Shown here: positions 1 to 64,000 of the stretch, in pieces
Numbering within the stretch: position 1 is the stretch's first letter
Layout of the letters: each line of letters opens with the position of its first letter
NCBI GenBank assembly: GCA_028278245.1
Contig: JANQEQ010000055.1
Span: 1 to 64,000 of the forward strand
DNA length: 64,000 nt
Direction of reading: 5' to 3'
Source: Phycisphaerales bacterium
Lineage (GTDB): Bacteria; Planctomycetota; Phycisphaerae; Phycisphaerales; SM1A02
Program-made: the position numbers and the translations under genes
The notes under the pieces: model-generated
Told to the model about the DNA's origin: nothing
What the model saw: the letters and a program-made list of their open reading frames with translations, nothing else
Databases searched by the model: none

Positions 1-92
1 GGATGTGTTGGGGGGTTGACATTGTGTAGTAATTGGTTCCAAATATCACACATCATTTCGTTGTTGTTTCAATTCATCAGGGAGATTGGTTG

Positions 93-455
93 ATGCTTCA
101 GACGATTCATCTTGATGCACCATCGCGTAGCGGATTGTTCTGTGATGATGACGACTCGATTGAGATTCAGTCATTATCTGGTTCAGCAGTTTCGTTACTG
201 GTTGTGTCGTCGCATCCGATTGTCATGCAGCTTGATGAAGATGATGAAGAGGATGAGGATTACGATCTGGATTTTGATGATGACGATGATCTCGATGATG
301 AAGATGATGATTATGATGATGACGAGGAAGACGATCTTGAAAACTACGACGGTGACTTCCTCGATGATGAAGATGAATTCGACGATGATGACGAAGATTA
401 CGATGACGACGATTTATACGTTGATGATGACGATCTGGATGATGATCAGGATTGA
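93..455 (+). CDS. Asp-rich acidic small protein
   Basis: This is a 120-residue protein. The first 47 residues or so are of ordinary composition, and the last 70 or so are almost only Asp and Glu with scattered Tyr, Phe and Leu. I chose the ATG at 93 because AGGGAG at 79-84 lies 8 nt upstream; an in-frame TTG at 33 would add 20 residues but has no ribosome site. A TTGACA sits at 16-21. A strong hairpin follows the stop. I recognise no family. The acidic tail could bind basic proteins or divalent cations, or mimic nucleic acid, but nothing shows which. The repeated GAT/GAC/GAA codons also make low-complexity shadow reading frames on both strands, which I discarded. Confidence 0.6.
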   Translation: MLQTIHLDAPSRSGLFCDDDDSIEIQSLSGSAVSLLVVSSHPIVMQLDEDDEEDEDYDLDFDDDDDLDDEDDDYDDDEEDDLENYDGDFLDDEDEFDDDDEDYDDDDLYVDDDDLDDDQD

Positions 456-461
456 CGAATG

Positions 462-487
462 ACCCCGGGATGCCATCCCGGGGTTTT
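462..487 (+). terminator. Terminator after the acidic protein
   Basis: A 10-bp perfect stem (ACCCCGGGAT at 462-471 with ATCCCGGGGT at 475-484) has a 3-nt loop and is followed by a short T run. It lies just after the stop at 455 and fits a factor-independent terminator. Confidence 0.75.
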
Positions 488-514
488 GAAATAAAATGAG
501 CGCACATTTTTGAA

Positions 515-540
515 AGCCCCGGCAAAGCCTTGCCGGGGTT
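515..540 (-). terminator. Probable terminator of the lpx operon
   Basis: CCCCGGCAA (517-525) pairs with TTGCCGGGG (530-538) around a 4-nt loop. Read on the minus strand it lies just beyond the lpxA stop and is followed by CTTTCA, so it probably ends the ompH-lpx transcript. With the hairpin at 462-487 it separates two convergent units. Confidence 0.55.
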
Positions 541-565
541 ATTCCGTGAATATACTTTTAAAAAA

Positions 566-1417
566 TTACTGAGCCGACACGGCGGAAACAGATTCGCGGT
601 GTTTCCACTTGTCATCGGCGCGATCGATTTCCCGTGAGCGGCCGTAGACGCCGCTGGCGGACGCTGACAGAGAATGACACAATTTATTAACTGCGGGGAC
701 ATCGTCAAATCGCCGGCGCAGCTCAGCCAACTTCTCTGCCATGGGCGCATCATTTTCCCGGAACAACAATTTGAATGCCTGTTTGATGGCGTCAATATGT
801 TCAGGAGAATATCCGTGTCGGTTCATGGCGATCGTGTTGACGGCTCGGACCTCCGCAGGATTGCCTTCCACGATCATAAATGGCGGCACATCTTTTGAAA
901 TGCGCGCCAAGCCGCCGACAAAAGCACATGTTCCCACGGTGGCAAAGTGATGCAATCCCGCACCGCCTCCGATATTAGCCCCGCATTCCACGCGCACGTG
1001 GCCGGCCAGCATCACCTGATTGGCAATGATAATATCATCTTCGAGCATGCAATCGTGGGCAATGTGTGCTGCGACCATGACCATGTTACGACTGCCGATG
1101 GTAGTGACACCGCCGCCGTTTGCCGTACCTCGGTGAATCGTGACGTGTTCACGGATAATATTATGATCCCCGATGATGCAGGTGGAACGCTCACCGCGGA
1201 ACTTAAGATCCTGTGGATCTGTTCCAATGACGGAATAAGGATAAAACGTATTCCCTTCGCCGATGGTCGTCAGTTTTGCAATGGAAACATGGTCCTGCAG
1301 AACCGTGTGTTCACCGATCACCACATCCGGCCCGATGACACAATAAGGACCGATCTGCGCGGTATCGGCGATCTGTGATCCCGGGTCAATAATGGCGGTG
1401 GGGTGAATGGTCGGCAT
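566..1417 (-). CDS. lpxA: Acyl-ACP--UDP-N-acetylglucosamine O-acyltransferase
   Basis: LpxA catalyses the first step of lipid A synthesis, 3-O-acylation of UDP-GlcNAc from acyl-ACP in the cytoplasm. The 283-residue protein shows hexapeptide left-handed beta-helix repeats (for example IGPYCVIGPDVVIG), then the AHIAHDC segment at residues 117-123, in which H121 matches the catalytic His125 of the E. coli enzyme. The family C-terminal helical part follows (VNTIAMNRHGYS onward). About 20 extra C-terminal residues, rich in charged and small residues, exceed the usual length of about 260. It is the last gene of the minus-strand ompH-lpxD-lpxC/fabZ-lpxA operon, 59 nt after lpxC/fabZ. Confidence 0.96.
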   Translation of the reverse strand: MPTIHPTAIIDPGSQIADTAQIGPYCVIGPDVVIGEHTVLQDHVSIAKLTTIGEGNTFYPYSVIGTDPQDLKFRGERSTCIIGDHNIIREHVTIHRGTANGGGVTTIGSRNMVMVAAHIAHDCMLEDDIIIANQVMLAGHVRVECGANIGGGAGLHHFATVGTCAFVGGLARISKDVPPFMIVEGNPAEVRAVNTIAMNRHGYSPEHIDAIKQAFKLLFRENDAPMAEKLAELRRRFDDVPAVNKLCHSLSASASGVYGRSREIDRADDKWKHRESVSAVSAQ

Positions 1418-1476
1418 CAGTTATTATCCATGTTCCAGCGTGAGGACACTCCGTTATAATAAACTCAAACATCCTG

Positions 1477-2832
1477 CTAATCGCGGTCTGCATCTACCAT
1501 CATAAACTTGATCATCGCTTCGGCAGCGAGCTTGTCGCCTACATAAGCACGGCATTTCATGGTGCATATCCTCGCTTTGACACGAAGCGCTTCAGCCTCC
1601 AGAACGAGTTGATCTCCCGGTGTTACAGGTTGGCGGAGCTTAACTTTATCCAGACTCAACAACACAGCAATTTTGCCGGTGTGTTCCAGTTGCTGACTCA
1701 TCAGCAAACCGCCGAGCTGCCCCATCGCTTCCACAATCAGCACCCCGGGCATGATGGGTGTGCCCGGATAATGCCCCTGGAAAAAGGGTTCGTTGATGGT
1801 GACATTTTTAACCCCGACGGCTTTCCGCTCACCTTCAATCTGAACGACCCGATCAACCAGAAGCATGGGATATCGGTGAGGCAGGATACGGTGAATCATC
1901 CGCGTATCCATCTCCCGACCCTGGAGCAGTGCTTCGTTGCGCTGTGCCAGGGCAATTTGTTCCGTAATTTTCATTGCCATACGGCGGTTGAGTTCGTGAC
2001 CGGATTTGTAAGCGATAAATCTGCCGTGGACTTCACATCCCACGAGGTACAGATCGCCGATCAGATCAACGATTTTGTGGCGGACCGGCTCATTTTCGTA
2101 ACGGTAAGCGTTGTCGATCGGACCATCGTCGTCGATAACCAGAACATCGCTCGGCGTCAGGTGCCGACACATTCCCTTGTCCCACAGCGCTTGTGCCTCT
2201 TCCTTCAGGCTGTAGGTTCGCGCTTTGGCTATTTCATGAACGTAATCGCCGTTGAGTGAGGAATAGGTTTGAACCTGGCGTTGGATACGATCGCTGTTTT
2301 TACCGTAATCCAGGTCATACACCAGTTCGAACGCATCGTGATCACTGGGAAAACAAGCGAGCATTGCCTCATCATCCTCGACCACGATCGGCTCCGTGAT
2401 CCGGAAGATCTGTCGGGCGGCATCCTGTTCCTGAAGACCCACTTTCTGTATTGGTTCAACAAACAGGGTGGCAGATCCATCGCCGCAGGGAAGTTCCGGG
2501 CCGTCAATCTGGATGAGCGCATTGTCCACGCCGAGTCCCGCCATGGCGGACATGCAGTGTTCGACAGTTTCGACGGATGCCTGGCCGGATTTGAGTGTTG
2601 TGCGTCGGGCTCGGGTGGTGACATAGGACACGTGAGCGGGGATCTTCATTGGAGGTGAGAGATCCACGCGTTCAAACACGATGCCGTGACCCACTGGTGC
2701 AGGTTGAATCGTGACGTGAGCTATCTCACCGAGCAGAAGACCTGCGCCGGAGATTTCCGCAGGATCGGCCAGCGTATGTTGCATGGATCCTGCGCGGTCA
2801 GCAGTCAGGCTGTGTTCACCAGCCTCGGGCAT
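1477..2832 (-). CDS. lpxC/fabZ: Bifunctional LpxC deacetylase / FabZ dehydratase
   Basis: A fusion of UDP-3-O-acyl-GlcNAc deacetylase (residues about 18-300), the committed lipid A step, with (3R)-hydroxyacyl-ACP dehydratase (residues about 310-451). LpxC features are the EH pair at 91-92, HKIVD at 252-256 and SGHELN with H279, matching the zinc ligands (H92, H252, D256) and general catalytic His of the family. FabZ features are GHYPGTPIMPGV with H354 and E368 of VEAMGQLGG. Such fusions are known from Bacteroidetes and Planctomycetes. Fusing the two enzymes ties hydroxyacyl supply for lipid A to its partition into fatty acids. It lies between lpxD and lpxA in one operon. Confidence 0.96.
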   Translation of the reverse strand: MPEAGEHSLTADRAGSMQHTLADPAEISGAGLLLGEIAHVTIQPAPVGHGIVFERVDLSPPMKIPAHVSYVTTRARRTTLKSGQASVETVEHCMSAMAGLGVDNALIQIDGPELPCGDGSATLFVEPIQKVGLQEQDAARQIFRITEPIVVEDDEAMLACFPSDHDAFELVYDLDYGKNSDRIQRQVQTYSSLNGDYVHEIAKARTYSLKEEAQALWDKGMCRHLTPSDVLVIDDDGPIDNAYRYENEPVRHKIVDLIGDLYLVGCEVHGRFIAYKSGHELNRRMAMKITEQIALAQRNEALLQGREMDTRMIHRILPHRYPMLLVDRVVQIEGERKAVGVKNVTINEPFFQGHYPGTPIMPGVLIVEAMGQLGGLLMSQQLEHTGKIAVLLSLDKVKLRQPVTPGDQLVLEAEALRVKARICTMKCRAYVGDKLAAEAMIKFMMVDADRD

Positions 2833-2868
2833 GTACTATCGTCCTGTTACGATCAAACTCAGATGCTT

Positions 2869-3921
2869 TTACGGCTGCTCAGACGCTTTCAGCAGCCGAG
2901 TTAAGCGTTTCATGTAATCAGGTAGCTTACGCACGGCAACGGTCTGACGCAACGATTCCTGTGCCGAACAACCCCAATAGCCGGCCCAGGTTGCGCCCGC
3001 TGGTATATCAGAACCCACCCCAGTGGCCGCTGCGAGTGTGACTCCGTCCCCGATGTTGATGTGATCGGCTATTTTGACACATCCTCCCATCACAACGCCA
3101 TCCCCAATGACTACGGATCCTGCGATCATGCACCCCCCGGCTATGACACAAGAACGCCCGATAACACAATTGTGCCCGATATGACACAGGTTATCGATTT
3201 TTGTGCCCGCCCCGATCCTGGTCACGCCGAACTTGGCTCGATCAATTGCTGTGTTTGATCCGATTTCGACGTCATCTCCAATTTCGACAATCCCGATTTG
3301 CGGGACTTTGAGCAAGCCTGAGCCGTCGGGAGCGGGTCGATAGCCAAATCCATCTGATCCGACGGTCGCGCCTGGGTGCAGAATGACTCCCCGCCCGAGT
3401 GTGCAGCGTTCTCGAATGACGCAGTTGCTGTGGATCATGCAGCCGTCACCGAGGATAACTTGTGGATACAGGCGAACTCCCGCGTGGAGTGTTACACCAT
3501 CGCCAATCACAACATCACGTTCGACGGAGACGTGTGAACCAATCCTGACATTCTCTCCCAGTTGGGCAGAGGGATGTACCCAGGCCGTCTTATGAATTCC
3601 CGTTTCCGGTTGAGCTATGGGAGGTGCCCACATAGTGAGCATCTTGATAAGAGCCAACTCAGCATCGGGAACATAGATGAGTGCGCGGCCAGCAGTATCT
3701 TGTTCCGAGATGTTTACTCCCTCTGACACCACAACAGCACCTGCTCGACTGGCTCCCCATCGCTTGGCATGAGCCGGATCAGTAATGAAGGAAATCTGGT
3801 TCGGTTCCGCATCGTCGAGACTGTTGATTCCCGTCATCTCCAATTCACATGGACCATCCAGTCGCCCATTCAATCGCTGGGCGATCTGTTCTGTCGTCAA
3901 AATGATTGGATGCGTATCCAT
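2869..3921 (-). CDS. lpxD: UDP-3-O-acylglucosamine N-acyltransferase
   Basis: LpxD adds the second hydroxyacyl chain to UDP-3-O-acyl-glucosamine. The 350 residues begin with the uridine-binding N-terminal domain (about 1-105), followed by hexapeptide repeats from about 110 to 315. The segment LCHIGHNC carries H247 and H250, H250 matching the catalytic His239 of E. coli LpxD. The C-terminal end (LRQTVAVRKLPDYMKRLTRL) is the usual helical tail. It stands second in the operon, 36 nt after the ompH-like gene and 36 nt before lpxC/fabZ. Confidence 0.95.
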   Translation of the reverse strand: MDTHPIILTTEQIAQRLNGRLDGPCELEMTGINSLDDAEPNQISFITDPAHAKRWGASRAGAVVVSEGVNISEQDTAGRALIYVPDAELALIKMLTMWAPPIAQPETGIHKTAWVHPSAQLGENVRIGSHVSVERDVVIGDGVTLHAGVRLYPQVILGDGCMIHSNCVIRERCTLGRGVILHPGATVGSDGFGYRPAPDGSGLLKVPQIGIVEIGDDVEIGSNTAIDRAKFGVTRIGAGTKIDNLCHIGHNCVIGRSCVIAGGCMIAGSVVIGDGVVMGGCVKIADHINIGDGVTLAAATGVGSDIPAGATWAGYWGCSAQESLRQTVAVRKLPDYMKRLTRLLKASEQP

Positions 3922-3957
3922 GAATGCAACAACGATGGATTGATTAATCCCGGGGGA

Positions 3958-4620
3958 TCAGTTCAAGTCTTCACCCAGGTTCAATTCTTCGCCCAGTTCT
4001 TGCAGATGGTCGCTGTTCATTCGCACGATGAGATCCTGAGTCAGATCAACACCCGGAGCGGTGTACAAAGCACGACGGGCGGAAATTTGTCGGGTCAATT
4101 CTTCCCGGCCCATCGGATCTTCCGGGAGTGCAACCCTGGAATCATCCACAAAAACAGCTTGAATGCCACGTTCTTCTGACAGCACGCCAATGGCCGTCTT
4201 GATGTCGCTGTAGATGGAACGCAGCGCGAGTTCTTCTTCCAATATGAGTTTGCGCCCGGCAACTTCCACAAAGCCCTGATACTCCAGGGCCAGCAGGGAT
4301 GCGCGTTCCAGTGCCTGATCGAATTCCGGTGTTCCTTCGATGTACACGTTTTTCAGGTCGTCCTGCATTTGCTCCACTTCATCACGCATCTGGTTGCTCT
4401 GCTCTTCCAGACCGACTCGCATTTCCTCCAGGCGGCTCATTTCCTGCACCCAGATGGTGAGCGATTGGAATACATTTTCCAGATCGACAAAAGCAATGAC
4501 CTGCGGCTCGTCAGAGTTTTCCATCCGCGATCCGCTGGTCTGGTACCCCATGAAGCAGGCCACGACCAGCAGGAGTGTCAACATTGGCCAATTCATCCGG
4601 TTTTTCCACGATTGCATCAC
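3958..4620 (-). CDS. OmpH/Skp-like periplasmic chaperone
   Basis: The 220-residue protein has a hydrophobic N-terminal segment (about 13-27, signal or anchor), then AFVDLENVF, which resembles the IAVVDMNKVF start of the OmpH/Skp domain, and a long helical coiled-coil region (about 60-165) with the family pattern of charged heptads. A C-terminal extension of about 40 residues has no clear match. Skp proteins carry outer-membrane proteins across the periplasm, and a gene of this type commonly precedes lpxD, as here. It heads the lpx operon. The sequence is divergent, so the family call rests on pattern and synteny. Confidence 0.75.
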   Translation of the reverse strand: MMQSWKNRMNWPMLTLLLVVACFMGYQTSGSRMENSDEPQVIAFVDLENVFQSLTIWVQEMSRLEEMRVGLEEQSNQMRDEVEQMQDDLKNVYIEGTPEFDQALERASLLALEYQGFVEVAGRKLILEEELALRSIYSDIKTAIGVLSEERGIQAVFVDDSRVALPEDPMGREELTRQISARRALYTAPGVDLTQDLIVRMNSDHLQELGEELNLGEDLN

Positions 4621-4750
4621 AGCTCGATCCTTGTTTATTGAATATTGGTGAGATCTTTAAAATCACGATTAGCGGCGAGAGATTGTACCGCCTTCTCCAA
4701 CGGCGCGTGCTGATGGAGAAAAATCATCCTTCTGCAGGTCATATTTGATG

Positions 4751-4786
4751 AAAAAAGATCCCAGCGGTGAGATCACCACTGGGATC
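4751..4786 (-). terminator. Strong terminator of the 4.75-5.1 kb RNA unit
   Basis: On the minus strand a 14-bp stem (GATCCCAGTGGTGA pairing with TCACCGCTGGGATC, one G-U pair, 2-nt loop) is followed directly by TTTTTT. It separates the small RNA unit from the ompH operon that begins at 4620. Confidence 0.85.
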
Positions 4787-4833
4787 AAAAGTTGTCCAGG
4801 GCTGCACGCCATGCAGTCCCGTCGGGGGCACGG

Positions 4834-4875
4834 TTACGTGTGCAGCCCCTTCGTACAGTCACATAAATTGGTCAC
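4834..4875 (-). CDS. Putative 13-residue peptide behind a maximal Shine-Dalgarno
   Basis: GTG at 4875 opens a 13-codon frame, MTNLCDCTKGLHT, ending in TAA at 4834. Upstream, AAAGGAGGTGATCC (plus-strand 4877-4890) is complementary over 14 nt to the canonical 3' end of bacterial 16S rRNA, with 7 nt between GGAGG and GTG. The 3' part of the frame overlaps a 9-bp stem (4799-4807 with 4840-4848). No family is known to me. It could be a translated peptide, a leader peptide, or a ribosome-binding RNA element whose coding capacity is incidental. Confidence 0.4.
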   Translation of the reverse strand: MTNLCDCTKGLHT

Positions 4876-5103
4876 TGGATCACCTCCTTTGTTAGATGGG
4901 CTTGTCCCAGCCGTCACAGGCGTGACCACCTGCCGCCGGGTTCCTTTTCTTCGCAGCGTCCTGCGAAGCTCATCGCCCACAGAATGAGTTGTGATTTGGT
5001 ACCTCAACTCGATCTGTGCTCGTCACAGGTCATCTCCGACGCCCAGCGGGGTTTTCCCGGTGGTTGCCGGGGACTAACGGTGATGGAGGTATTATCGCTT
5101 TGA

Positions 5104-5131
5104 AATATGTGGTGACAATAGAAAATGTCAA
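5104..5131 (-). promoter_or_regulatory. Promoter of the small RNA unit
   Basis: On the minus strand a perfect TTGACA (5126-5131) is followed after 16 nt by CATATT (5104-5109), a 4 of 6 match to the -10 consensus. It lies about 75 nt after the stop of the upstream gene and points towards 4745. Confidence 0.5.
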
Positions 5132-5206
5132 AAAGTGGTTTGAGCTTGCCTGTTTTTAGCGATTTCCTGTCGGATTTCAGGGATCAAATCCGCATTTTCC
5201 GGTCCA

Positions 5207-5671
5207 TTATCGGGATTCATCAAAAGCCTGGGGCAGCCAGTAGCCCAGCACGATGACGCCCCGCTGTTCATCTGTAGTCAAACGCAGGCCGAGCTGGGGA
5301 TCGTCTGCGATGTAGATCAGCGCGATATGCGTGGCTGGATGATCCTTACTGTGAAAATAATCGCCCGGCTGCACTTCGATCGTGAAATTCGATTCAATAT
5401 CCCCATGGTTTTGACTCAATCCCTTCAGGACTAGGCGCAGTTGCTCGGTTATCGCTGCGTTTGAAATGGTGATGCCGGTGGGGATGCGATCATCACGCAA
5501 GATCGATTCGCAAAGATCCGTCACGCGTTTGTGAATTTCCTCTGCCTGCGTTTGCGCGCGGTGAGATGACCACAGGACAAGACCTCCTCCAACGACGATG
5601 ATCGCCAGAATCAGACCAATCCTCCGCGATCGGGATGAATTGCCTGCTGCGGTCGATGTAATCAATGCCAT
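5207..5671 (-). CDS. Membrane-anchored protein of unknown function
   Basis: The 154-residue protein has a short basic N-terminus, one transmembrane helix at about 19-34 (LILAIIVVGGGLVLW) and a soluble domain of about 115 residues ending LGYWLPQAF. I do not recognise the domain. The membrane topology (anchor followed by a domain of similar size) recalls the protein encoded at 16349-16885, but I see no convincing alignment. It stands alone, with its own intergenic regions on both sides. Confidence 0.7.
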   Translation of the reverse strand: MALITSTAAGNSSRSRRIGLILAIIVVGGGLVLWSSHRAQTQAEEIHKRVTDLCESILRDDRIPTGITISNAAITEQLRLVLKGLSQNHGDIESNFTIEVQPGDYFHSKDHPATHIALIYIADDPQLGLRLTTDEQRGVIVLGYWLPQAFDESR

Positions 5672-5755
5672 GACAACATTTCAAACATGAGACGAAATTA
5701 AAAAATCTGTGGGCACTGTACCCGCTTGAACCATTTGTTGCCCGTCGATGTTCGT

Positions 5756-6724
5756 TTACGGTTCTTCCTGTTCGTTTTTCTCAACAATTATTGGATCGGC
5801 ATAGAGCACATAGCTGCTGGAAGAATCAAACGGCCGGTTGAGCGCCATATCAATCGTTGATGTGAAGGGGTAGGGTGTATCCGGACGGGCATTGTTGACC
5901 TGGATAATTTCATGTCCGACCTGGTTTCCATATTCATCAAAGAAGGTGATAGCCACGCCGATGTTGTGTACTTCCTTGGAGCTGTTGAGCACGCTGCCGG
6001 AGATGATCATCGAACTGAAGTCGATTTCATCATAGTTGGGAGTTACGCGCAGATAATTGCCCTGGCCCGGAATGTAATCGATGTGTGCTTGAGTAGCGTC
6101 TTTCGTGCGATAGGAATACGCCATTTTGCTGATGTAGACATCGAGTCCCAGCGCAGTGAAACCTGATTTCCTGTATTTGGACTGTCTGCGCAGTTCACTT
6201 TGTCTTTTGTCGCGCTCTTCCTTTGCTGCCTGGTACCGTTCCTTGCGTGCGTTTTTCTCTGCTTCATACCTCTGACGTGCCGCTTCCAGTTCTTTTTCGC
6301 GCGCTTCGCGTTCCGCTACCTCTTTCACAGCACGGTATTGAGTAAAGTCCTTGCCGTACTCGTGATGGTCCTCGATGAACTGCCGCATTTCCTCCAGCTC
6401 GCGCTGACTGTGAGCCGCCTGCAGTTCCGATTCGGCCAGTGCCTGACGCAACTGCTCGATGTGCTCCTTCAATCGTTCGATTTCATCCAGCAATATCTGC
6501 GTGACACTGCGCGGCCCGGTTTCTTCTGTTGATGTTGCCGACGCCCGGGTTTCATCAGACGTTGACGATCCTGTATTTTGTTGAGCGCTGGAAACGTCTG
6601 TCAGCAATGAGAAGATCAGGATGCAGGAAATAAAGAACAACAATCTGAAACGGGAAGTCGACTCTTCTGCGCGTGCGAGCGTGTGCGTTGTATGAGTTGT
6701 GTGGGAGGGTCGGGGGGGGATCAT
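5756..6724 (-). CDS. Secreted coiled-coil protein with FxLYD-like C-terminal domain
   Basis: A 322-residue protein. A hydrophobic stretch at about 27-45 ends in SSAQQ and looks like a signal peptide with cleavage near SSA-Q. Residues about 80-195 form a long charged coiled coil (repeated ERE, KEL, AERQ patterns). The C-terminal 120 residues contain SGSVLNSSKEVHNIGVAI and FFDEYGNQVG, the look of an FxLYD-type beta domain (V-x-G-x-V-x-N followed by F-D-x-x-G). The N-terminal 25 residues include PSHTTHTTHT, encoded by a GT-rich, G-tract stretch at 6690-6720, and the true start could be further in. Role unknown, probably envelope-associated. Confidence 0.7.
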   Translation of the reverse strand: MIPPRPSHTTHTTHTLARAEESTSRFRLLFFISCILIFSLLTDVSSAQQNTGSSTSDETRASATSTEETGPRSVTQILLDEIERLKEHIEQLRQALAESELQAAHSQRELEEMRQFIEDHHEYGKDFTQYRAVKEVAEREAREKELEAARQRYEAEKNARKERYQAAKEERDKRQSELRRQSKYRKSGFTALGLDVYISKMAYSYRTKDATQAHIDYIPGQGNYLRVTPNYDEIDFSSMIISGSVLNSSKEVHNIGVAITFFDEYGNQVGHEIIQVNNARPDTPYPFTSTIDMALNRPFDSSSSYVLYADPIIVEKNEQEEP

Positions 6725-6945
6725 GGTCGTATCCTCATCTGCGGTAGGAGAGTGTGGATGGTCCTCTGAAAACAGAGGATTCCTTCCTTTCTTGATTTAA
6801 TGACACACCATCCCCGTCGTCAATTCACGAAAAGAATCGAGTAGCGTAAGCCGGAACTGACGATTCTTTGAGGAAAACCCGCCCCTACACAAATATCTGC
6901 ATCTTCGCTGCGATCAGATGCAGCTTTCTCCCCGCACATAGAAAG

Positions 6946-7350
6946 CTACTCTGGATTTGTTAACTGCCTCAACTCCCGCGCGCGCTCAACCAGTGCATCG
7001 GTATCTTCATTGAGCGGTTGCATGACATAATGCCAGTGAATCGTACTGCGTAGAGGTATGGGGGCGACTTCAGCGACGAAGTCCGGACCGGGCGCATCCC
7101 AGATCGGCGCCTTGGCTTCACCGAACGTCATCATCGGCTCGTAACCATCCAGTTCCAGGCGAACGTCATACGTGCCGTAATACACAAAATGAACGGTTAC
7201 CGGTGTGCGTCCGATTTCCCGATCATTCAGCCAGACCAGTGCACCTGGAGGATCGGTGTCAATGCTGATGGTGCGCTCAACACAGCCGATCGTTCCGAGC
7301 GAGAAAAGGCAGAGCGGAATAAAAAGAGAAAAGCGATAGCGAGTGGGCAT
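6946..7350 (-). CDS. PEGA-domain lipoprotein
   Basis: I start this at the ATG at 7350, 20 nt after the lptB stop, giving 134 residues. The N-terminus is a lipoprotein signal ending LGTIGC, so the mature protein begins with a lipidated Cys. A PEGA domain follows (TISIDTDPPGALVWLNDREIG, then TPVTVHFVYYGTYDVRLELDGYE), a beta-sandwich found in surface and envelope proteins. A tail of about 60 residues follows. An upstream in-frame start at 7446 would overlap lptB by 77 nt and bury the signal peptide. Its position directly downstream of lptB suggests co-transcription. Confidence 0.85.
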   Translation of the reverse strand: MPTRYRFSLFIPLCLFSLGTIGCVERTISIDTDPPGALVWLNDREIGRTPVTVHFVYYGTYDVRLELDGYEPMMTFGEAKAPIWDAPGPDFVAEVAPIPLRSTIHWHYVMQPLNEDTDALVERARELRQLTNPE

Positions 7351-7369
7351 GATGAAATTGTACCTTGTG

Positions 7370-8137
7370 CTAATCATCTCGTGAGGCCAGGGGAAGGGGT
7401 GAATCGTCAAATTCATCGCCTCGGAAGGTGGAGGCAAGATACGCATCTTTCACCACAGGATCGTTGATGAGATCGCGGGGCGTACCGTCACGCAAATTCT
7501 TCCCTTCGTGGATGATGTAGGCCCGGTCACATATTCGCAGGGTCTGCTGCACATTGTGATCGGTGACGAGCATGGCAATTCCGGTGGCAGCCAGGTTCCG
7601 AACCTCGTCCTGCAGTTCTTCGACAGTATGCGGATCGACGGCGGCAAAAGGTTCATCCAGCAGCATGAGCTTGGGGCGCGTTGCCAGCGCGCGCGCAATT
7701 TCAAGCCGCCTGCGCTCTCCACCGGAACAGGTGTTGGCCAGATCTTTAGCTTTATGAACCAGGCTGAACTGGTGGATGAGATCAGCCGCTCGTCGCTTGC
7801 GTATCTCTCGGCTCAGTCCTTGGGTTTCGAGGATGGCCAGCAGATTCTGCTCGACGGTCAAACGCTGAAACACGCTGGGTTCCTGGCTCAGATAGCCCAT
7901 ACCAGCCAGCGCGTGGCGGAACATCGGCAGGGTGGTGACATCAGATCCGTTGAAGATCACACGGCCGGCTTCCGGGGTGATCATGCCAATCGTCATACGG
8001 AAGGTCGTGGTCTTCCCGGCTCCGTTACGACCTAGCAAACCGATAATCTCGCCGGCTTCCACTTCCAGCGATGCCCGGTCGACAACCCGCCTGCCGGAGT
8101 AACTCTTGACAATCTTTTGGACTGAGAGAAGTGGCAT
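7370..8137 (-). CDS. lptB: LPS export ABC transporter ATP-binding protein
   Basis: LptB powers extraction of lipopolysaccharide from the inner membrane with LptFG. The 255-residue protein has Walker A GRNGAGKTT (36-44), the LptB-typical GMGYLSQEPSVFQRLTVEQNL around residue 80, the ABC signature CSGGERRRLEIARAL and the Walker B run LMLLDEPFAAVDP, then the H-switch DHNV. This matches LptB (YhbG) better than LivF-type ATPases, which have different Q-loop surroundings. The lpx operon nearby supports a role in LPS biogenesis. The LptF/G and LptA/C partners are not in the window. Confidence 0.9.
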   Translation of the reverse strand: MPLLSVQKIVKSYSGRRVVDRASLEVEAGEIIGLLGRNGAGKTTTFRMTIGMITPEAGRVIFNGSDVTTLPMFRHALAGMGYLSQEPSVFQRLTVEQNLLAILETQGLSREIRKRRAADLIHQFSLVHKAKDLANTCSGGERRRLEIARALATRPKLMLLDEPFAAVDPHTVEELQDEVRNLAATGIAMLVTDHNVQQTLRICDRAYIIHEGKNLRDGTPRDLINDPVVKDAYLASTFRGDEFDDSPLPLASRDD

Positions 8138-8247
8138 GGTTGCATTTCACTGGGAACAGGGGGGATATGCAAGTGAGACTCGATGTAAACCGGCTCAGAC
8201 GTCTGAGCAAGGCGGGTGAGGAAGAGGCGGATAGGTAGGAAAGAAAT

Positions 8248-8286
8248 CCAAGTCTTCGTGACAAAAATGTCACTCAGACTCGGCTT
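8248..8286. repeat. Dispersed hairpin repeat, family A copy 1
   Basis: CCAAGTCTTCGTGACA...TGTCACTCAGACTCGGCTT forms an imperfect hairpin (GTGACA pairs with TGTCAC; outer AGTCT with AGACT). A second copy in inverse orientation lies at 55556-55597 with a different but still self-complementary loop. It sits in the gap between lptB (start 8137) and the DUF4870 gene (stop 8306). Confidence 0.7.
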
Positions 8287-8305
8287 GTTTTTCCTGAAGC
8301 GGGGA

Positions 8306-8707
8306 TTATTTGATGAATCGGAATGTCAATGGGTAGCGGAATGGTGTACCGCTGGCAGCATTGACGCTGGCGATGATGACAAGGATCAGTTCCGCAATCA
8401 CGATTCCACCCATGAGAATGCCCCCAATACAAATGAACAGAAGCGGGATGCAGATGATGATCGCGATCAGAACTGTAATCTGAAAATTCAGCGACTCCTT
8501 CCCCTGGTCATCCACGAATGGGGAGCTGTCTTTTTTCACCAGCCAAATGATCAGGGGACCGAGAATGTTTCCAAACGGAACAACATAGCCACAGAATGCC
8601 AGCAGATGGCAGAGCATACCGAGTGTTTTCTCTTCACTGGTGAGCTCACCAAAGGGAGGAGGGTGTGGGGGAAGATCGTCTACAGGTGAGGGGGGAATGG
8701 TACTCAT
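8306..8707 (-). CDS. DUF4870 membrane protein (copy 1)
   Basis: The 133-residue protein carries the DUF4870 (Tic20-like) pattern: TSEEKTLGMLCHLLAFCGYVVP, PLIIWLVKKDSSPFVDDQGKESLNFQ, a central hydrophobic helix pair and FRYPLTFRFIK at the end. Three membrane segments are expected. Function of the family is not known. It is the third of three tandem minus-strand paralogues (with 8739-9158 and 9293-9703). Its N-terminus is Pro-rich (DDLPPHPPPFGEL), encoded by one of the recurrent GTGTGGGGG stretches. Confidence 0.88.
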   Translation of the reverse strand: MSTIPPSPVDDLPPHPPPFGELTSEEKTLGMLCHLLAFCGYVVPFGNILGPLIIWLVKKDSSPFVDDQGKESLNFQITVLIAIIICIPLLFICIGGILMGGIVIAELILVIIASVNAASGTPFRYPLTFRFIK

Positions 8708-8738
8708 TACAGCCGCTCATGGTGACGCATAAATGCGA

Positions 8739-9158
8739 TCAGGACAAGAAGCGAATGGACATGGGATAGCGGAAATATTCGCCATTGCCCGCTGCGACTG
8801 CTCCGCGGATGGTGCTGATAATTGCCACGATCCACAACACAGGAAAGAGGACAATCCCGATGATCGTGATGCCGAGCAGGAAGTGGTAGATGATCAGGGA
8901 GATGCTGAAGTTCAGTGCATCCCGACCGTGGTCGTCTTCAAATGCAGAGCTTTTTTTCCGTACCAGCCAGAGTACGAGGGTCGTCACGACGGGGATCGGG
9001 ATGAAAATATCAGCAATGCGCGACAGATGCATCAGCACGCCCCACGTGCGCTGTGAGTCAGTCACATTTTTCTGTTCCAGCCGCGGCCCGACCTGGGCAC
9101 ATTCCGCTCCTCTCCCAACATCCGGGCAACACTGGACTGAAGATATTGCAACACTCAT
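8739..9158 (-). CDS. DUF4870 membrane protein (copy 2)
   Basis: A 139-residue paralogue of its two neighbours, with TWGVLMHLSRIADIFIP, TLVLWLVRKKSSAFEDDHGRDALNFS and the closing FRYPMSIRFLS. The N-terminal 35 residues differ from the other copies and contain two Cys. The start could also lie further inside. A 31-nt gap to copy 1 suggests one transcript. Confidence 0.87.
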   Translation of the reverse strand: MSVAISSVQCCPDVGRGAECAQVGPRLEQKNVTDSQRTWGVLMHLSRIADIFIPIPVVTTLVLWLVRKKSSAFEDDHGRDALNFSISLIIYHFLLGITIIGIVLFPVLWIVAIISTIRGAVAAGNGEYFRYPMSIRFLS

Positions 9159-9292
9159 TGTCAGTACCCTCTACTTCTTTGTTTTACGGGTTGAGCCGGA
9201 AAAGATTTCATTTAAATATCCAGGGAATTAGCGCGAACTTTCATCGGCAGATGAAAGAATAGCGTAAATCATTGATTTCAAGGGGATTACCG

Positions 9293-9703
9293 TTAGAAGA
9301 AGCGGATGGTGATCGGATAACGGAAATATTCTGCGTTGCTTGCAGAAATGGCTCCCCGGATCAGGCTGATCACCCAGACCACCGCAATCACGATCGGAAT
9401 GATGATTGTCCAGAACGTGAGCAGGATGTAGATCATCATGCTGAGGTGGAAGTTGATGACCTCCCTGCCATGGTCGTCGACGAAATCGGACCGATTTTTA
9501 CCGATGATCCACAACACCAGGGGTGTCAGGATCAAAGCGGGAAATAAGAAGCAGGCAAACGGGGTGAGGTGCATCGCGATGCCGAAGTTGCGATCAGCAT
9601 CTGAGACAACTTCCGGCTTTAGGCGGGCATGGGGTGACGAATCCGTTGTTGCTGGATTAGACGAAGAATGTGATTGATTATCAACCGTCATGACCGGGGG
9701 CAT
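9293..9703 (-). CDS. DUF4870 membrane protein (copy 3)
   Basis: A 136-residue paralogue and the first of the tandem set in transcription order. It contains FGIAMHLTPFACFLFPALILTPLVLW, the conserved SDFVDDHGREVINFHLS and the ending FRYPITIRFF. A gap of 134 nt separates it from copy 2, so an additional promoter there is possible. Three copies side by side suggest a multimeric or functionally diversified membrane unit. Confidence 0.87.
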   Translation of the reverse strand: MPPVMTVDNQSHSSSNPATTDSSPHARLKPEVVSDADRNFGIAMHLTPFACFLFPALILTPLVLWIIGKNRSDFVDDHGREVINFHLSMMIYILLTFWTIIIPIVIAVVWVISLIRGAISASNAEYFRYPITIRFF

Positions 9704-9795
9704 TGTCCGTCCTCCGCTCTTGCTTATTCGGCAGGGGGCGCACCTGATTTCATTCCTGCCTGTTCAATGAATGAAGCTGACTGCGGAGATAAAAA

Positions 9796-10812
9796 TCAAT
9801 CCTTGGTCTCGTCCTCCTCTTGTTCCTCATCCGTGAATTCTTCCTCGTAATCCTCCTCATCTGGGAGTGGTTCCGGTTCTTCCTCCTCGCTACCGACCCT
9901 CTTTGCTTCCTCGGTCCATTCGTCGGGGTAAAAGCGGTGAGCGATGGCACCGACGATGAGATACAGGTTTTTGTAGACGTAATCATCAAGTTTGACCTGC
10001 TGACCATCCTTGTGGATCACAAAAGCGATGGATTTGGCCAACCACTTTTTCATGTCAATGTCGGCAATGTCATCAGCCTGCCAGGTACCGTGAGGAGCGG
10101 GCAGATAGAGAGTGCCATCCTCGTCCATGCGGTATTCCAGTTTTTTCGCGCGCAGGAACACCCACAGAAAATAAGGCGCGCAGGGTAGGCAAAGTATGAA
10201 CGCCCATTGGATGATCCGATCGAATTTCCCGGGTTTCTTGACGGTTCCTGTCTCATCAATCCACTGTCCGGCTCGTTCGTAGGCAGCCAGGGCGGGACCG
10301 GCCAGCGGCTGATCCGGCGCACGCCTTACTTGGGTACCCAGACGGAATAAAAACAGGTCTTTCAGCCAGGGTAATTCTCCCGCTTCAGTGATTGCCTGGA
10401 ACAGCCTTTGTGTTTCCTCAAATTCGGGATTCGCAGTGATCTCCTCAGGAAGTGCTTCTGCTTCAGAGAGGTGGAGAAACAGAAGGGAAAACCACTGCTC
10501 GTTGTCCGGATCCTTTACCGAGCGCGGGGTAATTCCTGCGGAAGTGGCAACTTTGTTGACGAGAGCATCAAGCTGATCTGCCTGAATGTCCAATGCATAT
10601 TGCAATTTTGTTACGAAGTCTTCATCAGCCGGGGATGCTTCCAAAACATCCTGTGTTGCTTCCAGAACGTGATAGCGATCATAAAGTGCTTGTTTTCTGG
10701 GAATTGCGACAGCGTAGTCATACACACCCCACACTCCCATGACCAGGCAGACGCCGGCAATGATGATCATCTTCAGGGCGTATCCCGGAGAAACTCTGGC
10801 AGTAATACTCAT
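9796..10812 (-). CDS. Two-helix membrane protein with acidic tail, unknown
   Basis: The ATG at 10812 gives 338 residues; an in-frame TTG lies four codons upstream, and neither start has a clear ribosome site. A membrane helix at about 16-34 and another near 200-220 flank an extracytoplasmic helical domain of about 165 residues. A second soluble part has a YRMDEDGTLYLPAPHGTW strand and ends in about 45 residues that are mostly Glu and Asp. I do not recognise the family. The acidic end echoes the Asp-rich protein at 93-455 only in composition. Confidence 0.7.
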   Translation of the reverse strand: MSITARVSPGYALKMIIIAGVCLVMGVWGVYDYAVAIPRKQALYDRYHVLEATQDVLEASPADEDFVTKLQYALDIQADQLDALVNKVATSAGITPRSVKDPDNEQWFSLLFLHLSEAEALPEEITANPEFEETQRLFQAITEAGELPWLKDLFLFRLGTQVRRAPDQPLAGPALAAYERAGQWIDETGTVKKPGKFDRIIQWAFILCLPCAPYFLWVFLRAKKLEYRMDEDGTLYLPAPHGTWQADDIADIDMKKWLAKSIAFVIHKDGQQVKLDDYVYKNLYLIVGAIAHRFYPDEWTEEAKRVGSEEEEPEPLPDEEDYEEEFTDEEQEEDETKD

Positions 10813-11075
10813 AACAGTGTCCAATTTGAGTGATTAACGATTTTCATGGATTCTTATCGGCTGGTGGGGAAAAGAAATATTGCCGAAGTAGGGGAATGAT
10901 TTGCGGGTATAATCGTCTTCATCTCAGAAGACGCCTTATTTTATGACCTCACGGTGCTAGAATGTAACTGATTATTCAGAACTCCGTGTATGAAATTCCG
11001 CAGTTCTCTCTCGTTGGAGATACAAGAGCAAAGCGAATCATACCTCGGGTCAAACTGAACTGAAGGGAAACCACG

Positions 11076-11372
11076 ATGAAAAACATCAAGAACAAATGCC
11101 TGTTGTGGTTGGCCATGGCTGGATTAACCGGATTCATCTTTTCCGCTGGTTGTGGTGGTGGTGGCACTGCTACGGGTAGCCATTCAACTGACAATGCATT
11201 GATCGGTGCCGGCCTCGGTGCCGCTGCGGGTGCAATCATCGGACATCAATCGGGAAGTGCCGGTGAAGGTGCTGCCATTGGAGCTGGTGCTGGAGCGCTG
11301 GGCGGTTACATCATCGGTAACGAACAAGACAAGTCTGAAATGCGCCGCAACGATCCCAACTACGATTACTGA
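11076..11372 (+). CDS. Glycine-zipper outer-membrane lipoprotein
   Basis: The 98-residue protein has a lipoprotein signal ending FSAGC (lipidated Cys at about 26), a GGGG linker, then two glycine-zipper helices (IGAGLGAAAGAIIG and GAAIGAGAGALGGYIIG) typical of SlyB/YMGG-like lipoproteins. The tail is charged. GAAGGGAAA upstream of the ATG serves as ribosome site. The family typically inserts into or spans the outer membrane; the specific role is unknown. It is a single gene with two hairpin repeats immediately downstream. Confidence 0.85.
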   Translation: MKNIKNKCLLWLAMAGLTGFIFSAGCGGGGTATGSHSTDNALIGAGLGAAAGAIIGHQSGSAGEGAAIGAGAGALGGYIIGNEQDKSEMRRNDPNYDY

Positions 11373-11390
11373 ATCACATAGCAAGTCGTA

Positions 11391-11435
11391 ACCCGGATCT
11401 GACGAACGAGCATAGCGAGTGAGGAAGATCCGGGT
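11391..11435. repeat. Intergenic hairpin, related to family B
   Basis: ACCCGGATCT (11391-11400) pairs with AGATCCGGGT (11426-11435). Read on the minus strand the inside contains GATCTTCCTCACTCG, resembling the family B repeat at 11471-11505. It may also act as a terminator for the lipoprotein gene. Confidence 0.5.
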
Positions 11436-11470
11436 AAGTCTGATCGTTAACTGAAATGATTACTGAGTTT

Positions 11471-11505
11471 CGCATCTTCCTCGGGGACTCGTCAGATGCG
11501 GCTTA
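11471..11505. repeat. Dispersed hairpin repeat, family B copy 1
   Basis: A 35-nt sequence starting CGCATCTTCCTCGGGGACTC, with GCATCT pairing with AGATGC. It matches 55615-55649 at 32 of 35 positions. Confidence 0.7.
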
Positions 11506-11524
11506 CGTTTGATTGGTGTGTAAA

Positions 11525-12085
11525 CTACTCATCAGATGACCACAAACCTACCGCACGCTGACGAGCGCTGCGCTCCACCTGCGCATAACGGCTCAATCGA
11601 GAATGAGGCCACCGGTCATCAATCCACGCAAGCCCGGCATCCAGCAGGTTTTCGTTGAGACTGCGGCCATCTTCCAGTTCGATGTGCGCCAGAAGCCTGC
11701 CGAACTTATCTCGTGTGGTGTGTGATTCCAGGGTGAGGGTTATGCCCTGCCCCCGGACCTGACTGCGAGTGAATTCAACTGCCTGTTGCGCCCACGGCTG
11801 GGCTTCCCGATCGGGTCCGGCTGCTTCAGGGCAGTTGATTCCACACAAGCGCACGCGAGTTGAGGCATGATCTTGAACATGGTCCGGCTGATCGATTTCA
11901 AGTGTGTCACCGTCAATAACCCTGAGCACTCGAATCTGACGGCCGTGATAACTCTGCATGTCATCGGTATGCCGCACGAGCAACCAGCCACACTGGTCTG
12001 CAATAATCAAGGCCACAACACCCAGACCACCTATCCAGAACAGACGGCGTGCGGGATGGTAGCGTAATGCTGATCGAAGAGACAC
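11525..12085 (-). CDS. Membrane-anchored thermonuclease (SNase-like)
   Basis: The 186-residue protein has one membrane helix (about 16-34), then a staphylococcal-nuclease fold: IRVLRVIDGDTLEI, TRVRLCGINCPEA (the R-x-x-G-I-x-x-P-E core), TRDKFGRLLAHIEL and LNENLLDAGLAW. Catalytic residues of the family are represented (the D of DGDT and the R of VRLCGI, with a further R in KFGR). It should degrade DNA or RNA outside the cytoplasm in a calcium-dependent way. It lies 13 nt after the unknown gene at 12099 and may share its transcript. Confidence 0.88.
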   Translation of the reverse strand: MSLRSALRYHPARRLFWIGGLGVVALIIADQCGWLLVRHTDDMQSYHGRQIRVLRVIDGDTLEIDQPDHVQDHASTRVRLCGINCPEAAGPDREAQPWAQQAVEFTRSQVRGQGITLTLESHTTRDKFGRLLAHIELEDGRSLNENLLDAGLAWIDDRWPHSRLSRYAQVERSARQRAVGLWSSDE

Positions 12086-12098
12086 GGGAAGAATGAGC

Positions 12099-12791
12099 TT
12101 ATTTTTTCGGGGTTGAGGGGGATTGAGCCTGTTTTTCCATCAGATCCCGATGTGCATCTTTGCACGCCTGCTCCAATGCCTGGTGAAGACCTTCGTGTTC
12201 GGGAATGGTATCCAGATAATCCATAAGGGTGTCGAGGAAGCGATGCGATGCCATTTCAGGATCGATCGATTGCAGGGCAAAATCACCCAACAGTGACATA
12301 GCGTCGGCGAACCAAGCCAGGTCAGGATGATCCAGATCGTCCGGCGGATCAACCTTCGTTCGGATTGAACCTGAAGGTCCGACGGCAACAATCGGGCAAA
12401 GCCCCAACTGCGTGATGGGTTCTCGGCAGAGCACCGCCACGGGGATCTCCCGATGCAGAGCTTCCAGCCTGAAACGCCTGGCATCAGAGCCGACCAGCGG
12501 AGGTTGCACGAGGTAACACCCGGGCTTGATCTTCATGTTTTCAGAAAGTTCAGAATCCAGAATCGTGATGTTCTTGACATCAAGCGCCTGTTGCAGGCGA
12601 TGCCGGCGCGCTTCCATCAAAGGCATGACAATGCGAGCCATCTGGTCAAAATCATCATCCTGTCGCGACATGGCCAGTGCTTTGCTTGCCATTCGCTCAG
12701 CTTCAAAGTACGACATACGCGCCAGCGATTCGCTGGCTTTTTTCATCAAGTCATCAATTTTTTCTGATTTTGGTGCCACCGGCATAGTCAT
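12099..12791 (-). CDS. Unknown helical protein, second of a coupled pair
   Basis: The ATG at 12791 overlaps the stop of the upstream gene (ATGA), which decides the start; 230 residues result. A helical TPR-like N-terminus (about 10-65, ESLARMSYFEAERMASKALAMSRQ) precedes an alpha/beta part with YLVQPPLVGSDARRFR and PVAVLCREPITQLGLCPIVAVG. I recognise no family. The overlap points to translational coupling with the gene at 12788-13396 and probably a joint function. Confidence 0.72.
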   Translation of the reverse strand: MTMPVAPKSEKIDDLMKKASESLARMSYFEAERMASKALAMSRQDDDFDQMARIVMPLMEARRHRLQQALDVKNITILDSELSENMKIKPGCYLVQPPLVGSDARRFRLEALHREIPVAVLCREPITQLGLCPIVAVGPSGSIRTKVDPPDDLDHPDLAWFADAMSLLGDFALQSIDPEMASHRFLDTLMDYLDTIPEHEGLHQALEQACKDAHRDLMEKQAQSPSTPKK

Positions 12792-13396
12792 GAATCCTCT
12801 GTGGGGCTGTGAACAATCGGCATCTGGAGAATCTCCCGCCAATGAGTGACAACTTCAGCGAGATCGTAGCGCAGAGAATCTGACAAACCGATGGAATCGT
12901 TATTTTTCAGGAACGAGCGAAGCGTGCGGAGTTGTTCCTCCAGGTGGACGATGGCTTTTTCAAATTGATCAATGCCGGTTTCGGTTCCGCCGAATCTCGC
13001 CAGTACCGTTGTACCCATGGACACTGCCTGTTGAATCTGGTGCCAGATTGTCAGGGCTTCGTTCAGTTTGTCCATTGCATCTGAATGCTGGCTGTTTTCC
13101 AGGCATTCAGCCGCCCCCAACTGGAGTGACTCCACCTCTGAAAGTGCGGCTGCCGCATCGGCAAAAGTATCTTCAACCAGTTGCACCGGATCGGTTGAGA
13201 TCAGGCGAACATCTTCAATCGAAGATGACGATGCTTCCAAAGCAGCCAGATCCTTCTCCTGACACGATTTATCATCAACGATGATTTCTACCACCATGTG
13301 ACCCTGCTCCTGAGCAAGGGTGGATCCTTTGGTCACGGCTTCCATGACCGATTTGGTTTCAATGCCACACAGTTCGTCGTTGAGGTAAACCCGCAT
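12788..13396 (-). CDS. Unknown protein, first of a coupled pair
   Basis: The ATG at 13396 has AAGGA about 10 nt upstream; a GTG three codons earlier would be too close to it. The 202 residues begin with a compact beta-alpha segment (MRVYLNDELCGIETKSVMEAV) and continue in long amphipathic helices (about 75-195). I recognise no family. The stop overlaps the start of the next gene by ATGA. The three unknown genes from 12099 to 14058 run in one direction and are all rich in acidic residues. Confidence 0.72.
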   Translation of the reverse strand: MRVYLNDELCGIETKSVMEAVTKGSTLAQEQGHMVVEIIVDDKSCQEKDLAALEASSSSIEDVRLISTDPVQLVEDTFADAAAALSEVESLQLGAAECLENSQHSDAMDKLNEALTIWHQIQQAVSMGTTVLARFGGTETGIDQFEKAIVHLEEQLRTLRSFLKNNDSIGLSDSLRYDLAEVVTHWREILQMPIVHSPTEDS

Positions 13397-13485
13397 AAAA
13401 ACCACATCCTTTTGGTTTCTGCCTGATTGACAAAGTAAATGTGTTTCCGGATCGAGTGGGGAATATTTCCCTGGTCCGGTTTCGA

Positions 13486-14058
13486 TCAGGTTTCAAAGAG
13501 TTCGGTCAGTTCATCAGCTAGCACCTGATGCCCGACGCTGATGTGAAATGCTCCTTCCGGAACAAATTCCACCAGAACCGGTGCAGCAGTGGAAGTCAGC
13601 ATGAGTCCCTGATCGGGATTGTCTGCATCCTGAACCAGCGCATGCATCATGGCGTTGAGGATTTGGAAATCACCCGGCTCACACAGCAGCGGATCCCGAC
13701 GATTCAGCTCCACGGTGGCGGCAGCATCTACCGCCTGCCAGTCTTCATTTTCAGCCAGGCTGAAAGCCACTGTGTCAAAGATGTGTCTCCACGGCTGGGC
13801 GGGGATCAGCAGCACCTGTTCAAGACGTAACTTGAGAATGATGCTCTCCACCACATCACCCAGTTGATCTTGTGTTACGGTGAAGCACCTGGCGCCTTCC
13901 TGAGCGGCGACCGACGAATCATCGTGCGCGACATGGAGCTGGACGACCATTTCGCCCTCCTCCATGCGCAGATGCATGCGATCACCTTCGCCCTCAGTTT
14001 CGTAGATCCCCTGTTCCTGCAAGAGGTTGAGCACATCGTCGTCGTGAACGAATTCCAC
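13486..14058 (-). CDS. Unknown acidic protein
   Basis: A 190-residue protein without signal peptide or membrane segment. The N-terminal third is strongly acidic (MEFVHDDDVLNLLQEQGIY), and the central part has hydrophobic patches (VVESIILKLRLEQVLLIPAQPW). I recognise no family. It is the first gene of a probable three-gene minus-strand unit with 12788-13396 and 12099-12791, and is divergent from the phosphatase gene at 14234 across a 175-nt promoter region. Confidence 0.7.
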   Translation of the reverse strand: MEFVHDDDVLNLLQEQGIYETEGEGDRMHLRMEEGEMVVQLHVAHDDSSVAAQEGARCFTVTQDQLGDVVESIILKLRLEQVLLIPAQPWRHIFDTVAFSLAENEDWQAVDAAATVELNRRDPLLCEPGDFQILNAMMHALVQDADNPDQGLMLTSTAAPVLVEFVPEGAFHISVGHQVLADELTELFET

Positions 14059-14233
14059 TGGTCTCTCCGTAATGTATGGTGGGTTTCGTTAGTTTATGCG
14101 CGTTACTTTACCTCAGATTCGGAGATTGCAATACTCATCTTGACTTTTGAGCGGATGAACCTGCCGTTTGTTTACCTGTTGAGGGCAAAAAAGGTACTAT
14201 TTTCCGTTCAGATCCCATGAATCAGGAGCGATC

Positions 14234-14689
14234 ATGCGCACGATTCTGTTTGTTTGTACCGGAAATACATGCCGCAGTCCCATGGCCGAGGCTGTCGCTC
14301 GTCACTGGGCTGAGCGGGAATCCTCCCGGGAAGCGGGGGAAACGGTCTTTGCCTCAGCAGGGGTGCAGGCTGCCGAGGGGATGCCGACCACCCCCGAAGC
14401 TATAACTTCACTGGCACAATTGGGCATTGACCACACCGGGGCCAGCCGCCTCCTCACCGCAGAGATGATTCGCCAGGCGGAGCGGGTGTATTGCATGACA
14501 AGTCATCACGTCAGGGCAGCCCAGGCTCTGGTGCAGAATGATCCTGCTTTGATTTCCAGGATCACCCTGCTGGATCCGAACGGTGACATCGATGATCCCA
14601 TTGGCATGGATGAGGAAGCGTACATTGCCCTGGCTGAGGAATTCATGGATCTGATTCCTCGCCGCATCAGGGAGGTTGTTCATCGATGA
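14234..14689 (+). CDS. Low-molecular-weight protein arginine/tyrosine phosphatase
   Basis: The 151-residue protein has the P-loop VCTGNTCRSPMAEA with nucleophile C8 and R14 and the general acid motif DP at 121-122. The Thr in CTGNTCR (T12) is the residue that marks arginine phosphatases of the YwlE type rather than tyrosine phosphatases. If so, it would remove phosphate from arginine-phosphorylated proteins; the clpC gene is also in this window, but no McsB kinase is seen. AGGAGCG precedes the ATG. It overlaps rpiB by 4 nt, a linkage common in many bacteria. Confidence 0.88.
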   Translation: MRTILFVCTGNTCRSPMAEAVARHWAERESSREAGETVFASAGVQAAEGMPTTPEAITSLAQLGIDHTGASRLLTAEMIRQAERVYCMTSHHVRAAQALVQNDPALISRITLLDPNGDIDDPIGMDEEAYIALAEEFMDLIPRRIREVVHR

Positions 14690-15174
14690 TGTCTATTCAT
14701 TCCTACCGCGTTGCTCTGGGATGCGATCACCGTGGGGCAAAGGCAGTGCATTCAATAGCCGACCATCTCGCCCAGTCGGGGCACGAAGCGCTGTTGTTGG
14801 GAGACACTACCGAGGAATCGCACGATTACCCGGACAGCGCGTGGCTGGTGGGGCGGGCACTGATCGACGGCCGCGCTGATTTCGGTGTGCTGATATGCGG
14901 ATCGGGAATCGGGATTTCCATTGCCGCTAATAAAATGCCGGGCATTCGAGCTGCCCTGGCGGTTGATGTGCGGGCAAGTGAAATGAGTCGACGACATAAC
15001 AACGCCAACGTGCTCTGCCTGCCGGGCGATCGAATTACCCCGGAGGAATGCCTGCCGCTGGTCGATGCGTTTCTGGCAGCTTCGTTTGAGGGGGGTCGCC
15101 ATGCCAGAAGAGTGGATAAATTCCGACTGATCGAGGAAGGCATTGATCCCTCCGGCGTGTCGGCGGCATCGTGA
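14686..15174 (+). CDS. rpiB: Ribose-5-phosphate isomerase B
   Basis: RpiB interconverts ribose 5-phosphate and ribulose 5-phosphate in the pentose phosphate pathway. The 162-residue protein shows VALGCDHRGAKA, GDTTEESHDYPD, LICGSGIGISIAANKMPGI (the catalytic Cys-containing loop), AALAVDVRASEMSRRHNNANVLCLPGDRI. The start codon overlaps the stop of the phosphatase gene. Length is slightly above the usual 145-150 through a C-terminal extension. Confidence 0.95.
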   Translation: MMSIHSYRVALGCDHRGAKAVHSIADHLAQSGHEALLLGDTTEESHDYPDSAWLVGRALIDGRADFGVLICGSGIGISIAANKMPGIRAALAVDVRASEMSRRHNNANVLCLPGDRITPEECLPLVDAFLAASFEGGRHARRVDKFRLIEEGIDPSGVSAAS

Positions 15175-15204
15175 GTTTCCATCAGACCGCGCCTAAGATT
15201 CCCC

Positions 15205-16257
15205 ATGCCGCATGCTGCAAGAATACTTGATGCCAATGCAAACCGATCGCGTGAAGCGATGCGGATGCTGGAAGATATTGCGCGCTTTGCGCTGAATGAT
15301 TCGACACTCAGTGCTGAGTGGAAAAACCTGCGTCATGAGTTTCGTGCGGTGCTGGATCAACTTCCCCCCGGTTGGATTGAAGCGAACCGCAATGTAACCG
15401 GTGACGTGGGAACAATGCTGAGTACGCCGGCAGAAGGTGAGCGAAAAAATCTTCTAGACGTTGCGATCGCTGCGGGGAAGCGTCTCACCGAATCACTGCG
15501 CGTGATCGAAGAAACGATAAAAACAGTCGATGCGCATCTCGCTCCAAAAATTGAAAACCTGCGTTATCGCGCTTATGACCTGGCGGCCAAAGTGCAATCG
15601 CAGATGGGGACAGGTCGTGGATGTCAATGGCATATCTGCGTGTTGCTTACCGAATCACTCTGCCTCAAACCGTGGGAGGAGGTATTACACGCTGCAATTG
15701 ACGGCGGAGCGGATTGCATCCAGGTGCGGGAAAAATATCTGACCGATATGCAGTTGATAGACCGCGTGCAGCGCGTTGTGATGATTGCGAAACCGGCGGG
15801 TGTGAGCGTGATCGTCAACGATCGGCCGGACATTGCACTGATTACAGGCGCGGACGGTGTGCACCTGGGGCAGACGGATTTGCCGATTGCTGAGGTGCGT
15901 CGCCTGGCAGGTCGGAATCTGATTATTGGTTCCAGCACTCACGATCTCAGTGAAGCGAAGGCGGCTGTAGAAGCGGGCGCGGATTACTGCGGTGTGGGAG
16001 CGATGTTCCCCACCGCCGAGAAACCGGATCGGATTCCCATTGGACCAGGTTATCTACAGGATTTTATCGATCGCTGTCCGCAGATGCCGCACCTGGCGAT
16101 TGGCGGAATCACCCTGGCGAACATTCAGGAACTTATCCGCGTCAATGTGCAGGGGATTGCGGTAAGTAGCGCTGTTTGCCATGCTGAGGATCCCGAAGAG
16201 GTTGTCGCGCAGTTGAGACGAGCCATCACATCAACAGAATGTTCTACCGTTTCATAA
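15205..16257 (+). CDS. thiE: Thiamine-phosphate synthase with extra N-terminal domain
   Basis: ThiE joins HMP-PP and THZ-P to thiamine phosphate. The 350-residue protein has a helical N-terminal domain of about 140 residues (RILDANANRSREAMRMLEDIARF, a signature seen on ThiE of cyanobacteria and planctomycetes) followed by the TIM barrel: CIQVREKYLTDMQLI, VIVNDRPDIALITGADGVHLGQTD, IIGSSTHDLSEA, GADYCGVGAMFPTAEKP and LAIGGITLANI. All substrate-binding motifs are intact. It follows rpiB by 30 nt and probably belongs to the same transcript. Confidence 0.95.
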   Translation: MPHAARILDANANRSREAMRMLEDIARFALNDSTLSAEWKNLRHEFRAVLDQLPPGWIEANRNVTGDVGTMLSTPAEGERKNLLDVAIAAGKRLTESLRVIEETIKTVDAHLAPKIENLRYRAYDLAAKVQSQMGTGRGCQWHICVLLTESLCLKPWEEVLHAAIDGGADCIQVREKYLTDMQLIDRVQRVVMIAKPAGVSVIVNDRPDIALITGADGVHLGQTDLPIAEVRRLAGRNLIIGSSTHDLSEAKAAVEAGADYCGVGAMFPTAEKPDRIPIGPGYLQDFIDRCPQMPHLAIGGITLANIQELIRVNVQGIAVSSAVCHAEDPEEVVAQLRRAITSTECSTVS

Positions 16258-16300
16258 CGGTGTAAATCGGATTCCAAGTCTGTATTCGAGTTTATTGCCC

Positions 16301-16330
16301 ATGAAGCGTCGCGGCTTTGCCGCGCTTCTG
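16301..16330. terminator. Hairpin between convergent genes
   Basis: GAAGC and CGCGGC pair with GCCGCG and CTTC around TTT. There is no T run, so it is at best a weak bidirectional terminator for thiE and the gene ending at 16349. Confidence 0.35.
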
Positions 16331-16348
16331 TATGCAATAGGACCGACG

Positions 16349-16885
16349 TCATGATTTTTCGTCATCGGTCGTCAGGGGAGATACGCATTGCGCGGCATGG
16401 CGTACCGCGTCAGCCTGATCGGCCGGGCAGGGCAGCCCAGGGCCGCGCCAGCGCTTGCCGTCATGGACAAAAGCGAGATACCCCATGCCCTGACGATCAT
16501 CACCACGGTCCATGAGAAAGATCGGCACGAATCCCAGTTTGATCGTGTTGATATCAGCGGAAAAACAATGGCGATCACCAGCCTGCGATGTGTCGATCCG
16601 CACAGAGTAGCGATAGTTCATATCGCGCAGATGCAGGCTCGTCCCCCGTACCAGTTCCTTAAGCCGCTCTTCCGTTGCCTGACCGATATCATCGGATTCC
16701 GGTTCGCGCGGGGTTGTGTCGCGGTGAGGGACGCTGAAGATAATCAGTATCACTATCCCCACCACAGCACCCACAACTACCAGCCAGGCCAGTTGCTTAC
16801 CGATGGGATGGATCCAGATGACGATCCCCGATGCTGCAATCACACACAACAAAGCCAGGAGCAATCGTCTGGCGGAGATCAACAT
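16349..16885 (-). CDS. Two-helix membrane protein, unknown
   Basis: A 178-residue protein with two N-terminal membrane helices (about 7-24 and 31-50) and a soluble domain of about 115 residues containing HLRDMNYRYSVRIDTS, FLMDRGDDRQGMGYLAFVHDG and a C-terminal CVSPLTTDDEKS. The family is not known to me. It ends 43 nt before the end of the purL-type gene's upstream neighbour region and shares its strand with that gene. Confidence 0.7.
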   Translation of the reverse strand: MLISARRLLLALLCVIAASGIVIWIHPIGKQLAWLVVVGAVVGIVILIIFSVPHRDTTPREPESDDIGQATEERLKELVRGTSLHLRDMNYRYSVRIDTSQAGDRHCFSADINTIKLGFVPIFLMDRGDDRQGMGYLAFVHDGKRWRGPGLPCPADQADAVRHAAQCVSPLTTDDEKS

Positions 16886-16927
16886 AATTCATAGTGTACC
16901 AGTAAAGTGGGGAAGTCGGTGTATGAA

Positions 16928-19900
16928 TCACCAGTTCAGTGTTCCCAGCCAGGAAGCGCGGAGCTTATCAACAGTGACATCCAAATCACCATGATCCATG
17001 GTCAGGCGGTCACTGTCATTGAATCGACCGATTTCAAGCCAGGGTAAATCGTTCACTATGCGCCGGAAATGATCGAGTTGATCCGGGGCGATCTCAAGCA
17101 GGTAGCGACTCGGGGTTTCGGCAAAGCAGGCTTGAGTGTCAAAGGATTGAAGTGACAGGCCGAGGTTGCCTGCGATACACATTTCCGCCGCTGCAACAAG
17201 CATCCCACCCTCACTGCAATCATGTGCTGAGAGGATATAACCACTGCATATCAATTCGTACATTGTGCGCGCCAATTGATTGCCCAGAGTGAGATCAACT
17301 ACTGGCAGTACACTTGCTCCTGCAGAACCGAACATCATTTGATAATGCGATCCGCGCATGGCAGATGTGGTTTGCCCGAGCAGCACAAGCAGATTTCCAG
17401 CGCGCTTGGCGTCCATTGAGATGCAGCGCTGGATGTCAGGCACGATGCCCATGCCGGAGATGAGCAGCGTCGGCGGGATGGTGATCGTTTCGCCGTCTTC
17501 TGTTGCGAATTGATTGTTCAGGGAATCTTTGCCGGAGATGAATGGCGTGCGGAAGGCCTTTGCTCCGTCGTAGCACGCTTCAGCAGCGCGGACCAGTGAG
17601 CCAAGACTTTCCGGGTCGGCGCACGAAGGCCAGCAGAAATTGTCCAGCAATGCGATGCGCGTGGGATCTGTTCCGACACACACGAGATTGCGCACACATT
17701 CATCAATTGCTGCCAGAGTCATCACGTAGGGATCTTCCTGAAGTCCCGTCGTCAAACCGTGTGCGATGGATAAACCCTTTGTGGATCTATCGACGGGCAA
17801 CATGACTGCAGCATCGCCGGGCCCTTCACCATCGGGTCCGACAAGCGGCTTAATTACCGATTGACCCTGCACTTCATGATCGTACTGGCGAATGATCCAC
17901 CGTTTGGATGCGATGTTGGGATGGGCCAGAAGCCGAAGCAACGCCTCCTTCGTGTTGGGTGCTGGTTGTTGTTCAGGTGTTTCCGTGGCTGAAATTGAAT
18001 CGGCTCGCCAGGTTGCTTCACGCATGGTTCCGGGCAATCCATTGAAAAGGAAATCCATGGAGAGTCGGCCGACCTCGGTATCGTGGTAGTGCAGGATCAA
18101 TTCACTATTTTCCGTGCCGAAGTGACCCAGCTCCCAGACCTCGACATCATGGGCCGCGCAGATGTCAAGCACGCGCTGGACATAATCCGGTGGAACGGCA
18201 ATCACCATTCGTTCCTGAGCTTCACTGATCCAAATTTCCGTGGGCGAGAGGCCGTCATATTTCAGTGGTGCCTGTTCGAGGTGGACTTCCGCGCCCAGCG
18301 CTTCTCCCATCTCACCGACCGCACTGGAGAAGCCACCCGCTCCGCAATCAGTGATCGCGGTGTACAGGCATCCATCGGGATGATCGCGCATCTGCAGAAT
18401 GGCATCGAGCATCATCTTTTCGGTGACTGGATTGCCGATCTGGACCGCGTGGCTGAACTCATCCACATGCGTGTCGGTCAACTCAGCGGAACTGAAAGTC
18501 GCACCGTGGATGCCGTCCCGCCCCGTCCGACCGCCCAGTGCGATGATGCGGTCACCGGGATTGGGATCGCCTGTGACTTTGTCGCGGGGAATGACGCCGA
18601 CCGTGCCGCAGTAGACCAGCGGATTACCGATGTATCGGTCGTCGAACCAGACCGAGCCGTTGACGGTGGGGATTCCCATGCGGTTGCCGTAGTCGCGTAC
18701 CCCGGCCACGACTTGGGAGAGGATGCGTCGGGGATGCAGACAGCCGGCCGGCAGGGGACGTTGAGATGAATCGCCCGTTGATTCAGCCTGATCGTCATGG
18801 TTTCTCGACCAGTGATCGGGATAAGCGACGCAGAATATATCAGTCGACGCAATAGGTTGGGCGGCAAGTCCGGTGCCGATGATGTCGCGGATGACGCCAC
18901 CGATCCCCGTTGCCGCTCCACCATAAGGTTCCAGCGCGGAAGGGTGGTTGTGCGTTTCGACCTTGAAGCAGACCGCCTGCTGATCATCAAAAGTAATCAC
19001 ACCTGCGTTGTCCTTGAACACGGAGAGGCACCAGTCGATGCCATCAGCAATCAGTTCATCAGTCGCTGCCGCAATTGTGGATTTGAATAGATTGTGGATG
19101 GTGACAGAACCGTCATCGTGAAGTTCGTGCCCAGGTCGCGATGAAAAGTCGATGCCCCCTCCCATACTTGAAGTAAAACATTCGTTCGTCTCTGAAGGGG
19201 GATCGTGCGTGGGTGAGTGTGGGGGGGTGGGGGGGTTGTATCTGATGGTGGCTTTGAGTGTTTTATGGACACAATGTTCCGACCAGGTCTGTGCGAGTGT
19301 TTCCAGTTCGATATCGCGCGGATCGCGCTGGAGGCGTTGATATTCAGCCCGAATCGCCTGCATTTCTTCGAGGTTGAGAAATAGATGAGCTTCCCGGGAG
19401 AGTTTTTCCAGCGCGGCATCATCCATATCACGCAGGGCGATGATGTGATCGCGCAAGTGGTAAGGTGATCCGGTCGGGAATTGTTGAGGCAGGTAGGGCG
19501 TGGTGTGGATGTCGTGGATTACGGGATTGGCCAGGCAGCGCTCAGCGATTCGGCGGGCGGTGTCGGTATCAGTGCCATGGATATCGTAGCGCCAGCCGGT
19601 GCGAACACGGGTTTTCGTGGTGAGGATTGCCGACAGCGCCGTGTGGATTGCCTGGGCATCAGGATCCATAACCCCCGGTAGAGGATGGACTTCAATGATT
19701 GCATCAGCTTCCACTTGCGACGCCCCGATTTCAGCCTGCTCCGTGATTGGATCAGCCAGCAGTTCGTCTGCCACTCGATGCAACTGATCGTTTGTGAGGT
19801 CACCCTGGATGAAGTACACCCGAGCGGATTCCATGAGCGCAGGCGATTGTGACAAGCCGAGCGTTTGAGCCTCCCTGCACACCGCTTCGCCACGCGGATC

Positions 19901-19957
19901 GGGTGATCCGCTGCGTGATCGCACTTCGATTCGATGAACAGTTGAGCCGATTGTCAT
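16928..19957 (-). CDS. purL: Phosphoribosylformylglycinamidine synthase, PurS-PurS-PurL fusion
   Basis: FGAM synthase converts FGAR to FGAM with ATP and glutamine-derived ammonia. I start at 19957, where AAGGA precedes the ATG, giving 1009 residues. Two PurS-like segments (about 8-75 and 87-160; compare GSPDPRGEAV with PGVMDPDAQAI) precede a small-type PurL: LAQTWSEHCVHKT, VFKDNAGVITFDDQQAVCFKVETHNHPSALEPYGGAATGIGGVIRD, and a second AIRS-like half ending near GRFNDSDRLTM. PurL of this type is usually about 730 residues with a separate PurS. A Pro/Thr/His loop (PPTPPHSPTHDPP, DNA 19193-19238) interrupts the chain after ATIRYN and is encoded by G-tract repeats. The glutaminase subunit PurQ is not nearby. 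Confidence 0.93.
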   Translation of the reverse strand: MTIGSTVHRIEVRSRSGSPDPRGEAVCREAQTLGLSQSPALMESARVYFIQGDLTNDQLHRVADELLADPITEQAEIGASQVEADAIIEVHPLPGVMDPDAQAIHTALSAILTTKTRVRTGWRYDIHGTDTDTARRIAERCLANPVIHDIHTTPYLPQQFPTGSPYHLRDHIIALRDMDDAALEKLSREAHLFLNLEEMQAIRAEYQRLQRDPRDIELETLAQTWSEHCVHKTLKATIRYNPPTPPHSPTHDPPSETNECFTSSMGGGIDFSSRPGHELHDDGSVTIHNLFKSTIAAATDELIADGIDWCLSVFKDNAGVITFDDQQAVCFKVETHNHPSALEPYGGAATGIGGVIRDIIGTGLAAQPIASTDIFCVAYPDHWSRNHDDQAESTGDSSQRPLPAGCLHPRRILSQVVAGVRDYGNRMGIPTVNGSVWFDDRYIGNPLVYCGTVGVIPRDKVTGDPNPGDRIIALGGRTGRDGIHGATFSSAELTDTHVDEFSHAVQIGNPVTEKMMLDAILQMRDHPDGCLYTAITDCGAGGFSSAVGEMGEALGAEVHLEQAPLKYDGLSPTEIWISEAQERMVIAVPPDYVQRVLDICAAHDVEVWELGHFGTENSELILHYHDTEVGRLSMDFLFNGLPGTMREATWRADSISATETPEQQPAPNTKEALLRLLAHPNIASKRWIIRQYDHEVQGQSVIKPLVGPDGEGPGDAAVMLPVDRSTKGLSIAHGLTTGLQEDPYVMTLAAIDECVRNLVCVGTDPTRIALLDNFCWPSCADPESLGSLVRAAEACYDGAKAFRTPFISGKDSLNNQFATEDGETITIPPTLLISGMGIVPDIQRCISMDAKRAGNLLVLLGQTTSAMRGSHYQMMFGSAGASVLPVVDLTLGNQLARTMYELICSGYILSAHDCSEGGMLVAAAEMCIAGNLGLSLQSFDTQACFAETPSRYLLEIAPDQLDHFRRIVNDLPWLEIGRFNDSDRLTMDHGDLDVTVDKLRASWLGTLNW

Positions 19958-20052
19958 GCGCTTTTCCTTGGGCTTTGGCAAATGCCGGGGCAAACATTAA
20001 ACATGCTCCGTTGCAGTATCGCTCAACGTGGAAATACTTACAATGCCACCCC

Positions 20053-20505
20053 ATGCCTAAGAAACGGATACCTGTGGAACTCTTTACCGACGGCGCGTGT
20101 ACGGGGAATCCCGGCCCCGGCGGCTGGGCGTTCATCCTGCGCTGGACGAGATCCGGGAAGGAAGTCACCAAATCAGGCGGCAAGGCGGAAACCACAAATA
20201 ATCAGATGGAGCTGCTCGCCGTCATCATGGGACTGAGGCAGTTGAAGCGGAAAGCAAACGTCGATCTGTACTGCGACAGCACCTACGTCATCAATGGATT
20301 ACGCGAATGGCTCGACGGCTGGATCGCCAAGGGCTGGCGCCGGGCGAACAAGAAAAAACTCATGAACCTGGAACTCTGGCAGGAACTGGACGAGCTGCGT
20401 CAAAAACACACGCTCAATCCCATCTGGATCCGTGGCCACAACGAACACCCGGAAAACGAGCAGTGTGATCTCATGGCCACCGAAGCGGCCGAGCGATACT
20501 GGTGA
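20053..20505 (+). CDS. rnhA: Ribonuclease HI
   Basis: RNase HI cleaves the RNA strand of RNA-DNA hybrids. The 150-residue protein begins at ATG 20053 (family start KRIPVELFTDGACTGNPGPGGW) and has the catalytic residues D13, E53, D75 and D139 with H129, plus the basic handle GWIAKGWRRANKKKL. The frame is open further upstream, but that part overlaps the purL start region and matches nothing. It diverges from purL. Confidence 0.96.
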   Translation: MPKKRIPVELFTDGACTGNPGPGGWAFILRWTRSGKEVTKSGGKAETTNNQMELLAVIMGLRQLKRKANVDLYCDSTYVINGLREWLDGWIAKGWRRANKKKLMNLELWQELDELRQKHTLNPIWIRGHNEHPENEQCDLMATEAAERYW

Positions 20506-20591
20506 AAGTGAATTCATTTAACGAAGGTTAGGTTACCCGGGTCTGCGCTCGCCTGCGGCTCACTTCAACCCGGCTTGGTTGAGGCAGGAAC

Positions 20592-20639
20592 TGCTACGCC
20601 GCAAGCGGCGAAAAAAGCAAAGCCGCTTGCGGCGTAGCA
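20592..20639. terminator. 18-bp perfect hairpin after rnhA
   Basis: TGCTACGCCGCAAGCGGC (20592-20609) pairs perfectly with 20622-20639 around a 12-nt A-rich loop. It lies between rnhA and rpsL. There is no T run, so termination on its own is uncertain, and it may be a dispersed repeat. Confidence 0.5.
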
Positions 20640-20747
20640 TTCTGATTTATGGATGGGATTGCCTTGATAGTGGTGTATTGAGCCTTGCCCGGAGGTGATT
20701 TGCGTGTTACTATCCCGGATTCCACGTCTTGTGAGAGTACTTATCCT

Positions 20748-21122
20748 ATGCCCACGATCAACCAACTGGTACGCAAACCCCGGCGAGCCCCCAAGTCCAA
20801 GAGCAAGGTCCGCGATCTGGATCAAAGCCCGCAGAAGCGTGGTGTGTGTCTGCAGGTGCGGACGCAGACCCCCAAGAAGCCCAACTCCGCGTTGAGAAAG
20901 ATCGCCCGTGTTCGCCTGTCCAATGGCAAGGAAGTTACCGCATACATTGGCGGTGAGGGGCATAACCTGCAGGAGCACTCGATCGTTCTCGTGCGGGGCG
21001 GCCGTGTCCGGGATCTGCCCGGCGTGCGGTACCACGTGATCCGAGGTTCCATGGATGCATTGGGTGTGGATGGCCGAGCGCAGGGCCGCTCCAAATACGG
21101 ATCCAAGCGAGGCAAGAAATAA
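20748..21122 (+). CDS. rpsL: 30S ribosomal protein S12
   Basis: S12 sits at the decoding centre. The 124-residue sequence starts [13 protein letters not shown] and contains the invariant [17 protein letters not shown] and [18 protein letters not shown]. The loop lysines that change in streptomycin resistance are the wild-type residues (K in TPKKPNS, K being replaced by R at the second loop site, [13 protein letters not shown]). It is followed by rpsG, as in the str operon; fusA and tuf are absent from the window. Confidence 0.97.
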
Positions 21123-21264
21123 GCGTATGACTGTCCGGCGATGATAGCCGGCAGATTTGACATTCAATCGGCAAGTAATCGCAGCCCCGGTCCCGGAATT
21201 ATCAGGCTGCGGTGAACAGTGAGCTTCACCCCGGGTGAAGCAGATGAGCCAAAGGAGACCAAGC

Positions 21265-21765
21265 ATGGCTGGTCGAATTACTGCATCAGAACAACAGCTT
21301 CGTCCTGATCCTCGTTACAACGACAAGGTTCTGGCAAAATTCATCAACTGCATCATGCATGACGGCAAGAAAGCGGTGGCGCAGCGCGTCGTCTACAAAT
21401 CCCTGGATCTGATCGACGAACGTCTCAAGAAAGAGAAGATCGACGACGAAAACGCTCCGCAAAGCGCTATCGATCTGTTTCACCTTGCGATCGACAATGT
21501 TCGACCGGAAGTTGAAGTGCGTTCCAAGCGCGTCGGTGGAGCCAACTATCAGGTTCCGATGCAGGTCAATGCGCGCCGTCGTCAAAGTCTTGCGTTTCGG
21601 TGGATCATCCAGTCGTGTCGTGCAGAAACAGGCAAGCCGATGGCGCAATGTCTGGCGCGCGAACTGTTCGATGCAGCACGGCGCGAAGGAAAAGCGATGA
21701 ACATTCGTGACCAGACACACCGCATGGCAGAAGCGAACAAAGCATTCGCGCACTTTGCCTGGTAA
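21265..21765 (+). CDS. rpsG: 30S ribosomal protein S7
   Basis: S7 organises the 3' domain of 16S rRNA. The start ATG at 21265 is preceded by AAAGGAG at 21251-21257. The 166 residues include DPRYNDKVLAKFINCIMHDGKKAVA, VGGANYQVPMQV, RRQSLAFRWII and the usual REGKAMNIRDQTHRMAEANKAFAHF. A strong terminator at 21813 ends the rpsL-rpsG unit. Confidence 0.97.
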   Translation: MAGRITASEQQLRPDPRYNDKVLAKFINCIMHDGKKAVAQRVVYKSLDLIDERLKKEKIDDENAPQSAIDLFHLAIDNVRPEVEVRSKRVGGANYQVPMQVNARRRQSLAFRWIIQSCRAETGKPMAQCLARELFDAARREGKAMNIRDQTHRMAEANKAFAHFAW

Positions 21766-21812
21766 ACGCATTCAATCACTTTCTGTGGTTGCGCAATATT
21801 CCCCACACGTGT

Positions 21813-21843
21813 GATGATCATGTTTACATGATCATCTTTTTTT
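21813..21843 (+). terminator. Terminator after rpsG
   Basis: GATGATCATG (21813-21822) pairs perfectly with CATGATCATC (21827-21836) around TTTA, and seven T follow. It is a textbook factor-independent terminator 48 nt after the rpsG stop. Confidence 0.9.
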
Positions 21844-21919
21844 GCACTTCCCCCTTATTTTTCAGCCATTTACACATATACGCACTACATGTCCCATCAT
21901 TCTCATCGTTGAGACTTGC

Positions 21920-21935
21920 AGTGATGTATATCACA
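21920..21935. promoter_or_regulatory. CRP/FNR-type palindrome upstream of the KamA-like gene
   Basis: AGTGATGTATATCACA matches the CRP consensus TGTGA-N6-TCACA at 9 of 10 core positions and is nearly palindromic. It lies 110 nt before the start at 22045 in an AT-rich intergenic region. Regulation by a CRP/FNR-family protein is inference. Confidence 0.4.
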
Positions 21936-22044
21936 TATATACTTTTTACAGGGGCGAAAGCAACGGTTTGTTTGAGGGATTGACGGATCGTTGGAATCAT
22001 TATTTTTCTGTTTGTTTGTAACAGCTTAAGTATTGTGAGCCTGC

Positions 22045-23175
22045 ATGTCACACCGAGTCCGCTACATCACAAAAGTGGAGCAAATCCGGGGCATCGATTC
22101 CTCGGAACGGGATGTTTGTAATCTCGTCGCACAGAAATATGCCTTTCGCGCCAACGATTATTACCTGGGATTAATTGACTGGTCAGACCCGGATGATCCC
22201 ATTCGGCGCATTGTCATTCCACAACCCGAAGAACTGCATGAGTGGGGTGAAGTCGATGCGAGCAGGGAATCGGCCGTGACTGTGGGGCACGGCATCCAAC
22301 ACAAATACGCGGATACCGCATTGCTGTTATGCAACGAAATATGCGGCGCCTATTGCCGTTACTGTTTCCGCAAGCGCCTTTTCATGAACGGCAATGATGA
22401 AGCAAGCAAGGATGTCAGTGAGGGATTAGCGTATATCCGCGCTCATCCGGAAATTACCGATGTGCTGCTGTCGGGGGGAGATCCGCTGTTGATGAGCGCC
22501 CGTCGATTGGATGAGATCATCGGCGAACTGCAAAGCATTCCGCATGTCAAAACGGTGCGCATCGGAACGAAAATACCTGCATTCAATCCATATCGCATCC
22601 TGGAGGATGAGGCATTTCAGGATGTGCTTCGTCGTCGCTCCAGTTGGCGAGGGCGGATCTACATCATGGCGCACTTTGATCATCCCCGGGAATTGACCGA
22701 GCCGGCAATCGAATCGCTGGTGCTGATGCAATCACTCGGCGCGCAAATGCTCAACCAGTGTCCCTTGCTTCGCGGGATCAACGATGATGTGGATGTCCTC
22801 GTGGAAATGTGGGAGATGCTTACGAACATCGGCTGCCCGCAATACTACATCTTCCAGAATCGACCCACTATTGGGAATGAACCTTTTATGCTGCCCCTGG
22901 TGAGGGGATTTGGTCTGGTCAATGAAGCTCGCAAGTGCGTCTCCGGACTTTCGCGCCGGGCCAGATATGCAATGTCACATGCCAGCGGCAAGGTGGAAAT
23001 GGTTGGGATCGATGATTCGTTCATGTACTGTCGCTATCACCGGGCGAAGGATCCCCGGGATGATGGGCGCGTGCTCACATTCTATCGAGATGATGAAGCC
23101 ATCTGGCTGAACGATCTGCAGCCGATTGATCTTGCCGATGTTCCGCAGGAATTCAGCGCTCGCTATTCCACGTGA
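22045..23175 (+). CDS. KamA-family radical SAM aminomutase
   Basis: The 376-residue protein has the radical SAM cluster motif CGAYCRYC (C100, C104, C107), LLSGGDPLLMSARRLDEI and VRIGTKIPAFNPYRI (SAM and PLP-region signatures of lysine 2,3-aminomutase-like enzymes), and QMLNQCPLLRGINDD. The family includes lysine 2,3-aminomutase and EpmB, which makes beta-lysine for elongation factor P modification. I cannot tell these apart by eye; neither efp nor epmA is in the window. Compared with KamA (about 415 residues) it is shorter, as EpmB-type proteins are. A CRP-like palindrome lies upstream. Confidence 0.88.
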   Translation: MSHRVRYITKVEQIRGIDSSERDVCNLVAQKYAFRANDYYLGLIDWSDPDDPIRRIVIPQPEELHEWGEVDASRESAVTVGHGIQHKYADTALLLCNEICGAYCRYCFRKRLFMNGNDEASKDVSEGLAYIRAHPEITDVLLSGGDPLLMSARRLDEIIGELQSIPHVKTVRIGTKIPAFNPYRILEDEAFQDVLRRRSSWRGRIYIMAHFDHPRELTEPAIESLVLMQSLGAQMLNQCPLLRGINDDVDVLVEMWEMLTNIGCPQYYIFQNRPTIGNEPFMLPLVRGFGLVNEARKCVSGLSRRARYAMSHASGKVEMVGIDDSFMYCRYHRAKDPRDDGRVLTFYRDDEAIWLNDLQPIDLADVPQEFSARYST

Positions 23176-23267
23176 ACAACCGAATCACCTGATTACCAAA
23201 TTGCATCTACAATGTAATTAGACCGCGCCAATCCGGTGCGTGATGAAACGCTATTGAAGGCGGCAGC

Positions 23268-24410
23268 GTGACCGACATACCGGAAGATCTTTATCGATAT
23301 CATCGACAAATGCTCCTGCCGAGTATTGGCGTAGAAGGCCAACGCCGACTCCAGAATTCACATGCGCTGATTGTCGGGTGTGGAGCGTTGGGATCTGCAA
23401 TTACCGATGCGCTGGCTCGAGCGGGTGTGGGAACACTCACGATCATTGATCGCGATGTGGTGGAGATAACGAATCTCCAGCGCCAGGTGTTGTTTGATGA
23501 GAATGATGTTGCCAATGCGATACCCAAGGCAGAAGCGGCCCAGACAAAATTGGCTCGAATCAACAGCAGAATCAAGATTCGTGCTGTCGTGGATGATTTC
23601 AATCATCGCAATGCAGACTCGCTGATCGATGGTGTCGACATCATCCTCGATGGACTGGATAACTTTGAAGCGCGCTACCTGCTCAATGACCTGGCGGTTG
23701 CTCGTGGCTTGCCGTACATCTATGGCGGAGCAGTGGGAACGAGCGGTTTATCCATGCCAATCCTGCCACATGCCAGGTGCCGAGTAGCGGACTCAACATC
23801 GAACGTTCAGTGGAGCGTGGAGCGGGCAACGCCATGTCTGCGTTGCGTGTTTCCCACCCCCCCTGCGCCGGGGAGTGCAGCGACATGCGACACAGCCGGA
23901 GTGCTGGGGTCTGCCGTTGCATGGGTCGCGGCGCATCAGACATCCCAGGCGATCAAACTTCTCACCGGGCACATTGATGCTTTAGACCGATCGCTCCTGT
24001 CACTGGACCTGTGGGAGAATCAACTGCGGCGAATTGATCCGGCACAAGCACGCGGCGGTGAGACGTGTCCGTGCTGTGATCAGGGATTGTTTCCGTATAT
24101 GCAAGGTGAGAGGACCAGTGAAGCAGTGAGCATGTGCGGCCGGGGCGCGGTGCAGATTATGGCGCCTGACCACATCAATCGGAAGACACCGGGTGTCGAT
24201 GTGGATCTGAAACGAATGGCGCACAAATTGGCCGAGCATGGAACTTTTACCCAGCATCACTTTCTTCTGCAGGGAGAATTGATCCACGAGATTGGAATCG
24301 ATCAGAAACCGATTGAATTGACCCTGTTTCCCACCGGGCGGGCAATTTTCAAGGGTACCGAGGATCTTGATCTGGCCAGATCTCTGTATGCGCGATATGT
24401 GGGTATGTAA
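23268..24410 (+). CDS. ThiF/MoeB-family adenylyltransferase
   Basis: E1-like enzymes of this family adenylate the C-terminus of a sulfur carrier (ThiS, MoaD). The 380-residue protein has the nucleotide-binding GCGALGSAITDALARAGVGTLTIIDRDVVEITNLQRQ, the metal-binding pairs CLRC and CPCC, and CDTAGVLGS with a candidate catalytic Cys. A C-terminal part of about 110 residues replaces the rhodanese domain found in some homologues and is of unknown role. The start is GTG. It follows the KamA-like gene on the same strand by 92 nt. ThiE in this window suggests, but does not prove, a thiamine role. Confidence 0.88.
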   Translation: MTDIPEDLYRYHRQMLLPSIGVEGQRRLQNSHALIVGCGALGSAITDALARAGVGTLTIIDRDVVEITNLQRQVLFDENDVANAIPKAEAAQTKLARINSRIKIRAVVDDFNHRNADSLIDGVDIILDGLDNFEARYLLNDLAVARGLPYIYGGAVGTSGLSMPILPHARCRVADSTSNVQWSVERATPCLRCVFPTPPAPGSAATCDTAGVLGSAVAWVAAHQTSQAIKLLTGHIDALDRSLLSLDLWENQLRRIDPAQARGGETCPCCDQGLFPYMQGERTSEAVSMCGRGAVQIMAPDHINRKTPGVDVDLKRMAHKLAEHGTFTQHHFLLQGELIHEIGIDQKPIELTLFPTGRAIFKGTEDLDLARSLYARYVGM

Positions 24411-24550
24411 CACGGGAAAAAGGCAAGAATCGAGGATATCAGTCGTTTTATCGGAGTTGAGATGGTGTCAATGCGCCATCTTTTGATGTTGCCAGCGATG
24501 CCAGGTGTCGGGATCTCGGGTGTGACTTGAAATGATGGAGGATCAGGATC

Positions 24551-27121
24551 GTGAATAATTTACGACTATTCATCAGAGCCCTGGGGAGTGAGAGGCGATT
24601 CATTTTTCATACCGGTATTTTTCTTATGACAGTAATGTCCGTGTTGCTTTGTTCACCTACTCACGGTCAGGGATCGGAACAGATTAACCCCGGCGTCCCG
24701 AATCCGATTTCCTCGCGGGACCTGGACAGGTACGCCACACGACTGAATCTCAGCACAGGTCAGCAGCAACTGGCAGCGTCGTATCACTCTGAATATCTGG
24801 CAGAGTTTGAATTTCTCCGGGAACGGGAGATTGAGGATGTTGTACAAAGGTTCCGTACCGCTCCCCGGGAAATGATGCGCAATGCAAACGTGAGCGAAAT
24901 GCGCGATGTTCTGCAGGATGCGCGACGGATGCTGGATCACATTCGCGCCCTGGATGAACAATTTTTCAATCGGATCGAAACCCTGTGTTCCGAAGAGCAG
25001 ATGCAGATTATGCCGCAGGTCACGAAACAACGTGAGCGGGATCGGTATGGTGTCAACATGCTTCAATTTATGGGTGGTGGGAATCCGGCTCTGGGGGTTG
25101 CGCTGTCTGATCTGCTGCTGGAAATGGATCTGGATCCAGAGGAAACCGCTACGATGCAGATGTATGTTGCCGAGTACGAAACATCATTAACAGGCAAGCT
25201 CCGCGATGTGCATGAGGGAACTCTCAAAGTGATGGCCAAGGAACTGAACGATCTTCATGAACTCGGTATTACGGAGGATTCGCTTCAGCACAGGGAAATC
25301 AGTCGTCAATGGCGCGAGTCCATGTGGGGTGCCATGCGGTCTGTACGCAGCGAAATTACGGAACAGTCAGCCGGGATCAGTGAGTTCAATCTCCGTACCT
25401 GTCGTTTATGGTCGACCATTTTGACAGAGGATACGGCACTGGATTTTCGCTGGGATTATTATCAGCGTGTCTATTCGAGATTAAACGGTAATCCCACTGC
25501 ACTACTCGGTCGGTTTGATGCTGCTCTGGAGTTGCCCGAGATAACAGATGAACAACGTGAGGCAATTGAGGCTGAGGAGCAGGCGTTTATTCACCGCAAC
25601 GATTCACTTGCCGATGACATGATCGACTTGATAGAGGAGCAGCGGAGTGAAGATCGGTTTGCACGCGATCGAGAAAAAGCAGCCGCTATTCGTGAAGAAC
25701 TCGACGACCTGCAACAACGCGTGACCGATCTCCATCAAAGTACGCTTGATCATCTTGATGCGATGTTAGGTCCGGATCTGGCACAAGTATTGGATGATGA
25801 CCAACACCGGATTCTTACGTCAGTGGGTTCTGATGGAAAAGGCGACGGGGATGCAACGACGCGCGGAGGACCGGGGCGTGGGGGTGGAGGGATGCAGGAG
25901 TATCTGCAGAGAATGAGTGCCGTGGTGCGGCAGGTTAATATGCCCGGCCCCATCAGCAAAAAGGAATTGAAGGATATTAATCAGCGCTTGATGTTAGATG
26001 ACAGCACGTCCGTGATGCTGGATATGCTCTATCAGGATTACCTTGAGAATTATGAAACCTGGAAGCGAACAGAACTGGAACCACTGCGTAAACGGATACA
26101 GGATGCATGGAGGATCGAATCATCGCCGCAGGATTCGTCGGTTCCGTCAGATCAGGAGATTGAGCAGTTCGGAAAATCGCGTCAGAATTGCTTTCAACTG
26201 CGGCAAAAAGTGGACAAGAGATTTTTCGATAACATTGAGGTTCTTATTTCTGACGAAGAATATCTCGCAGCCTGGAATTCGTGGCAACGCTGGCACGAAA
26301 GGGAGATGTATCGGCGTCTGCAATCAGCAGGCGAAGATGAAGAGGAGTCACCGCGCGGTCCCGGTCGAGGAATGTTTGGTGGAGGAAGTGAGCTGGAAAA
26401 TGAAGCCAGAGTGGATCTTATTCAAATGCTTGATGACATCCAACTTGAAGCAGTACAACAAGACCTTTTATCCGATGATCTGTCAGCCTACGAATCAGAA
26501 TTGGTTGACTCTTTGCGGAAGCGTTATGAAATGATCGGGAAAACGAGAATCTGGCAGGAGATGATGATCGCACAACAATTCAGGCAGAGGGCAGGTGAGG
26601 GTCGTCCCAGCTTTGATCGGCAACGGTATGAGCAGTCGCGGCAATTGCAGCAGGACATCACCACGACTACCAATCAGATTCAGCAATTGAATCGCAACAC
26701 CATGCAGGATATTGAAGCCAGGATCGCTGAGGTCAGCGGTGATTCGATCAGCATCTTGTATTATCAGGTAGCGTTCCCCGAAGTGTACGAAGATCCAACC
26801 TCAGCTGAACCCTGGCTGGAACAGGTGATGAGTTGGGAAGATATCAACGAAGCGCAAAGGCAACGTTTGGCCGATATCGCAGCGGAGTATCATGCTGCGT
26901 ATAACACGGTCAATACCGAGTTGTTGAATTGGCATCTACAGCAGTCACAATCTGATTCCGGGGAAAGACGTTCAAATTGGGAGCAGCGGATGGACCAACG
27001 CAGTGAGTTGGCGCGCATTCACTTTGATCGAGATGATCTGAACCACAAAACCATGTTGAAAATAGAAGGGCTGCTCACCGAACAACAGAGCGAGCGTCTA
27101 CCAGATCCCCCCGCGCAATAG
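24551..27121 (+). CDS. Giant secreted helical protein with internal repeat (paralogue 1)
   Basis: An 856-residue protein starting at GTG with GGAGG nearby. A signal peptide (about 17-40, ending HGQG) suggests export. After it comes PNPISSRDLDRYATRLNLS, and a second copy of the same pattern begins near residue 465 (MPGPISKKELKDINQRLMLD), so the protein is an internal duplication. The rest is highly charged and helical, with short stretches like ITDEQREAI and INEAQRQRL that resemble the LTxxQ motif of Spy/CpxP periplasmic chaperones. Gly-rich linkers (GGPGRGGGGM, RGPGRGMFGGG) mark domain borders. The family is not known to me. It is followed by a paralogue at 27276. Confidence 0.8.
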   Translation: MNNLRLFIRALGSERRFIFHTGIFLMTVMSVLLCSPTHGQGSEQINPGVPNPISSRDLDRYATRLNLSTGQQQLAASYHSEYLAEFEFLREREIEDVVQRFRTAPREMMRNANVSEMRDVLQDARRMLDHIRALDEQFFNRIETLCSEEQMQIMPQVTKQRERDRYGVNMLQFMGGGNPALGVALSDLLLEMDLDPEETATMQMYVAEYETSLTGKLRDVHEGTLKVMAKELNDLHELGITEDSLQHREISRQWRESMWGAMRSVRSEITEQSAGISEFNLRTCRLWSTILTEDTALDFRWDYYQRVYSRLNGNPTALLGRFDAALELPEITDEQREAIEAEEQAFIHRNDSLADDMIDLIEEQRSEDRFARDREKAAAIREELDDLQQRVTDLHQSTLDHLDAMLGPDLAQVLDDDQHRILTSVGSDGKGDGDATTRGGPGRGGGGMQEYLQRMSAVVRQVNMPGPISKKELKDINQRLMLDDSTSVMLDMLYQDYLENYETWKRTELEPLRKRIQDAWRIESSPQDSSVPSDQEIEQFGKSRQNCFQLRQKVDKRFFDNIEVLISDEEYLAAWNSWQRWHEREMYRRLQSAGEDEEESPRGPGRGMFGGGSELENEARVDLIQMLDDIQLEAVQQDLLSDDLSAYESELVDSLRKRYEMIGKTRIWQEMMIAQQFRQRAGEGRPSFDRQRYEQSRQLQQDITTTTNQIQQLNRNTMQDIEARIAEVSGDSISILYYQVAFPEVYEDPTSAEPWLEQVMSWEDINEAQRQRLADIAAEYHAAYNTVNTELLNWHLQQSQSDSGERRSNWEQRMDQRSELARIHFDRDDLNHKTMLKIEGLLTEQQSERLPDPPAQ

Positions 27122-27275
27122 TACCCCCCATCTTCAATATGCAATGATGAAGGAAATGACGGAATAGTGATCAGGGACCGGCTGGTAGAGGGTGTGTGTA
27201 TAGTCTGGTACGCTGAAGCGATGAGACAATGGTTCAACGCAAAGTTGCGCGTGATATGTGAATGAGGAGCGAATC

Positions 27276-29774
27276 GTGAAATTACTCACAAAGAATCGAC
27301 TTGTTTCCCTGACAATCCTTCTCTGGATGATGGTGATATTGGTTGATGTTGCCGCAGTACAGGGACAGGGCACGATGGGAATGTTGCCCAATCCAATTTC
27401 CTCGCGCGAACTGACAACTTATTTTGATCGCCTGGGGATGAGTGAGCAACAGTGCCTGGCGGTTTATGCATTTCACGATCAGTACAAACGAGAATTTCGT
27501 GTCCTGCATGAATCAGAGATCACTATCTTCATGAAAGAACTCAGCATCATGGAAGGTGGCACTTTGCCGGAGAGGAAGCGTGTTGAGAATTTATTCAAAA
27601 ATCGTACGCGCTTACTGAAACGTATCGCGTCGATTGATGATCGCCTGATGGATCAAATGCAGACGATTTTGACGGATGAGCAGGCGGTAAAACTACCGCG
27701 TGTAAAGTTAGCCCGAGAGCGCACACGCCTGACCAGCCAGTTGATGATGGCATTCATGGGCGGACGGCCGCCATATGATCTCAGTGAGCCGTTTCTTGAA
27801 CTTGATCTTTCGCAGGAGGAATTTGCCGCTGCGGATCCTGTGATCGAGCAATATGAACGCCGTTTGACGACGGGTGTGCGTGAAATTAATGATTCATTTG
27901 CCTCGGTTATCTTGAGAATGTACGACGCCATGGACGAGATGGGGCTCGGTGAGGAAAACTTCGAGGATCTCGAAGAGGATCCGGAAAAAGCTGAAGAGAT
28001 CATGGAAACCATGCAGCAGATCATGATGGAGATCATGGCTGAGACTCAGAAAAAATCAAAGAAACTCAAGGAACTTAACAGACGCACTTACAATATGGTG
28101 GCGGATTTGCTTGAACCTCCATCAGCACGAAAACTACGGAACCAATTTTATCAAAACGCATACGGTCAGAGCGCTTTTGCGCTGGAAAATTACGAACCGT
28201 GGATCAATGTCGCAGCGGATATGGAAGACCTGACCGAACCACAACGCCAGGCAGTTACTGAATATGCGCAACTTATGCAGGAGAAGAGTGACAAAGTAGC
28301 GGAAGAAGCAGTCAAACTTATTTCCGAGTTCGAAGAGAACATGAATCCGTTTGATTACGACATGGAACTCTGGCAGGAACATTTCAAGAATATCGGAGAG
28401 CTGCAAAGCGATCTCACAGTAACTGCAAATGAAGCTATGAATTCTCTCAGGGATACACTTGGCGAAGAGCTGACAACGAAACTCACACAAAATGTGAGAA
28501 AGGCAGCAAATCGCGAACAGGCTGAAGATACGACTGAAGTGGTCACTCGGGAGATTGATGATAGCGAACTACAACGGGAAACGAGATTGAGTAGTGGAGA
28601 TTACTACCTGCCCAACGGCATTGGCCGAAGGGAGCTTCACGATTATCTCCAGCCGATGGATTTATCCGATGCGGAAAAAGCGCTGGTTGATGCATTGCAC
28701 GAAGATTATCTTCTTAACTTTGATGAATTGAAAGAGACAAAGCTGGAGTCCGTCTCCGAAGCGAATAATGAGCTTTGGGAATATGATGAAGATACCGAAT
28801 CAGTCACGCCGCCCACCGAAAAACAGGTGCGGGATCTCTATCGGTTGCGCAGCGAAGCGATGGATGCCGTTCTGAAGCTCGATCAATCGTTCTTCAGTGA
28901 TCTGGCGATACTCTTTACTGACAACGCAAGGATACAGCAGGTACAGCGTGCAGCTCGGAGTCGTCTGCGCCACGTTTACCGTTCAGTTCAGGAGCACATC
29001 TACACGTACAACAACAATGAATCATCACGTGTTGATTTGACGGAGTTAATTGGACAGCTGAATTTAACTTCCGAACAGTTCGAATCGATCGAGGAGGTGA
29101 TGACGGAATATGAAATAAAATCCGCTGATCTGATCAAGCGAAAATACGAGATCATGATGAATTACCAGAAAACGTCGGATATCTGGAGCGCAGAAGTCAC
29201 GCGCCTGCAACAGGAGGGAGAATTCAATGCTCTTGAAATCGGCCGACAATATCAACAGAGGATGGGAACCGCGCGTGAGCAGGTGAGTAATATCTGTGAA
29301 GAGATCATTCAGCAGAACCAACAGTCGATGGTTCAGTTGACCGAACAGATTTCCGGTTACGATGAGTCCGTCATCCGCAGAGAATATTCCAGGATGGCAT
29401 ACCCGTCGGTGTACGAAGATGAAGCCTCCGTGACGGGGCATCTCACGCGCGCCTTTCAACTCAACGATCTGACCGAAGAGCAGCGGAGGAGACTGGAGGA
29501 AATTGCTGCTGAGTACAGGCCCGCTTATGCGTCGTATTGCCAGCAACTCGTTGATCTGGGAGGCGAGCTGGATTGGTGGAGGATGGAAGCGGAAGACGCT
29601 GAAGCAAAGGATTACTTTGCCCGTCAGCAGGAACTTGCGACAATCAAATTTGACCGCGATGAACTCAGCGCTCGCACCGCCAGCGCCCTGGCACGAGTGC
29701 TGCGGGAGGAACAGGTCCGTGCCATCGGCGGCCTGCCCGAGCCTCCCGAGTCGACCGGACCCTGGGATTATTGA
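27276..29774 (+). CDS. Giant secreted helical protein with internal repeat (paralogue 2)
   Basis: The GTG at 27276 is preceded by GAGGAG, so I start there rather than at the GTG at 27258; 832 residues. The signal peptide (about 10-30) ends near VQGQG. PNPISSRELTTYFDRLGMS opens the mature part, and YYLPNGIGRRELHDYLQPMDLS near residue 445 opens a second copy of the same unit. LTEPQRQAV, LTSEQFESI and LTEEQRRRLEEIAAEYRPAY are LTxxQ-like stretches. It is clearly homologous to its upstream neighbour, including the C-terminal YEDEASV and WLEQ-type region and the close (DRDEL, then K-x-x-L-x-x-E). Function unknown; probably periplasmic. Confidence 0.8.
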   Translation: MKLLTKNRLVSLTILLWMMVILVDVAAVQGQGTMGMLPNPISSRELTTYFDRLGMSEQQCLAVYAFHDQYKREFRVLHESEITIFMKELSIMEGGTLPERKRVENLFKNRTRLLKRIASIDDRLMDQMQTILTDEQAVKLPRVKLARERTRLTSQLMMAFMGGRPPYDLSEPFLELDLSQEEFAAADPVIEQYERRLTTGVREINDSFASVILRMYDAMDEMGLGEENFEDLEEDPEKAEEIMETMQQIMMEIMAETQKKSKKLKELNRRTYNMVADLLEPPSARKLRNQFYQNAYGQSAFALENYEPWINVAADMEDLTEPQRQAVTEYAQLMQEKSDKVAEEAVKLISEFEENMNPFDYDMELWQEHFKNIGELQSDLTVTANEAMNSLRDTLGEELTTKLTQNVRKAANREQAEDTTEVVTREIDDSELQRETRLSSGDYYLPNGIGRRELHDYLQPMDLSDAEKALVDALHEDYLLNFDELKETKLESVSEANNELWEYDEDTESVTPPTEKQVRDLYRLRSEAMDAVLKLDQSFFSDLAILFTDNARIQQVQRAARSRLRHVYRSVQEHIYTYNNNESSRVDLTELIGQLNLTSEQFESIEEVMTEYEIKSADLIKRKYEIMMNYQKTSDIWSAEVTRLQQEGEFNALEIGRQYQQRMGTAREQVSNICEEIIQQNQQSMVQLTEQISGYDESVIRREYSRMAYPSVYEDEASVTGHLTRAFQLNDLTEEQRRRLEEIAAEYRPAYASYCQQLVDLGGELDWWRMEAEDAEAKDYFARQQELATIKFDRDELSARTASALARVLREEQVRAIGGLPEPPESTGPWDY

Positions 29775-29805
29775 GTTGCCTGACTGAAATTGAATACAGA
29801 GAGTG

Positions 29806-29881
29806 ATGCTGTCACCCGCGCCAACCAATTTCCAGGAGAGGGGAACAGATTTTCCCTCCCGGTGTCTCAGTAATAGCATCA
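29806..29881 (+). terminator. Long stem-loop between paralogue 2 and lpoB-like gene
   Basis: An outer GATGCT (29806-29811) pairs with AGCATC (29876-29881), and an inner GAGGGGAA region pairs with TTTCCCTC. It has no T run. It may attenuate read-through. Confidence 0.3.
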
Positions 29882-29949
29882 GCCAACTGGTAAAAATCCA
29901 ACGGCGACTGCGCAACCTTCTTTGACACATCAGCACAAGGATATTGACC

Positions 29950-30567
29950 GTGAACTGCAAACTGATATCACTCATCATCCTGGCGTCTGTTCTGCTGACC
30001 GCCTGCACCACCACGCAGGAGCCGCCTCCTAATCGCGGCCGATCCGGCATGCGCCTGGATCCCACGCACGATTCCAATGCCGAGCTTGGCAGCCTGGCAC
30101 CAAGATCTGCTGACCTGGTGAATGCAACGGACAGCATGGCTCAGGACATCGCATCTCGGCTGGACATCACCAACCGTGAAACTCCTCCGCATATTGTGAT
30201 GGGCTCGATTGAAAACAATTCGTCGATGCCGCATCAGAGCTACCAGGCATTTCTGGTTCGACTGCGCGCGACATTGCAATCGTCCGGCGCGCGTCACGGA
30301 TTGCGTTTCATCCGTGAGCGACAGGATATGGAAACCTACCGTCAGCGCGAGTACGGCGAGAAAGATCCGACACGTACCGCGGCTGCCTATCAGTCCGATG
30401 CCGATTACATGCTGACCTGCGAACTTTATGATCTGCCATCCGGCCGCACAAATTATTTCCTCTTCGATTACCAGCTCATTCAGCTCGTTGAAAATGCAGA
30501 GTCCGGTCCCAACGTCGGTGTCGGCGCGATCGTGTGGGAGAATATGTACGAAGTGAAGTATCAATAA
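29950..30567 (+). CDS. LpoB-like lipoprotein (copy 1)
   Basis: I start at the GTG at 29950, 8 nt after AAGGA. The 205-residue protein has a lipoprotein signal ending LLTAC (lipidated Cys). The body follows the LpoB pattern: SADLVNATDSMAQDIAS, PHIVMGSIENNSS, LRATLQSSGARHGLRFI, and YMLTCELYDLPSGRTNYFLFDYQLIQLV with the end IVWENMYEVKY. LpoB activates penicillin-binding protein 1B from the outer membrane in enterobacteria. Its cluster partners (COG3014-like, YcfL-like) support the family call. The PBP partner is not in the window. Confidence 0.82.
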   Translation: MNCKLISLIILASVLLTACTTTQEPPPNRGRSGMRLDPTHDSNAELGSLAPRSADLVNATDSMAQDIASRLDITNRETPPHIVMGSIENNSSMPHQSYQAFLVRLRATLQSSGARHGLRFIRERQDMETYRQREYGEKDPTRTAAAYQSDADYMLTCELYDLPSGRTNYFLFDYQLIQLVENAESGPNVGVGAIVWENMYEVKYQ

Positions 30568-30605
30568 ATCTGACCACCGAATCATCTGCAGTTCAGATCA
30601 ACACC

Positions 30606-31175
30606 ATGGCGATCCCGATGAAATCATTGATGTTCATGATTCTCACGCTGGGAGTGATGGGTTGCGCAATGCCGACGCATCCGCGTACCCCGTTTCTTCG
30701 TAGTGTTGATCTGGTGGATATGACCAACAATCTCTCAGAATCGTTCGCTCATGATGAGATTATTAACTCACGCACTTCGGATGACTCTCCGTGGGTAATC
30801 AGCCTGAACGATGTTGTTAATAACACCCAGCAGATTATCCCTGAATCAGAGCGATGGTTGTATGTTGCCCGCTTGCGATCTCGACTTGCGCAATCCGATT
30901 GTTCTGCCAGGCATAACATGATCTGGGTGGTGCCACCGGAGGGAATACAGCGGATTGATGATGAGAATACAGGCTCTTCTTCCCTGGCTGAGCAACGTTT
31001 GACGCCCACACATCTTCTCACCGGTGAATTCGTTGCACTGACTAATACATCACATACGGGGCGCTCTGATACTTATGTCTGTGATTATCAACTCGTCGAT
31101 CTTCAATCCGGTTTGATCGTTTGGGAAGATGCATGGGAAGTAAAGCGATACGCCTCCGGCCTGACGTATGATTGA
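30606..31175 (+). CDS. LpoB-like lipoprotein (copy 2)
   Basis: A 189-residue second member with lipobox VMGC, the same SVDLVDMTNNLSESFAHDEI, SLNDVVNNT, LRSRLAQSD, and the closing SDTYVCDYQLVDLQSGLIVWEDAWEVKRY as copy 1. The sequence is well diverged from copy 1, and IENNSS is replaced by LNDVVNNTQQ. An in-frame ATG lies four codons further in. Both copies lie in the same direction, 38 nt apart. Confidence 0.8.
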   Translation: MAIPMKSLMFMILTLGVMGCAMPTHPRTPFLRSVDLVDMTNNLSESFAHDEIINSRTSDDSPWVISLNDVVNNTQQIIPESERWLYVARLRSRLAQSDCSARHNMIWVVPPEGIQRIDDENTGSSSLAEQRLTPTHLLTGEFVALTNTSHTGRSDTYVCDYQLVDLQSGLIVWEDAWEVKRYASGLTYD

Positions 31176-31216
31176 TCAATATCACTGATATATGACATTG
31201 TTATTGGAAGAAACTT

Positions 31217-32509
31217 ATGTTCAGATCAACCTTCAACCTAGCCTGTACTGCTGTAGGTTGCGTGTTGATCTTTGCGTTATCAGGATGCCAAACCGGAGCG
31301 CAATACAATCCTGCGAGAGATGCGTATTACGATTATGACTTTGCTCAATCATGTACTATTCTGCGCGAAGAAATCATGGGGAGTGATGATGAGCAGGTGA
31401 TTCTCAACAATCTTCGCCTGGGTATGGCGGCATTGGCAGAGGGAGATTGGGAACAGGCAGATCGAGCATTGAACCATTCATTTCATTGGCTCAGCACACC
31501 CGGTCTCAACGATGATCGCAATACCGCGGCAGTACTGACGCACGAAGGTGTCCGCATCTGGAAGGGTGAGCCGTTTGAGCAGGCACTGGGTTATCATTAT
31601 GTGGCAACGCTGCACGCAATCAACAACGATTGGGAAAATGCCCGCGCCGCCGCTGCCAACAGCATCATGCGCCTGAGCGATTTCCAGGAAGGTCCGCAAT
31701 CATATTCCAATAATAATCCCGCAACGAATTTCACCCTGGGTCTGCTCATGCAGGCGATTGCTTCTGATCATGCTTCTCTTGCCGACAGTACACCGCTATA
31801 TGAAGCGGCGTTGAAGAATGATACTGAATTGAGATCAATAATCGATGCGCTTCGACAACGACGTTACAACACCATTCTCCTGCTGGATTTCGGCAAGGGG
31901 CCTTCCAAGAAATCCTTCGGCCCGGACAATGCCCACGCAGAATTCATCAACCAATCAAATCAGCAACATGCAGCACGAATCACGATCAATAAGCAGCAAT
32001 CAATTCGCGCGCTTCCGGTTTGCAATGTCAATGAGCTGGCAGATGAATATACCTGGAATCGTTTTGAGGAAATCAGGCAGACAAAAAGCGCAATCGGTCA
32101 AACGTTGTTCCTCTCCGGCGCGATCCTGGCAGGAGCGAGCGATGACGATTCCACACTCTGGGCCGGCGTGGGGATGATGCTGGCTGGCCTCTTTTCCCGA
32201 GCTACTTCCTCTGCCGATCTACGCTATCTCGATTATGCCCCGCAACTCATCTACCTCATTCCCCTGGAACTGGATCAAATCAGCGATCTCAGCGCGCATA
32301 TCGAACACGTGCCCAATGCGACCATACAACTTCCAGCGATCACACCGGGAACGACCGATCAGCCGCGCGTAATTTATCTTCGCCTCTATCATCATGCTGG
32401 TCCCCAACCAGCCTGGCTGACTACACACAACATGAATCATGAGACACAGGGGAATGATCACACAATGACCCGTGTCTCTGAGAATACACCACCTGGAGAT
32501 TCACCATGA
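31217..32509 (+). CDS. COG3014-like lipoprotein with TPR-like repeats
   Basis: The 430-residue protein has a lipoprotein signal ending ALSGC, then a helical TPR-like region (about 30-190, with EGDWEQADRALNHSFHWL and FEQALGYHYVATLHAINNDWENARAA), followed by a beta-rich domain. This fits the uncharacterised lipoprotein family that accompanies lpoB and ycfL homologues in several Gram-negative bacteria. The stop overlaps the start of the next gene by 4 nt (ATGA), so the two are translationally coupled. Confidence 0.8.
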   Translation: MFRSTFNLACTAVGCVLIFALSGCQTGAQYNPARDAYYDYDFAQSCTILREEIMGSDDEQVILNNLRLGMAALAEGDWEQADRALNHSFHWLSTPGLNDDRNTAAVLTHEGVRIWKGEPFEQALGYHYVATLHAINNDWENARAAAANSIMRLSDFQEGPQSYSNNNPATNFTLGLLMQAIASDHASLADSTPLYEAALKNDTELRSIIDALRQRRYNTILLLDFGKGPSKKSFGPDNAHAEFINQSNQQHAARITINKQQSIRALPVCNVNELADEYTWNRFEEIRQTKSAIGQTLFLSGAILAGASDDDSTLWAGVGMMLAGLFSRATSSADLRYLDYAPQLIYLIPLELDQISDLSAHIEHVPNATIQLPAITPGTTDQPRVIYLRLYHHAGPQPAWLTTHNMNHETQGNDHTMTRVSENTPPGDSP

Positions 32510-32937
32510 CTACGTTGAGCAAGTTTGCATACTTTTTTTTCATCGCAGCATTTGTGATGTTAGCCACCAGTTGCACCGCCCCGCCGGATCTCTCGCCGCC
32601 GACCGGGATGGGCGATCCCTACCCGGCGCCGGAGAATGACCCGCGCATCGCAATCCTCGCACCTGATCTGCGCCCCTGGCTGGGATTCCACACCCCGATT
32701 GTGCAGGATGACGGCCAGCGCCCCATGCACGTGCAACTCCCCGTGCGCAACCTCGCGGAAAAAACTTATCTCATCGACTATCGCATTATCTTTTACGATG
32801 CCAGCGGCTTTGAACTTTCCCCGGTGATGGGCTGGCGCATGGTCGATCTGCGTCCCAAACAAACTGCGCGACTCGATGGCAAAGCGCTCAGTACAGATGC
32901 CGCAAGCTGGCGCGCTGAAGTCAAATGGGCCCGATGA
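32506..32937 (+). CDS. YcfL-like (DUF1425) lipoprotein
   Basis: The 143-residue protein has a lipoprotein signal ending LATSC and a DUF1425-like beta domain: MHVQLPVRNLAEKTYLIDYRIIFYDASGFELSP, MGWRMVDLRPKQTARLDGKAL and the end SWRAEVKWAR. In E. coli ycfL lies next to lpoB. It closes the lipoprotein operon. The last 60 nt (32878-32937) are repeated with 5 mismatches at 34051-34110, beyond the FRG gene, which suggests that a DNA segment was inserted at this gene end. Confidence 0.82.
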   Translation: MTTLSKFAYFFFIAAFVMLATSCTAPPDLSPPTGMGDPYPAPENDPRIAILAPDLRPWLGFHTPIVQDDGQRPMHVQLPVRNLAEKTYLIDYRIIFYDASGFELSPVMGWRMVDLRPKQTARLDGKALSTDAASWRAEVKWAR

Positions 32938-32974
32938 AAACTCGACCGTACTCACAAAACTCCTCAATATGACG

Positions 32975-33817
32975 TCACCAAGTATTCCCCCATGTGCCAT
33001 TATGTAGATTTGAATCTCTTGTCCATCCTTCCGGGTCGGGAAAGAGAGTCGAATAGGATTTATTATGCGCTTTAAGATCATTGAGCACGATATCAGCCCT
33101 AGTCCCTGAGAGAATGAATCTAACTAAGTGGTCTGAAACTACTTTTTGCCGCATAAATGCCTCAAGATCATATACTTTGGTACTGCTAAGCTCTGTAAAC
33201 AACCCTCTTTGAGCCCTTTGCCTTGTTGCGCCAGGCTCGGGAGGAGTACTGTTGTGTATATGAAATTCATCGAACGATGGTAGATTCGAAAGACACAAAG
33301 CCCAAACGGATACACAACCAAATAAACATTCTTCTAGATTATATGACTCATAGCATTGGTAATCGCCGATTTCTATTCCCGGTAAGCGCACTTTTGCGAA
33401 AGCTTCGAAAGCAAAAAATGCTGCTGTAAGCGGGCACCATGTCCAGTCAAGAAGTCGAGTGATGAGACCATGATGTCTGCCAAAAGCCCATAAATTGAAT
33501 GGATTCCAATTAGCAGCTTGGGGGTAGTGTGGAATTAGACATTTACGAAATCGAACAAGTCGAGGTTGTAAATTATCCTCTGATGAGAAATTTTCACCAT
33601 CTCTGAGCATCCCCGGGGGGTGAAGTGCTAATTTTCTTTCAAACCAGCGCTCATAAAGCGACTGAAGTTTCCAGCGCTGATCTTTCCATCCATTGGGAGG
33701 GTCAGGGCTACAGTCAGCATGACCACGAAATATGTAATCATTATTTTCGGTGTATTCTGAGATAAGAGACTTGAATTCATCCCAGGATTTACATTTTATT
33801 TCTTGCACAACTTCCAT
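32975..33817 (-). CDS. FRG-domain protein
   Basis: The 280-residue protein has the FRG motif set: DYIFRGHADCSP, KLQSLYERWF, GRHHGLITRLLDWTWCPLTAAFFAFEAF and ATRQRAQRGLFTELSSTKVY. The name refers to the conserved Phe-Arg-Gly. The domain is found in defence islands and mobile regions, and its biochemistry is not settled. The gene is AT-richer than the flanking lipoprotein genes, has no close partner except a possible 42-residue ORF upstream, and lies inside a segment bounded by a 60-bp gene-end duplication. It is probably acquired cargo. Confidence 0.85.
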   Translation of the reverse strand: MEVVQEIKCKSWDEFKSLISEYTENNDYIFRGHADCSPDPPNGWKDQRWKLQSLYERWFERKLALHPPGMLRDGENFSSEDNLQPRLVRFRKCLIPHYPQAANWNPFNLWAFGRHHGLITRLLDWTWCPLTAAFFAFEAFAKVRLPGIEIGDYQCYESYNLEECLFGCVSVWALCLSNLPSFDEFHIHNSTPPEPGATRQRAQRGLFTELSSTKVYDLEAFMRQKVVSDHLVRFILSGTRADIVLNDLKAHNKSYSTLFPDPEGWTRDSNLHNGTWGNTW

Positions 33818-33915
33818 GGTTAACCATCCTATGCTTCATAGCTATCCGCAATATTTAGTGACCAGCTTAAGTACTGTAGATCAATCATGTACTTAATTGT
33901 TACCTTATCAACAGT

Positions 33916-34044
33916 CTACTCTTCTATACTGAAAGTTCCTCGAGGATTTTCCACAAGTTGCACTACCTTCTGATAAGCTTGCGGTTTACTAAATGTTCGA
34001 CATCCAGCACACAATATAATCTCTAAAGTGATACCACACTTCAT
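33916..34044 (-). CDS. Possible 42-residue Cys-containing protein
   Basis: An ATG at 34044 opens a 42-codon frame starting MKCGITLEIILCAGCRTFSK, ending with a charged tail. It lies within the inserted segment upstream of the FRG gene, between that gene and the duplicated ycfL end. There is no convincing ribosome site. It may be a partner of the FRG protein or a chance frame. Confidence 0.25.
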   Translation of the reverse strand: MKCGITLEIILCAGCRTFSKPQAYQKVVQLVENPRGTFSIEE

Positions 34045-34050
34045 TTGGTT

Positions 34051-34110
34051 GGCAAAGCGCTCAGCACAGATGCCGCAAGCTGGTGCGCTGAAGTCAAATG
34101 GGCACGCTAA
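34051..34110 (+). pseudogene. Duplicated 3' end of the ycfL-like gene
   Basis: This 60-nt stretch matches 32878-32937 at 55 of 60 positions and reads in frame as the end of the YcfL-like protein, closing EVKWAR and a TAA stop. Four of the five differences are synonymous (including the stop), and one changes Arg to Cys. The intervening 1.1 kb carries the FRG gene. It looks like a gene-end relic left by an insertion. Confidence 0.7.
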
Positions 34111-34166
34111 TCCCCCCACACAATAATCCCACATCTCCTCCACATACTTGAGATTGTTGAGTTATA

Positions 34167-34763
34167 TCAACCAATATATTTTTCGTGCAATTCTGTAAGT
34201 AATGTCAAATCACCCTGATCGGCGGTAACGATCGCCTTCAGATATTCCTCGCGGATGATACTGACTGATCCAAGATGCTCTTCCGGCCAACGGGTGGGTT
34301 CGGAACCATGTTTGATGAGCCAGATGTTGGCGAGCAAACGTGACCAACGACCGTTGCCGTTTTCAAACGGATGAATTTGCACCGCGCGATGATGCAGCAG
34401 CGCTGCCTGCTCAACAATGGTCATGTTTGAATCGCGCCAGACTTTCATATCCTCAGCGAGGTTGAGCATGGACGGCTCTATGAGATTAGGCGCGACGCCC
34501 AGATTTTTTTCTGATCGTCGGGGCTTACCCGCCCAGATCCAGACATCGCCGAACATTTCCTTATGCAACTTGAACATCCAGGCGTAGTTAAACGGGGCAG
34601 TACGATTGCTGGGAGGTGCAGCAAGATATTTAACTGCTGCTTTGCGGATGTTGTTTGCTTCATGACGGTTGAGCTCAGCACGCGACGATATGCCGGTAAT
34701 CTTGAGACCGGAGATATCATCCATCGGCGTCTCGCCGGGTATGGTGTCCCAGGTGTTCGTCAT
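34167..34763 (-). CDS. Fic/DOC protein, mobile mystery protein B type
   Basis: Fic proteins usually transfer AMP to target proteins. The 198-residue protein has the active-site motif HPFENGNGR (131-139) and the mobile mystery protein B layout: GETPMDDISGL, SSRAELNRHEANNI, LHKEMFGDVWIWAGK, SEKNLGVAPNLI. The ATG at 34763 overlaps the stop of the upstream HTH gene as ATGA and decides the start. The HTH-Fic order and coupling match the mobile mystery A/B pair, which resembles a toxin-antitoxin or defence unit. Confidence 0.9.
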   Translation of the reverse strand: MTNTWDTIPGETPMDDISGLKITGISSRAELNRHEANNIRKAAVKYLAAPPSNRTAPFNYAWMFKLHKEMFGDVWIWAGKPRRSEKNLGVAPNLIEPSMLNLAEDMKVWRDSNMTIVEQAALLHHRAVQIHPFENGNGRWSRLLANIWLIKHGSEPTRWPEEHLGSVSIIREEYLKAIVTADQGDLTLLTELHEKYIG

Positions 34764-35137
34764 GCCCACAACTTTCTGCGTGAGCCGGCCAGGAGTTCGT
34801 ACATGGTCTGGGTGACCATCAGTTTTTGGGCTTCATCATCCACCGCCTGCCCTTCCAGACCGGAGGTTCCCTGCACCATCGCCACCAGACGCTCGGCTTT
34901 TTGGCGAGCCTGTTGCCGACACATTTGATCAACATCCAGCAGCGGCCGGAGTGAGACATCCAGGCCAAGCGCCCGGGCGATCTTCTCCACCGATTCAAAG
35001 GTGGCGGTGTGATAATCATCCAGCACGCGATTCACCGTCGACAGCGATACCCCGCTGCGTCGGGCGAGCAGAGCGTGGCTCATGCCCAACTCCCGGCACC
35101 TTTGCTTGAGATCAACCTGGGGTAATGGAGCGGCCAT
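34760..35137 (-). CDS. XRE-type HTH protein, mobile mystery protein A type
   Basis: The ATG at 35137 has AGGA 6 nt upstream; a start 18 nt earlier lacks one. The 125-residue protein has an XRE helix-turn-helix (CRELGMSHALLARRSGVSLSTVNRVLDDYHTATFESVEKIARALG) and a tail (RQQARQKAERLVAMVQGTSGLEGQAVDDEA) resembling that of mobile mystery protein A. Its probable role is repressor and antitoxin of the coupled Fic protein. It is preceded by an AT-rich region (35160-35330) that probably holds its promoter and that of the divergent gene at 35330. Confidence 0.82.
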   Translation of the reverse strand: MAAPLPQVDLKQRCRELGMSHALLARRSGVSLSTVNRVLDDYHTATFESVEKIARALGLDVSLRPLLDVDQMCRQQARQKAERLVAMVQGTSGLEGQAVDDEAQKLMVTQTMYELLAGSRRKLWA

Positions 35138-35329
35138 ACAGGATCCTATCGTCATCCGAGCATGAAAAACATATCATATATGATATTAAATTCCACATAT
35201 TTATTTCATTTGTGACATTATCTGATTGCAATGGTATTCAACGAAGTTAAATTAATTTACAATTTATTCAAAATCTATTTGCATATTTCACAATAAATAT
35301 CAATATTGTTGAAGTTGATGTGAGTAACT

Positions 35330-35698
35330 ATGAACAATCCCACCCTCGACAATCACCCGCTGTTTCGACTCGATGAGGAAGACCTCAACATGGTCACCTC
35401 GTTCGTGCTGGCATCCGGGTCGATCAAGCAACTCGCATCAGCATATGGGGTGTCCTACCCCACGATGCGGCAGCGGCTTGATCGTCTCATACGGCGGCTC
35501 AGGCAGCATGTGGAAGGGCCGGGAACCGATCCCCTGGCGGAATATCTGGCGGAACTCATCGAAAAGGGATACCTCTCGGTGGAGGCGGCCAAGAAGATCC
35601 GTGATCTTCACCGCCAATCACTTACGGGGATTGATAAGGGTGCCGATGCAGAATTGGGGATAGACACAAGCGCATCCACCACGACGGACTTTGAATGA
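35330..35698 (+). CDS. DUF2089-like HTH protein
   Basis: The 122-residue protein has LDEEDLNMVTSFVLASGSIKQLASAYGVSYPTMRQRLDRLIRRLRQ, an HTH like that of DUF2089 proteins (and sigma-4-type helices), here without the N-terminal zinc ribbon. A helical segment and an acidic, Thr-rich tail follow. It lies 12 nt upstream of a small membrane protein, an arrangement that suggests a regulator with a membrane partner. Confidence 0.72.
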   Translation: MNNPTLDNHPLFRLDEEDLNMVTSFVLASGSIKQLASAYGVSYPTMRQRLDRLIRRLRQHVEGPGTDPLAEYLAELIEKGYLSVEAAKKIRDLHRQSLTGIDKGADAELGIDTSASTTTDFE

Positions 35699-35710
35699 AG
35701 GAGACCAACC

Positions 35711-36103
35711 ATGATGCTCATGATGAATCTGTTTGATGGAACTTTTCTGACCACAGTCGAGCCGTGGTTTTCCAACATGGGAATGGTCGGCGGCCTTGTG
35801 GGTGGTGGAGTCGGCGTTCTGGGAGGATTGTACGGCACGTTGATAGGGATACTCGCTCCGCGTGGCAAAGCGAAATCATTCATGTTTGCTTTTCACTGGC
35901 TGATGCTGGCGATCGGTATCGCAATGATCTACCTGTCTGTTTACGCGCTGATGACCGGTCAACCGTACGGTGTCTGGTACGGCCTGGGCTTACCCGGATT
36001 GATAGTCACGGCGTTGATGATTACCTTCACCCCGATGTTGAAGAAAGTCTATCGCGCTGCAGAGCAACGCCAACTCGAAGCGCAGGAGTTTTTGCAGAGT
36101 TGA
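35711..36103 (+). CDS. Small multi-pass membrane protein
   Basis: The 130-residue protein has a glycine-zipper-like segment (MVGGLVGGGVGVLGGLYGTLIG) and two further helices (WLMLAIGIAMIYLSVYALM; GLPGLIVTALMITFTPML), ending EAQEFLQS. AAGGAG precedes the ATG. The family is not recognised beyond its co-occurrence with the DUF2089-like gene. A degenerate copy of its last 29 nt lies at 36201-36229. Confidence 0.72.
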   Translation: MMLMMNLFDGTFLTTVEPWFSNMGMVGGLVGGGVGVLGGLYGTLIGILAPRGKAKSFMFAFHWLMLAIGIAMIYLSVYALMTGQPYGVWYGLGLPGLIVTALMITFTPMLKKVYRAAEQRQLEAQEFLQS

Positions 36104-36134
36104 TGATCAAAGAAAGACACTTACAGCCAGCGGT

Positions 36135-36164
36135 TTAACCGCTCCCTCACGGTCGCGGCTCGTT
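36135..36164. repeat. Dispersed 30-nt repeat, family C copy 1
   Basis: Read on the minus strand this starts AACGAGCCGCGACCGTGAGG and ends GCGGTTAA. It matches 46159-46188 at 27 of 30 positions. It sits between the membrane protein stop and its relic. Confidence 0.65.
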
Positions 36165-36200
36165 GAAGAGAAGATGGTCCGCACAGCGAACCCTACACAT

Positions 36201-36229
36201 TCGAAGCGCAGGAGTGTCTGCAAGATTAA
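36201..36229 (+). repeat. Degenerate copy of the 3' end of the preceding gene
   Basis: This matches 36075-36103 at 23 of 29 positions and still reads FEAQECLQD and a TAA in frame with the gene's LEAQEFLQS end. It is a second example in this window of a duplicated gene end. Confidence 0.5.
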
Positions 36230-36252
36230 ACGCGAGGACTTGCGCTTAAAAA

Positions 36253-37050
36253 TTAATCACCGCCGATCATGTCAAACACACCGCCGAGGATTGAGCCTTC
36301 GCCTTTATCCTTGCCTCCGCCCTGGGGAGCTGCGGCATAGACACGATCAGCCAGTCGGCTAAAGGGAAGGGTTTGCAGCCAGACGGTTCCCGGCCCGCGC
36401 AGGTGCGCATAGAACAGACCTTCGCCGCCGAAGAGTTTGTTTTTGATTCCCTTGACCCATTGGATGTCGTACTGCACAGAATCCTGGAAGGCCACGAGGC
36501 AGCCGGTATCGACGCGCAGCGATTCGCCGTGATTGAGATCGCGCTTCAGGACAGATCCGCCGGCATGCATGAACACCAGTCCGTCTCCCTCCGGCGAGCT
36601 GATGCGCTGCAGGATGAAACCCTCACCCCCGAAGAATCCGACACCGAGCCGTTTTTGAAATGCGATGTCAACGTCGATGCCGCGCGCGCCGCAGAGGAAT
36701 GCATCCTTCTGGCAGATGATCCGTCCGTCATGATTGGCCAGTTCGACCGGGATAACGTGGCCGGGATACGGCGCGGCAAATCCGACACTACGCCGCTGCG
36801 AACCTTCATTGGCAAAGAAGGTGATGAAAAACGATTCACCGGTCACCATGCGTTTTCCGGCTTTGAAGAGTTTGCCCATTATCCCGCCTTGGTCATCCGT
36901 CATGGATAGCGAGGTTGCCATCTCAATGTCATCTTCGAGATACATCATCGCGCCGGCTTCTGCGACCACTGCCTCCTGTGGATCAAGCGTAATTACCACC
37001 GCCTGCAAATCATCGCCGAGAATTTCATAATCAATCACGTCAGTAGGCAT
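36253..37050 (-). CDS. AIM24 / TIGR00266 family protein
   Basis: A 265-residue protein with VIDYEILGDDLQAVVITLDPQEAVVAEAGAMMYLEDDIEM, SFFITFFANEG, QKDAFLCGARGIDVDIAFQKRLGVGFFGGEGFILQRI and GLFYAHLRGPGTVWLQTLPFSRLADR, the standard features of the TIGR00266 (AIM24-like) family. The C-terminus is Gly-rich. The function is unknown; the family has a tandem beta-helix (TRAP-like) fold. The start at 37050 gives the family N-terminus. Confidence 0.92.
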   Translation of the reverse strand: MPTDVIDYEILGDDLQAVVITLDPQEAVVAEAGAMMYLEDDIEMATSLSMTDDQGGIMGKLFKAGKRMVTGESFFITFFANEGSQRRSVGFAAPYPGHVIPVELANHDGRIICQKDAFLCGARGIDVDIAFQKRLGVGFFGGEGFILQRISSPEGDGLVFMHAGGSVLKRDLNHGESLRVDTGCLVAFQDSVQYDIQWVKGIKNKLFGGEGLFYAHLRGPGTVWLQTLPFSRLADRVYAAAPQGGGKDKGEGSILGGVFDMIGGD

Positions 37051-37180
37051 ATCAGTTCTCACTGTTCAGCAAAAGTGTGAAAAGGTGAATGGTCTCTATT
37101 GTTGGCAAAACATCTTACTGAATTACCAATTTGTGGTGGTATATGTGGAGAGTCAGCGCTTCGGATGAATATGTGAGGGG

Positions 37181-38785
37181 TTGTGTGGGGGGGTGGGGGT
37201 TGTGTATGTGTGGGGGGGAAGCGATGATGCATTGGTGAAACACAGACGGACTAACACATCGACAAATGATCTCGGCCGGGAGCAGCGCGCTGAAGTTGTC
37301 GATGCACAAGCTGCCGACGGCAAGACGACCTGGCTCGTGCTGGGTCTGGTCACGCTGGGATGTGTAGCTCGGCTGCCCCGTCTGAGTGAAAGTCTCTGGT
37401 ATGACGAGATCGCTGCCTGGCTGGATTACGCGCAGCAGGGGCCGCGAGTGATTGTCACGACATACTTTGATCCGGCCAATCATATTTTCCACACATTACT
37501 TTCCTCTGTGTCGGTTCAATGGCTGGGTTCGTGGTTTGGCCAGGAGTTGGCATTGCGCTTCCCGGCATTTGTGTTTTCACTACTTTCGATCGTGATGGTG
37601 TATTTTCTGGGGCGGGTTGTTGCGGGCAGGCGTGTTGCGTTCTTTGCGGGTTTGTTCGCTGCGGTTCTTCCGGTATCTGTGCTTGAAGGTGTTGAAGCGC
37701 GCGGCTACAGCATGATGATCTGCGCATCTGCCGCCTCCACGTGGATAATCCTCTCTGCCTTTCAGCGCAATGCGTGGTGGAAGTGGATTATCTATGCAGT
37801 GATCTGCGCGCAGGGAATCTGGGCGCACATGATGACGGTGTGGATCGTTGTTGGTCACTTTTTCTGGTTGCTCGGCCGCGGCGCAAGTATTACATCAATC
37901 ATACACCATCAAGAACCCACTCGTCTCCGACAACAAATTATGTTCAGGGGGATGGGAATAACGGCAATTTTTCTGACGGCGCTGGTAACGTTTGTGCTGT
38001 ATTTACCTGCGATCGAAGACATCTGGCAGATGCGCAATCAGTTCACAGCGGAAACGGGTGATGAGCCAAGAGTACTGGGGGAAGAAGGATTGCATACGCT
38101 TCTCCAGTTAGGTGGTTCGTGGTATTGGTGGGCGACAATCCCCGGACTTGTGCTTTTCGCGCTGGGTATATTTGCTTCCATGCGATCAAAAGGATTACCG
38201 GATCAAACATCGGGTAAAACTTATGTTCATCCGGGTTCTACGCTACTGCTTTCTCTGCTGGGACTGCCGATCATGGCGATTGTTCTTTACTTTGCCAATT
38301 CGTGGATGTATGCGCGCTTTGCCCTGTTTGTGTTGCCGGGCGCCATTCTGGCCATGGCAATCGGCCTGGAGTGGTTGTGGAGAAAGAACACTATTTGCGG
38401 AGGGATCATGCTACTTTGTGTGGGGGGGTGGGGGGTAGGGGATTTGAGTGTGCGTCCACCGAAACAGCCGTTACGTGAGGCTGCGGAAATCGTACGCACA
38501 GCACGCACTCCCGGGGAGGAGGTGTCCATTATTGGATTGCGACATCGCGTGATGAAAGTGTATGCTGCCGATCTGTATCCCGATTACATCTCAAACCGTG
38601 GCCAGGATTTCTCTCACCAGTTTGCACGTTCCAAGTCACATTGGATTATTATTTTGTATCCGCATCTTCTCCAGCAGGATCAGTGGGACACGTTTCAACG
38701 ACATGGTTACGTCAAGCATGCACACCTTGACGGCTGGGTCGATTGGGGCAGAGGCGATGTGATCGTGTTACAATACAAAGATTAA
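37181..38785 (+). CDS. Membrane glycosyltransferase-like (GT39/ArnT type) protein
   Basis: A protein of about 500-534 residues with many hydrophobic helices. SLWYDEIAAWLD at about 70 matches the conserved first-loop motif with the catalytic DE of ArnT/PMT-type enzymes, which use polyprenyl-phosphate sugars. A C-terminal soluble part of about 100 residues ends WGRGDVIVLQYKD. The start is uncertain because the first 20 codons run through GTGTGGGGGGG tracts (37181-37220); a GTG at 37235 is possible. A second G-tract at 38419-38438 is in frame (VGGWGVG). The stop TAA overlaps the stop of the retron gene on the other strand. Confidence 0.8.
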   Translation: MCGGVGVVYVWGGSDDALVKHRRTNTSTNDLGREQRAEVVDAQAADGKTTWLVLGLVTLGCVARLPRLSESLWYDEIAAWLDYAQQGPRVIVTTYFDPANHIFHTLLSSVSVQWLGSWFGQELALRFPAFVFSLLSIVMVYFLGRVVAGRRVAFFAGLFAAVLPVSVLEGVEARGYSMMICASAASTWIILSAFQRNAWWKWIIYAVICAQGIWAHMMTVWIVVGHFFWLLGRGASITSIIHHQEPTRLRQQIMFRGMGITAIFLTALVTFVLYLPAIEDIWQMRNQFTAETGDEPRVLGEEGLHTLLQLGGSWYWWATIPGLVLFALGIFASMRSKGLPDQTSGKTYVHPGSTLLLSLLGLPIMAIVLYFANSWMYARFALFVLPGAILAMAIGLEWLWRKNTICGGIMLLCVGGWGVGDLSVRPPKQPLREAAEIVRTARTPGEEVSIIGLRHRVMKVYAADLYPDYISNRGQDFSHQFARSKSHWIIILYPHLLQQDQWDTFQRHGYVKHAHLDGWVDWGRGDVIVLQYKD

Positions 38786-40560
38786 CATGAATTAGTTAAT
38801 TTTGTACCAACTCCTGGTATATCACGCCAATGTCCTATTGCTATCGCCTGACCATAGGGTCGATGTGGAGCATCGTTTGCTGGTTTTCTAAACGAATTTT
38901 CAACCATTACGCCGATACAATACCCGTTTGCATCAAGCAGTGGGGCACCGCTTATGGCAGGTCCACCCTCAAAGGACACTGTGAGAAACCGGGCTTCTCT
39001 ATAGCCTTTCATTACAGATTCAATTCTACCCACATGCATTACTAAACCTACGTGACGAAAGGCAATATCTGGATACCCGAGAGCAATTACCTCCTCCCCG
39101 ATAACCGGTAACCTCTCTTGCGTCAGGATAAATGAATTGGTCCATTCCTCTGGTAGTTCTGCGGATCCAAACGCAAGATCAATGTCGCCCTGTTCACCGC
39201 ATATTGCTTTGATGCAAGTTAATTCAATTGAAGAATCAAGTGGTAACGTGAGATAAAGATTTCGTTCCACCTCGTTGCCATCGGAAGCTCTAAGTATTCT
39301 ATTATGACCAGCAGTCAGGAACTGTATTGGCCCAACCCGGAACGCAGTTCCATAATTTTCATCCTCTGTATTAGGGTTTACACACAGTAGTCGAAACACG
39401 CAATCACTGTACTTGCTTGACCAGAGTTTCCAATTTGGAGAGAGCCTACTTCTTCGTTGAATCGGCTGTCCGTTTTGATCGCAAAGCGGTATTGGTGATT
39501 TAAAAATATTTCTATTAATGCGTAGAGCGTCATTTTGTAATCGGCGTACAATATGGTCTTCTGAACCTCGTACCATCGAAAGATAAGCAAGCTTTCCCCG
39601 AATGACATTCAAAATCCAATTCCCAGAATCGCCAAGGATTGTGCGATGATGTTTCTCCGCGTGGATCTTTGCTGCGGAGGCAATGCCCACGGTTTGGCAG
39701 GAATGTATCAGTGCACGAAGTTCTCGAATGTAATTGCGAGGTACATTCACGAACTCGTTTACTACTAGTCCGGTTGCCATCTGCCGACGCAAAGAAGTAC
39801 GTAATCGAGTCTTTCCATCACGGATTGAAAACTTATGGTTGTTTATTGTTTCAACAAGATTCTTTCCAAGGTGACAGGTGCCTAAAGCATCGATTGTGGC
39901 AACTTCTGGAGGGAATTTGCGCTGGTTTGTCGAGAATGAAATATCATCGGCATATCTCGTGTAAACGAGTCGATATTCTTTTGCGAGTTCAAGAAGTGAA
40001 TAATCGAGCGGTGAGCAGACCATGTTTGCTAGAATTGGCGACGTAGGTGCACCTTGTGGAAGGTGACCATCATCATGACACGCGATCTGTCCAATCGTAA
40101 GCGCAGCGCCTGATCCTAGAGAATATGGTGCTGATTTTAGAATACCTCGCACTCGACCAATGTGTATGGAAGGGAAAAAATTATCGAGGTCAAGATTTAG
40201 AACATACCGTTTGCCAATATGTAACTGGGCATTATCGAGAATACACCTGTCGCGAGTGAAACCTGTAACGCACATCCTCGGGTTGAATATGAGAGTTAGG
40301 ACACGAAGTAGTTTATCCTGCAATATTCGAATGTTCTTTGTTGGTATGCAGATCCGACGTACTTCACCATCCTTCTTCGGTATGGCATGTTCGGAATAAT
40401 GTTTTCGTTCTTTAGCAACATAAAGAATCCAACGTAAAGTTCGTGGTGCTATTTCCAAAAGTGCAGCAACATCTTTCTGAGATTCCAGTTCCCTGAATTT
40501 CCTTCGAATATCAGAGTCTGAAGCAATCAGATAAGGTTTGAGTGATGTGGCTCGAGGCAC
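38782..40560 (-). CDS. Retron reverse transcriptase fused to trypsin-like protease
   Basis: The 592-residue protein starts at GTG 40560. Residues about 15-320 are a reverse transcriptase: NAQLH (110-114, the retron NAXXH motif), LDLDNFFPS (123-131), QGAPTSPILANM, YADD (203-206) and ATGLVVN (262-268, the VTG motif of retrons with Ala for Val). From about 385 a trypsin-like peptidase follows: TAGH (H419), DLAF (D461) and ISGAP (S537) give an intact-looking triad. Retrons make a branched RNA-DNA molecule, and many guard against phage; here the effector would be the protease. A matching msr-msd candidate lies directly upstream. The gene is AT-rich relative to its neighbours, which suggests transfer. 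Confidence 0.93.
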   Translation of the reverse strand: MPRATSLKPYLIASDSDIRRKFRELESQKDVAALLEIAPRTLRWILYVAKERKHYSEHAIPKKDGEVRRICIPTKNIRILQDKLLRVLTLIFNPRMCVTGFTRDRCILDNAQLHIGKRYVLNLDLDNFFPSIHIGRVRGILKSAPYSLGSGAALTIGQIACHDDGHLPQGAPTSPILANMVCSPLDYSLLELAKEYRLVYTRYADDISFSTNQRKFPPEVATIDALGTCHLGKNLVETINNHKFSIRDGKTRLRTSLRRQMATGLVVNEFVNVPRNYIRELRALIHSCQTVGIASAAKIHAEKHHRTILGDSGNWILNVIRGKLAYLSMVRGSEDHIVRRLQNDALRINRNIFKSPIPLCDQNGQPIQRRSRLSPNWKLWSSKYSDCVFRLLCVNPNTEDENYGTAFRVGPIQFLTAGHNRILRASDGNEVERNLYLTLPLDSSIELTCIKAICGEQGDIDLAFGSAELPEEWTNSFILTQERLPVIGEEVIALGYPDIAFRHVGLVMHVGRIESVMKGYREARFLTVSFEGGPAISGAPLLDANGYCIGVMVENSFRKPANDAPHRPYGQAIAIGHWRDIPGVGTKLTNSC

Positions 40561-40562
40561 GG

Positions 40563-40703
40563 CTGTCCCTCCCCCGACATTCGACCTCCCGTCCCGAGAT
40601 CAACTGCTAGCCAGTCAATGGTGAGCGAGATCAGCTGATGAGGAAAATAAGCACGTTAGCTGTTGCGGAGCGCAACAGAAAGCAATAGTCGGGGAAGAGA
40701 CAG
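40563..40703 (-). ncRNA. Candidate retron msr-msd RNA
   Basis: On the minus strand a1 (CTGTCTCTTCCCCGAC, plus 40688-40703) pairs with a2 (GTCGGGGGAGGGACAG, plus 40563-40578) over 16 bp with two G-U pairs and no mismatch. The helix encloses about 109 nt. Shortly after a1 comes a hairpin CTGTTGCG-CTC-CGCAACAG (the msr-type stem), then a region with ATCAGCTG pairing with CAGTTGAT (a likely msd stem). a2 ends 2 nt before the reverse transcriptase start codon, and it contains the only ribosome site of that gene. The architecture a1-msr-msd-a2-RT fits a retron; the branching G is not assigned. Confidence 0.8.
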
Positions 40704-40722
40704 TCATATACCGGAAAGGAAA

Positions 40723-40751
40723 ATGATCACCTTAGTGGCATATATTGTCAA
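40723..40751 (-). promoter_or_regulatory. Promoter of the retron operon
   Basis: TTGACA (40746-40751) and GATCAT (40723-40728, 4 of 6 to the -10 consensus) are 17 nt apart on the minus strand. Transcription would start near 40716, about 13 nt before a1. Confidence 0.5.
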
Positions 40752-40818
40752 AACGAGCAATGTACAGCGATAGTATGACAAGAATATTGAAAAAGTTCAA
40801 ACCTGATCAATCCGCAAA

Positions 40819-42150
40819 TTAATCATGTCGCAGGGCGACGATGGGATCCTGGCGGCTGGCGACAAGAGCGGGGTAAAGACCGAAGATAAGTCCGACTGCG
40901 GCAGCAACGACGAACGAAGCAATGATCGACCAGCCGGTAACCTGGGTTTCAAACGAAACGGTGCTCTGGAAATATTGACTGATAAATGTTTCCGTGAGCA
41001 GCCAGCGGAGAAATTGTTCCAGGCCGACGGAAATACCCACCCCCAGACCGATGCCGATCAAACCACCGACGGATGAAAGCGAACCGGTTTCCACGAGGAA
41101 TTGGAGCATGATGTGTTTTCGGGTTGCGCCCAGTGCGCGCCGGATGCCGATCTCGCGTGTGCGCTCCGTCACCGAAGCGAGCATGATGTTCATAATGCCG
41201 ATGCCGCCGACGAGCAAACTGATGGCAGCAATCGCAATCAGCATGAAGTTCATCACCATCGTTGTGCGCTTGGCTTCTTCCAGCAATTCCCAGGGGACGA
41301 TGATTTCAACGTCGGCAAGGTTTTCGTGCCCGATTTCGATAATGCGCTGGATGCGCGCGGCAGTGTCGATGACCGTATCGGTGGATCGAGCGGTGATGAA
41401 AATTTCGGATATTTCCACTTCCTCACCGGAAAATGAGCCGGACGAGCGGCGGATTATGATGTCGCCGAATTCCAGATCAGCAGTATTCAGCGGAATGTGA
41501 ATGTCCTTGTTGAGATCGCGCCCAATGAGTGCAGATCCAGCGCCCCCGGCCAGTCCGATCGGTCGCAGCACACCGATAACCCGAAACACGCGCTGATCGA
41601 TGCGGAACTCCTTGCCCAGCGGATCCTCCAGAGGGAAAAACTGGCGGGCAATCTGTGAGCCGATCACCGCGACATTGCGCCCACGCTCCAGATCATCGTC
41701 CGTGAGGTATCGACCGCGATTTTCAACACGAAGGTTGGCGGCGTCCAGCAGAGCGGGTGTCGTGCCGAAGGACTGGCTGATCGTGCGGCTGGAACGATAT
41801 GAAATCTCACCGCCGACCTCCTTGAGAGGAACGATATCCGCCACGTCGGTGAGGAAGTTCTCCAGGCGGCGAAGATCCTGCCTGGTCAGACCGTACTTGC
41901 TGATGATCGATCGTTCTTCCGAGCCGAACTGTGAAGCTTCCGGCGGGCGGACAGATCGGAGGATGACATTCGTCGCACCCAGTGCTTCGATATTGCGCAG
42001 GGCAGCCTGTTTGTTCCCCTCACCGATGGAGACCATAATAATCACCGCCGCCACACCGAGAATGATGCCCAGACTGGTCAGCACACTGCGCAGCAGGTGC
42101 AATCGCAGATTTTGCATACCCAGTCGAATGATCTCAAGGAGAAAGTTCAT
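40819..42150 (-). CDS. MacB-like ABC transporter permease
   Basis: A 443-residue permease (start ATG 42150) with the MacB/FtsX layout: one N-terminal helix (LRSVLTSLGIILGVAAVIIMVSIGEGNKQ), a periplasmic MacB-PCD domain (about 50-290), and three C-terminal helices with GGIGIMNIMLASVTERTREIGIRRALGA, the coupling-helix motif, and LYPALVASRQDPIVALRHD at the end. No ATPase is fused and none adjoins it. The family exports substrates or transmits force across the envelope. A TTG start 39 nt upstream is possible. Confidence 0.9.
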   Translation of the reverse strand: MNFLLEIIRLGMQNLRLHLLRSVLTSLGIILGVAAVIIMVSIGEGNKQAALRNIEALGATNVILRSVRPPEASQFGSEERSIISKYGLTRQDLRRLENFLTDVADIVPLKEVGGEISYRSSRTISQSFGTTPALLDAANLRVENRGRYLTDDDLERGRNVAVIGSQIARQFFPLEDPLGKEFRIDQRVFRVIGVLRPIGLAGGAGSALIGRDLNKDIHIPLNTADLEFGDIIIRRSSGSFSGEEVEISEIFITARSTDTVIDTAARIQRIIEIGHENLADVEIIVPWELLEEAKRTTMVMNFMLIAIAAISLLVGGIGIMNIMLASVTERTREIGIRRALGATRKHIMLQFLVETGSLSSVGGLIGIGLGVGISVGLEQFLRWLLTETFISQYFQSTVSFETQVTGWSIIASFVVAAAVGLIFGLYPALVASRQDPIVALRHD

Positions 42151-42256
42151 GGAAAACGTCCGGCAGCTCTTCGGTGAAGCTGCGATCAATGTAGCTGGTA
42201 AATAGTGCAGATGCTACGCTGTCTGACGGCATCCTATACCGAGAAGGACATTTCCG

Positions 42257-42559
42257 GTGGCACAGATTGAAATCATTGAAGAGCAGGAAATCGCATCCGG
42301 GTGGCAGTTTCAGGCTCAGATTCTCAATGAGCGGGGGCAATTGCTCCGGCTCCAACTGACATTGGCCTGGGCGGACTACAACCTCTGGTCACCGGCTGGG
42401 GCGGATGAGCCGGCGCGCGTGGCGGAGGCGGTGATCCGATTTCTCTTGAGCCGATCGGATGAATCGGAAATCAGGACATCGTTCGATGCTTCCCTGGCAA
42501 GGCGACTCCACTGCGACGCTGATACGGTCATTCCGTCGTTGATTTTCGCCTCTGATTGA
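42257..42559 (+). CDS. Small protein of unknown function
   Basis: The GTG at 42257 has AAGGA 8 nt upstream. The 100-residue protein is acidic, with RLQLTLAWADYNLWSPAGADEPARVAEAVIRFLLSR and a C-terminal SLARRLHCDADTVIPSLI. No signal or membrane segment is seen. I recognise no family. Confidence 0.7.
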   Translation: MAQIEIIEEQEIASGWQFQAQILNERGQLLRLQLTLAWADYNLWSPAGADEPARVAEAVIRFLLSRSDESEIRTSFDASLARRLHCDADTVIPSLIFASD

Positions 42560-42688
42560 CGGCTGAGGTTCATGACCCGGCAGGGGGATTACCACCCTTT
42601 TTTGTCGTACCCCCCAAGCGCTGTCCGATACTGGTCAATGCTATTTACTTTGAATTACGAATATATACGGATATACAAGGAGAAAAAT

Positions 42689-43066
42689 ATGCGTCGTAAC
42701 TCACTGTTCATTCTGATTGCGGTCATGCTCACATCGCTCATCGCAGTCAATAATGCCGAGGCGTTTGATATTTCATTTGATGATTACTGCGATGGGATGC
42801 AATTTGAATGGGGTGCTGCGCCACCTTTCCTGTACGGCACGCGAACCGGTTGTGCAGATGAAGAAATCATCGGCATTGCCGGTCCACTTGTCATTTTCTT
42901 CTGGGTCAGGGACGACGGTGTCAAATTCATCACGCTGGTCCGGTTCGATGGAACATTTGAACACTATGCTTCGTTTGACGGAGGACCAGTGGAATTAGTC
43001 AACGACGGAACCTGGTCTTTTGGCCCACCGACGGATGCCAATACCGGAAAAATGTCAAGTCTCTGA
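42689..43066 (+). CDS. Secreted small protein
   Basis: AAGGAG (42676-42682) precedes the ATG at 42689. The 125-residue protein has a clear signal peptide (MRRNSLFILIAVMLTSLIAVNNAEA) and a mature part of about 100 residues with two Cys, rich in Phe and Asp (FDISFDDYCDGMQFEWG...). Family unknown. A strong terminator follows at 43108. Confidence 0.75.
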   Translation: MRRNSLFILIAVMLTSLIAVNNAEAFDISFDDYCDGMQFEWGAAPPFLYGTRTGCADEEIIGIAGPLVIFFWVRDDGVKFITLVRFDGTFEHYASFDGGPVELVNDGTWSFGPPTDANTGKMSSL

Positions 43067-43107
43067 ATGTAAACAGAGGCGAATGGGAATTTGAAATTAT
43101 GAAGATC

Positions 43108-43134
43108 AAGCCCCGTAATATGCGGGGCTTTTTT
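43108..43134 (+). terminator. Terminator after the secreted protein
   Basis: AAGCCCCG (43108-43115) pairs with CGGGGCTT (43123-43130), and a run of six T follows. Confidence 0.85.
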
Positions 43135-43174
43135 CATTTGATTAAATTCGGGTAAAGTTAGAAGTCACATTCCT

Positions 43175-45553
43175 CTAGCGATTTCTCTTTCCGCGTCGCC
43201 CCTGTTTATAACCCTTGCGTTTTCCCTTACGGGATGAATTGGATTTCTCGGAACGGTTTTTTCTTCGAGTTTGTGTTTCTGCGCGGGAAACACCCTCCGA
43301 GGGTTCGGGAAATTGGGTGATCATCAAATCGAGAAGGCGCGAAGCGAGATCGATGTTTATAATCTGCACGGTTATAATGTCGCCGATCCCAATTGATGCA
43401 CCGCTGCGACGTGCGGTGAACCTGCCGGAGGATTCATCGACTTCCCAGCGGTCCGGCCGTCCGGGTGACTGAGGAAGATCACGCATCCGCGCCAGACCTT
43501 CCACGAGAAAGCGTTCAATCGAAACGAACACGCCGCTGCTGGTGACGCCGGTGATGACGCCGGTGAATTCATCACCCAGATGATTTTCCTTGAGGAATTG
43601 CATGACCAGGAAGTCGCGCAGCTCGCGTTCGGCCTGTTCCGCTTCGTTTTCCGTATCGGTGCAGTGCTGCCCCAGAATGATCAACTCGCCTTCATCAAGT
43701 GTGCGTGTATCGTCGAAGATCTGCCGCCCGAGTTGCCTGCGTTTTTTCCCGCCGGGAATGTTTTTCCCGTTATCAGTCGCATCGAGATACGCCTGCAATG
43801 CGCGGTGCAGAGCAAGATCGGGGTACCTTCGGATCGGGCTGGTGAAGTGTGCATAATGATCACTGGCCAGTGCAAAGTGACCGATCATGGCAGGACTGTA
43901 CGTGGCCTTGGATAGTGTGCGCAGCACCGCAAAGTGGAGCGCCCGTCCGGCAGGTGTATCGCGCGTTGCATCCAGTATCCGTTGCAGATCATGGCGCGTC
44001 GGTTGCTCCGGTACTTTTACCCCGGCAGCACGGCCGTACATTTGCAGTTCCGCCAGGTCACCATGCACCGGATCAGGGTGAATACGACGAAGTACAGGTA
44101 CGTTCAGACTGTCGAAGCACCGTGCGACCGCTTCATTCGCTTCGACCATGAACATCTCGATAATCGTATGTGTGTACGCATCGTCTTCAGGCACAGCATC
44201 GATCACATGTCCATCGTCATCAAACACGAGTTCGACTTCAGGGAGGTTCAGCACGATCATGCCGTCGCGCCGTCGTCGCTTCTGCAGGATTTTTGCCAAC
44301 TGATCACAGAGCCGGAGTTGGTTTATTAATTCATCGGAGTAATTCGGTTCAGTGCGCGCATGCTTGCGCGCTTCGGTCTGATTGCCATCGATGAGAGCCT
44401 GCGCTTCAAGGTACGTCAGCCGTTTATTGGACTGGATGATTGTTGATGCGAAGCGCTGAGTAATGACCCGACCCTTGTAATCGAACGTGATGAACGCAGA
44501 CTTCGTCCAGCGTGGTACACCCTCCTGCAGTGAACAGACACCATTGGAAAGCGTCTCCGGCAACATCGGAATCACCAGCCGCGGCAGGTACACACTATTG
44601 CCCCGCGCATGCCCTTCCTGATTCAATGCAGAATCCCTGGTGACGAACGTGCTTACGTCTGCAATGTGAACACCGAGCGTCCATTCATCATCTTTCTCAT
44701 CATAAGCAATGGAGATTGCATCATCGAAATCCTTGGCGTCAGGCGGGTCGATGGTGAAGATGAACATGTCAGTGAGATCTTCACGATCCGGCAGTGGATC
44801 GGCACCATCCTGTTCAAACAAGCGTGCTGCATCACGTGCTTCGGATTGTGTTTCCTCGGGAAATTCCGTCCGCAAACCATGGGCCGCTATGACTGCCTGC
44901 GTTTCCACATCTGGCTTGCCTGCTTCGCCGAGCACTTTGGTGATGACGCCCTCAGCGTGATAGTCATCCTCCGGATAATGCACCAGTTCAATGACTACTT
45001 TGTCACCTTCACGTGCGTTTTTAACGTGAGGATCGCGAATCACAACGGGATGATGCAGAGATTTGCCATCCGGCTTGACGAGCCAGGTGTTCTTTCGTTT
45101 GACGAGCACACCGACGAAGTTGTCCTGTCCCCGTTCCAGTACTTCGAGGATACGCCCCACATATTCGCTGCGTGATTTATGAGCTTTCCCTCGCCACGCC
45201 TGATGAATCACTTCAGCGCGAACTTTATCACCCGACACAGCATCGCGGACCGAACCCCGAGGGATGAACAGATCTCCATCCCGATATGGTGTTTCCGGTC
45301 TGACAAATCCAAATCCGCGGGCATTCAATCGAAACCACCCCACAACCTCATCGCCGAAGTTCGGCAGGGAAATGAACCCACCCTCATCCTGGCTGATCTT
45401 TCCTTCTTCTACAAGCTGAGCGATCGAGTCTCGAAACGCTGCCCGTTCATCCGATTCGATCCGCATATCGCGCGCGATATCTGATGCAGATGACGGCTGG
45501 TAAAGCGCATGGGCCAGATGATCAAGGATGCGTTGGGTATATCGTAAAGGCAT
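43175..45553 (-). CDS. rnr: Ribonuclease R
   Basis: RNase R degrades structured RNA 3' to 5'. The 792-residue protein has the winged-helix N-terminus (about 1-65), cold-shock domains (FGDEVVGWFRLNARGFGFVRP; VGVLVKRKNTWLV), the RNB catalytic domain (TIDPPDAKDFDDAIS with the metal-binding Asp cluster, GVHIADVSTFV, HFTSPIRRYPDLALHRAL) and an S1 domain (GDEFTGVITGVTSSGVFV), and ends in a Lys/Arg-rich tail (KGKRKGYKQGRRGKRNR). Length and order match RNase R rather than RNase II. Confidence 0.96.
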   Translation of the reverse strand: MPLRYTQRILDHLAHALYQPSSASDIARDMRIESDERAAFRDSIAQLVEEGKISQDEGGFISLPNFGDEVVGWFRLNARGFGFVRPETPYRDGDLFIPRGSVRDAVSGDKVRAEVIHQAWRGKAHKSRSEYVGRILEVLERGQDNFVGVLVKRKNTWLVKPDGKSLHHPVVIRDPHVKNAREGDKVVIELVHYPEDDYHAEGVITKVLGEAGKPDVETQAVIAAHGLRTEFPEETQSEARDAARLFEQDGADPLPDREDLTDMFIFTIDPPDAKDFDDAISIAYDEKDDEWTLGVHIADVSTFVTRDSALNQEGHARGNSVYLPRLVIPMLPETLSNGVCSLQEGVPRWTKSAFITFDYKGRVITQRFASTIIQSNKRLTYLEAQALIDGNQTEARKHARTEPNYSDELINQLRLCDQLAKILQKRRRRDGMIVLNLPEVELVFDDDGHVIDAVPEDDAYTHTIIEMFMVEANEAVARCFDSLNVPVLRRIHPDPVHGDLAELQMYGRAAGVKVPEQPTRHDLQRILDATRDTPAGRALHFAVLRTLSKATYSPAMIGHFALASDHYAHFTSPIRRYPDLALHRALQAYLDATDNGKNIPGGKKRRQLGRQIFDDTRTLDEGELIILGQHCTDTENEAEQAERELRDFLVMQFLKENHLGDEFTGVITGVTSSGVFVSIERFLVEGLARMRDLPQSPGRPDRWEVDESSGRFTARRSGASIGIGDIITVQIINIDLASRLLDLMITQFPEPSEGVSRAETQTRRKNRSEKSNSSRKGKRKGYKQGRRGKRNR

Positions 45554-45739
45554 GGCTGAACAGTACGATCATTTGTGAAATGAGGCAATTCCGGCAGCTT
45601 CGGCAAGTACCGTCTGCATCATTTTCTCTTTTTTTCATATTTCTTTCGACGATTGCCGTGGAATGTGACAAGGTGATGGTGGGTCTTGTTATTGAAGCGT
45701 ATTTCCAATCCCCTTATCTCCGCGCAGGAGGAGATCGTT

Positions 45740-46150
45740 ATGTCCTCACACAGCACCCCATCTGCTTTCCGTATGTTGTCGGTCCTTGCTGCTGCGACGC
45801 TCCTGGTCGCCGTGGTCTTGATTCTGGGCGCAGGGCGATCGAGCGCCATGAGCCGCACCCATTCAGATATTTTCTGCAAAGTGCGCATCATCAATTTTGA
45901 TCATTCAGTTGCTCGATTTGATACATCCACTGGCGCGATCCATCGTTTCAACGGCAATCTTGATAATCCCGGATCACGCGCGTCCTGGATTACCCATGTG
46001 AAGGGAGTTGCCGGGAAAACTTCCGGTTATCTGGAAATTCAACATGCCGGCGGCGCGACGTTCCTGGTGGATTGCAAATCTGGCTCTACGTGGATCCTGC
46101 ATCCTCGCGGGTCGTCGTATACCTGGGATGAAATAAAAATTCTTCGTTAA
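45740..46150 (+). CDS. Membrane-anchored or secreted small protein
   Basis: AGGAGGAG (45726-45733) places the start at ATG 45740. The 136-residue protein has one hydrophobic segment (MLSVLAAATLLVAVVLILGAG, about 12-32) and a C-terminal beta-like domain with FCKVRIINFDHSVARFD, GYLEIQHAGGATFLVDCKSGSTWIL and W-D-E-I-K-I at the end. I recognise no family. Confidence 0.75.
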   Translation: MSSHSTPSAFRMLSVLAAATLLVAVVLILGAGRSSAMSRTHSDIFCKVRIINFDHSVARFDTSTGAIHRFNGNLDNPGSRASWITHVKGVAGKTSGYLEIQHAGGATFLVDCKSGSTWILHPRGSSYTWDEIKILR

Positions 46151-46158
46151 ACATCATT

Positions 46159-46188
46159 AACGAGCCGCGACCGTAAGTGTGCGGTTAA
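46159..46188. repeat. Dispersed 30-nt repeat, family C copy 2
   Basis: This sequence begins AACGAGCCGCGACCGTAAGT and matches the reverse complement of 36135-36164 at 27 of 30 positions. It follows a gene end, as copy 1 does. Confidence 0.65.
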
Positions 46189-46249
46189 GGCTTCCGCACA
46201 ACATACAGGCATAACTACTCTTTACCTATACCCCCTCATCCCCGGCGTA

Positions 46250-46576
46250 TCAGGCTGCACTTCCAGCCTTCGCCTTGGTCTTTTTCTGGCCGTTGGAAGT
46301 TGCTTTCTCGCTGCTCTTCTTTTTCTTATCAGATGTACCGTTTGTTCCGGCAGCGGCGCTCTTTTCCGCTTGGGCGGCTTTTTTATATGAACTACTGCGG
46401 TAATCGGTTTCGTAGAATCCACTTCCTTTGAATAGCACACCGGCACCGGTTCCGATGAGACGTTCCAGTTGCAGTTGATTGCATGCCGGACATTTGCGTT
46501 TCACTGGATCGGACATCTGCTGGAAAAGCTCAAACTCATGATCGCAGCTTCGGCATTGATATTCATAGGTGGGCAT
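46250..46576 (-). CDS. FmdB-type zinc-ribbon protein
   Basis: A 108-residue protein with MPTYEYQCRSCDHEFELFQ and CPAC, the CxxC-CxxC zinc ribbon of the FmdB regulatory-protein family, GSGFYETDYR and a long Lys/Ser/Ala tail. The function is unknown; homologues are often near chaperone genes. It is the last gene of the chaperone cluster. Confidence 0.9.
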   Translation of the reverse strand: MPTYEYQCRSCDHEFELFQQMSDPVKRKCPACNQLQLERLIGTGAGVLFKGSGFYETDYRSSSYKKAAQAEKSAAAGTNGTSDKKKKSSEKATSNGQKKTKAKAGSAA

Positions 46577-46582
46577 GAAGTT

Positions 46583-47191
46583 CTACTCCTCATCCGCTTC
46601 GGTTGGTGGAGCGATTGATACCTTCGCCGGTCGAAGAATCACATCCCCCATCATGTAGCCGACTTGCATGACCGTCACGATATGGTTCGGCTCCACTCCC
46701 TCAGCAGGTTGCTTCATCATAGCCTCGTGACGTACCGGGTCGAATTCCGTACCTGTTTCCGGCTGAATAATCTCGACATTCTGGCCGGCAAGCACCTTGG
46801 TCAGCTCGTCTCGGACGATTTTGACTCCGTCGTAGAGTTGTTCCAGGGTGAGTTGCTCCTGCTCCTGGTTGAGGGCCAGATCAAAATGATCGAGCACCGG
46901 CAACAGCACGCGAACGACATCGATCGCGCCATCCTGTCGTGCGCGGATCTCATTTTCCATCGAGCGGCGCTGGAAGTTGCGGAAATCGGCCAGCGCCCGC
47001 AGCCTCGCTTCTTCCGCCTCTTTCTGCTGAGATTCGAGATGACGAAAAACTTCCGCCTGCGCCGGATCAATTTTCACACCGTCGATAATCAACGGTTCCG
47101 TCTGATCCTGCGCATCATCCACCAGGACTTCAGCATCTTCGTCCGGTTTCGTGTCGTGTTTCTTTTTCTTTTGTTCTTTACGTTTGGACAT
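46583..47191 (-). CDS. grpE: Nucleotide exchange factor GrpE
   Basis: GrpE releases ADP from DnaK. The start at ATG 47191 (MSKRKEQKKKK) gives 202 residues; an ATG at 47224 that overlaps the dnaJ stop is also possible and would couple the two genes. The long N-terminal helix (about 60-120), then ILDHFDLALNQEQEQLTLEQLYDGVKIVRDELTKVLAGQNVE and the C-terminal GTEFDPVRHEAMMKQ, PNHIVTVMQVGYMMGDVILRPAKVSI are typical. No dnaK is in the window. Confidence 0.95.
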   Translation of the reverse strand: MSKRKEQKKKKHDTKPDEDAEVLVDDAQDQTEPLIIDGVKIDPAQAEVFRHLESQQKEAEEARLRALADFRNFQRRSMENEIRARQDGAIDVVRVLLPVLDHFDLALNQEQEQLTLEQLYDGVKIVRDELTKVLAGQNVEIIQPETGTEFDPVRHEAMMKQPAEGVEPNHIVTVMQVGYMMGDVILRPAKVSIAPPTEADEE

Positions 47192-47223
47192 ACGTCTATC
47201 CAGAGCAGAACACGAAGGGGTCA

Positions 47224-48381
47224 TCAGCTCCCAGTGACAGCACCCTTCAATTTGGACCAGATTGATGATCCGTTCCCATTGCCTACGTCAACCTCTTCCG
47301 TCTCAGCATATTTTTGCAGGAGTTCTTTTTGTGAATCTGTGAGTTTTTGTGGAATGACCAGTTGCACGATGACGACCAGATCACCCTGATGTTTCATGCG
47401 GACATTGGGCAAACCCTTCCCTTCAACGCGGAAGAGCGCGCCGTGTTGTGTCCCGGGCGGAATCGTCAACTCTGCCGTTCCGTCTAATGTTGGAACTTCA
47501 ATGTTCGCGCCAAGTGCCAGTTGGGTAAATGCGATGGGGACGGCAAGGAGGAGGTGATCACCGTCCCGTTCAAATTTATCGTGTGGGAGTACGCGGGCAA
47601 CGACATGCAGATCGCCGCAGATGCCTTTACCCTCCGGACTGATTTCCGGCGCGGGCGGTTCACCCTCGCCGCTGATCCGCACGGCTTGGCCATCGTGAAT
47701 ACCCGGAGGAATCTTCACGCTGAGTTTACGCTTGAGTGAGTTTCTTCCTCGGCCGCGACAGTCAGGGCATTTATCAACGATCACCGATCCCCTGCCGTGG
47801 CAATGCGGGCAGGAGGTCACCATACGGAACATGCCGCCCAAACCCTGTTGTGACACCTTTCCCTGTCCTTGGCAGGTTTGACAGGTGGCGGGCTGGCTAC
47901 CCGGTTTCGCTCCAGTTCCCTCACATTTTGTGCACACAGCGAGGCGCTTGAATTCCACATCCCGGGTTGCGCCGGTCAGCACTTCATCGAGTGTGAGTTC
48001 GATTTCAGTTTCCAGGTCGTATCCGCGAGGCACCCCCCCGCCGCCCCTGGTTTGACGCCGACCGCCCATTCCGCCAAAACCACTGAAGATGTCATTGAAC
48101 ATCGAGAAGATGTCATCGACATTCATGGTTCTGAAATCATGACCCGGTACGCCACGCAATCCTTCCTTACCAAATCGGTCGTAGGTGGCGCGCTTCTGAT
48201 TATCAGATAAAACTTCGTAGGCTTCGGCGCACTCTTTGAACTGCTGTTCCGCTTCCGGATTATCCGGATTGCGATCGGGATGAAACTTCATCGCCAATCG
48301 ACGATACGAGCGCTTGATATCCTCGGCCGAGGCATCCTTCGACACACCGAGGATTTCATAATAGTCGCGCGTTGCAGGCAT
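47224..48381 (-). CDS. dnaJ: Chaperone protein DnaJ
   Basis: DnaJ stimulates the ATPase of DnaK and delivers clients. The start at 48381 gives [13 protein letters not shown] and 385 residues. The J domain has HPD (in KFHPDRN), followed by the Gly/Phe-rich region, four zinc-finger repeats CxxCxGxG ([32 protein letters not shown]) and the two C-terminal beta-barrel domains. The stop overlaps the possible start of grpE. A GATGAATCG hairpin (48430-48476) separates it from groEL. Confidence 0.97.
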
Positions 48382-48479
48382 GGAATTCAAACTTATTTTG
48401 AATCGCAAAGGACCGAATGTTGTCAGCGATGAATCGAATCAAGCTGCCAACACTCGGCCCCTGTTACGATTCATCGTCG

Positions 48480-50093
48480 TTAATACACGGCTCCTTCAAT
48501 CGGATCGTCATCATCCTTCAGTTCAGTGACCACGACGTCGGTGGTGAGCATCAGGCCTGCAACGGATGCAGCATTCTGCAGGGCGGCACAGACGACTAGG
48601 GCCGGATCGATGATGCCGGACTGGATCAGGTCTTCATAAGTTTCCGTGGAAGCGTTGTAACCGAATCCGCCTTTGCCTTCCCTGATCTTTTCGACAACGA
48701 GATCACCGTCGACACCGGCGTTGGTTGCGATGCGATTGGCGGGGGCTTCCAGCGCCTGGGCAACGATATCAAAGCCGAGCTTTTCTTCGCCCTTGGCTTT
48801 CTTACGGGCATCCTTCACTGATTCGATCGCACGCAGGCAGGCCACGCCTCCACCGGCCACGTAGCCCTCCTGGGCTGCAGCACGGGTTGCATTCAGTGCA
48901 TCTTCCACGCGATCCTTGCGTTCCTTCATCGCCATCTCGGTAGGAGCGCCGACATTGAGAATTGCCACGCCGCCGGTGAGTTTTGCCAGTCGTTCCTTGA
49001 GCTTATCTGCGTCATAAGTGCTCGTGGTCTTTTCGAGCTGGTTGCGAATCATATTGGCGCGGGCTTCGATATCTTTCTTCTTCCCGGCACCGTTGATGAT
49101 GGTTGTGCTGTCTTTCGTGATGATGGCTTTCTTGGTTCGGCCCAGTTCGCTGAGCTCGACTTCTTCCAGACTGCGTCCAATGTCTTCAGAGAAGAACGTG
49201 CCGCCGGTAAGGATGGCAAGATCGCCGAGCATTGCCTTGCGTCGATCACCGAAACCCGGAGCTTTAACTGCACAGACTTGCAATGTGCCGCGCAATCGGT
49301 TCACGACCAATGCCGCGAGTGCTTCGCTCTCCACGTCTTCGGCAATGATGAGCAACGGCTTCCCACTTGAGGCAACTTTGTTCAGTAGCGGCAGGAAATC
49401 GGACAGGTTGGAGATTTTCTTCTCGAAGATCAGAATGTTGGGATCTTCCAGCACACACTCAGCTGCCTTGGGATCGGTCATGAAGTAGGGGCTGAGATAA
49501 CCCTTGTCAAAGGCCATGCCGTCGACATACTCGAGGGTGGTCTCGGCGGTCTTGCCTTCTTCGACTTCCACTACGCCATCAGCACCAACCTTGTCGATCG
49601 CTTCGGCGATGAGGTCACCAATCTCCTGATCATGATTGGCACTGACCGTGGCGACTTTCTGGTAATCCGATTTACCCTTGCACTGCACTGCGATGTTTTC
49701 GATGTGCTCGGTGGCAACGCGGGCAGCATTGTTAATACCACGCTGCACCGCCACGGCATTGGCACCTGCTGCCACGAGTCGAAGGCCGGAAGAAAAGATG
49801 GATTGCGCCAAAACGGTAGCGGTCGTGGTACCGTCGCCGGCCAGATCACTGGTCTTCTTGGCGACCTCGTTGATCATCTTGGCGCCCATATTCTCAAACG
49901 GCTGGGGCAAGTCGATTTCCTTGGCTACGGACACGCCGTCCTTGGTCACCGAGGGGCCGCCGAAGCTCTTGTCCATCACCACGTTGCGACCGGTGGGGCC
50001 CATCGTGACCGCGACCGCCTGGGCGATCTGGTCCACACCGTTCTTGAATTCCCGCTGAGCCGCGGTGTCAAATTTCATTTGTTTCGTTGTCAT
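48480..50093 (-). CDS. groEL: Chaperonin GroEL, copy without GGM tail
   Basis: The 537-residue protein has the usual chaperonin elements ([91 protein letters not shown]). It lacks the Gly-Gly-Met C-terminus and ends in [11 protein letters not shown]. It is 100 nt downstream of groES. Paralogues without the GGM tail often have a specialised client set. It is clearly distinct from the second groEL at 50608. Confidence 0.96.
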
Positions 50094-50193
50094 GAGTTAA
50101 TATCCGATCAATCGAGGTGTCTTGCTCACCACTATGCTTGCATAAGAATCAAACAGAGTGTGCGCCGAGAATATCCTCGGCAAACAGTTCATA

Positions 50194-50484
50194 TTATCCT
50201 TCGACCACGCCGAGCAGTTCGCTCTCGCGGACGATGATGTGCGGGACGTTTTTGATTTCGATTTCAGTGCCGGCGTACTTGCCGTACACCACGACGTTGC
50301 CTTTCTTGACAGCAGGTTTGACGCGCTCGCCGTTGTCCAGCAGTTTCCCGGGACCGGTCGAGACGACTTTACCCTGCATGGGTTTTTCCTTGGCCGATTC
50401 AGGCAGATAAATGCCGGCCTTGGTCTTGGTCTCTGCTTCCAGGGGCTTAATAAGAATGCGATCTTCTAAAGGTTTGACAGCCAT
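50194..50484 (-). CDS. groES: Co-chaperonin GroES
   Basis: GroES caps the GroEL chamber. The 96 residues include VKPLEDRILIKPLEAETKTKAGIYLPESAKEKP, the mobile loop and VNVVYGKYAGTEI-type beta barrel, with IVRESELLGVVEG at the end. It is placed between two groEL genes on the minus strand, 123 nt after the first and 100 nt before the second. Confidence 0.97.
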   Translation of the reverse strand: MAVKPLEDRILIKPLEAETKTKAGIYLPESAKEKPMQGKVVSTGPGKLLDNGERVKPAVKKGNVVVYGKYAGTEIEIKNVPHIIVRESELLGVVEG

Positions 50485-50607
50485 TTGTATTTATCTCCGT
50501 GCGATGATTTTTATTTGTGAATCATGTGAATTTAAGTTTTTTTGGTCCGCCGAGCGGATCCTACAGATTTCATTGCGGGCAGATCCCGTTTGTGGGGTGT
50601 GGGGGGG

Positions 50608-52308
50608 TTAGAATCCCATGCCGCCCATACCGGGCATGCCGCCGCCCATACCACCCATACCGGGCATTCCACCACCCATACCGCCCATGCCGTCCATACC
50701 GGGTGCGCCGCCGGGCATTGCAGGCTCTTCATCCTTGGGTGCTTCGGTGACAATGCAATCGCAGGTGAGCAGCAATCCCGCGACGGAAGCTGCATTCTGC
50801 AGTGCGGTTCGATCGACCTTGGCGGGTGTGATCACACCATCGTCAAGCAGCTTGGCGTATTGCAGGGTGAGAGCATTGAAGCCGAAGTCGCCGGTCTTTT
50901 CCTGGACCTTGGCAACGACGACGGAACCTTTTTCGCCGGCGTTGTCTGCAATGGTCTGCAGGGGGCAGGAGAGTGCTTCTTCGACGATATCCACGCCGAA
51001 TTTCTCGTCGCCGCGAACGTTCTTGCGCGCCTTTTCCAGTGCGGGAATTGCACGGAGGAAGCTGACGCCGCCGCCGGGGACGATTCCCTCATCGACCGCT
51101 GCGCGAGTTGCGTGCAGTGCGTCTTCCACGCGAGCTTTCTTTTCCTTCAGTTCAGCTTCGCTACCGGCACCGACATTGATCTGCGCCACGCCGCCGGCCA
51201 GCTTGGCCAATCGTTCCTGCAATTTTTCCTGATCGTAGGAGGAATCGGTGAGTTCGATTTCCCGGCGAATCTGCGCGATGCGATCTTGAATTGCCTTGGT
51301 CGAACCGGCGCCTTCGATGATCGTGGTTTTATCTGAATCGAGCGTGACCTTCTTTGCCTGCCCGAGTTGTTTCATCGTGACTTTATCAAGCTCAACGCCC
51401 AGATCCTTCATGATCGGATCAGCGCCGGTCAGGATCGCAATGTCCTGGAGCATGGCTTTGCGGCGATCACCGAATGCCGGAGCCTTCACCGCCGCAACCT
51501 GCAGGACACCACGCAGCTTGTTGATGACGAGCGTCGACAGAGCTTCGCCGGTGATATCCTCAGCGATGATCAGCAAAGGTTTCTTCGCTTCCATCACCTT
51601 TTCCAGGAAGGGGACGATCTTCTGCACGCTGTCGATCTTGTCTTCGTGAATCAGTACCAGCGGCTTGTCGAGCACAGCTTCCATTTCGTCAGGATTCGTG
51701 ACGAAGTTGGGGCTGAGGTAGCCGCGGTCAAACTGCATGCCTTCCACTACGTCAACATAAGTGTCCAGGCCTTTTCCTTCCTCGACGGTGATCACGCCGT
51801 CTTTCCCGACCTTGTTGAAGGCTTCGGCCATGATCTTGCCGATCGCCTCATCGTTGTTGGCGCTGATTGCGGCAACGTCGGCGATCCTGTCGCGAACCGG
51901 TTTAGCCATGGTTGTGATTTCTTCGACGACCGCTTTTACGCCATACTGAATGCCGCGCACCAGTGCGTTGGCATCTGCTCCGGCAGCGACCTGCTTGAGG
52001 CCGGCTTTGAACAGCGCTTCGGCAAACACGGTGGCAGTTGTCGTTCCGTCGCCCGCATCGTCGGAGGTCTTGCTTGCCGCCTCCTTGACGAGCTGAGCGC
52101 CCATATTCTGGACCTTGTCGCGCAGTTCGATTTCCTCCGCCACAGTGACGCCGTCTTTGGTCACGGTGGGGCCGCCCCAGGATTTATCCAGCACCGCACT
52201 TCGACCACGGGGGCCAAGGGTGCTCTTGACTGCGGCGGACAATTTCTCCACGCCCAGTAGCAGCGATTTACGAGCTTCAGTATCAAAGGCCAATTCCTTC
52301 ACGGCCAT
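50608..52308 (-). CDS. groEL: Chaperonin GroEL, copy with GGM tail
   Basis: The 566-residue protein has the family elements ([67 protein letters not shown]) and a Gly-Met-Pro-rich C-terminus ([16 protein letters not shown] repeats). It has a longer C-terminal tail than usual. GGAGAG precedes the start. It is the first groEL of the cluster after clpC. The sequence is well diverged from the copy at 48480. No CIRCE palindrome was found upstream. Confidence 0.97.
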
Positions 52309-52544
52309 GGTATCTCTCCGAAAATTCAGGGTGATCCGGTCAAAAAGTAATAATTTCCTGTCGATTCAGAATCAAATACCGCGCCACATTCATGACAGGG
52401 GTGAATGCTGCATAACTAACCAGTAATCAACCATTTACACGGTTTAGGGGTGAGCGCGTAGAGGGGGTGATCCTGACAGTGAACGTCCCGTGTACCCCTG
52501 CGGCTGCCAAGGTGGCAGGTGGAGCACGAAGCGGATTTGCGCAA

Positions 52545-52575
52545 GAAAATCGGGAGGCTTGATGCGAAGCCTCCC
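52545..52575 (-). terminator. Terminator after clpC
   Basis: On the minus strand GGGAGGCTT pairs with AAGCCTCCC (9 bp, 6-nt loop; 52552-52560 with 52567-52575), followed by GATTTTC. The 355-nt gap between clpC and groEL otherwise shows the groEL leader and no further gene; it contains an unassigned short palindrome CTGCCA-AGG-TGGCAG near 52505. Confidence 0.7.
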
Positions 52576-52663
52576 GTAGTCCACTTCCTCAAGGGGCGAA
52601 TGTGGGGCTGATTTGTACCCAATCTGTACCGCAGTGCTCCCTGAGGGTTGCATTCAATTTCTG

Positions 52664-55258
52664 TTACCCAGCAGCAGCCGGGGCTGTTGTCGGGGTGGTG
52701 GGAGTGGGTTGATTTCCTCCATTGTCATCATCACCGTCATCTTCACCCTCATCGTTCTCTCCCTTGGATTTGGGAGAGTGGACGGCGCTGAAGAAAAGGT
52801 TGTCCGCATCTTCCTTGTGGGTGACATTGATCTGATCGCCGGCCACGTAATCACCACTGAGGAGCGATTCCGCCAGCGGATCTTCGATGTGCGTGCCGAT
52901 TGCGCGCCGGAGCGGACGGGCACCGAAATCTGGATTGAAACCCTTCTCAATCAGGAAGTCCTTTGCCGCCTGATCGAGTTCCAGCGTCATTTCCTTGACT
53001 TCCAGACGTTCGCGTACTTTGTTCAATTCGATCTCGATAATCTCGTAAAGATCTTCCTTGATCAACGGACGGAAGACGATGATTTCATCCAACCGGTTGA
53101 GGAATTCAGGGCGGAAGAACTTCTCGCACTCGGCGAGTAATGCGTCCTTGATCTTCTGGTAGTTCTGGACATCATCGCGCTTGCCGAAGCCAAACGATTG
53201 ACCACCCTTGATCAGATCTGCGCCGATGTTACTGGTCATGATGAGGATGACATTCTTGAAATCGACGTGCCGGCCGAAGGAATCGGTAAGTCGGCCTTCC
53301 TCCATGATCTGGAGAAGCATGTTGAAGACGTCAGGATGTGCCTTTTCAACTTCATCAAGCAGAACCACCGCATAGGGGCGGCGACGGATGCGCTCGGTGA
53401 GCTGACCGCCTTCCTCGTAACCGACATATCCGGGAGGAGCGCCGATGAGGCGGGAGACATTGTGCTTCTCCATGTATTCGCTCATGTCAAGATAAATCAG
53501 GGCATCAGCGTCTCCGAACATGAACTCCGCCAGCGCCTTGGCCAACAGGGTTTTTCCCACGCCGGAAGGGCCGATGAAGATGAACGAACCCATGGGGCGC
53601 TCGGGATCTTTGAGTCCGGACCGCGCCTTGCGAATAGCCTTGGCGACCGATTCGACCGCTTCGTCCTGACTGACGACGGTCTTATGCAGCTCTTCTTCCA
53701 GTTTGAGCAATCGTTCGGACTCTTCCTTTTCCAGTCTTGTCAGCGGTACGCCGGTCATTTTGCTGACGACTTCAGCGATGACGTCCTCGTCAACCACGCC
53801 GCCGATTTCATTCATCTGCTCGCGCCATTCCTGCTGCAATTTTTCCTTTTCGCTGCGAAGCTTTTCAGCCTGGTCGCGAAGATCAGCCGCTTTTTCGTAG
53901 TCCGCTTCCTTGACGGCTTCATCTTTCTGTATGGAGAGTAGTTCGATCTTTTCTTCCATGTCGGCCAGATCCGGTGGCTTGGTCATACTCGTCAGCCTGA
54001 CCCGGGCACCGGCTTCATCTATCACATCGATGCTCTTGTCCGGTTGAACCCGACCGGGGATGTATCGACCGGCAAGCTCCACCGCGCTGCGCAGTGCGCC
54101 GTCCGTGATCTCTACACGATGGTGCGAGGCATATCGTTCGCGCAAACCCTTGAGGATTTCAATGGTTTGTTTGGCGGTGGGGGGTTCGACAGGAATCGAC
54201 TGGAATCGCCGCTCCAGCGCACTGTCCTTTTCGATGTATTTTCGATATTCATCGAAAGTGGTTGCGCCGATGCACTGGATTTCACCCCGGGAAAGCGCCG
54301 GTTTGAGGACGTTGGATGCGTCGATCGCACCTTCCGCTCCACCTGCTCCGACCAGTGTGTGCAACTCGTCGATGAACAAAATAACGTTCTTGGCGCGGCG
54401 GACTTCGTTCATGACCGCTTTGATGCGCTCTTCAAACTGACCTCGGTATTTCGTCCCGGCCACCATCATGGCCAGATCAAGTACTACAAGACGCCGATCC
54501 TGCAACAGATCCGGAACTTCCTGGTCAACGATCTGCTGGGCAAGACCTTCAACAATCGCAGTTTTGCCAACGCCCGCTTCGCCCAGTAGTACGGGATTGT
54601 TTTTAGTTCGCCGGCATAGAACCTGTACCAGCCGCTCAATCTCATCCTGCCGGCCGATGCAGGGATCAAGATCCTTATTGCGGGCCAGTTCGGTGAGATC
54701 TCGACCGAAGCTGTCCAGTGCCGGGGTTTTACTTTTTCCTCGTTTCGGGGCAGCGCCCATTTCCCCTCCCGGTCCACCGCTTGGCTCAAGGCCTTCTTCG
54801 ACTTCCCCTGCTTCCGGACTCCCTGCCCCCAGCAGGTTGAGCACCTCTTCTCGGACCTCTTCCAGCTTGAGACCGAGATTCAGCAGAACTTGCGCTGCCA
54901 CACCATCATGCTCGCGTAGCAAACCAAGAAGCAGATGCTCGGTACCGACATAATTGTGATTGAGTGCCCGCGCTTCTTCGATGGCATATTCGATGACCTT
55001 CTTGGCTCGTGGAGTTTGAGGCAGCTTGCCCATCGTGACCATTTCCGGCCCCGATTTGACGAGCTTTTCAACTTCCAGGCGAACCTTGCGCAGGTCGATG
55101 TCGAGGTTCTTCAAGACATTGGCACCAACGCCGGATCCTTCCTTGACCAGACCCAGCAGAATATGCTCGGTACCGATGTACTCGTGATTGAAGCGTTGTG
55201 CTTCCTGGTTGGCCAAAGCCATGACTTTTCGAGCACGGTCAGTGAGCCGTTCAAACAT
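52664..55258 (-). CDS. clpC: ATP-dependent Clp protease ATPase subunit ClpC
   Basis: ClpC unfolds substrates for ClpP. The 864-residue protein has two Clp N-terminal repeats (1-145, starting [20 protein letters not shown]), D1 with Walker A GEAGVGKT (226-233), a UVR-like middle segment ([29 protein letters not shown]) and D2 with GPSGVGKT and [36 protein letters not shown] tail of about 40 residues, acidic and then Thr/Pro/Ala-rich, is additional. ClpP is not in the window. Confidence 0.97.
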
Positions 55259-55555
55259 TGGTCAACCTCCATAGGTTCGGCGAAAACTCGCCAGATGAAT
55301 TTCAGGCTTCCGGTCAACTGTAGCGGCGAGCTATCGGACCTTCCACCAGAGGGCTCAAATGCCACCCAAGAAGGGCAACAGGCGTACCATTCCATCGGTT
55401 TCCCATGCCCTGTCCATCACTAATTCAGGGCAATGTAACGGCTCCAATGGATGCCGATTTCTCCCTGAGGAGGACGCGATATGCCATATTGGCGGCATGT
55501 ATCTATCCGTATAAACCGGTGTTCACCCACCTTTATGCCGGAAATAGCAGAAAAG

Positions 55556-55597
55556 AAGCCGAGTCTGAGTGACAGAATTTCTGTCACGAAGACTTGG
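55556..55597. repeat. Dispersed hairpin repeat, family A copy 2
   Basis: AAGCCGAGTCTGAGTGACAG...CTGTCACGAAGACTTGG is an inverse copy of 8248-8286. Its inner stem is longer (GTGACAGAA-TTTCTGTCAC) but preserved by compensating changes. The 377-nt gap between clpC (start 55258) and lolD (stop 55636) holds this repeat and family B copy 2, plus the clpC leader. Confidence 0.7.
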
Positions 55598-55614
55598 GTC
55601 TTCACGACACTATC

Positions 55615-55649
55615 CGCATCTTCCTCGGAGACTCGTCAAATGCGGTTTA
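55615..55649. repeat. Dispersed hairpin repeat, family B copy 2
   Basis: This matches 11471-11505 at 32 of 35 positions. It overlaps the last codons of lolD, so the stop codon (55636-55638) lies within the repeat. Confidence 0.7.
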
Positions 55650-56385
55650 TGTCTTCCTGCACCTGCCCGTGATGCAGACGGACTATTCGATCTGCTCGCT
55701 TTGCGATATCCGGATCGTGCGTCACCATGACAATCGTCAATCCCGCCTGATGTTGCCTGGCCAGCAAATCGAGGATTTCTCCCCCGGTTTGTTCATCGAG
55801 ATTGCCCGTCGGCTCGTCAGCGAGGAGGACTTGTGGCCGATTAATCAATGCCCGTGCTATGGCAACCCGCTGGCGCTCCCCGCCGGAGAGTTCACGCGGC
55901 CGATGTGTCAATCTGTGATCCAGACCAAACGCCTGCAACAGTGAAGCCGCCTGTCCGCGCAGCTCGGCGCGCTGCCTGTAGTACGCAAATCGCGAAAGCC
56001 CCACCAGTGAAGGCAGGATCGTATTCTCGGTGACGTTCAATTCCGGCAGCAGGTGATAAAACTGAAAAACGAATCCGATGGAGTTGTTGCGATAGCGATT
56101 CCGCCGACTTTGCGTCAACTGCGTCAGGTCATTCCCATCAAAGTGGATTGTCCCTTTTGCAGTGTCGGGCTGATCAAGATCTCCCATGAGGTGAAGCAGT
56201 GTGCTCTTACCGCTGCCCGATGCACCGAGAATGGCGATCCACTCCCCGCGATAAACCGTGAGCGATGCACCCTTGAGCACAGGGACATCAACCCGCCCGA
56301 GTCGATACGTTTTATGCACGTCGCGCGCCTGCAGGATGGGTGATGCAGCCGAATCACCGGATTGAGTGGTGGTCTGATCACTCAT
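55636..56385 (-). CDS. lolD: Lipoprotein-release ABC transporter ATP-binding protein
   Basis: LolD drives release of outer-membrane lipoproteins. The start at ATG 56385 overlaps the end of the lolC-like gene by 8 nt (GTTATGAGTGA); 249 residues. The Walker [11 protein letters not shown]-loop [21 protein letters not shown], signature [16 protein letters not shown] and Walker [16 protein letters not shown] match LolD/MacB-type ATPases. The overlap with the permease upstream supports LolD. The C-terminus runs into repeat family B. Confidence 0.9.
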
Positions 56386-58027
56386 AACGCAACGCCTTGA
56401 CGGGATCGGTGTCCGCAGCTTTGGCGGCCGGGAGAAATGCACCGATCAAACTGAAAAGTACCGCGCCGATCATCGTCAACAGAGCGCTGGCCATATCCAG
56501 TGTGTTGGGAATGGTCGTGAAGTAATACACCTTCGGATCCCAGATAACCACGCCCCCCAGCTTCCAGGCAATGTAGACCAGGACGGCCAGCAGAATCAAA
56601 GTAACTGTGATGAGCAGGCCCAGTACCAATGGGAGCAGCCGGCCCGAACGACTGCGCATGATTGTCAGGATCAACGTTACCAATGCCGACAAGGCAAAGA
56701 CAATCGCCAATGTGATTGGGGGGTGTCCCATGGCGGTGTGAATCGTGTTGATGTTGTGGACGACGAGGTACGCAAGCCCCAGGCCGACGATCGATCCGAG
56801 CACGCCGACGACAAGTCCGTAACGCAGAAAAATCCAGCTGATGCCGAGGCGTGATGCACCGATTGAACGGAGGATGCCGATGTCGCGCGTCTTTTCGTAC
56901 ACAATTGCCCAGAAGATCGCCAACACCAGTCCCGCGCAGACAAGATACACCAGCGAAAAGAGTGTTCGCATCAGTTCACGTTCTTTTTCTATCGGGCCGA
57001 TGAACGGTTCCTGCTGTTTTTCCCAGGTTTGGATGATTGCGCCGTGCTGCTCTTCCGTTGCTCGTGGGGGAGGAAGGATCTGCGCCGATGTATCCTTCCA
57101 CAGTTCATCGTAAAACTGCTCGTATGATTGTTCGATGATCGGTTCCAGTTCATCAGGTGTCATGTTCCCCTTACCCCGGATGAGGATCATCGTGGCGCGC
57201 GCCGGATCAATGCCGATGACTTCCTCTCCTTCTTCATCGAGAAGTTCCGCTTCATCCAGATGAAGCAGTCGTTGCGCGATTTGCAGGGGTACCATCACGC
57301 GCTTGTCGTCGATGAGATACACGCCGGATATAAATTCGTTGACCACCGGCAGGATAGTGCTTTCCGGTTCGAGGAATCCACCGGAAGTGTCGATGGGTAA
57401 CGTCGTCAATGTCACCTGGAAATTTGGCATCCACCAATAGCCTTCTCGCATCGGTTGGTATGAGCCGTCTTCCTGTCGCACATTGGCTTCTGATACATGC
57501 ATGCCCAGCACGATACCGGGCAGATCGGAGCGGCTGTCGTGCAGCGCGATTCCATCCTGCAATACCTTATTTGAAACGAGTCGGCGAAAGTCATCTTCGT
57601 GCGCTTTGTTCTGCTCGTCCTCCGTTAAGGGTCGCCAGTACAACGTATCTGCAAAGCCCGTGACTTCGTTAAAGCTTTCCGGATCGACACCCCAGATCTG
57701 CACGGTTTCAGTTTGTTTGTTGGGACCGTCCGGATACGGCATTTTCACCAGCCCCCAACTGTCGATGACCGGCGTGGCGGCGTGAACATCAGGCAGTTTT
57801 TCCAGTCGCTCGATCAGACGTTCATAATGCGGTATGCCGTTGATGGGATAGGAAATAACCACATCGCCCATGAGTGTTCGTCCGGAATCCTTCACCATGT
57901 CAAGGAATCCGGTCATGACACTGACGACGATGATCACCAGCGCGACGCACAACGCCACCGCGGCTACGGCGATCAATGGAATGACGCGCGTGGTGAGGTA
58001 GCGATTGGTGAGCAGGGCGTGATACAT
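56378..58027 (-). CDS. LolC/LolE-type ABC transporter permease
   Basis: A 549-residue FtsX-like permease with one N-terminal helix (VIPLIAVAAVALCVALVIIVVSVMTGFLDMVKDSGRTLMGDVVISYP), a large periplasmic domain (about 60-345) and C-terminal helices with DIGILRSIGASRLGISWIF, the coupling motif. One additional helix pair (about 440-500) with a basic patch makes it longer than LolC (about 400). It is coupled with the ATPase at 55636. The single permease suggests a LolF-type homodimer. LolA/LolB were not identified. Confidence 0.85.
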   Translation of the reverse strand: MYHALLTNRYLTTRVIPLIAVAAVALCVALVIIVVSVMTGFLDMVKDSGRTLMGDVVISYPINGIPHYERLIERLEKLPDVHAATPVIDSWGLVKMPYPDGPNKQTETVQIWGVDPESFNEVTGFADTLYWRPLTEDEQNKAHEDDFRRLVSNKVLQDGIALHDSRSDLPGIVLGMHVSEANVRQEDGSYQPMREGYWWMPNFQVTLTTLPIDTSGGFLEPESTILPVVNEFISGVYLIDDKRVMVPLQIAQRLLHLDEAELLDEEGEEVIGIDPARATMILIRGKGNMTPDELEPIIEQSYEQFYDELWKDTSAQILPPPRATEEQHGAIIQTWEKQQEPFIGPIEKERELMRTLFSLVYLVCAGLVLAIFWAIVYEKTRDIGILRSIGASRLGISWIFLRYGLVVGVLGSIVGLGLAYLVVHNINTIHTAMGHPPITLAIVFALSALVTLILTIMRSRSGRLLPLVLGLLITVTLILLAVLVYIAWKLGGVVIWDPKVYYFTTIPNTLDMASALLTMIGAVLFSLIGAFLPAAKAADTDPVKALRYE

Positions 58028-58036
58028 CGTGTTCGA

Positions 58037-58909
58037 TCAGCGTGATGGTGCGGGCGGTTGTTTTGTGCCCGATGGAGAATCATCTGGGGGAATGGACATG
58101 ACGGGCTGGCCGTATTGTCTGACAAGATCTATCGGAACGCCGATGTCAGCAACGACAATGTCACCGACGTAAGGTTGGGCGTCCAGTTCGAGAAATCCTG
58201 GTTTCAGGCCGACGAAGGTAACGGTGCGATCCGCCTGCACCGCTATCCCCAGGGGTTTGCCGGTGTCGCAATCCAGTCCCGAGGGAATGTCCACCGCCAG
58301 CACCGGACATTCTGTTTCGTTGATCCAGTTGATGGCGTCTGCGGCAGGTCCGGTGATGGGCCGATCAAGACCCGTTCCGAAAATCGCATCGACAATGAGA
58401 TGCACATCAGTGCAAGTGGTGTATTGATCTGCGGAAATCTCCTGAAGTTTCATCTTGCGGCTAATCGCGCAATTGATCCCGGCATCACCCTCCGGTTTCG
58501 GTTCAGAAAGCGGGACAATAATCGGCGTTACACCCGCATTGTGCAGATGTCGGGCCAGTGCCCAGCCATCACCCCCATTGTTGCCTCCGCCGCAGATGAT
58601 CAGGACATGAGGCTGATCACACACCTGATCAGCGAGCATATCCAGAGCTTCCTCGGCCAGACCCAGCGAAGCATTTTCCATGAGCACCATGCCCGGTATG
58701 CCGATATCGTTGATGGCAGTTTGATCGATCTTGCGGACCGATTCGCGATCAAGGATGTAAGTATCAGGCAGCGGATCGGATTGTGTCGGCGCGTCGGGTG
58801 TGGGATGCGAGGAATCGTGTCGATGTTGGGGCGGTTGTGCGTGGGGGGGGTGCATATTCAGAAAGTCTACCACTGTTGCCGGTATCTTGCCGTGGGATTC
58901 CATCTTCAA
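58037..58909 (-). CDS. nnrE: NAD(P)H-hydrate epimerase
   Basis: NnrE epimerises damaged NAD(P)HX. The 290-residue protein has IDQTAINDIGIPGMVLMENAS, HVLIICGGGNNGGDGWALARHL, IVDAIFGTGLDRPI, PVLAVDIPSGLDCDTGKPLG and VTFVGLKPGFLE, the YjeF N-terminal domain. The NnrD dehydratase domain is not fused. The start is uncertain: the region 58838-58852 is a TGCGTGGGGGGGG tract, and an ATG at 58855 or 58909 is possible. The N-terminal 40 residues are Pro/His-rich. Confidence 0.9.
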   Translation of the reverse strand: MKMESHGKIPATVVDFLNMHPPHAQPPQHRHDSSHPTPDAPTQSDPLPDTYILDRESVRKIDQTAINDIGIPGMVLMENASLGLAEEALDMLADQVCDQPHVLIICGGGNNGGDGWALARHLHNAGVTPIIVPLSEPKPEGDAGINCAISRKMKLQEISADQYTTCTDVHLIVDAIFGTGLDRPITGPAADAINWINETECPVLAVDIPSGLDCDTGKPLGIAVQADRTVTFVGLKPGFLELDAQPYVGDIVVADIGVPIDLVRQYGQPVMSIPPDDSPSGTKQPPAPSR

Positions 58910-59052
58910 TCGTGACGCATGTCACCCGGTAACGCATTTCACATAGTACACTGACCCCCCCCACACGCCCCCCCACACATTCCCCCACACATCCACCATA
59001 CTCTCCCCACAACACCTCATATACACGCCGCAGGAACAGTACATCACATCGC

Positions 59053-60270
59053 ATGGAAGTATTACTCGTCATAACCTGGATTCTACTGGTGCTTTCCGCA
59101 TTGGGATTGGTGTATTGGCTGATCGTACTCTGGCGGGTCGGGCGTGTTCTTCTGGATCGTCCGACAGTGAGGCGAGGATTGTCACTCGATGCACCGGAAA
59201 ACGGTTGGCCGACACTGAGCATTATTGTCCCGGTGCATAACGAACAGCGCGTCATTGATGACTGCTGCTCTTCCTTACGCGCTCAGGATTACGAAAGGCT
59301 GGAAATCATCTTTGTGCTGGATCGCTGCGAGGATCAGTCCCTTGCGATACTCCGGCGACATGCAGCAGAAGATGATCGCATCACACTCATTGAAAACGAA
59401 GAATGCCCGTCAGACTGGGCGGGCAAGTGTCACGCAGCCCGGTTGGGAGCAGAAAAAGCACACGGAGACTGGCTGCTTTTTACGGATGCCGACACGGTGT
59501 TTGATCCGAACCTCTCCCAGGCATCGCTGGCCCTGGCAAACCACCAGCAACTGAGTCTACTCAGTCTGCTCAGTACACTCACTTTCAAACAGATGTTTGA
59601 GTACATCGTGCAGCCGGTCGCAACGCTCAACCTGATCCGCATGTATCCGATGGATCGTGTCAATCGCGCTGAATCCGGTCGTACTCGTCCCTTTGCCAAC
59701 GGACAATTCATGCTTTTCCCCCGTGAAGATTATGATCGCATCAGCGGACATACCGGCGTCAAGGATGAGTTGTTGGAAGACATTGCCTTTGCGCGTCTGA
59801 TGCACGAGAACAATGGGCGCTGCGGGGTGTTCCTTGCTGATGGAATGCTCACCTGCTCGATGTACGATTCACTGGCCGACATGCGCCGAGGGTGGAAGCG
59901 CATTTTTGTCGAAGCGTGTAAACGAAAGCCTGGACGACTGATGAAAAACGCTCGGCGGGTGATCTTCAGCGGGATTGTTCTTCCCCTGATTCAGATTCTC
60001 GCGCTGGTTGCAGCGATTATCATCTTCCGGGGATCAAATGACCCGGGTCTGGGCATTCTGACCGGCAGTATTGTTCTGGCAGGGTGGTTGGTGCAATTCC
60101 TTGCGTTGCGCTGGATTTATCATTTGGGAGGCGCGCCGCATCGAGCCTGCATTTTCTATCCGTTGGGAAGCTGGGAAGTTGCTCGTATCATGTTTGACGG
60201 TGCCCGCGATCTGAAGGATCAGCGTCCCATCCAGTGGGCGGATCGTGATTATGTGCGGCAAGTTCGTTGA
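59053..60270 (+). CDS. Family 2 glycosyltransferase with membrane helices
   Basis: The 405-residue protein has one N-terminal helix, the GT2 domain LSIIVPVHNEQRVIDDCCSSLRAQDY, HGDWLLFTDADTVFDP (the DxD motif), RPFANGQFMLFPRE, ELLEDIAFARLM and three C-terminal helices (about 305-370). It resembles the hopanoid/carotenoid and processive GT2 enzymes. The upstream 58950-59000 is a CCCCCCACACA-rich repeat. The product is unknown. Confidence 0.88.
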   Translation: MEVLLVITWILLVLSALGLVYWLIVLWRVGRVLLDRPTVRRGLSLDAPENGWPTLSIIVPVHNEQRVIDDCCSSLRAQDYERLEIIFVLDRCEDQSLAILRRHAAEDDRITLIENEECPSDWAGKCHAARLGAEKAHGDWLLFTDADTVFDPNLSQASLALANHQQLSLLSLLSTLTFKQMFEYIVQPVATLNLIRMYPMDRVNRAESGRTRPFANGQFMLFPREDYDRISGHTGVKDELLEDIAFARLMHENNGRCGVFLADGMLTCSMYDSLADMRRGWKRIFVEACKRKPGRLMKNARRVIFSGIVLPLIQILALVAAIIIFRGSNDPGLGILTGSIVLAGWLVQFLALRWIYHLGGAPHRACIFYPLGSWEVARIMFDGARDLKDQRPIQWADRDYVRQVR

Positions 60271-60345
60271 GCATCTCTCTGTCGCCATCTCATTTGCAGC
60301 ATACAATGTGCGTGTAATACGCCACTGTTATCAATAAGGATAAAG

Positions 60346-61155
60346 ATGCGAATTCTGCTCACCAATGACGATGGAATTGATGCTCCGGGAATTATTGCGC
60401 TGCACGAGGCGCTGCATGGTCTGGGCGAGATCATCACCATTGCGCCCAAAACAGTTCAATCAGCGACAAGCCACGGCATCACGTTTCATCAGCCACTGAT
60501 GACCGAAGAAGTGAAAGTCAACGACCGCATGACCGGCATAGCAGTGGATGGGCGTCCGGCAGATTGCGTCAAGGTCGCCCTGCGCGCCATCTGGCAGGAG
60601 AAGTTCGGTCCGGACACGCGGCCCGATATCACAATCAGCGGCATGAACACCGGAGCCAACAGCGGAATCAATATCATTTACTCCGGAACCGTCGCAGCCG
60701 CAGTGGAAAGCGCATTCCTCGGCGTACCGGCCATTGCCGTGAGTCTGCATTATCGCGATCTGGGGAAGATTCATTATCAAAGAGCCGCCGCTAATGCGAG
60801 AAACGTCATCGATCGTATCCTCGAACATGAACTTCATTCACACGGTGTTGTTAATGTTAACATTCCCACCACGGAAAGTGCCGATGCGCCCATGCCGGAG
60901 ATCCGCGTTGTGGCGATGAACACTGCTCCGGGGATTGATGGCTATGAACGTCGGGAAAGTCCCTCCGGCCAGGTTTATTACTGGAGCAGCGGCAGCGGAT
61001 TGATCTTTACCCACATGGAAACCGCATCGGATGTCGAAGCACTCGACAGCGGCTATGCGACCGTAACGCCCCTGAGCTTTGATCTGACCAATGTTGACCG
61101 TCTGGAAATCTGGCGCCAGAGGTTGATGACCGCTAAGGAAGCGCCCGTCGAGTGA
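60346..61155 (+). CDS. surE: 5'-nucleotidase SurE
   Basis: SurE is a stationary-phase survival nucleotidase. The 269 residues start MRILLTNDDGIDAPGI with the metal-binding DD pair, then APKTVQSATSHGITFHQPL, TISGMNTGANSGINIIYSGTVAAAVESAFLGVPAIAVS. AAGGA precedes the ATG. It overlaps the convergent TonB-like gene by 23 nt at the 3' end. Confidence 0.96.
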   Translation: MRILLTNDDGIDAPGIIALHEALHGLGEIITIAPKTVQSATSHGITFHQPLMTEEVKVNDRMTGIAVDGRPADCVKVALRAIWQEKFGPDTRPDITISGMNTGANSGINIIYSGTVAAAVESAFLGVPAIAVSLHYRDLGKIHYQRAAANARNVIDRILEHELHSHGVVNVNIPTTESADAPMPEIRVVAMNTAPGIDGYERRESPSGQVYYWSSGSGLIFTHMETASDVEALDSGYATVTPLSFDLTNVDRLEIWRQRLMTAKEAPVE

Positions 61156-62272
61156 GAATAAGCCTGATCGGGATGTCAATGGTCTGGTCGCCGGTGATTT
61201 TCTCCAGCGGCTTGCCCCGGGCGCGCCAGCGATACAAGCTATTGCGAATGGCATCATCAATACGATAATCGCCGCTGGTTTCAACAACACCCGCTTTGCG
61301 TGGAACACCATCGGGACCGAACTTAATATTCACCAGCGGATTGCCCGGAGAGGCAGTCAGCAACTGTAAAGTCGTAAATTCGGGCTTGCGGGGTCTTAAT
61401 TCCAGACCGTGCGCAGCGAGCGGTTTGCCGATCTTAATATCATCGAGTGAGACATCGACTACCGAAGTGGGTTGTGACTGTTTATCCGCAGGATCGCCCG
61501 GCTCCGGTTCCGATTCTGACTGAGCCTCGGGTGTTGGTAGTTGACTTGCTGCTGATGTGTATGCTGCGGCCATCTCTTGCAGAGTTTTCATCAATTGACG
61601 CAAACCGGGTTTCGTTTGAGTCAACTCGGGTGGCTGTTTTTCCTGCGGCTTTGACGGATCCGGTGATTCGGTTTCAGGTGCAGATGCAGATTTTTCATCG
61701 CCGATATCAAACGGCGTCATCTCCGGCTCGGGTGAAAACTCAGCAGCCGTGTTAATTTGTGTCGACTCATCCCTCACTGCCAGATCAGGCAGGATTGAAG
61801 TCGACTGAGCCGGTGTTGCGCTTTGTTCCTCACCGGGTGGTGGGGGATCACTTTGTGCCATGATCTCTGATTGGTGTGCCGGTACAGAGATGCTTTCAAC
61901 GGCTACTTTTTGTGTGGGGGGGGTGGGAGGGGAGTGGTCAATTTGAGGGCGTGGTGGAGTGATATGTGTGGGGGGGGTAAATGATGCTTGTTCGACTTCT
62001 GAAAGTTCCGCCATGTGTTCCTGATATTCATCGTAACCGACCCAGGTAAGTGTGGAAGCAGTTCCCTCATCCAGACCCAGTGGAGGTGTCGGATCCTCAT
62101 GCTTCGGTTTGGGGAGCAGGTAATCATCATCATCGAATTGTGCGTCTACGGACTTGATTAACGCTGAACTGCTCATCATTGCCATCAGCGGACCGATCGC
62201 AACAACGTGCAGCATCAGTGACAGCAGCAAACCCCCCAGCAGAGGCCAATTGAATCGACGACGATCCATCAC
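61133..62272 (-). CDS. TonB-like protein
   Basis: A 379-residue protein with one N-terminal helix (about 10-33), a long Pro/Thr/Glu-rich linker of about 225 residues (with TPPTHITPPRP, HSPPTPPTQK and PSKPQEKQPPELTQTKP), and a C-terminal TonB-like domain with NPLVNIKFGPDGVPRKAGVVETSGDYRIDDAIRNSLYRWRARGKP. Two G-tract stretches (61917-61925, 61966-61977) encode part of the linker. It is followed upstream by an ExbD-like gene on the same strand, so it probably couples membrane potential to outer-membrane transport. ExbB was not found in the window. Confidence 0.82.
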   Translation of the reverse strand: MMDRRRFNWPLLGGLLLSLMLHVVAIGPLMAMMSSSALIKSVDAQFDDDDYLLPKPKHEDPTPPLGLDEGTASTLTWVGYDEYQEHMAELSEVEQASFTPPTHITPPRPQIDHSPPTPPTQKVAVESISVPAHQSEIMAQSDPPPPGEEQSATPAQSTSILPDLAVRDESTQINTAAEFSPEPEMTPFDIGDEKSASAPETESPDPSKPQEKQPPELTQTKPGLRQLMKTLQEMAAAYTSAASQLPTPEAQSESEPEPGDPADKQSQPTSVVDVSLDDIKIGKPLAAHGLELRPRKPEFTTLQLLTASPGNPLVNIKFGPDGVPRKAGVVETSGDYRIDDAIRNSLYRWRARGKPLEKITGDQTIDIPIRLILTRRALP

Positions 62273-62320
62273 AGTATTGTATGTACCTCAATGTTCCGGC
62301 AGAACGACGATACCATGATC

Positions 62321-62770
62321 TTATTGCGGTTCAGGCTCCGATTCGGGTTGAGCCGCAAGCGGTTTGGGCATTGAAACGAGCTTAATATCCAACCCTTCCT
62401 GAGAGAGACGGTCATACAAGTTCATAAAAACAGGTAAGCGATCTGTCTGGCCCAGTTCGTCGACGGCTACGTAAATCTCGGTGTCAGGATCAATTCGTTG
62501 AGCCTGCTCGATTCGCGACAATACCTCATCCAGAACGATCGGCTGACGGTTGAAGAAAAGTTTGCCGTTGGCATCGATGCTGATAGTGACTGCCGGGGTC
62601 GGCTCCGCGGATTCAGCCGAAGCAAGCTGGGGCAGCACAATCGGTAGCAGGTCCACCCGGTTCATCAGCACCATTGCGTAGATAAAAAAGGTAAGCAACA
62701 GAAACACCACATCGATCAGCGGCATGATCTCAATACGCGTTTCGTGTTGGGTGCGTCGTAGTGCATTCAT
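62321..62770 (-). CDS. ExbD/TolR-type biopolymer transport protein
   Basis: The 149-residue protein has RIEIMPLIDVVFLLLTFFIYAMVLM, one N-terminal helix with the conserved Asp (D20 or so) of ExbD/TolR, and a periplasmic domain (VTISIDANGKLFFNRQPIVLDEVLSRIEQA, DTEIYVAVDEL). It energises TonB or Tol systems from the proton-motive force. It is 48 nt upstream of the TonB-like gene. Confidence 0.92.
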   Translation of the reverse strand: MNALRRTQHETRIEIMPLIDVVFLLLTFFIYAMVLMNRVDLLPIVLPQLASAESAEPTPAVTISIDANGKLFFNRQPIVLDEVLSRIEQAQRIDPDTEIYVAVDELGQTDRLPVFMNLYDRLSQEGLDIKLVSMPKPLAAQPESEPEPQ

Positions 62771-62788
62771 AAGCAGGAGCGTTTGGAA

Positions 62789-63139
62789 TTACGCTGAATC
62801 ATCACCGATTTGCAGTGAAGCCAGCGATGTGCTTATATCTTCAGTGAACTGGAACATCTTATCCAGACCGGTGGTGATAAAAATCGACCACACTGAATCA
62901 CTTATCGTGCACAGGCTCAAATGCGATCCATGTGTCAGCAGGTGTTTGCGCAAGCGCAGAAGCTGAGCGAGGTTTGAAGAGTTCAGCCGGGTTACACCCT
63001 GGAAGTTAACGACCACGTCGGGGAGCTTGCCGATTTTTCCTGACAGGCGGCGCATGATGGTATCCATATCTTCGGAGAATACCGGCTCATCGTTGAGTTC
63101 CAGAACCAGGATGGATTCAGACCATTCGTTCAGGGGCAT
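62789..63139 (-). CDS. STAS-domain protein
   Basis: A 116-residue protein with VLELNDEPVFSEDMDTIMRRLSG, DVVVNFQGVTRLNSSNLAQLLRLRKHL and LSLCTISDSVWSIFITTGLDKMFQF, the STAS fold of anti-sigma-factor antagonists. The SS pair in LNSSNLAQ is the usual phosphorylation site region. No kinase or phosphatase partner is close. It is 18 nt upstream of the ExbD-like gene, with a small gap to gyrA. Confidence 0.85.
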   Translation of the reverse strand: MPLNEWSESILVLELNDEPVFSEDMDTIMRRLSGKIGKLPDVVVNFQGVTRLNSSNLAQLLRLRKHLLTHGSHLSLCTISDSVWSIFITTGLDKMFQFTEDISTSLASLQIGDDSA

Positions 63140-63151
63140 GTGTATTCTCCA

Positions 63152-64000
63152 TTACTCCGTATCGGCTCCATTGTCACCGTTATCTGAATCAATCACACGT
63201 GCTGCTGCGATAAGGCGATCGCCTTCCTTCAGGTTAATTACACGCACACCCTGGGTGTTTCGTCCGATCCGGGATATCGAGGAAGCGGCCATTCTCACCA
63301 GCATGCCTGCCTCGCTGATGAGAACGATGCTGTCGGTTTCGTTGACACACCGAATCCCTGCGACCAATCCGTTGCGTTCGGTGGTCTGAATATCGATCCG
63401 ACCTTTCCCCCCACGACTCTGCGGCCGCGATCCTTCTTCGGATTGCACGAGATACTCGCTCAGTTCCGTACGTTTGCCGTAGCCGTTTTCAGTGACGGTG
63501 AGCAGATCGGCATCGGGATCAACTCGGATCAATCCCACGACAAGATCGTCGCCGCGCAGGTCAATCCCCTTGACGCCTGCTGCGTTGCGCCCCATGACAC
63601 GCACATCATGTTCACTGAAGCGGATCGCCATACCGTTTCGCGTTGCCAGGAGAATATGATCGTCGCCACGGGTCAGGATCACATCGATCAAGCGATCACC
63701 CTCGTTGAGATTGATCGCGATAATTCCGGTGCGGTGAACGTTGCGGTAATCCTTCAGTGCGGTTCGCTTCACCCGCCCGCTTTCCGCTGCGAAAAAGAGG
63801 TAATCTTCCGAGCGCTCAAAATCCTCAATGCTCCGAAAAGCGACGATCCGTTCATCTGCCCGCATCTCCAGCATGTTCTGAATGGCTCTGCCGCGCGCGG
63901 TGCGCGGCATTTCAGGAATCTGGTATACCTTCTTGCGAAAGACCCTACCGGTGTTGGTGAAACACAAAAGATCATCGTGCGTTGAAGCGACAAAGATATG
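63152..64000 (-). CDS. gyrA: DNA gyrase subunit A, C-terminal part
   Basis: The frame is open to the window edge and codes for the C-terminal beta-pinwheel of GyrA. At least 282 residues are present. FTNTGRVFRKKVYQIPEMPRTARGRAIQNMLEM and six pinwheel blades follow, including VGLIRVDPDADLLTVTENGYGKRTELSEY and SRGGKGRIDIQTT with the GyrA-box variant QSRGGKG, and it ends VIDSDNGDNGADTE. The catalytic N-terminal part with the active-site Tyr is beyond the window. Confidence 0.95.
   Translation of the reverse strand, partial: HIFVASTHDDLLCFTNTGRVFRKKVYQIPEMPRTARGRAIQNMLEMRADERIVAFRSIEDFERSEDYLFFAAESGRVKRTALKDYRNVHRTGIIAINLNEGDRLIDVILTRGDDHILLATRNGMAIRFSEHDVRVMGRNAAGVKGIDLRGDDLVVGLIRVDPDADLLTVTENGYGKRTELSEYLVQSEEGSRPQSRGGKGRIDIQTTERNGLVAGIRCVNETDSIVLISEAGMLVRMAASSISRIGRNTQGVRVINLKEGDRLIAAARVIDSDNGDNGADTE

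Follow-up and report, generated by a model that had tools for sequence, protein, structure and literature searches.

A ycfL-like gene of the DUF1425 family (PF07233, E 2e-10) lies intact in the window, by which we mean the whole 64,000-nucleotide stretch of DNA analysed here. Its last 60 nucleotides (nt) recur downstream, beyond a short segment that carries one FRG-domain gene (Table 1).

Table 1. Positions in the window of the ycfL-like gene, the two copies of its end and the DNA between and after them
Feature	Positions	Strand	Basis or remark
DUF1425 (ycfL-like) gene, intact, proposed host gene of the insertion, ends with copy 1	32506..32937	+	PF07233; orthologues found in 20 further genomes of the family
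Copy 1 of the 60-nt gene end, attL-like; last codons probably arrived with the insert	32878..32937	+
Putative inserted segment, AT-rich, 1,113 bp	32938..34050	.	GC 0.415 vs 0.528 for the window
Intact FRG-domain gene encoding 280 aa; candidate defence effector	32975..33817	-	PF08867; PADLOC PDC-S15; protein alignment (17 FRG sequences)
Copy 2 of the gene end, attR-like fragment; tail probably the original resident end	34051..34110	+	Host-typical tract follows
CCCCCCACACAA tract, separated by one base from the copy 2 stop codon, frequent in the genome	34112..34123	+	31 genome sites

Anatomy of the duplicated gene end

Sequence comparison confirmed the predicted recurrence of the gene end, in frame and with a stop. 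The two copies (borders given as 32877/8-32937 and 34050/1-34110) start 1173 bp apart and are 95% identical over 57 nt (blastn E 4e-18 within the window), with five mismatches across the full 60 nt at positions 15, 34, 54, 57 and 59. Written as copy 1/copy 2, the codon differences are AGT/AGC, CGC/TGC (Arg to Cys), GCC/GCA, CGA/CGC and TGA/TAA. Four of the five are synonymous, as predicted, if stop-for-stop is counted as such, and at least four synonymous changes among five random ones would arise with a chance of about 0.9% (any change) or about 2.3% (the same kinds of change). Thus, the concentration of differences at silent sites suggests either two functioning source genes or a long separation of the ends. 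The single non-synonymous mismatch places Cys in copy 2 at a site occupied by Arg in 14 of 15 relatives, a loss that fits a displaced end free of selection.

Copy 2, though in frame and closed by a stop, is a 60-nt fragment that follows unrelated DNA and is no gene. Similarity in the flanks upstream and downstream of both copies does not rise above that of shuffled sequences, and the 60-nt end is present only twice in the whole genome, where the next-best matches reach at most 20 nt.

The sequences that follow the two copies differ in character. The CCCCCCACACAA tract after copy 2 has 31 exact copies in the genome, compared with none for a reversed control pattern, and begins 2-20 bp after an ORF stop at 5 of the 30 loci examined. 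Directly after copy 1 lies the AT-rich insert. Because a genome-typical tract follows copy 2 and AT-rich DNA follows copy 1, the tail of copy 2 is probably the original resident end and that of copy 1 the replacement. Within the window the tract also occurs at 37181-37192, 38416-38427 and 61910-61921, in addition to 34112-34123. Inverted CCCCCCACACAA tracts at 34112 and 37181 were considered as the ends of one element, and this candidate was rejected given the 31 occurrences in the genome.

The intervening DNA matched its predicted character, being AT-rich (41.5% GC, compared with 52.8% for the window) and carrying an FRG gene. This gene is convergent with the host gene, their stops lying 37 bp apart, and has an AT-rich upstream region of 233 bp inside the insert. 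Its GC at third codon positions (GC3) is 0.345, against 0.515-0.667 for eight measured neighbours (the retron reverse transcriptase described below set apart). The protein matches Pfam PF08867 (E 6e-13; 50 bits, against a curated cut-off of 25) and the candidate defence family PDC-S15 of PADLOC (E 2e-36). Like FRG-domain proteins of these families, it has the residues that are invariant in the alignment, with R31, G32, F90, G117, D124, A132, F135, A136, R199 and Q203 common to all 17 aligned FRG proteins. A sequence comparison with solved structures returned no match, and a single-sequence structure model of the protein was poor (pLDDT 44). A published account assigns FRG domains to the ADP-ribosyltransferase superfamily and suggests that they may serve as NADase effectors in immunity (PMC9503650). 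A promoter and terminator scan of 32900-34200 gave no more than shuffled sequences did, and Rfam gave no match at gathering scores across the whole window.

The FRG gene is the sole one in its own genome. FRG matches occur in 43 of 298 genomes of the class, own genome counted, and among these 298 none lies in another genome of the same family. The closest other match in this set is 34% identical over residues 95-278, and the closest relatives are at about 28-34% identity; no close relative was found in genome contigs, viral contigs, phages or plasmids. The gene end had no exact match in the viral and genome contigs searched, and no related insert, phage or plasmid carrying the repeat was found. 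At 29 FRG loci in other genomes, the stretches examined held no comparable flanking repeat pair; one of the loci studied (L042) has a 66-bp repeat pair that is situated beyond its FRG gene. The stretches checked around integrases likewise held no comparable pair.

The site in related genomes

We found the host gene in 21 of 181 genomes of the family, own genome counted. Two matches occur in the own genome only, and a second gene end is seen in 0 of the 20 others. Direct inspection of 15 relatives revealed no second gene end in the downstream DNA available, which ranged from 355 bp to 9.3 kb and was scanned to 6 kb, two of the relatives giving merely 355 and 694 bp. Thus, relatives that lack the FRG gene yet have two gene ends, which would speak against an insertion, are absent from both sets. 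Two genomes of the order outside the family have two matches each, located on different contigs or far apart.

Gene order upstream of the host gene agrees with that in relatives. In three genomes of genus g250, a glycosyltransferase gene lies about 66 bp beyond the host gene, and a gene for a MacB-like permease comes next. In the window these genes are found at about 37.2-38.8 and 40.8-42.2 kb, the glycosyltransferase 4.2 kb further on than in g250, and the window has extra DNA in both gaps of this order. The first gap additionally holds the FRG gene, a mobile-mystery A/B pair, a DUF2089 gene, a membrane gene and an AIM24 gene; the second, between the glycosyltransferase and MacB-like genes, holds a type XI retron reverse transcriptase-protease. 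Other relatives have differing spacings and genes 3' of the host gene.

These comparisons bear out the expected uninterrupted site with a single gene end at the level of the family, in genus g250, but not among closer relatives: the nearest relatives with the host gene are of different genera, with no more than 66% identity in the host protein, and the empty site is known from other genera alone, the genome set being without a genome of the same genus. The expectation of other cargo at the same site was not supported; none was found when downstream ORFs in relatives were listed and compared with the genes of the window.

The original prediction had stated that no integrase is present, and the ORFs of the insert bear this out, FRG being its sole gene, with no integrase, other recombinase or remnant of one. 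No integrase lies near the host gene in 17 relatives either, those on the same contig being more than 50 kb away. The own genome has three tyrosine recombinases above cut-off, all on other contigs, and gave no match to a serine recombinase. On one of these contigs (C27), an AriA/AriB-like (PARIS) gene pair (L091 1751-5346) adjoins a tyrosine recombinase gene. On another (C88), a SoFic-type Fic gene and a gene for a RelA/SpoT-domain protein (L090 154-5191) lie near a second one.

Origin of the duplicated end

We favour, with moderate confidence, the insertion of an element that supplied a new gene end, in the manner of prophage e14 at icd; its integrase would have been lost or have acted from elsewhere. 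The repeat is unique, its borders are sharp, the enclosed DNA is foreign-like in composition and relatives have a single end; against this stand the missing integrase, the want of a related insert, FRG loci elsewhere without repeats and the very small size of 1.17 kb. The predicted replacement end is thus supported in part, by the single end in relatives and the resident DNA after copy 2, but neither cargo variants nor nearby integrases accompany it in relatives.

Under such an insertion, a piece of DNA, probably circular, would have carried the FRG gene and a short match to the end of the ycfL-like gene, and would have recombined with the chromosome inside the 60-nt match. The resident gene end would have been split off to 34051-34110 while the gene received a substitute end, so that the protein remained whole. 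An integrase-driven insertion at the 3' end of a gene has this outcome. That one copy arrived with the insert, and where the crossover fell, are inferred. The recombinase may have been lost afterwards or may have acted from elsewhere, or RecA-type recombination over the short match may have sufficed; these routes cannot be told apart. The FRG gene would then have been retained as antiphage cargo, its effect probably resting on the consumption of NAD+ in infected cells, an activity proposed in print for FRG domains.

The main and serious rival, which we nevertheless regard as somewhat unlikely, is a tandem duplicate of the ycfL-like gene that arose in this lineage, after which an insertion or deletion with the FRG gene left only the last 60 nt of the second copy. 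Silent differences and an abrupt 5' border would likewise be expected of such a remnant, and resident DNA after copy 2 fits an insertion and a lost tandem duplicate alike, because both would leave it. The neighbouring membrane gene at 35711-36103 seems a similar case, with 29 nt of its end (36075-36103) recurring in frame and with a stop at 36201-36229, 126 bp downstream; the gene is doubled in some relatives, and this recurrence is probably the remnant of a tandem paralogue. The ycfL-like gene itself, however, has no second copy in any of the 20 other family genomes that have it. Additionally, the rest of the gene compared with the insert scores as shuffled sequences do, leaving no trace of a second gene, and two or three events would be needed where an insertion needs one.

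The remaining alternatives fare worse. An assembly artefact is conceivable for a draft genome in 180 contigs at 88.8% completeness, but the copies share identical runs of at most 19 nt, too short to mislead a usual assembly, which makes a repeat-caused error unlikely. The contig is also 87 kb long and its upstream gene order is as in relatives, and we consider an artefact very unlikely. Transposition with a long target-site duplication would account for the flanking direct repeats, yet there is no transposase among the ORFs of the insert and there are no terminal inverted repeats at its borders. A target-site duplication of 60 nt is also far longer than usual, and a displaced duplicate should differ from the working copy more randomly than by the mainly silent changes seen here; we hold this to be highly improbable. 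A single gene flanked by two repeats, each about 60 nt long, also recalls an integron-type gene cassette, with the repeat as attC. attC sites have the core motifs GTTRRRY and RYYYAAC, each the reverse complement of the other, and both are absent from 32860-33000 and 34000-34125. With the repeat being coding sequence of the neighbouring gene, this reading has virtually no chance of being correct.

The favoured insertion has known counterparts. Prophage e14 of Escherichia coli reportedly has its own integrase. As described in print, this 15-kb element provides a replacement 3' end for icd, and the displaced end, 163 bp long, stays as a fragment at the far border (PMC6379469). The present locus resembles that account in its replacement 3' end of a protein-coding gene, its displaced fragment and the conservative differences between the ends; unlike e14, it spans 1.17 kb, with a 60-nt end, one gene and no integrase. 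Of the features expected of an integrase-driven element of the e14/icd type, direct repeats beside an intact gene, with an end probably brought by the insert, and a single end where the element is absent (in other genera) are seen here, whereas an integrase within the element and integrase-bearing elements at the same site (17 relatives) are not. A survey of Thaumarchaeota places 14 of 68 elements with defined sites in the 3' parts of protein genes, where, as here, the insert restores the reading frame and stop. The elements described there differ in that they include proviruses, casposons and other larger classes, with repeats that are generally short, 13 bp in the worked example (PMC6563490).

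The kind of insertion is already known, and the small size and missing integrase make this locus a modestly interesting example. A bolder version of the insertion reading, which we think unlikely, is a non-autonomous defence cassette of a single gene that borrows an integrase and has only a gene-end attachment site, repairing the gene it enters. Such a cassette would be a much-reduced equivalent, for one antiphage gene, of satellite islands. Defence genes that stand alone frequently lack a visible carrier. Should a cassette of 1.2 kb that has no more than a gene-end attachment site prove able to move by a borrowed enzyme, this could account for many lone defence genes that follow intact housekeeping genes, and such cases could be searched for through duplicated gene ends; if the locus is a decayed island, it would be ordinary.

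Neighbouring genes and other repeats

A gene for mobile mystery protein B (a Fic protein, above cut-off) and one for a protein A-like helix-turn-helix partner (below cut-off) adjoin the FRG insert at 34167-35155 on the minus strand. The retron reverse transcriptase noted above is type XI retron-like and fused to a trypsin-like protease (38782-40560, minus strand; PADLOC RT-Protease_XI, E 1e-127). Its gene has a GC3 of 0.346 and separates two genes that stand side by side in genus g250. The repeated end of the membrane gene, at 36201-36229, was considered as a second cassette and rejected, given the tandem gene in relatives and stronger matches in an upstream control scan. Interspersed repeats lie at distant places in the window (8218-8291, 55551-55626 and 11471-11508), the first two having CAAGTCTTCGTGACA in common.

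Follow-up and report, generated by a model that had tools for sequence, protein, structure and literature searches.

Retrons serve bacteria as antiviral systems. The msr of a retron RNA forms one to three hairpins of about 7-10 bp with loops of 3-10 nt, and the msd forms one hairpin with a long stem of about 10-50 bp. The RNA is closed by complementary ends of about 8-30 nt, and the priming guanosine is placed just 3' of the a1 end, usually in the context TAGC, with variants (PMC6868368). Retron Eco2 (Ec67; RT-Toprim, type I-C) carries its effector, a Toprim RNase, fused to the C-terminus of the reverse transcriptase (RT). The Eco2 complex is a self-inhibited trimer that msDNA holds together, and its activation appears to involve a phage nuclease (PMC12405507). 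Type XI retrons (RT-Protease_XI in PADLOC) are a class in the retron scheme of Mestre et al. 2020 (cited in PMC9252829). They have in common a single gene for a retron RT with a C-terminal trypsin-like protease, and an msr-msd directly upstream. Some other immune systems join a trypsin-like protease to a sensor, and the protease then activates a nuclease partner (PMC12799240). A literature search, with many journals outside its coverage, returned no study of type XI retron function.

Here, we describe a locus in a 64,000-nt stretch of Phycisphaerales DNA, the whole of which is referred to as the window. Positions 40563-40703 of its minus strand and the adjoining gene very probably constitute a single-gene type XI retron with the msr-msd RNA delimited below. 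The assignment of the locus as a further member of the type XI retrons, a known but barely studied kind, is well supported. Its distinctive trait is that the stem closing the RNA extends over the start signal of the enzyme gene as well. The features of the locus, all on the minus strand, are as follows.

40723-40751, promoter-like sequence TTGACA-17-GATCAT, with 10 of 12 consensus bases
40688-40703, a1 arm CTGTCTCTTCCCCGAC, pairing with a2 (mean probability 0.998); the pairing is kept in homologues
40683, candidate priming (branch) guanosine in TATTGC, putative
40660-40678, msr hairpin CTGTTGCG-CTC-CGCAACAG, 8 bp with a 3-nt loop (z -2.1)
40652-40659, box CTAACGTG 3' of the msr hairpin; AACGTGCTT is identical in the nearest homologue, L232
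40579-40651, msd, template of the DNA strand, with approximate limits set by its position between msr and a2
40582-40579, GAAT box closing the msd, conserved in L232 and many relatives
40563-40578, a2 arm GTCGGGGGAGGGACAG, containing the Shine-Dalgarno (SD) sequence GGGGGAGG (40575-40568)
38782-40560, RT-protease fusion of 592 aa with a GTG start (PADLOC RT-Protease_XI; Pfam RVT_1 and Trypsin_2)
39496-40560, retron RT domain, about residues 1-355 (VIA Z 31 to retron Eco2; NAQLH at 110, YADD at 203)
38800-39447, predicted serine protease domain with an HtrA/DegS-like trypsin fold (about residues 372-587; H419, D461 and S537 as triad)

About 4 kb from the retron, the window also encodes a protein with a Fic domain and, upstream of it, an HTH protein (34167-35155, minus strand). 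This pair matches 'mobile mystery protein' B (above the cut-off) and A (below the cut-off), and is probably toxin-antitoxin-like.

A retron reverse transcriptase with a predicted protease domain

The fusion protein matched the PADLOC profile RT-Protease_XI over residues 20-555 with an E value of 1.1e-127, ranking above RT-TIR_XII (second best, E 4e-113) and RT-Toprim_I-C. An initial annotation of this DNA had recognized an RT by its NAXXH and YADD motifs, and had read the adjacent RNA as a candidate retron RNA. The motifs were located at residues 110-114 (NAQLH) and 203-206 (YADD), and profiles, solved structures and the RT tree agree that the enzyme is a retron RT. Its VTG motif reads ATG (MATGLVVN, residues 262-264). 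In comparisons with solved structures, the best sequence matches of the RT were retrons Ec67 and Ec86.

The predicted structure of the protein (pLDDT 84) falls into two halves. Residues 13-363 match retron Eco2, the nearest among solved structures (Z 31; identity of 34%), and the C-terminal half (about residues 372-587) matches HtrA/Deg proteases (Z 21-23). H419, D461 and S537, whose sequence contexts TAGHN, DIDLA and ISGAP are as expected, are invariant among 19 aligned RT-proteases. The Eco2-like RT, the HtrA/Deg match and the triad therefore identify a retron RT with a fused protease, apparently a trypsin-fold serine protease with its triad residues intact, as judged from sequence and the structural model. 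This domain, which makes the system type XI, had been missed by the initial annotation. Its nucleophile motif is (A/G)(I/L)SG(A/G)P, compared with GNSGGP in much of type XI. The effector also sets the protein apart from Eco2, whose C-terminal domain is a Toprim RNase, and from the type XII retrons (RT-TIR), which have a TIR effector and an RT of a different clade but share the a1-msr-msd-a2-RT order.

The msr-msd RNA of the window

The inverted pair with two G-U pairs that had been claimed for the minus strand was found to be a perfect 16-bp helix: 16 of 16 positions pair between 40703-40688 and 40578-40563, with the mean probability of 0.998 calculated in a 257-nt transcript context. A stem search of the surrounding 319 nt (G-U allowed, loop 60-200) recovered such a stem in none of 400 dinucleotide shuffles, and the whole window contains only two further perfect stems of this kind, one on each strand. 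The 141-nt RNA folds at -61.3 kcal/mol, compared to a shuffled mean of -41.5 kcal/mol (z -5.5; 0 of 200 shuffles). The complementary ends that close a retron RNA are thus represented by 16 bp, conserved with compensation at homologous loci. The enclosed hairpin is also present as described, at 40678-40660 (8 bp), has the dimensions of an msr hairpin and is conserved in relatives. The msr lies 5' of the msd, and the RT gene follows both in the same orientation.

Two elements of the original description held only in part. The likely msd stem appears in the predicted fold, but its strength is not above chance, with z scores of -0.87 as RNA and -0.12 as DNA. The promoter TTGACA-17-GATCAT exists at 40751-40723, but it constitutes weak evidence because promoter-like sites are no more frequent in the region (6 sites) than in shuffled sequence (4.5 expected). 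In L232, a TTGACC-18-TATACT stops 7-8 nt short of a1.

The putative priming guanosine at 40683 is invariant in a five-sequence alignment of the window's clade. It sits 5 nt past the end of a1 in the context TTGC, not the usual TAGC, and its TATTGC context is absent from the variants listed in PMC6868368.

Relatives of the RT-protease

Scans and genome searches gathered well over 100 retron-RT loci, about 40 of them encoding RT-proteases. A single-protein query of genome and viral contigs found no relatives, and an alignment query did find them. The nearest were L232 (59% RT identity), then L071, L231, L233 and L234. In the RT tree, these five and the window form an all-protease clade (support 100/98), within which the window and L232 are joined (support 100/100). 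The clade consists of an Acidobacteriota MAG (L071) and genomes of the window's own order. The remaining RT-proteases are located elsewhere on the tree, and the proteobacterial type XI clades are separate from that of the window. Mapping of the protease label onto the RT tree requires 11 changes, at least 3 of them forced by supported branches, and therefore type XI, as a class defined by its effector, is probably not one lineage. This pattern suggests that proteases joined retron RTs more than once.

The RT-protease gene of the nearest homologue (L232/L238) is split by about 1.5 kb (L239, G749:C1:99900-101500), and this copy is therefore probably inactive. The insert contains an IS256-like transposase frame on the opposite strand, assigned by eye from the sequence.

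Conservation of the RNA at homologous loci

Comparison of the window with L232 revealed 51 of 65 identical positions across inner a1, the msr and the start of the msd, and 22 of 27 across the GAAT box and inner a2, giving identities of 78-81% for the two segments. The msr hairpin and the boxes are conserved, as is the GGGAGG of the msd. The outer arms of L232 have changed relative to the window and still pair. One inner a1/a2 pair is A-U in one locus and G-C in the other, and one msr pair is U-A versus G-C, which makes two compensated changes. The pair counts of these two sequences alone do not beat shuffles, so the argument from conservation rests on the wider set.

Long-range helices were found directly upstream of the RT at most related loci, many of them exceeding all shuffles. 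In L231-L234, the a1/a2 arms comprise roughly 11-18 pairs. Across 12 related loci, 92% of the cells in the a1/a2 and msr helices were paired, compared to 31-52% when the helices were slid, and 11 pairs had changed on both sides, a number reached in 0 of 500 shuffles. The homologous msr hairpin was 100% paired in 12 relatives. Other relatives carry a TAATG/AACGT similar to the box after the msr hairpin, and other homologues have the same layout with unrelated but pairing arms. The a1/a2 pairing expected of a retron RNA is thus kept, with compensated arms, at homologous loci.

MAFFT failed to align the arms across groups, and they were therefore compared by stem search, cross-pairing and hand-given structure. 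The arms of L232, L234 and L235-L237 were placed by visual inspection and then tested by folding, the automatic stem finder having picked wrong stems. In L071, the Acidobacteriota relative, no convincing a1/a2 was found. When the arms of 15 loci were cross-paired, cognate a1/a2 duplexes averaged -29.2 kcal/mol and non-cognate ones -9.2 kcal/mol, and only 1 of 210 non-cognate duplexes was as good as the cognate. This control leans towards pairing because the arms were chosen for pairing, a concern reduced by the shuffle tests and by the msr that the loci share.

Loci numbering 12, most of them from Cyanobacteria and Chloroflexota, were used for a covariance model (R2) from which the window was excluded. 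When all positions of the 38-43 kb region were scored, its best place was 40567-40699 on the minus strand (13.6 bits, E 0.089); at this place the a1/a2 arms, the hairpin and the TATTG and GAAT boxes are all in register. The same model finds held-out relatives with E values of 1e-5 to 0.03. The match in the window is marginal, and under default filters on the whole window the locus was not reported; the model is therefore supporting, not decisive. A model from one alphaproteobacterial group (R1) was too narrow and did not find the window, and an Rfam scan gave no match at the gathering score. Two Rfam snoRNA matches were rejected, since they lie on the other strand at chance level (E 0.5-4).

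Several cyanobacterial retron-RT loci (L064, L065, L074, L076, L077 and L079) have in common a highly conserved msr TATTGATTTCC, whose stem carries the loop TTGATCCTGC, and, ahead of a2, a GAATAC box. In L064 and L065, a hypothetical protein and an ATPase follow downstream. A plasmid of Nostoc sp. HK-01 (L068, 2405-4663) encodes a retron-like RT fused to a domain that by eye resembles a MoxR-type AAA ATPase, with a clear a1/a2 and msr upstream of the RT.

Overlap of a2 with the translation start

Just as had been stated, 2 nt separate the end of the a2 arm from the GTG at 40560, compared to the roughly 17 nt between a2 and the start codon that are typical of Toprim retrons. The claim that a2 holds the sole ribosome site of the RT gene also agrees with our analysis: the SD sequence lies in a2, and the GTG is the only in-frame start near the N-terminus. 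An out-of-frame ATG at 40581 was considered and rejected, as the frame and homology to L232 favor GTG. In the folded RNA, the SD zone is fully paired (unpaired probability about 0) and the GTG nearly so. Pairing of the SD and start is similar in L232 and in the alphaproteobacterial type XI group, while medians elsewhere are about 0.4 unpaired. In L231 and L233, the start is within or beside a2 and part of the SD is free, so the type of overlap is conserved but its details are not.

With start codons chosen automatically, a2 overlapped the start codon or lay within the coding sequence in 12 of 29 RT-protease loci, compared to 8 of 91 others; the 12 are not independent, because many belong to one alphaproteobacterial lineage. 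In three RT-TIR loci from the window's own order (L235, L236 and L237), an a2 of 14-17 nt lies inside the first RT codons, and codon changes in a2 are matched by changes in a1.

Since a2 holds the SD and abuts the GTG, a transcript folded as the ncRNA is probably not translated. The initial annotation had suggested that the helix could control RT translation. This is plausible given the same overlap in L232 and in the alphaproteobacterial lineage. That the a1/a2 helix acts as a translation switch in these two lineages is a tentative proposal, to which we give somewhat less than even chances. The literature search, with the coverage stated above, found no paper on an a2 that covers a ribosome site.

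Alternative explanations

The overlap could also be read as the whole function of the helix, which would then be a translation-control leader hiding the SD, the RT being a retron relative that has given up msDNA or the need for it. The presence of the SD in an a2 abutting the start, the near-zero probability of its being unpaired, and the weakness of the msd stem would all fit such a leader. However, the msr hairpin and the TATTG, AACGTG and GAAT boxes kept in L232 would be superfluous for it, the retron layout also occurs at loci where a2 does not reach the SD, and the RT active-site motif is intact. We consider this reading very improbable. Less probable still, to the point of being barely credible, is the idea that the RT belongs to the DRT/UG defence class or is group II-like, not a retron RT, and that the inverted repeat beside it is incidental. 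Profiles of group II maturase, Drt2 and Drt3a do match the RT weakly, but retron profiles and structures score far higher, and recurrence of the inverted repeat with compensation in homologues already contradicts this view.

The locus might also be a type XI retron by descent that is degenerate and non-functional in this genome. Decay does occur, as seen in the L232/L238 gene split by a transposase insert, and a weak msd stem would be in keeping with it. In the window, however, the frame is intact, the catalytic residues of both RT and protease are kept, and the a1/a2 helix is perfect, and we judge degeneration unlikely.

Proposed mechanism and implications

For the locus as an intact single-gene type XI retron, we propose that one transcript, starting just upstream of a1, would carry the msr-msd RNA and then the RT-protease gene, the single RNA being used either as template or as message. 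The a1/a2 helix would close the RNA and expose the guanosine that closely follows a1 as the primer for the RT, which would copy a branched DNA of roughly 60-75 nt from the msd. We infer both msDNA synthesis and the branch site at this locus. The complex of RT, RNA and DNA would keep the fused HtrA-like protease inactive, and disturbance of the DNA or the complex by a phage would free the protease, whose proteolysis would stop the cell or the phage. Such restraint until phage disturbance is proposed because of the analogy with Eco2, and we regard repression and release of the protease by the complex as a moderately probable scenario.

In the protease-fused HamA, Avs1a and LmuA, the protease is N-terminal and activates an adjacent MBL-fold nuclease (PMC12799240); in the present fusion the protease is C-terminal. 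Among the nine neighboring ORFs scanned, there was no known protease partner and no MBL-fold nuclease, and the target may therefore be a host or phage protein.

As the search found no study of type XI function, the msr-msd and its cognate RT-protease give direct test material: a delimited RNA, its enzyme and related loci with mapped arms could be used in tests of msDNA and of protease targets. Because a2 overlaps the RT start, a specific claim on retron expression likewise becomes testable. Repeated joining of proteases to retron RTs, as the tree suggests, would fit modular effector exchange in bacterial immunity. If the switch exists, each transcript would be either template or message, and the RNA scaffold would set the dose of its own potentially toxic protease, possibly with feedback through RT binding.
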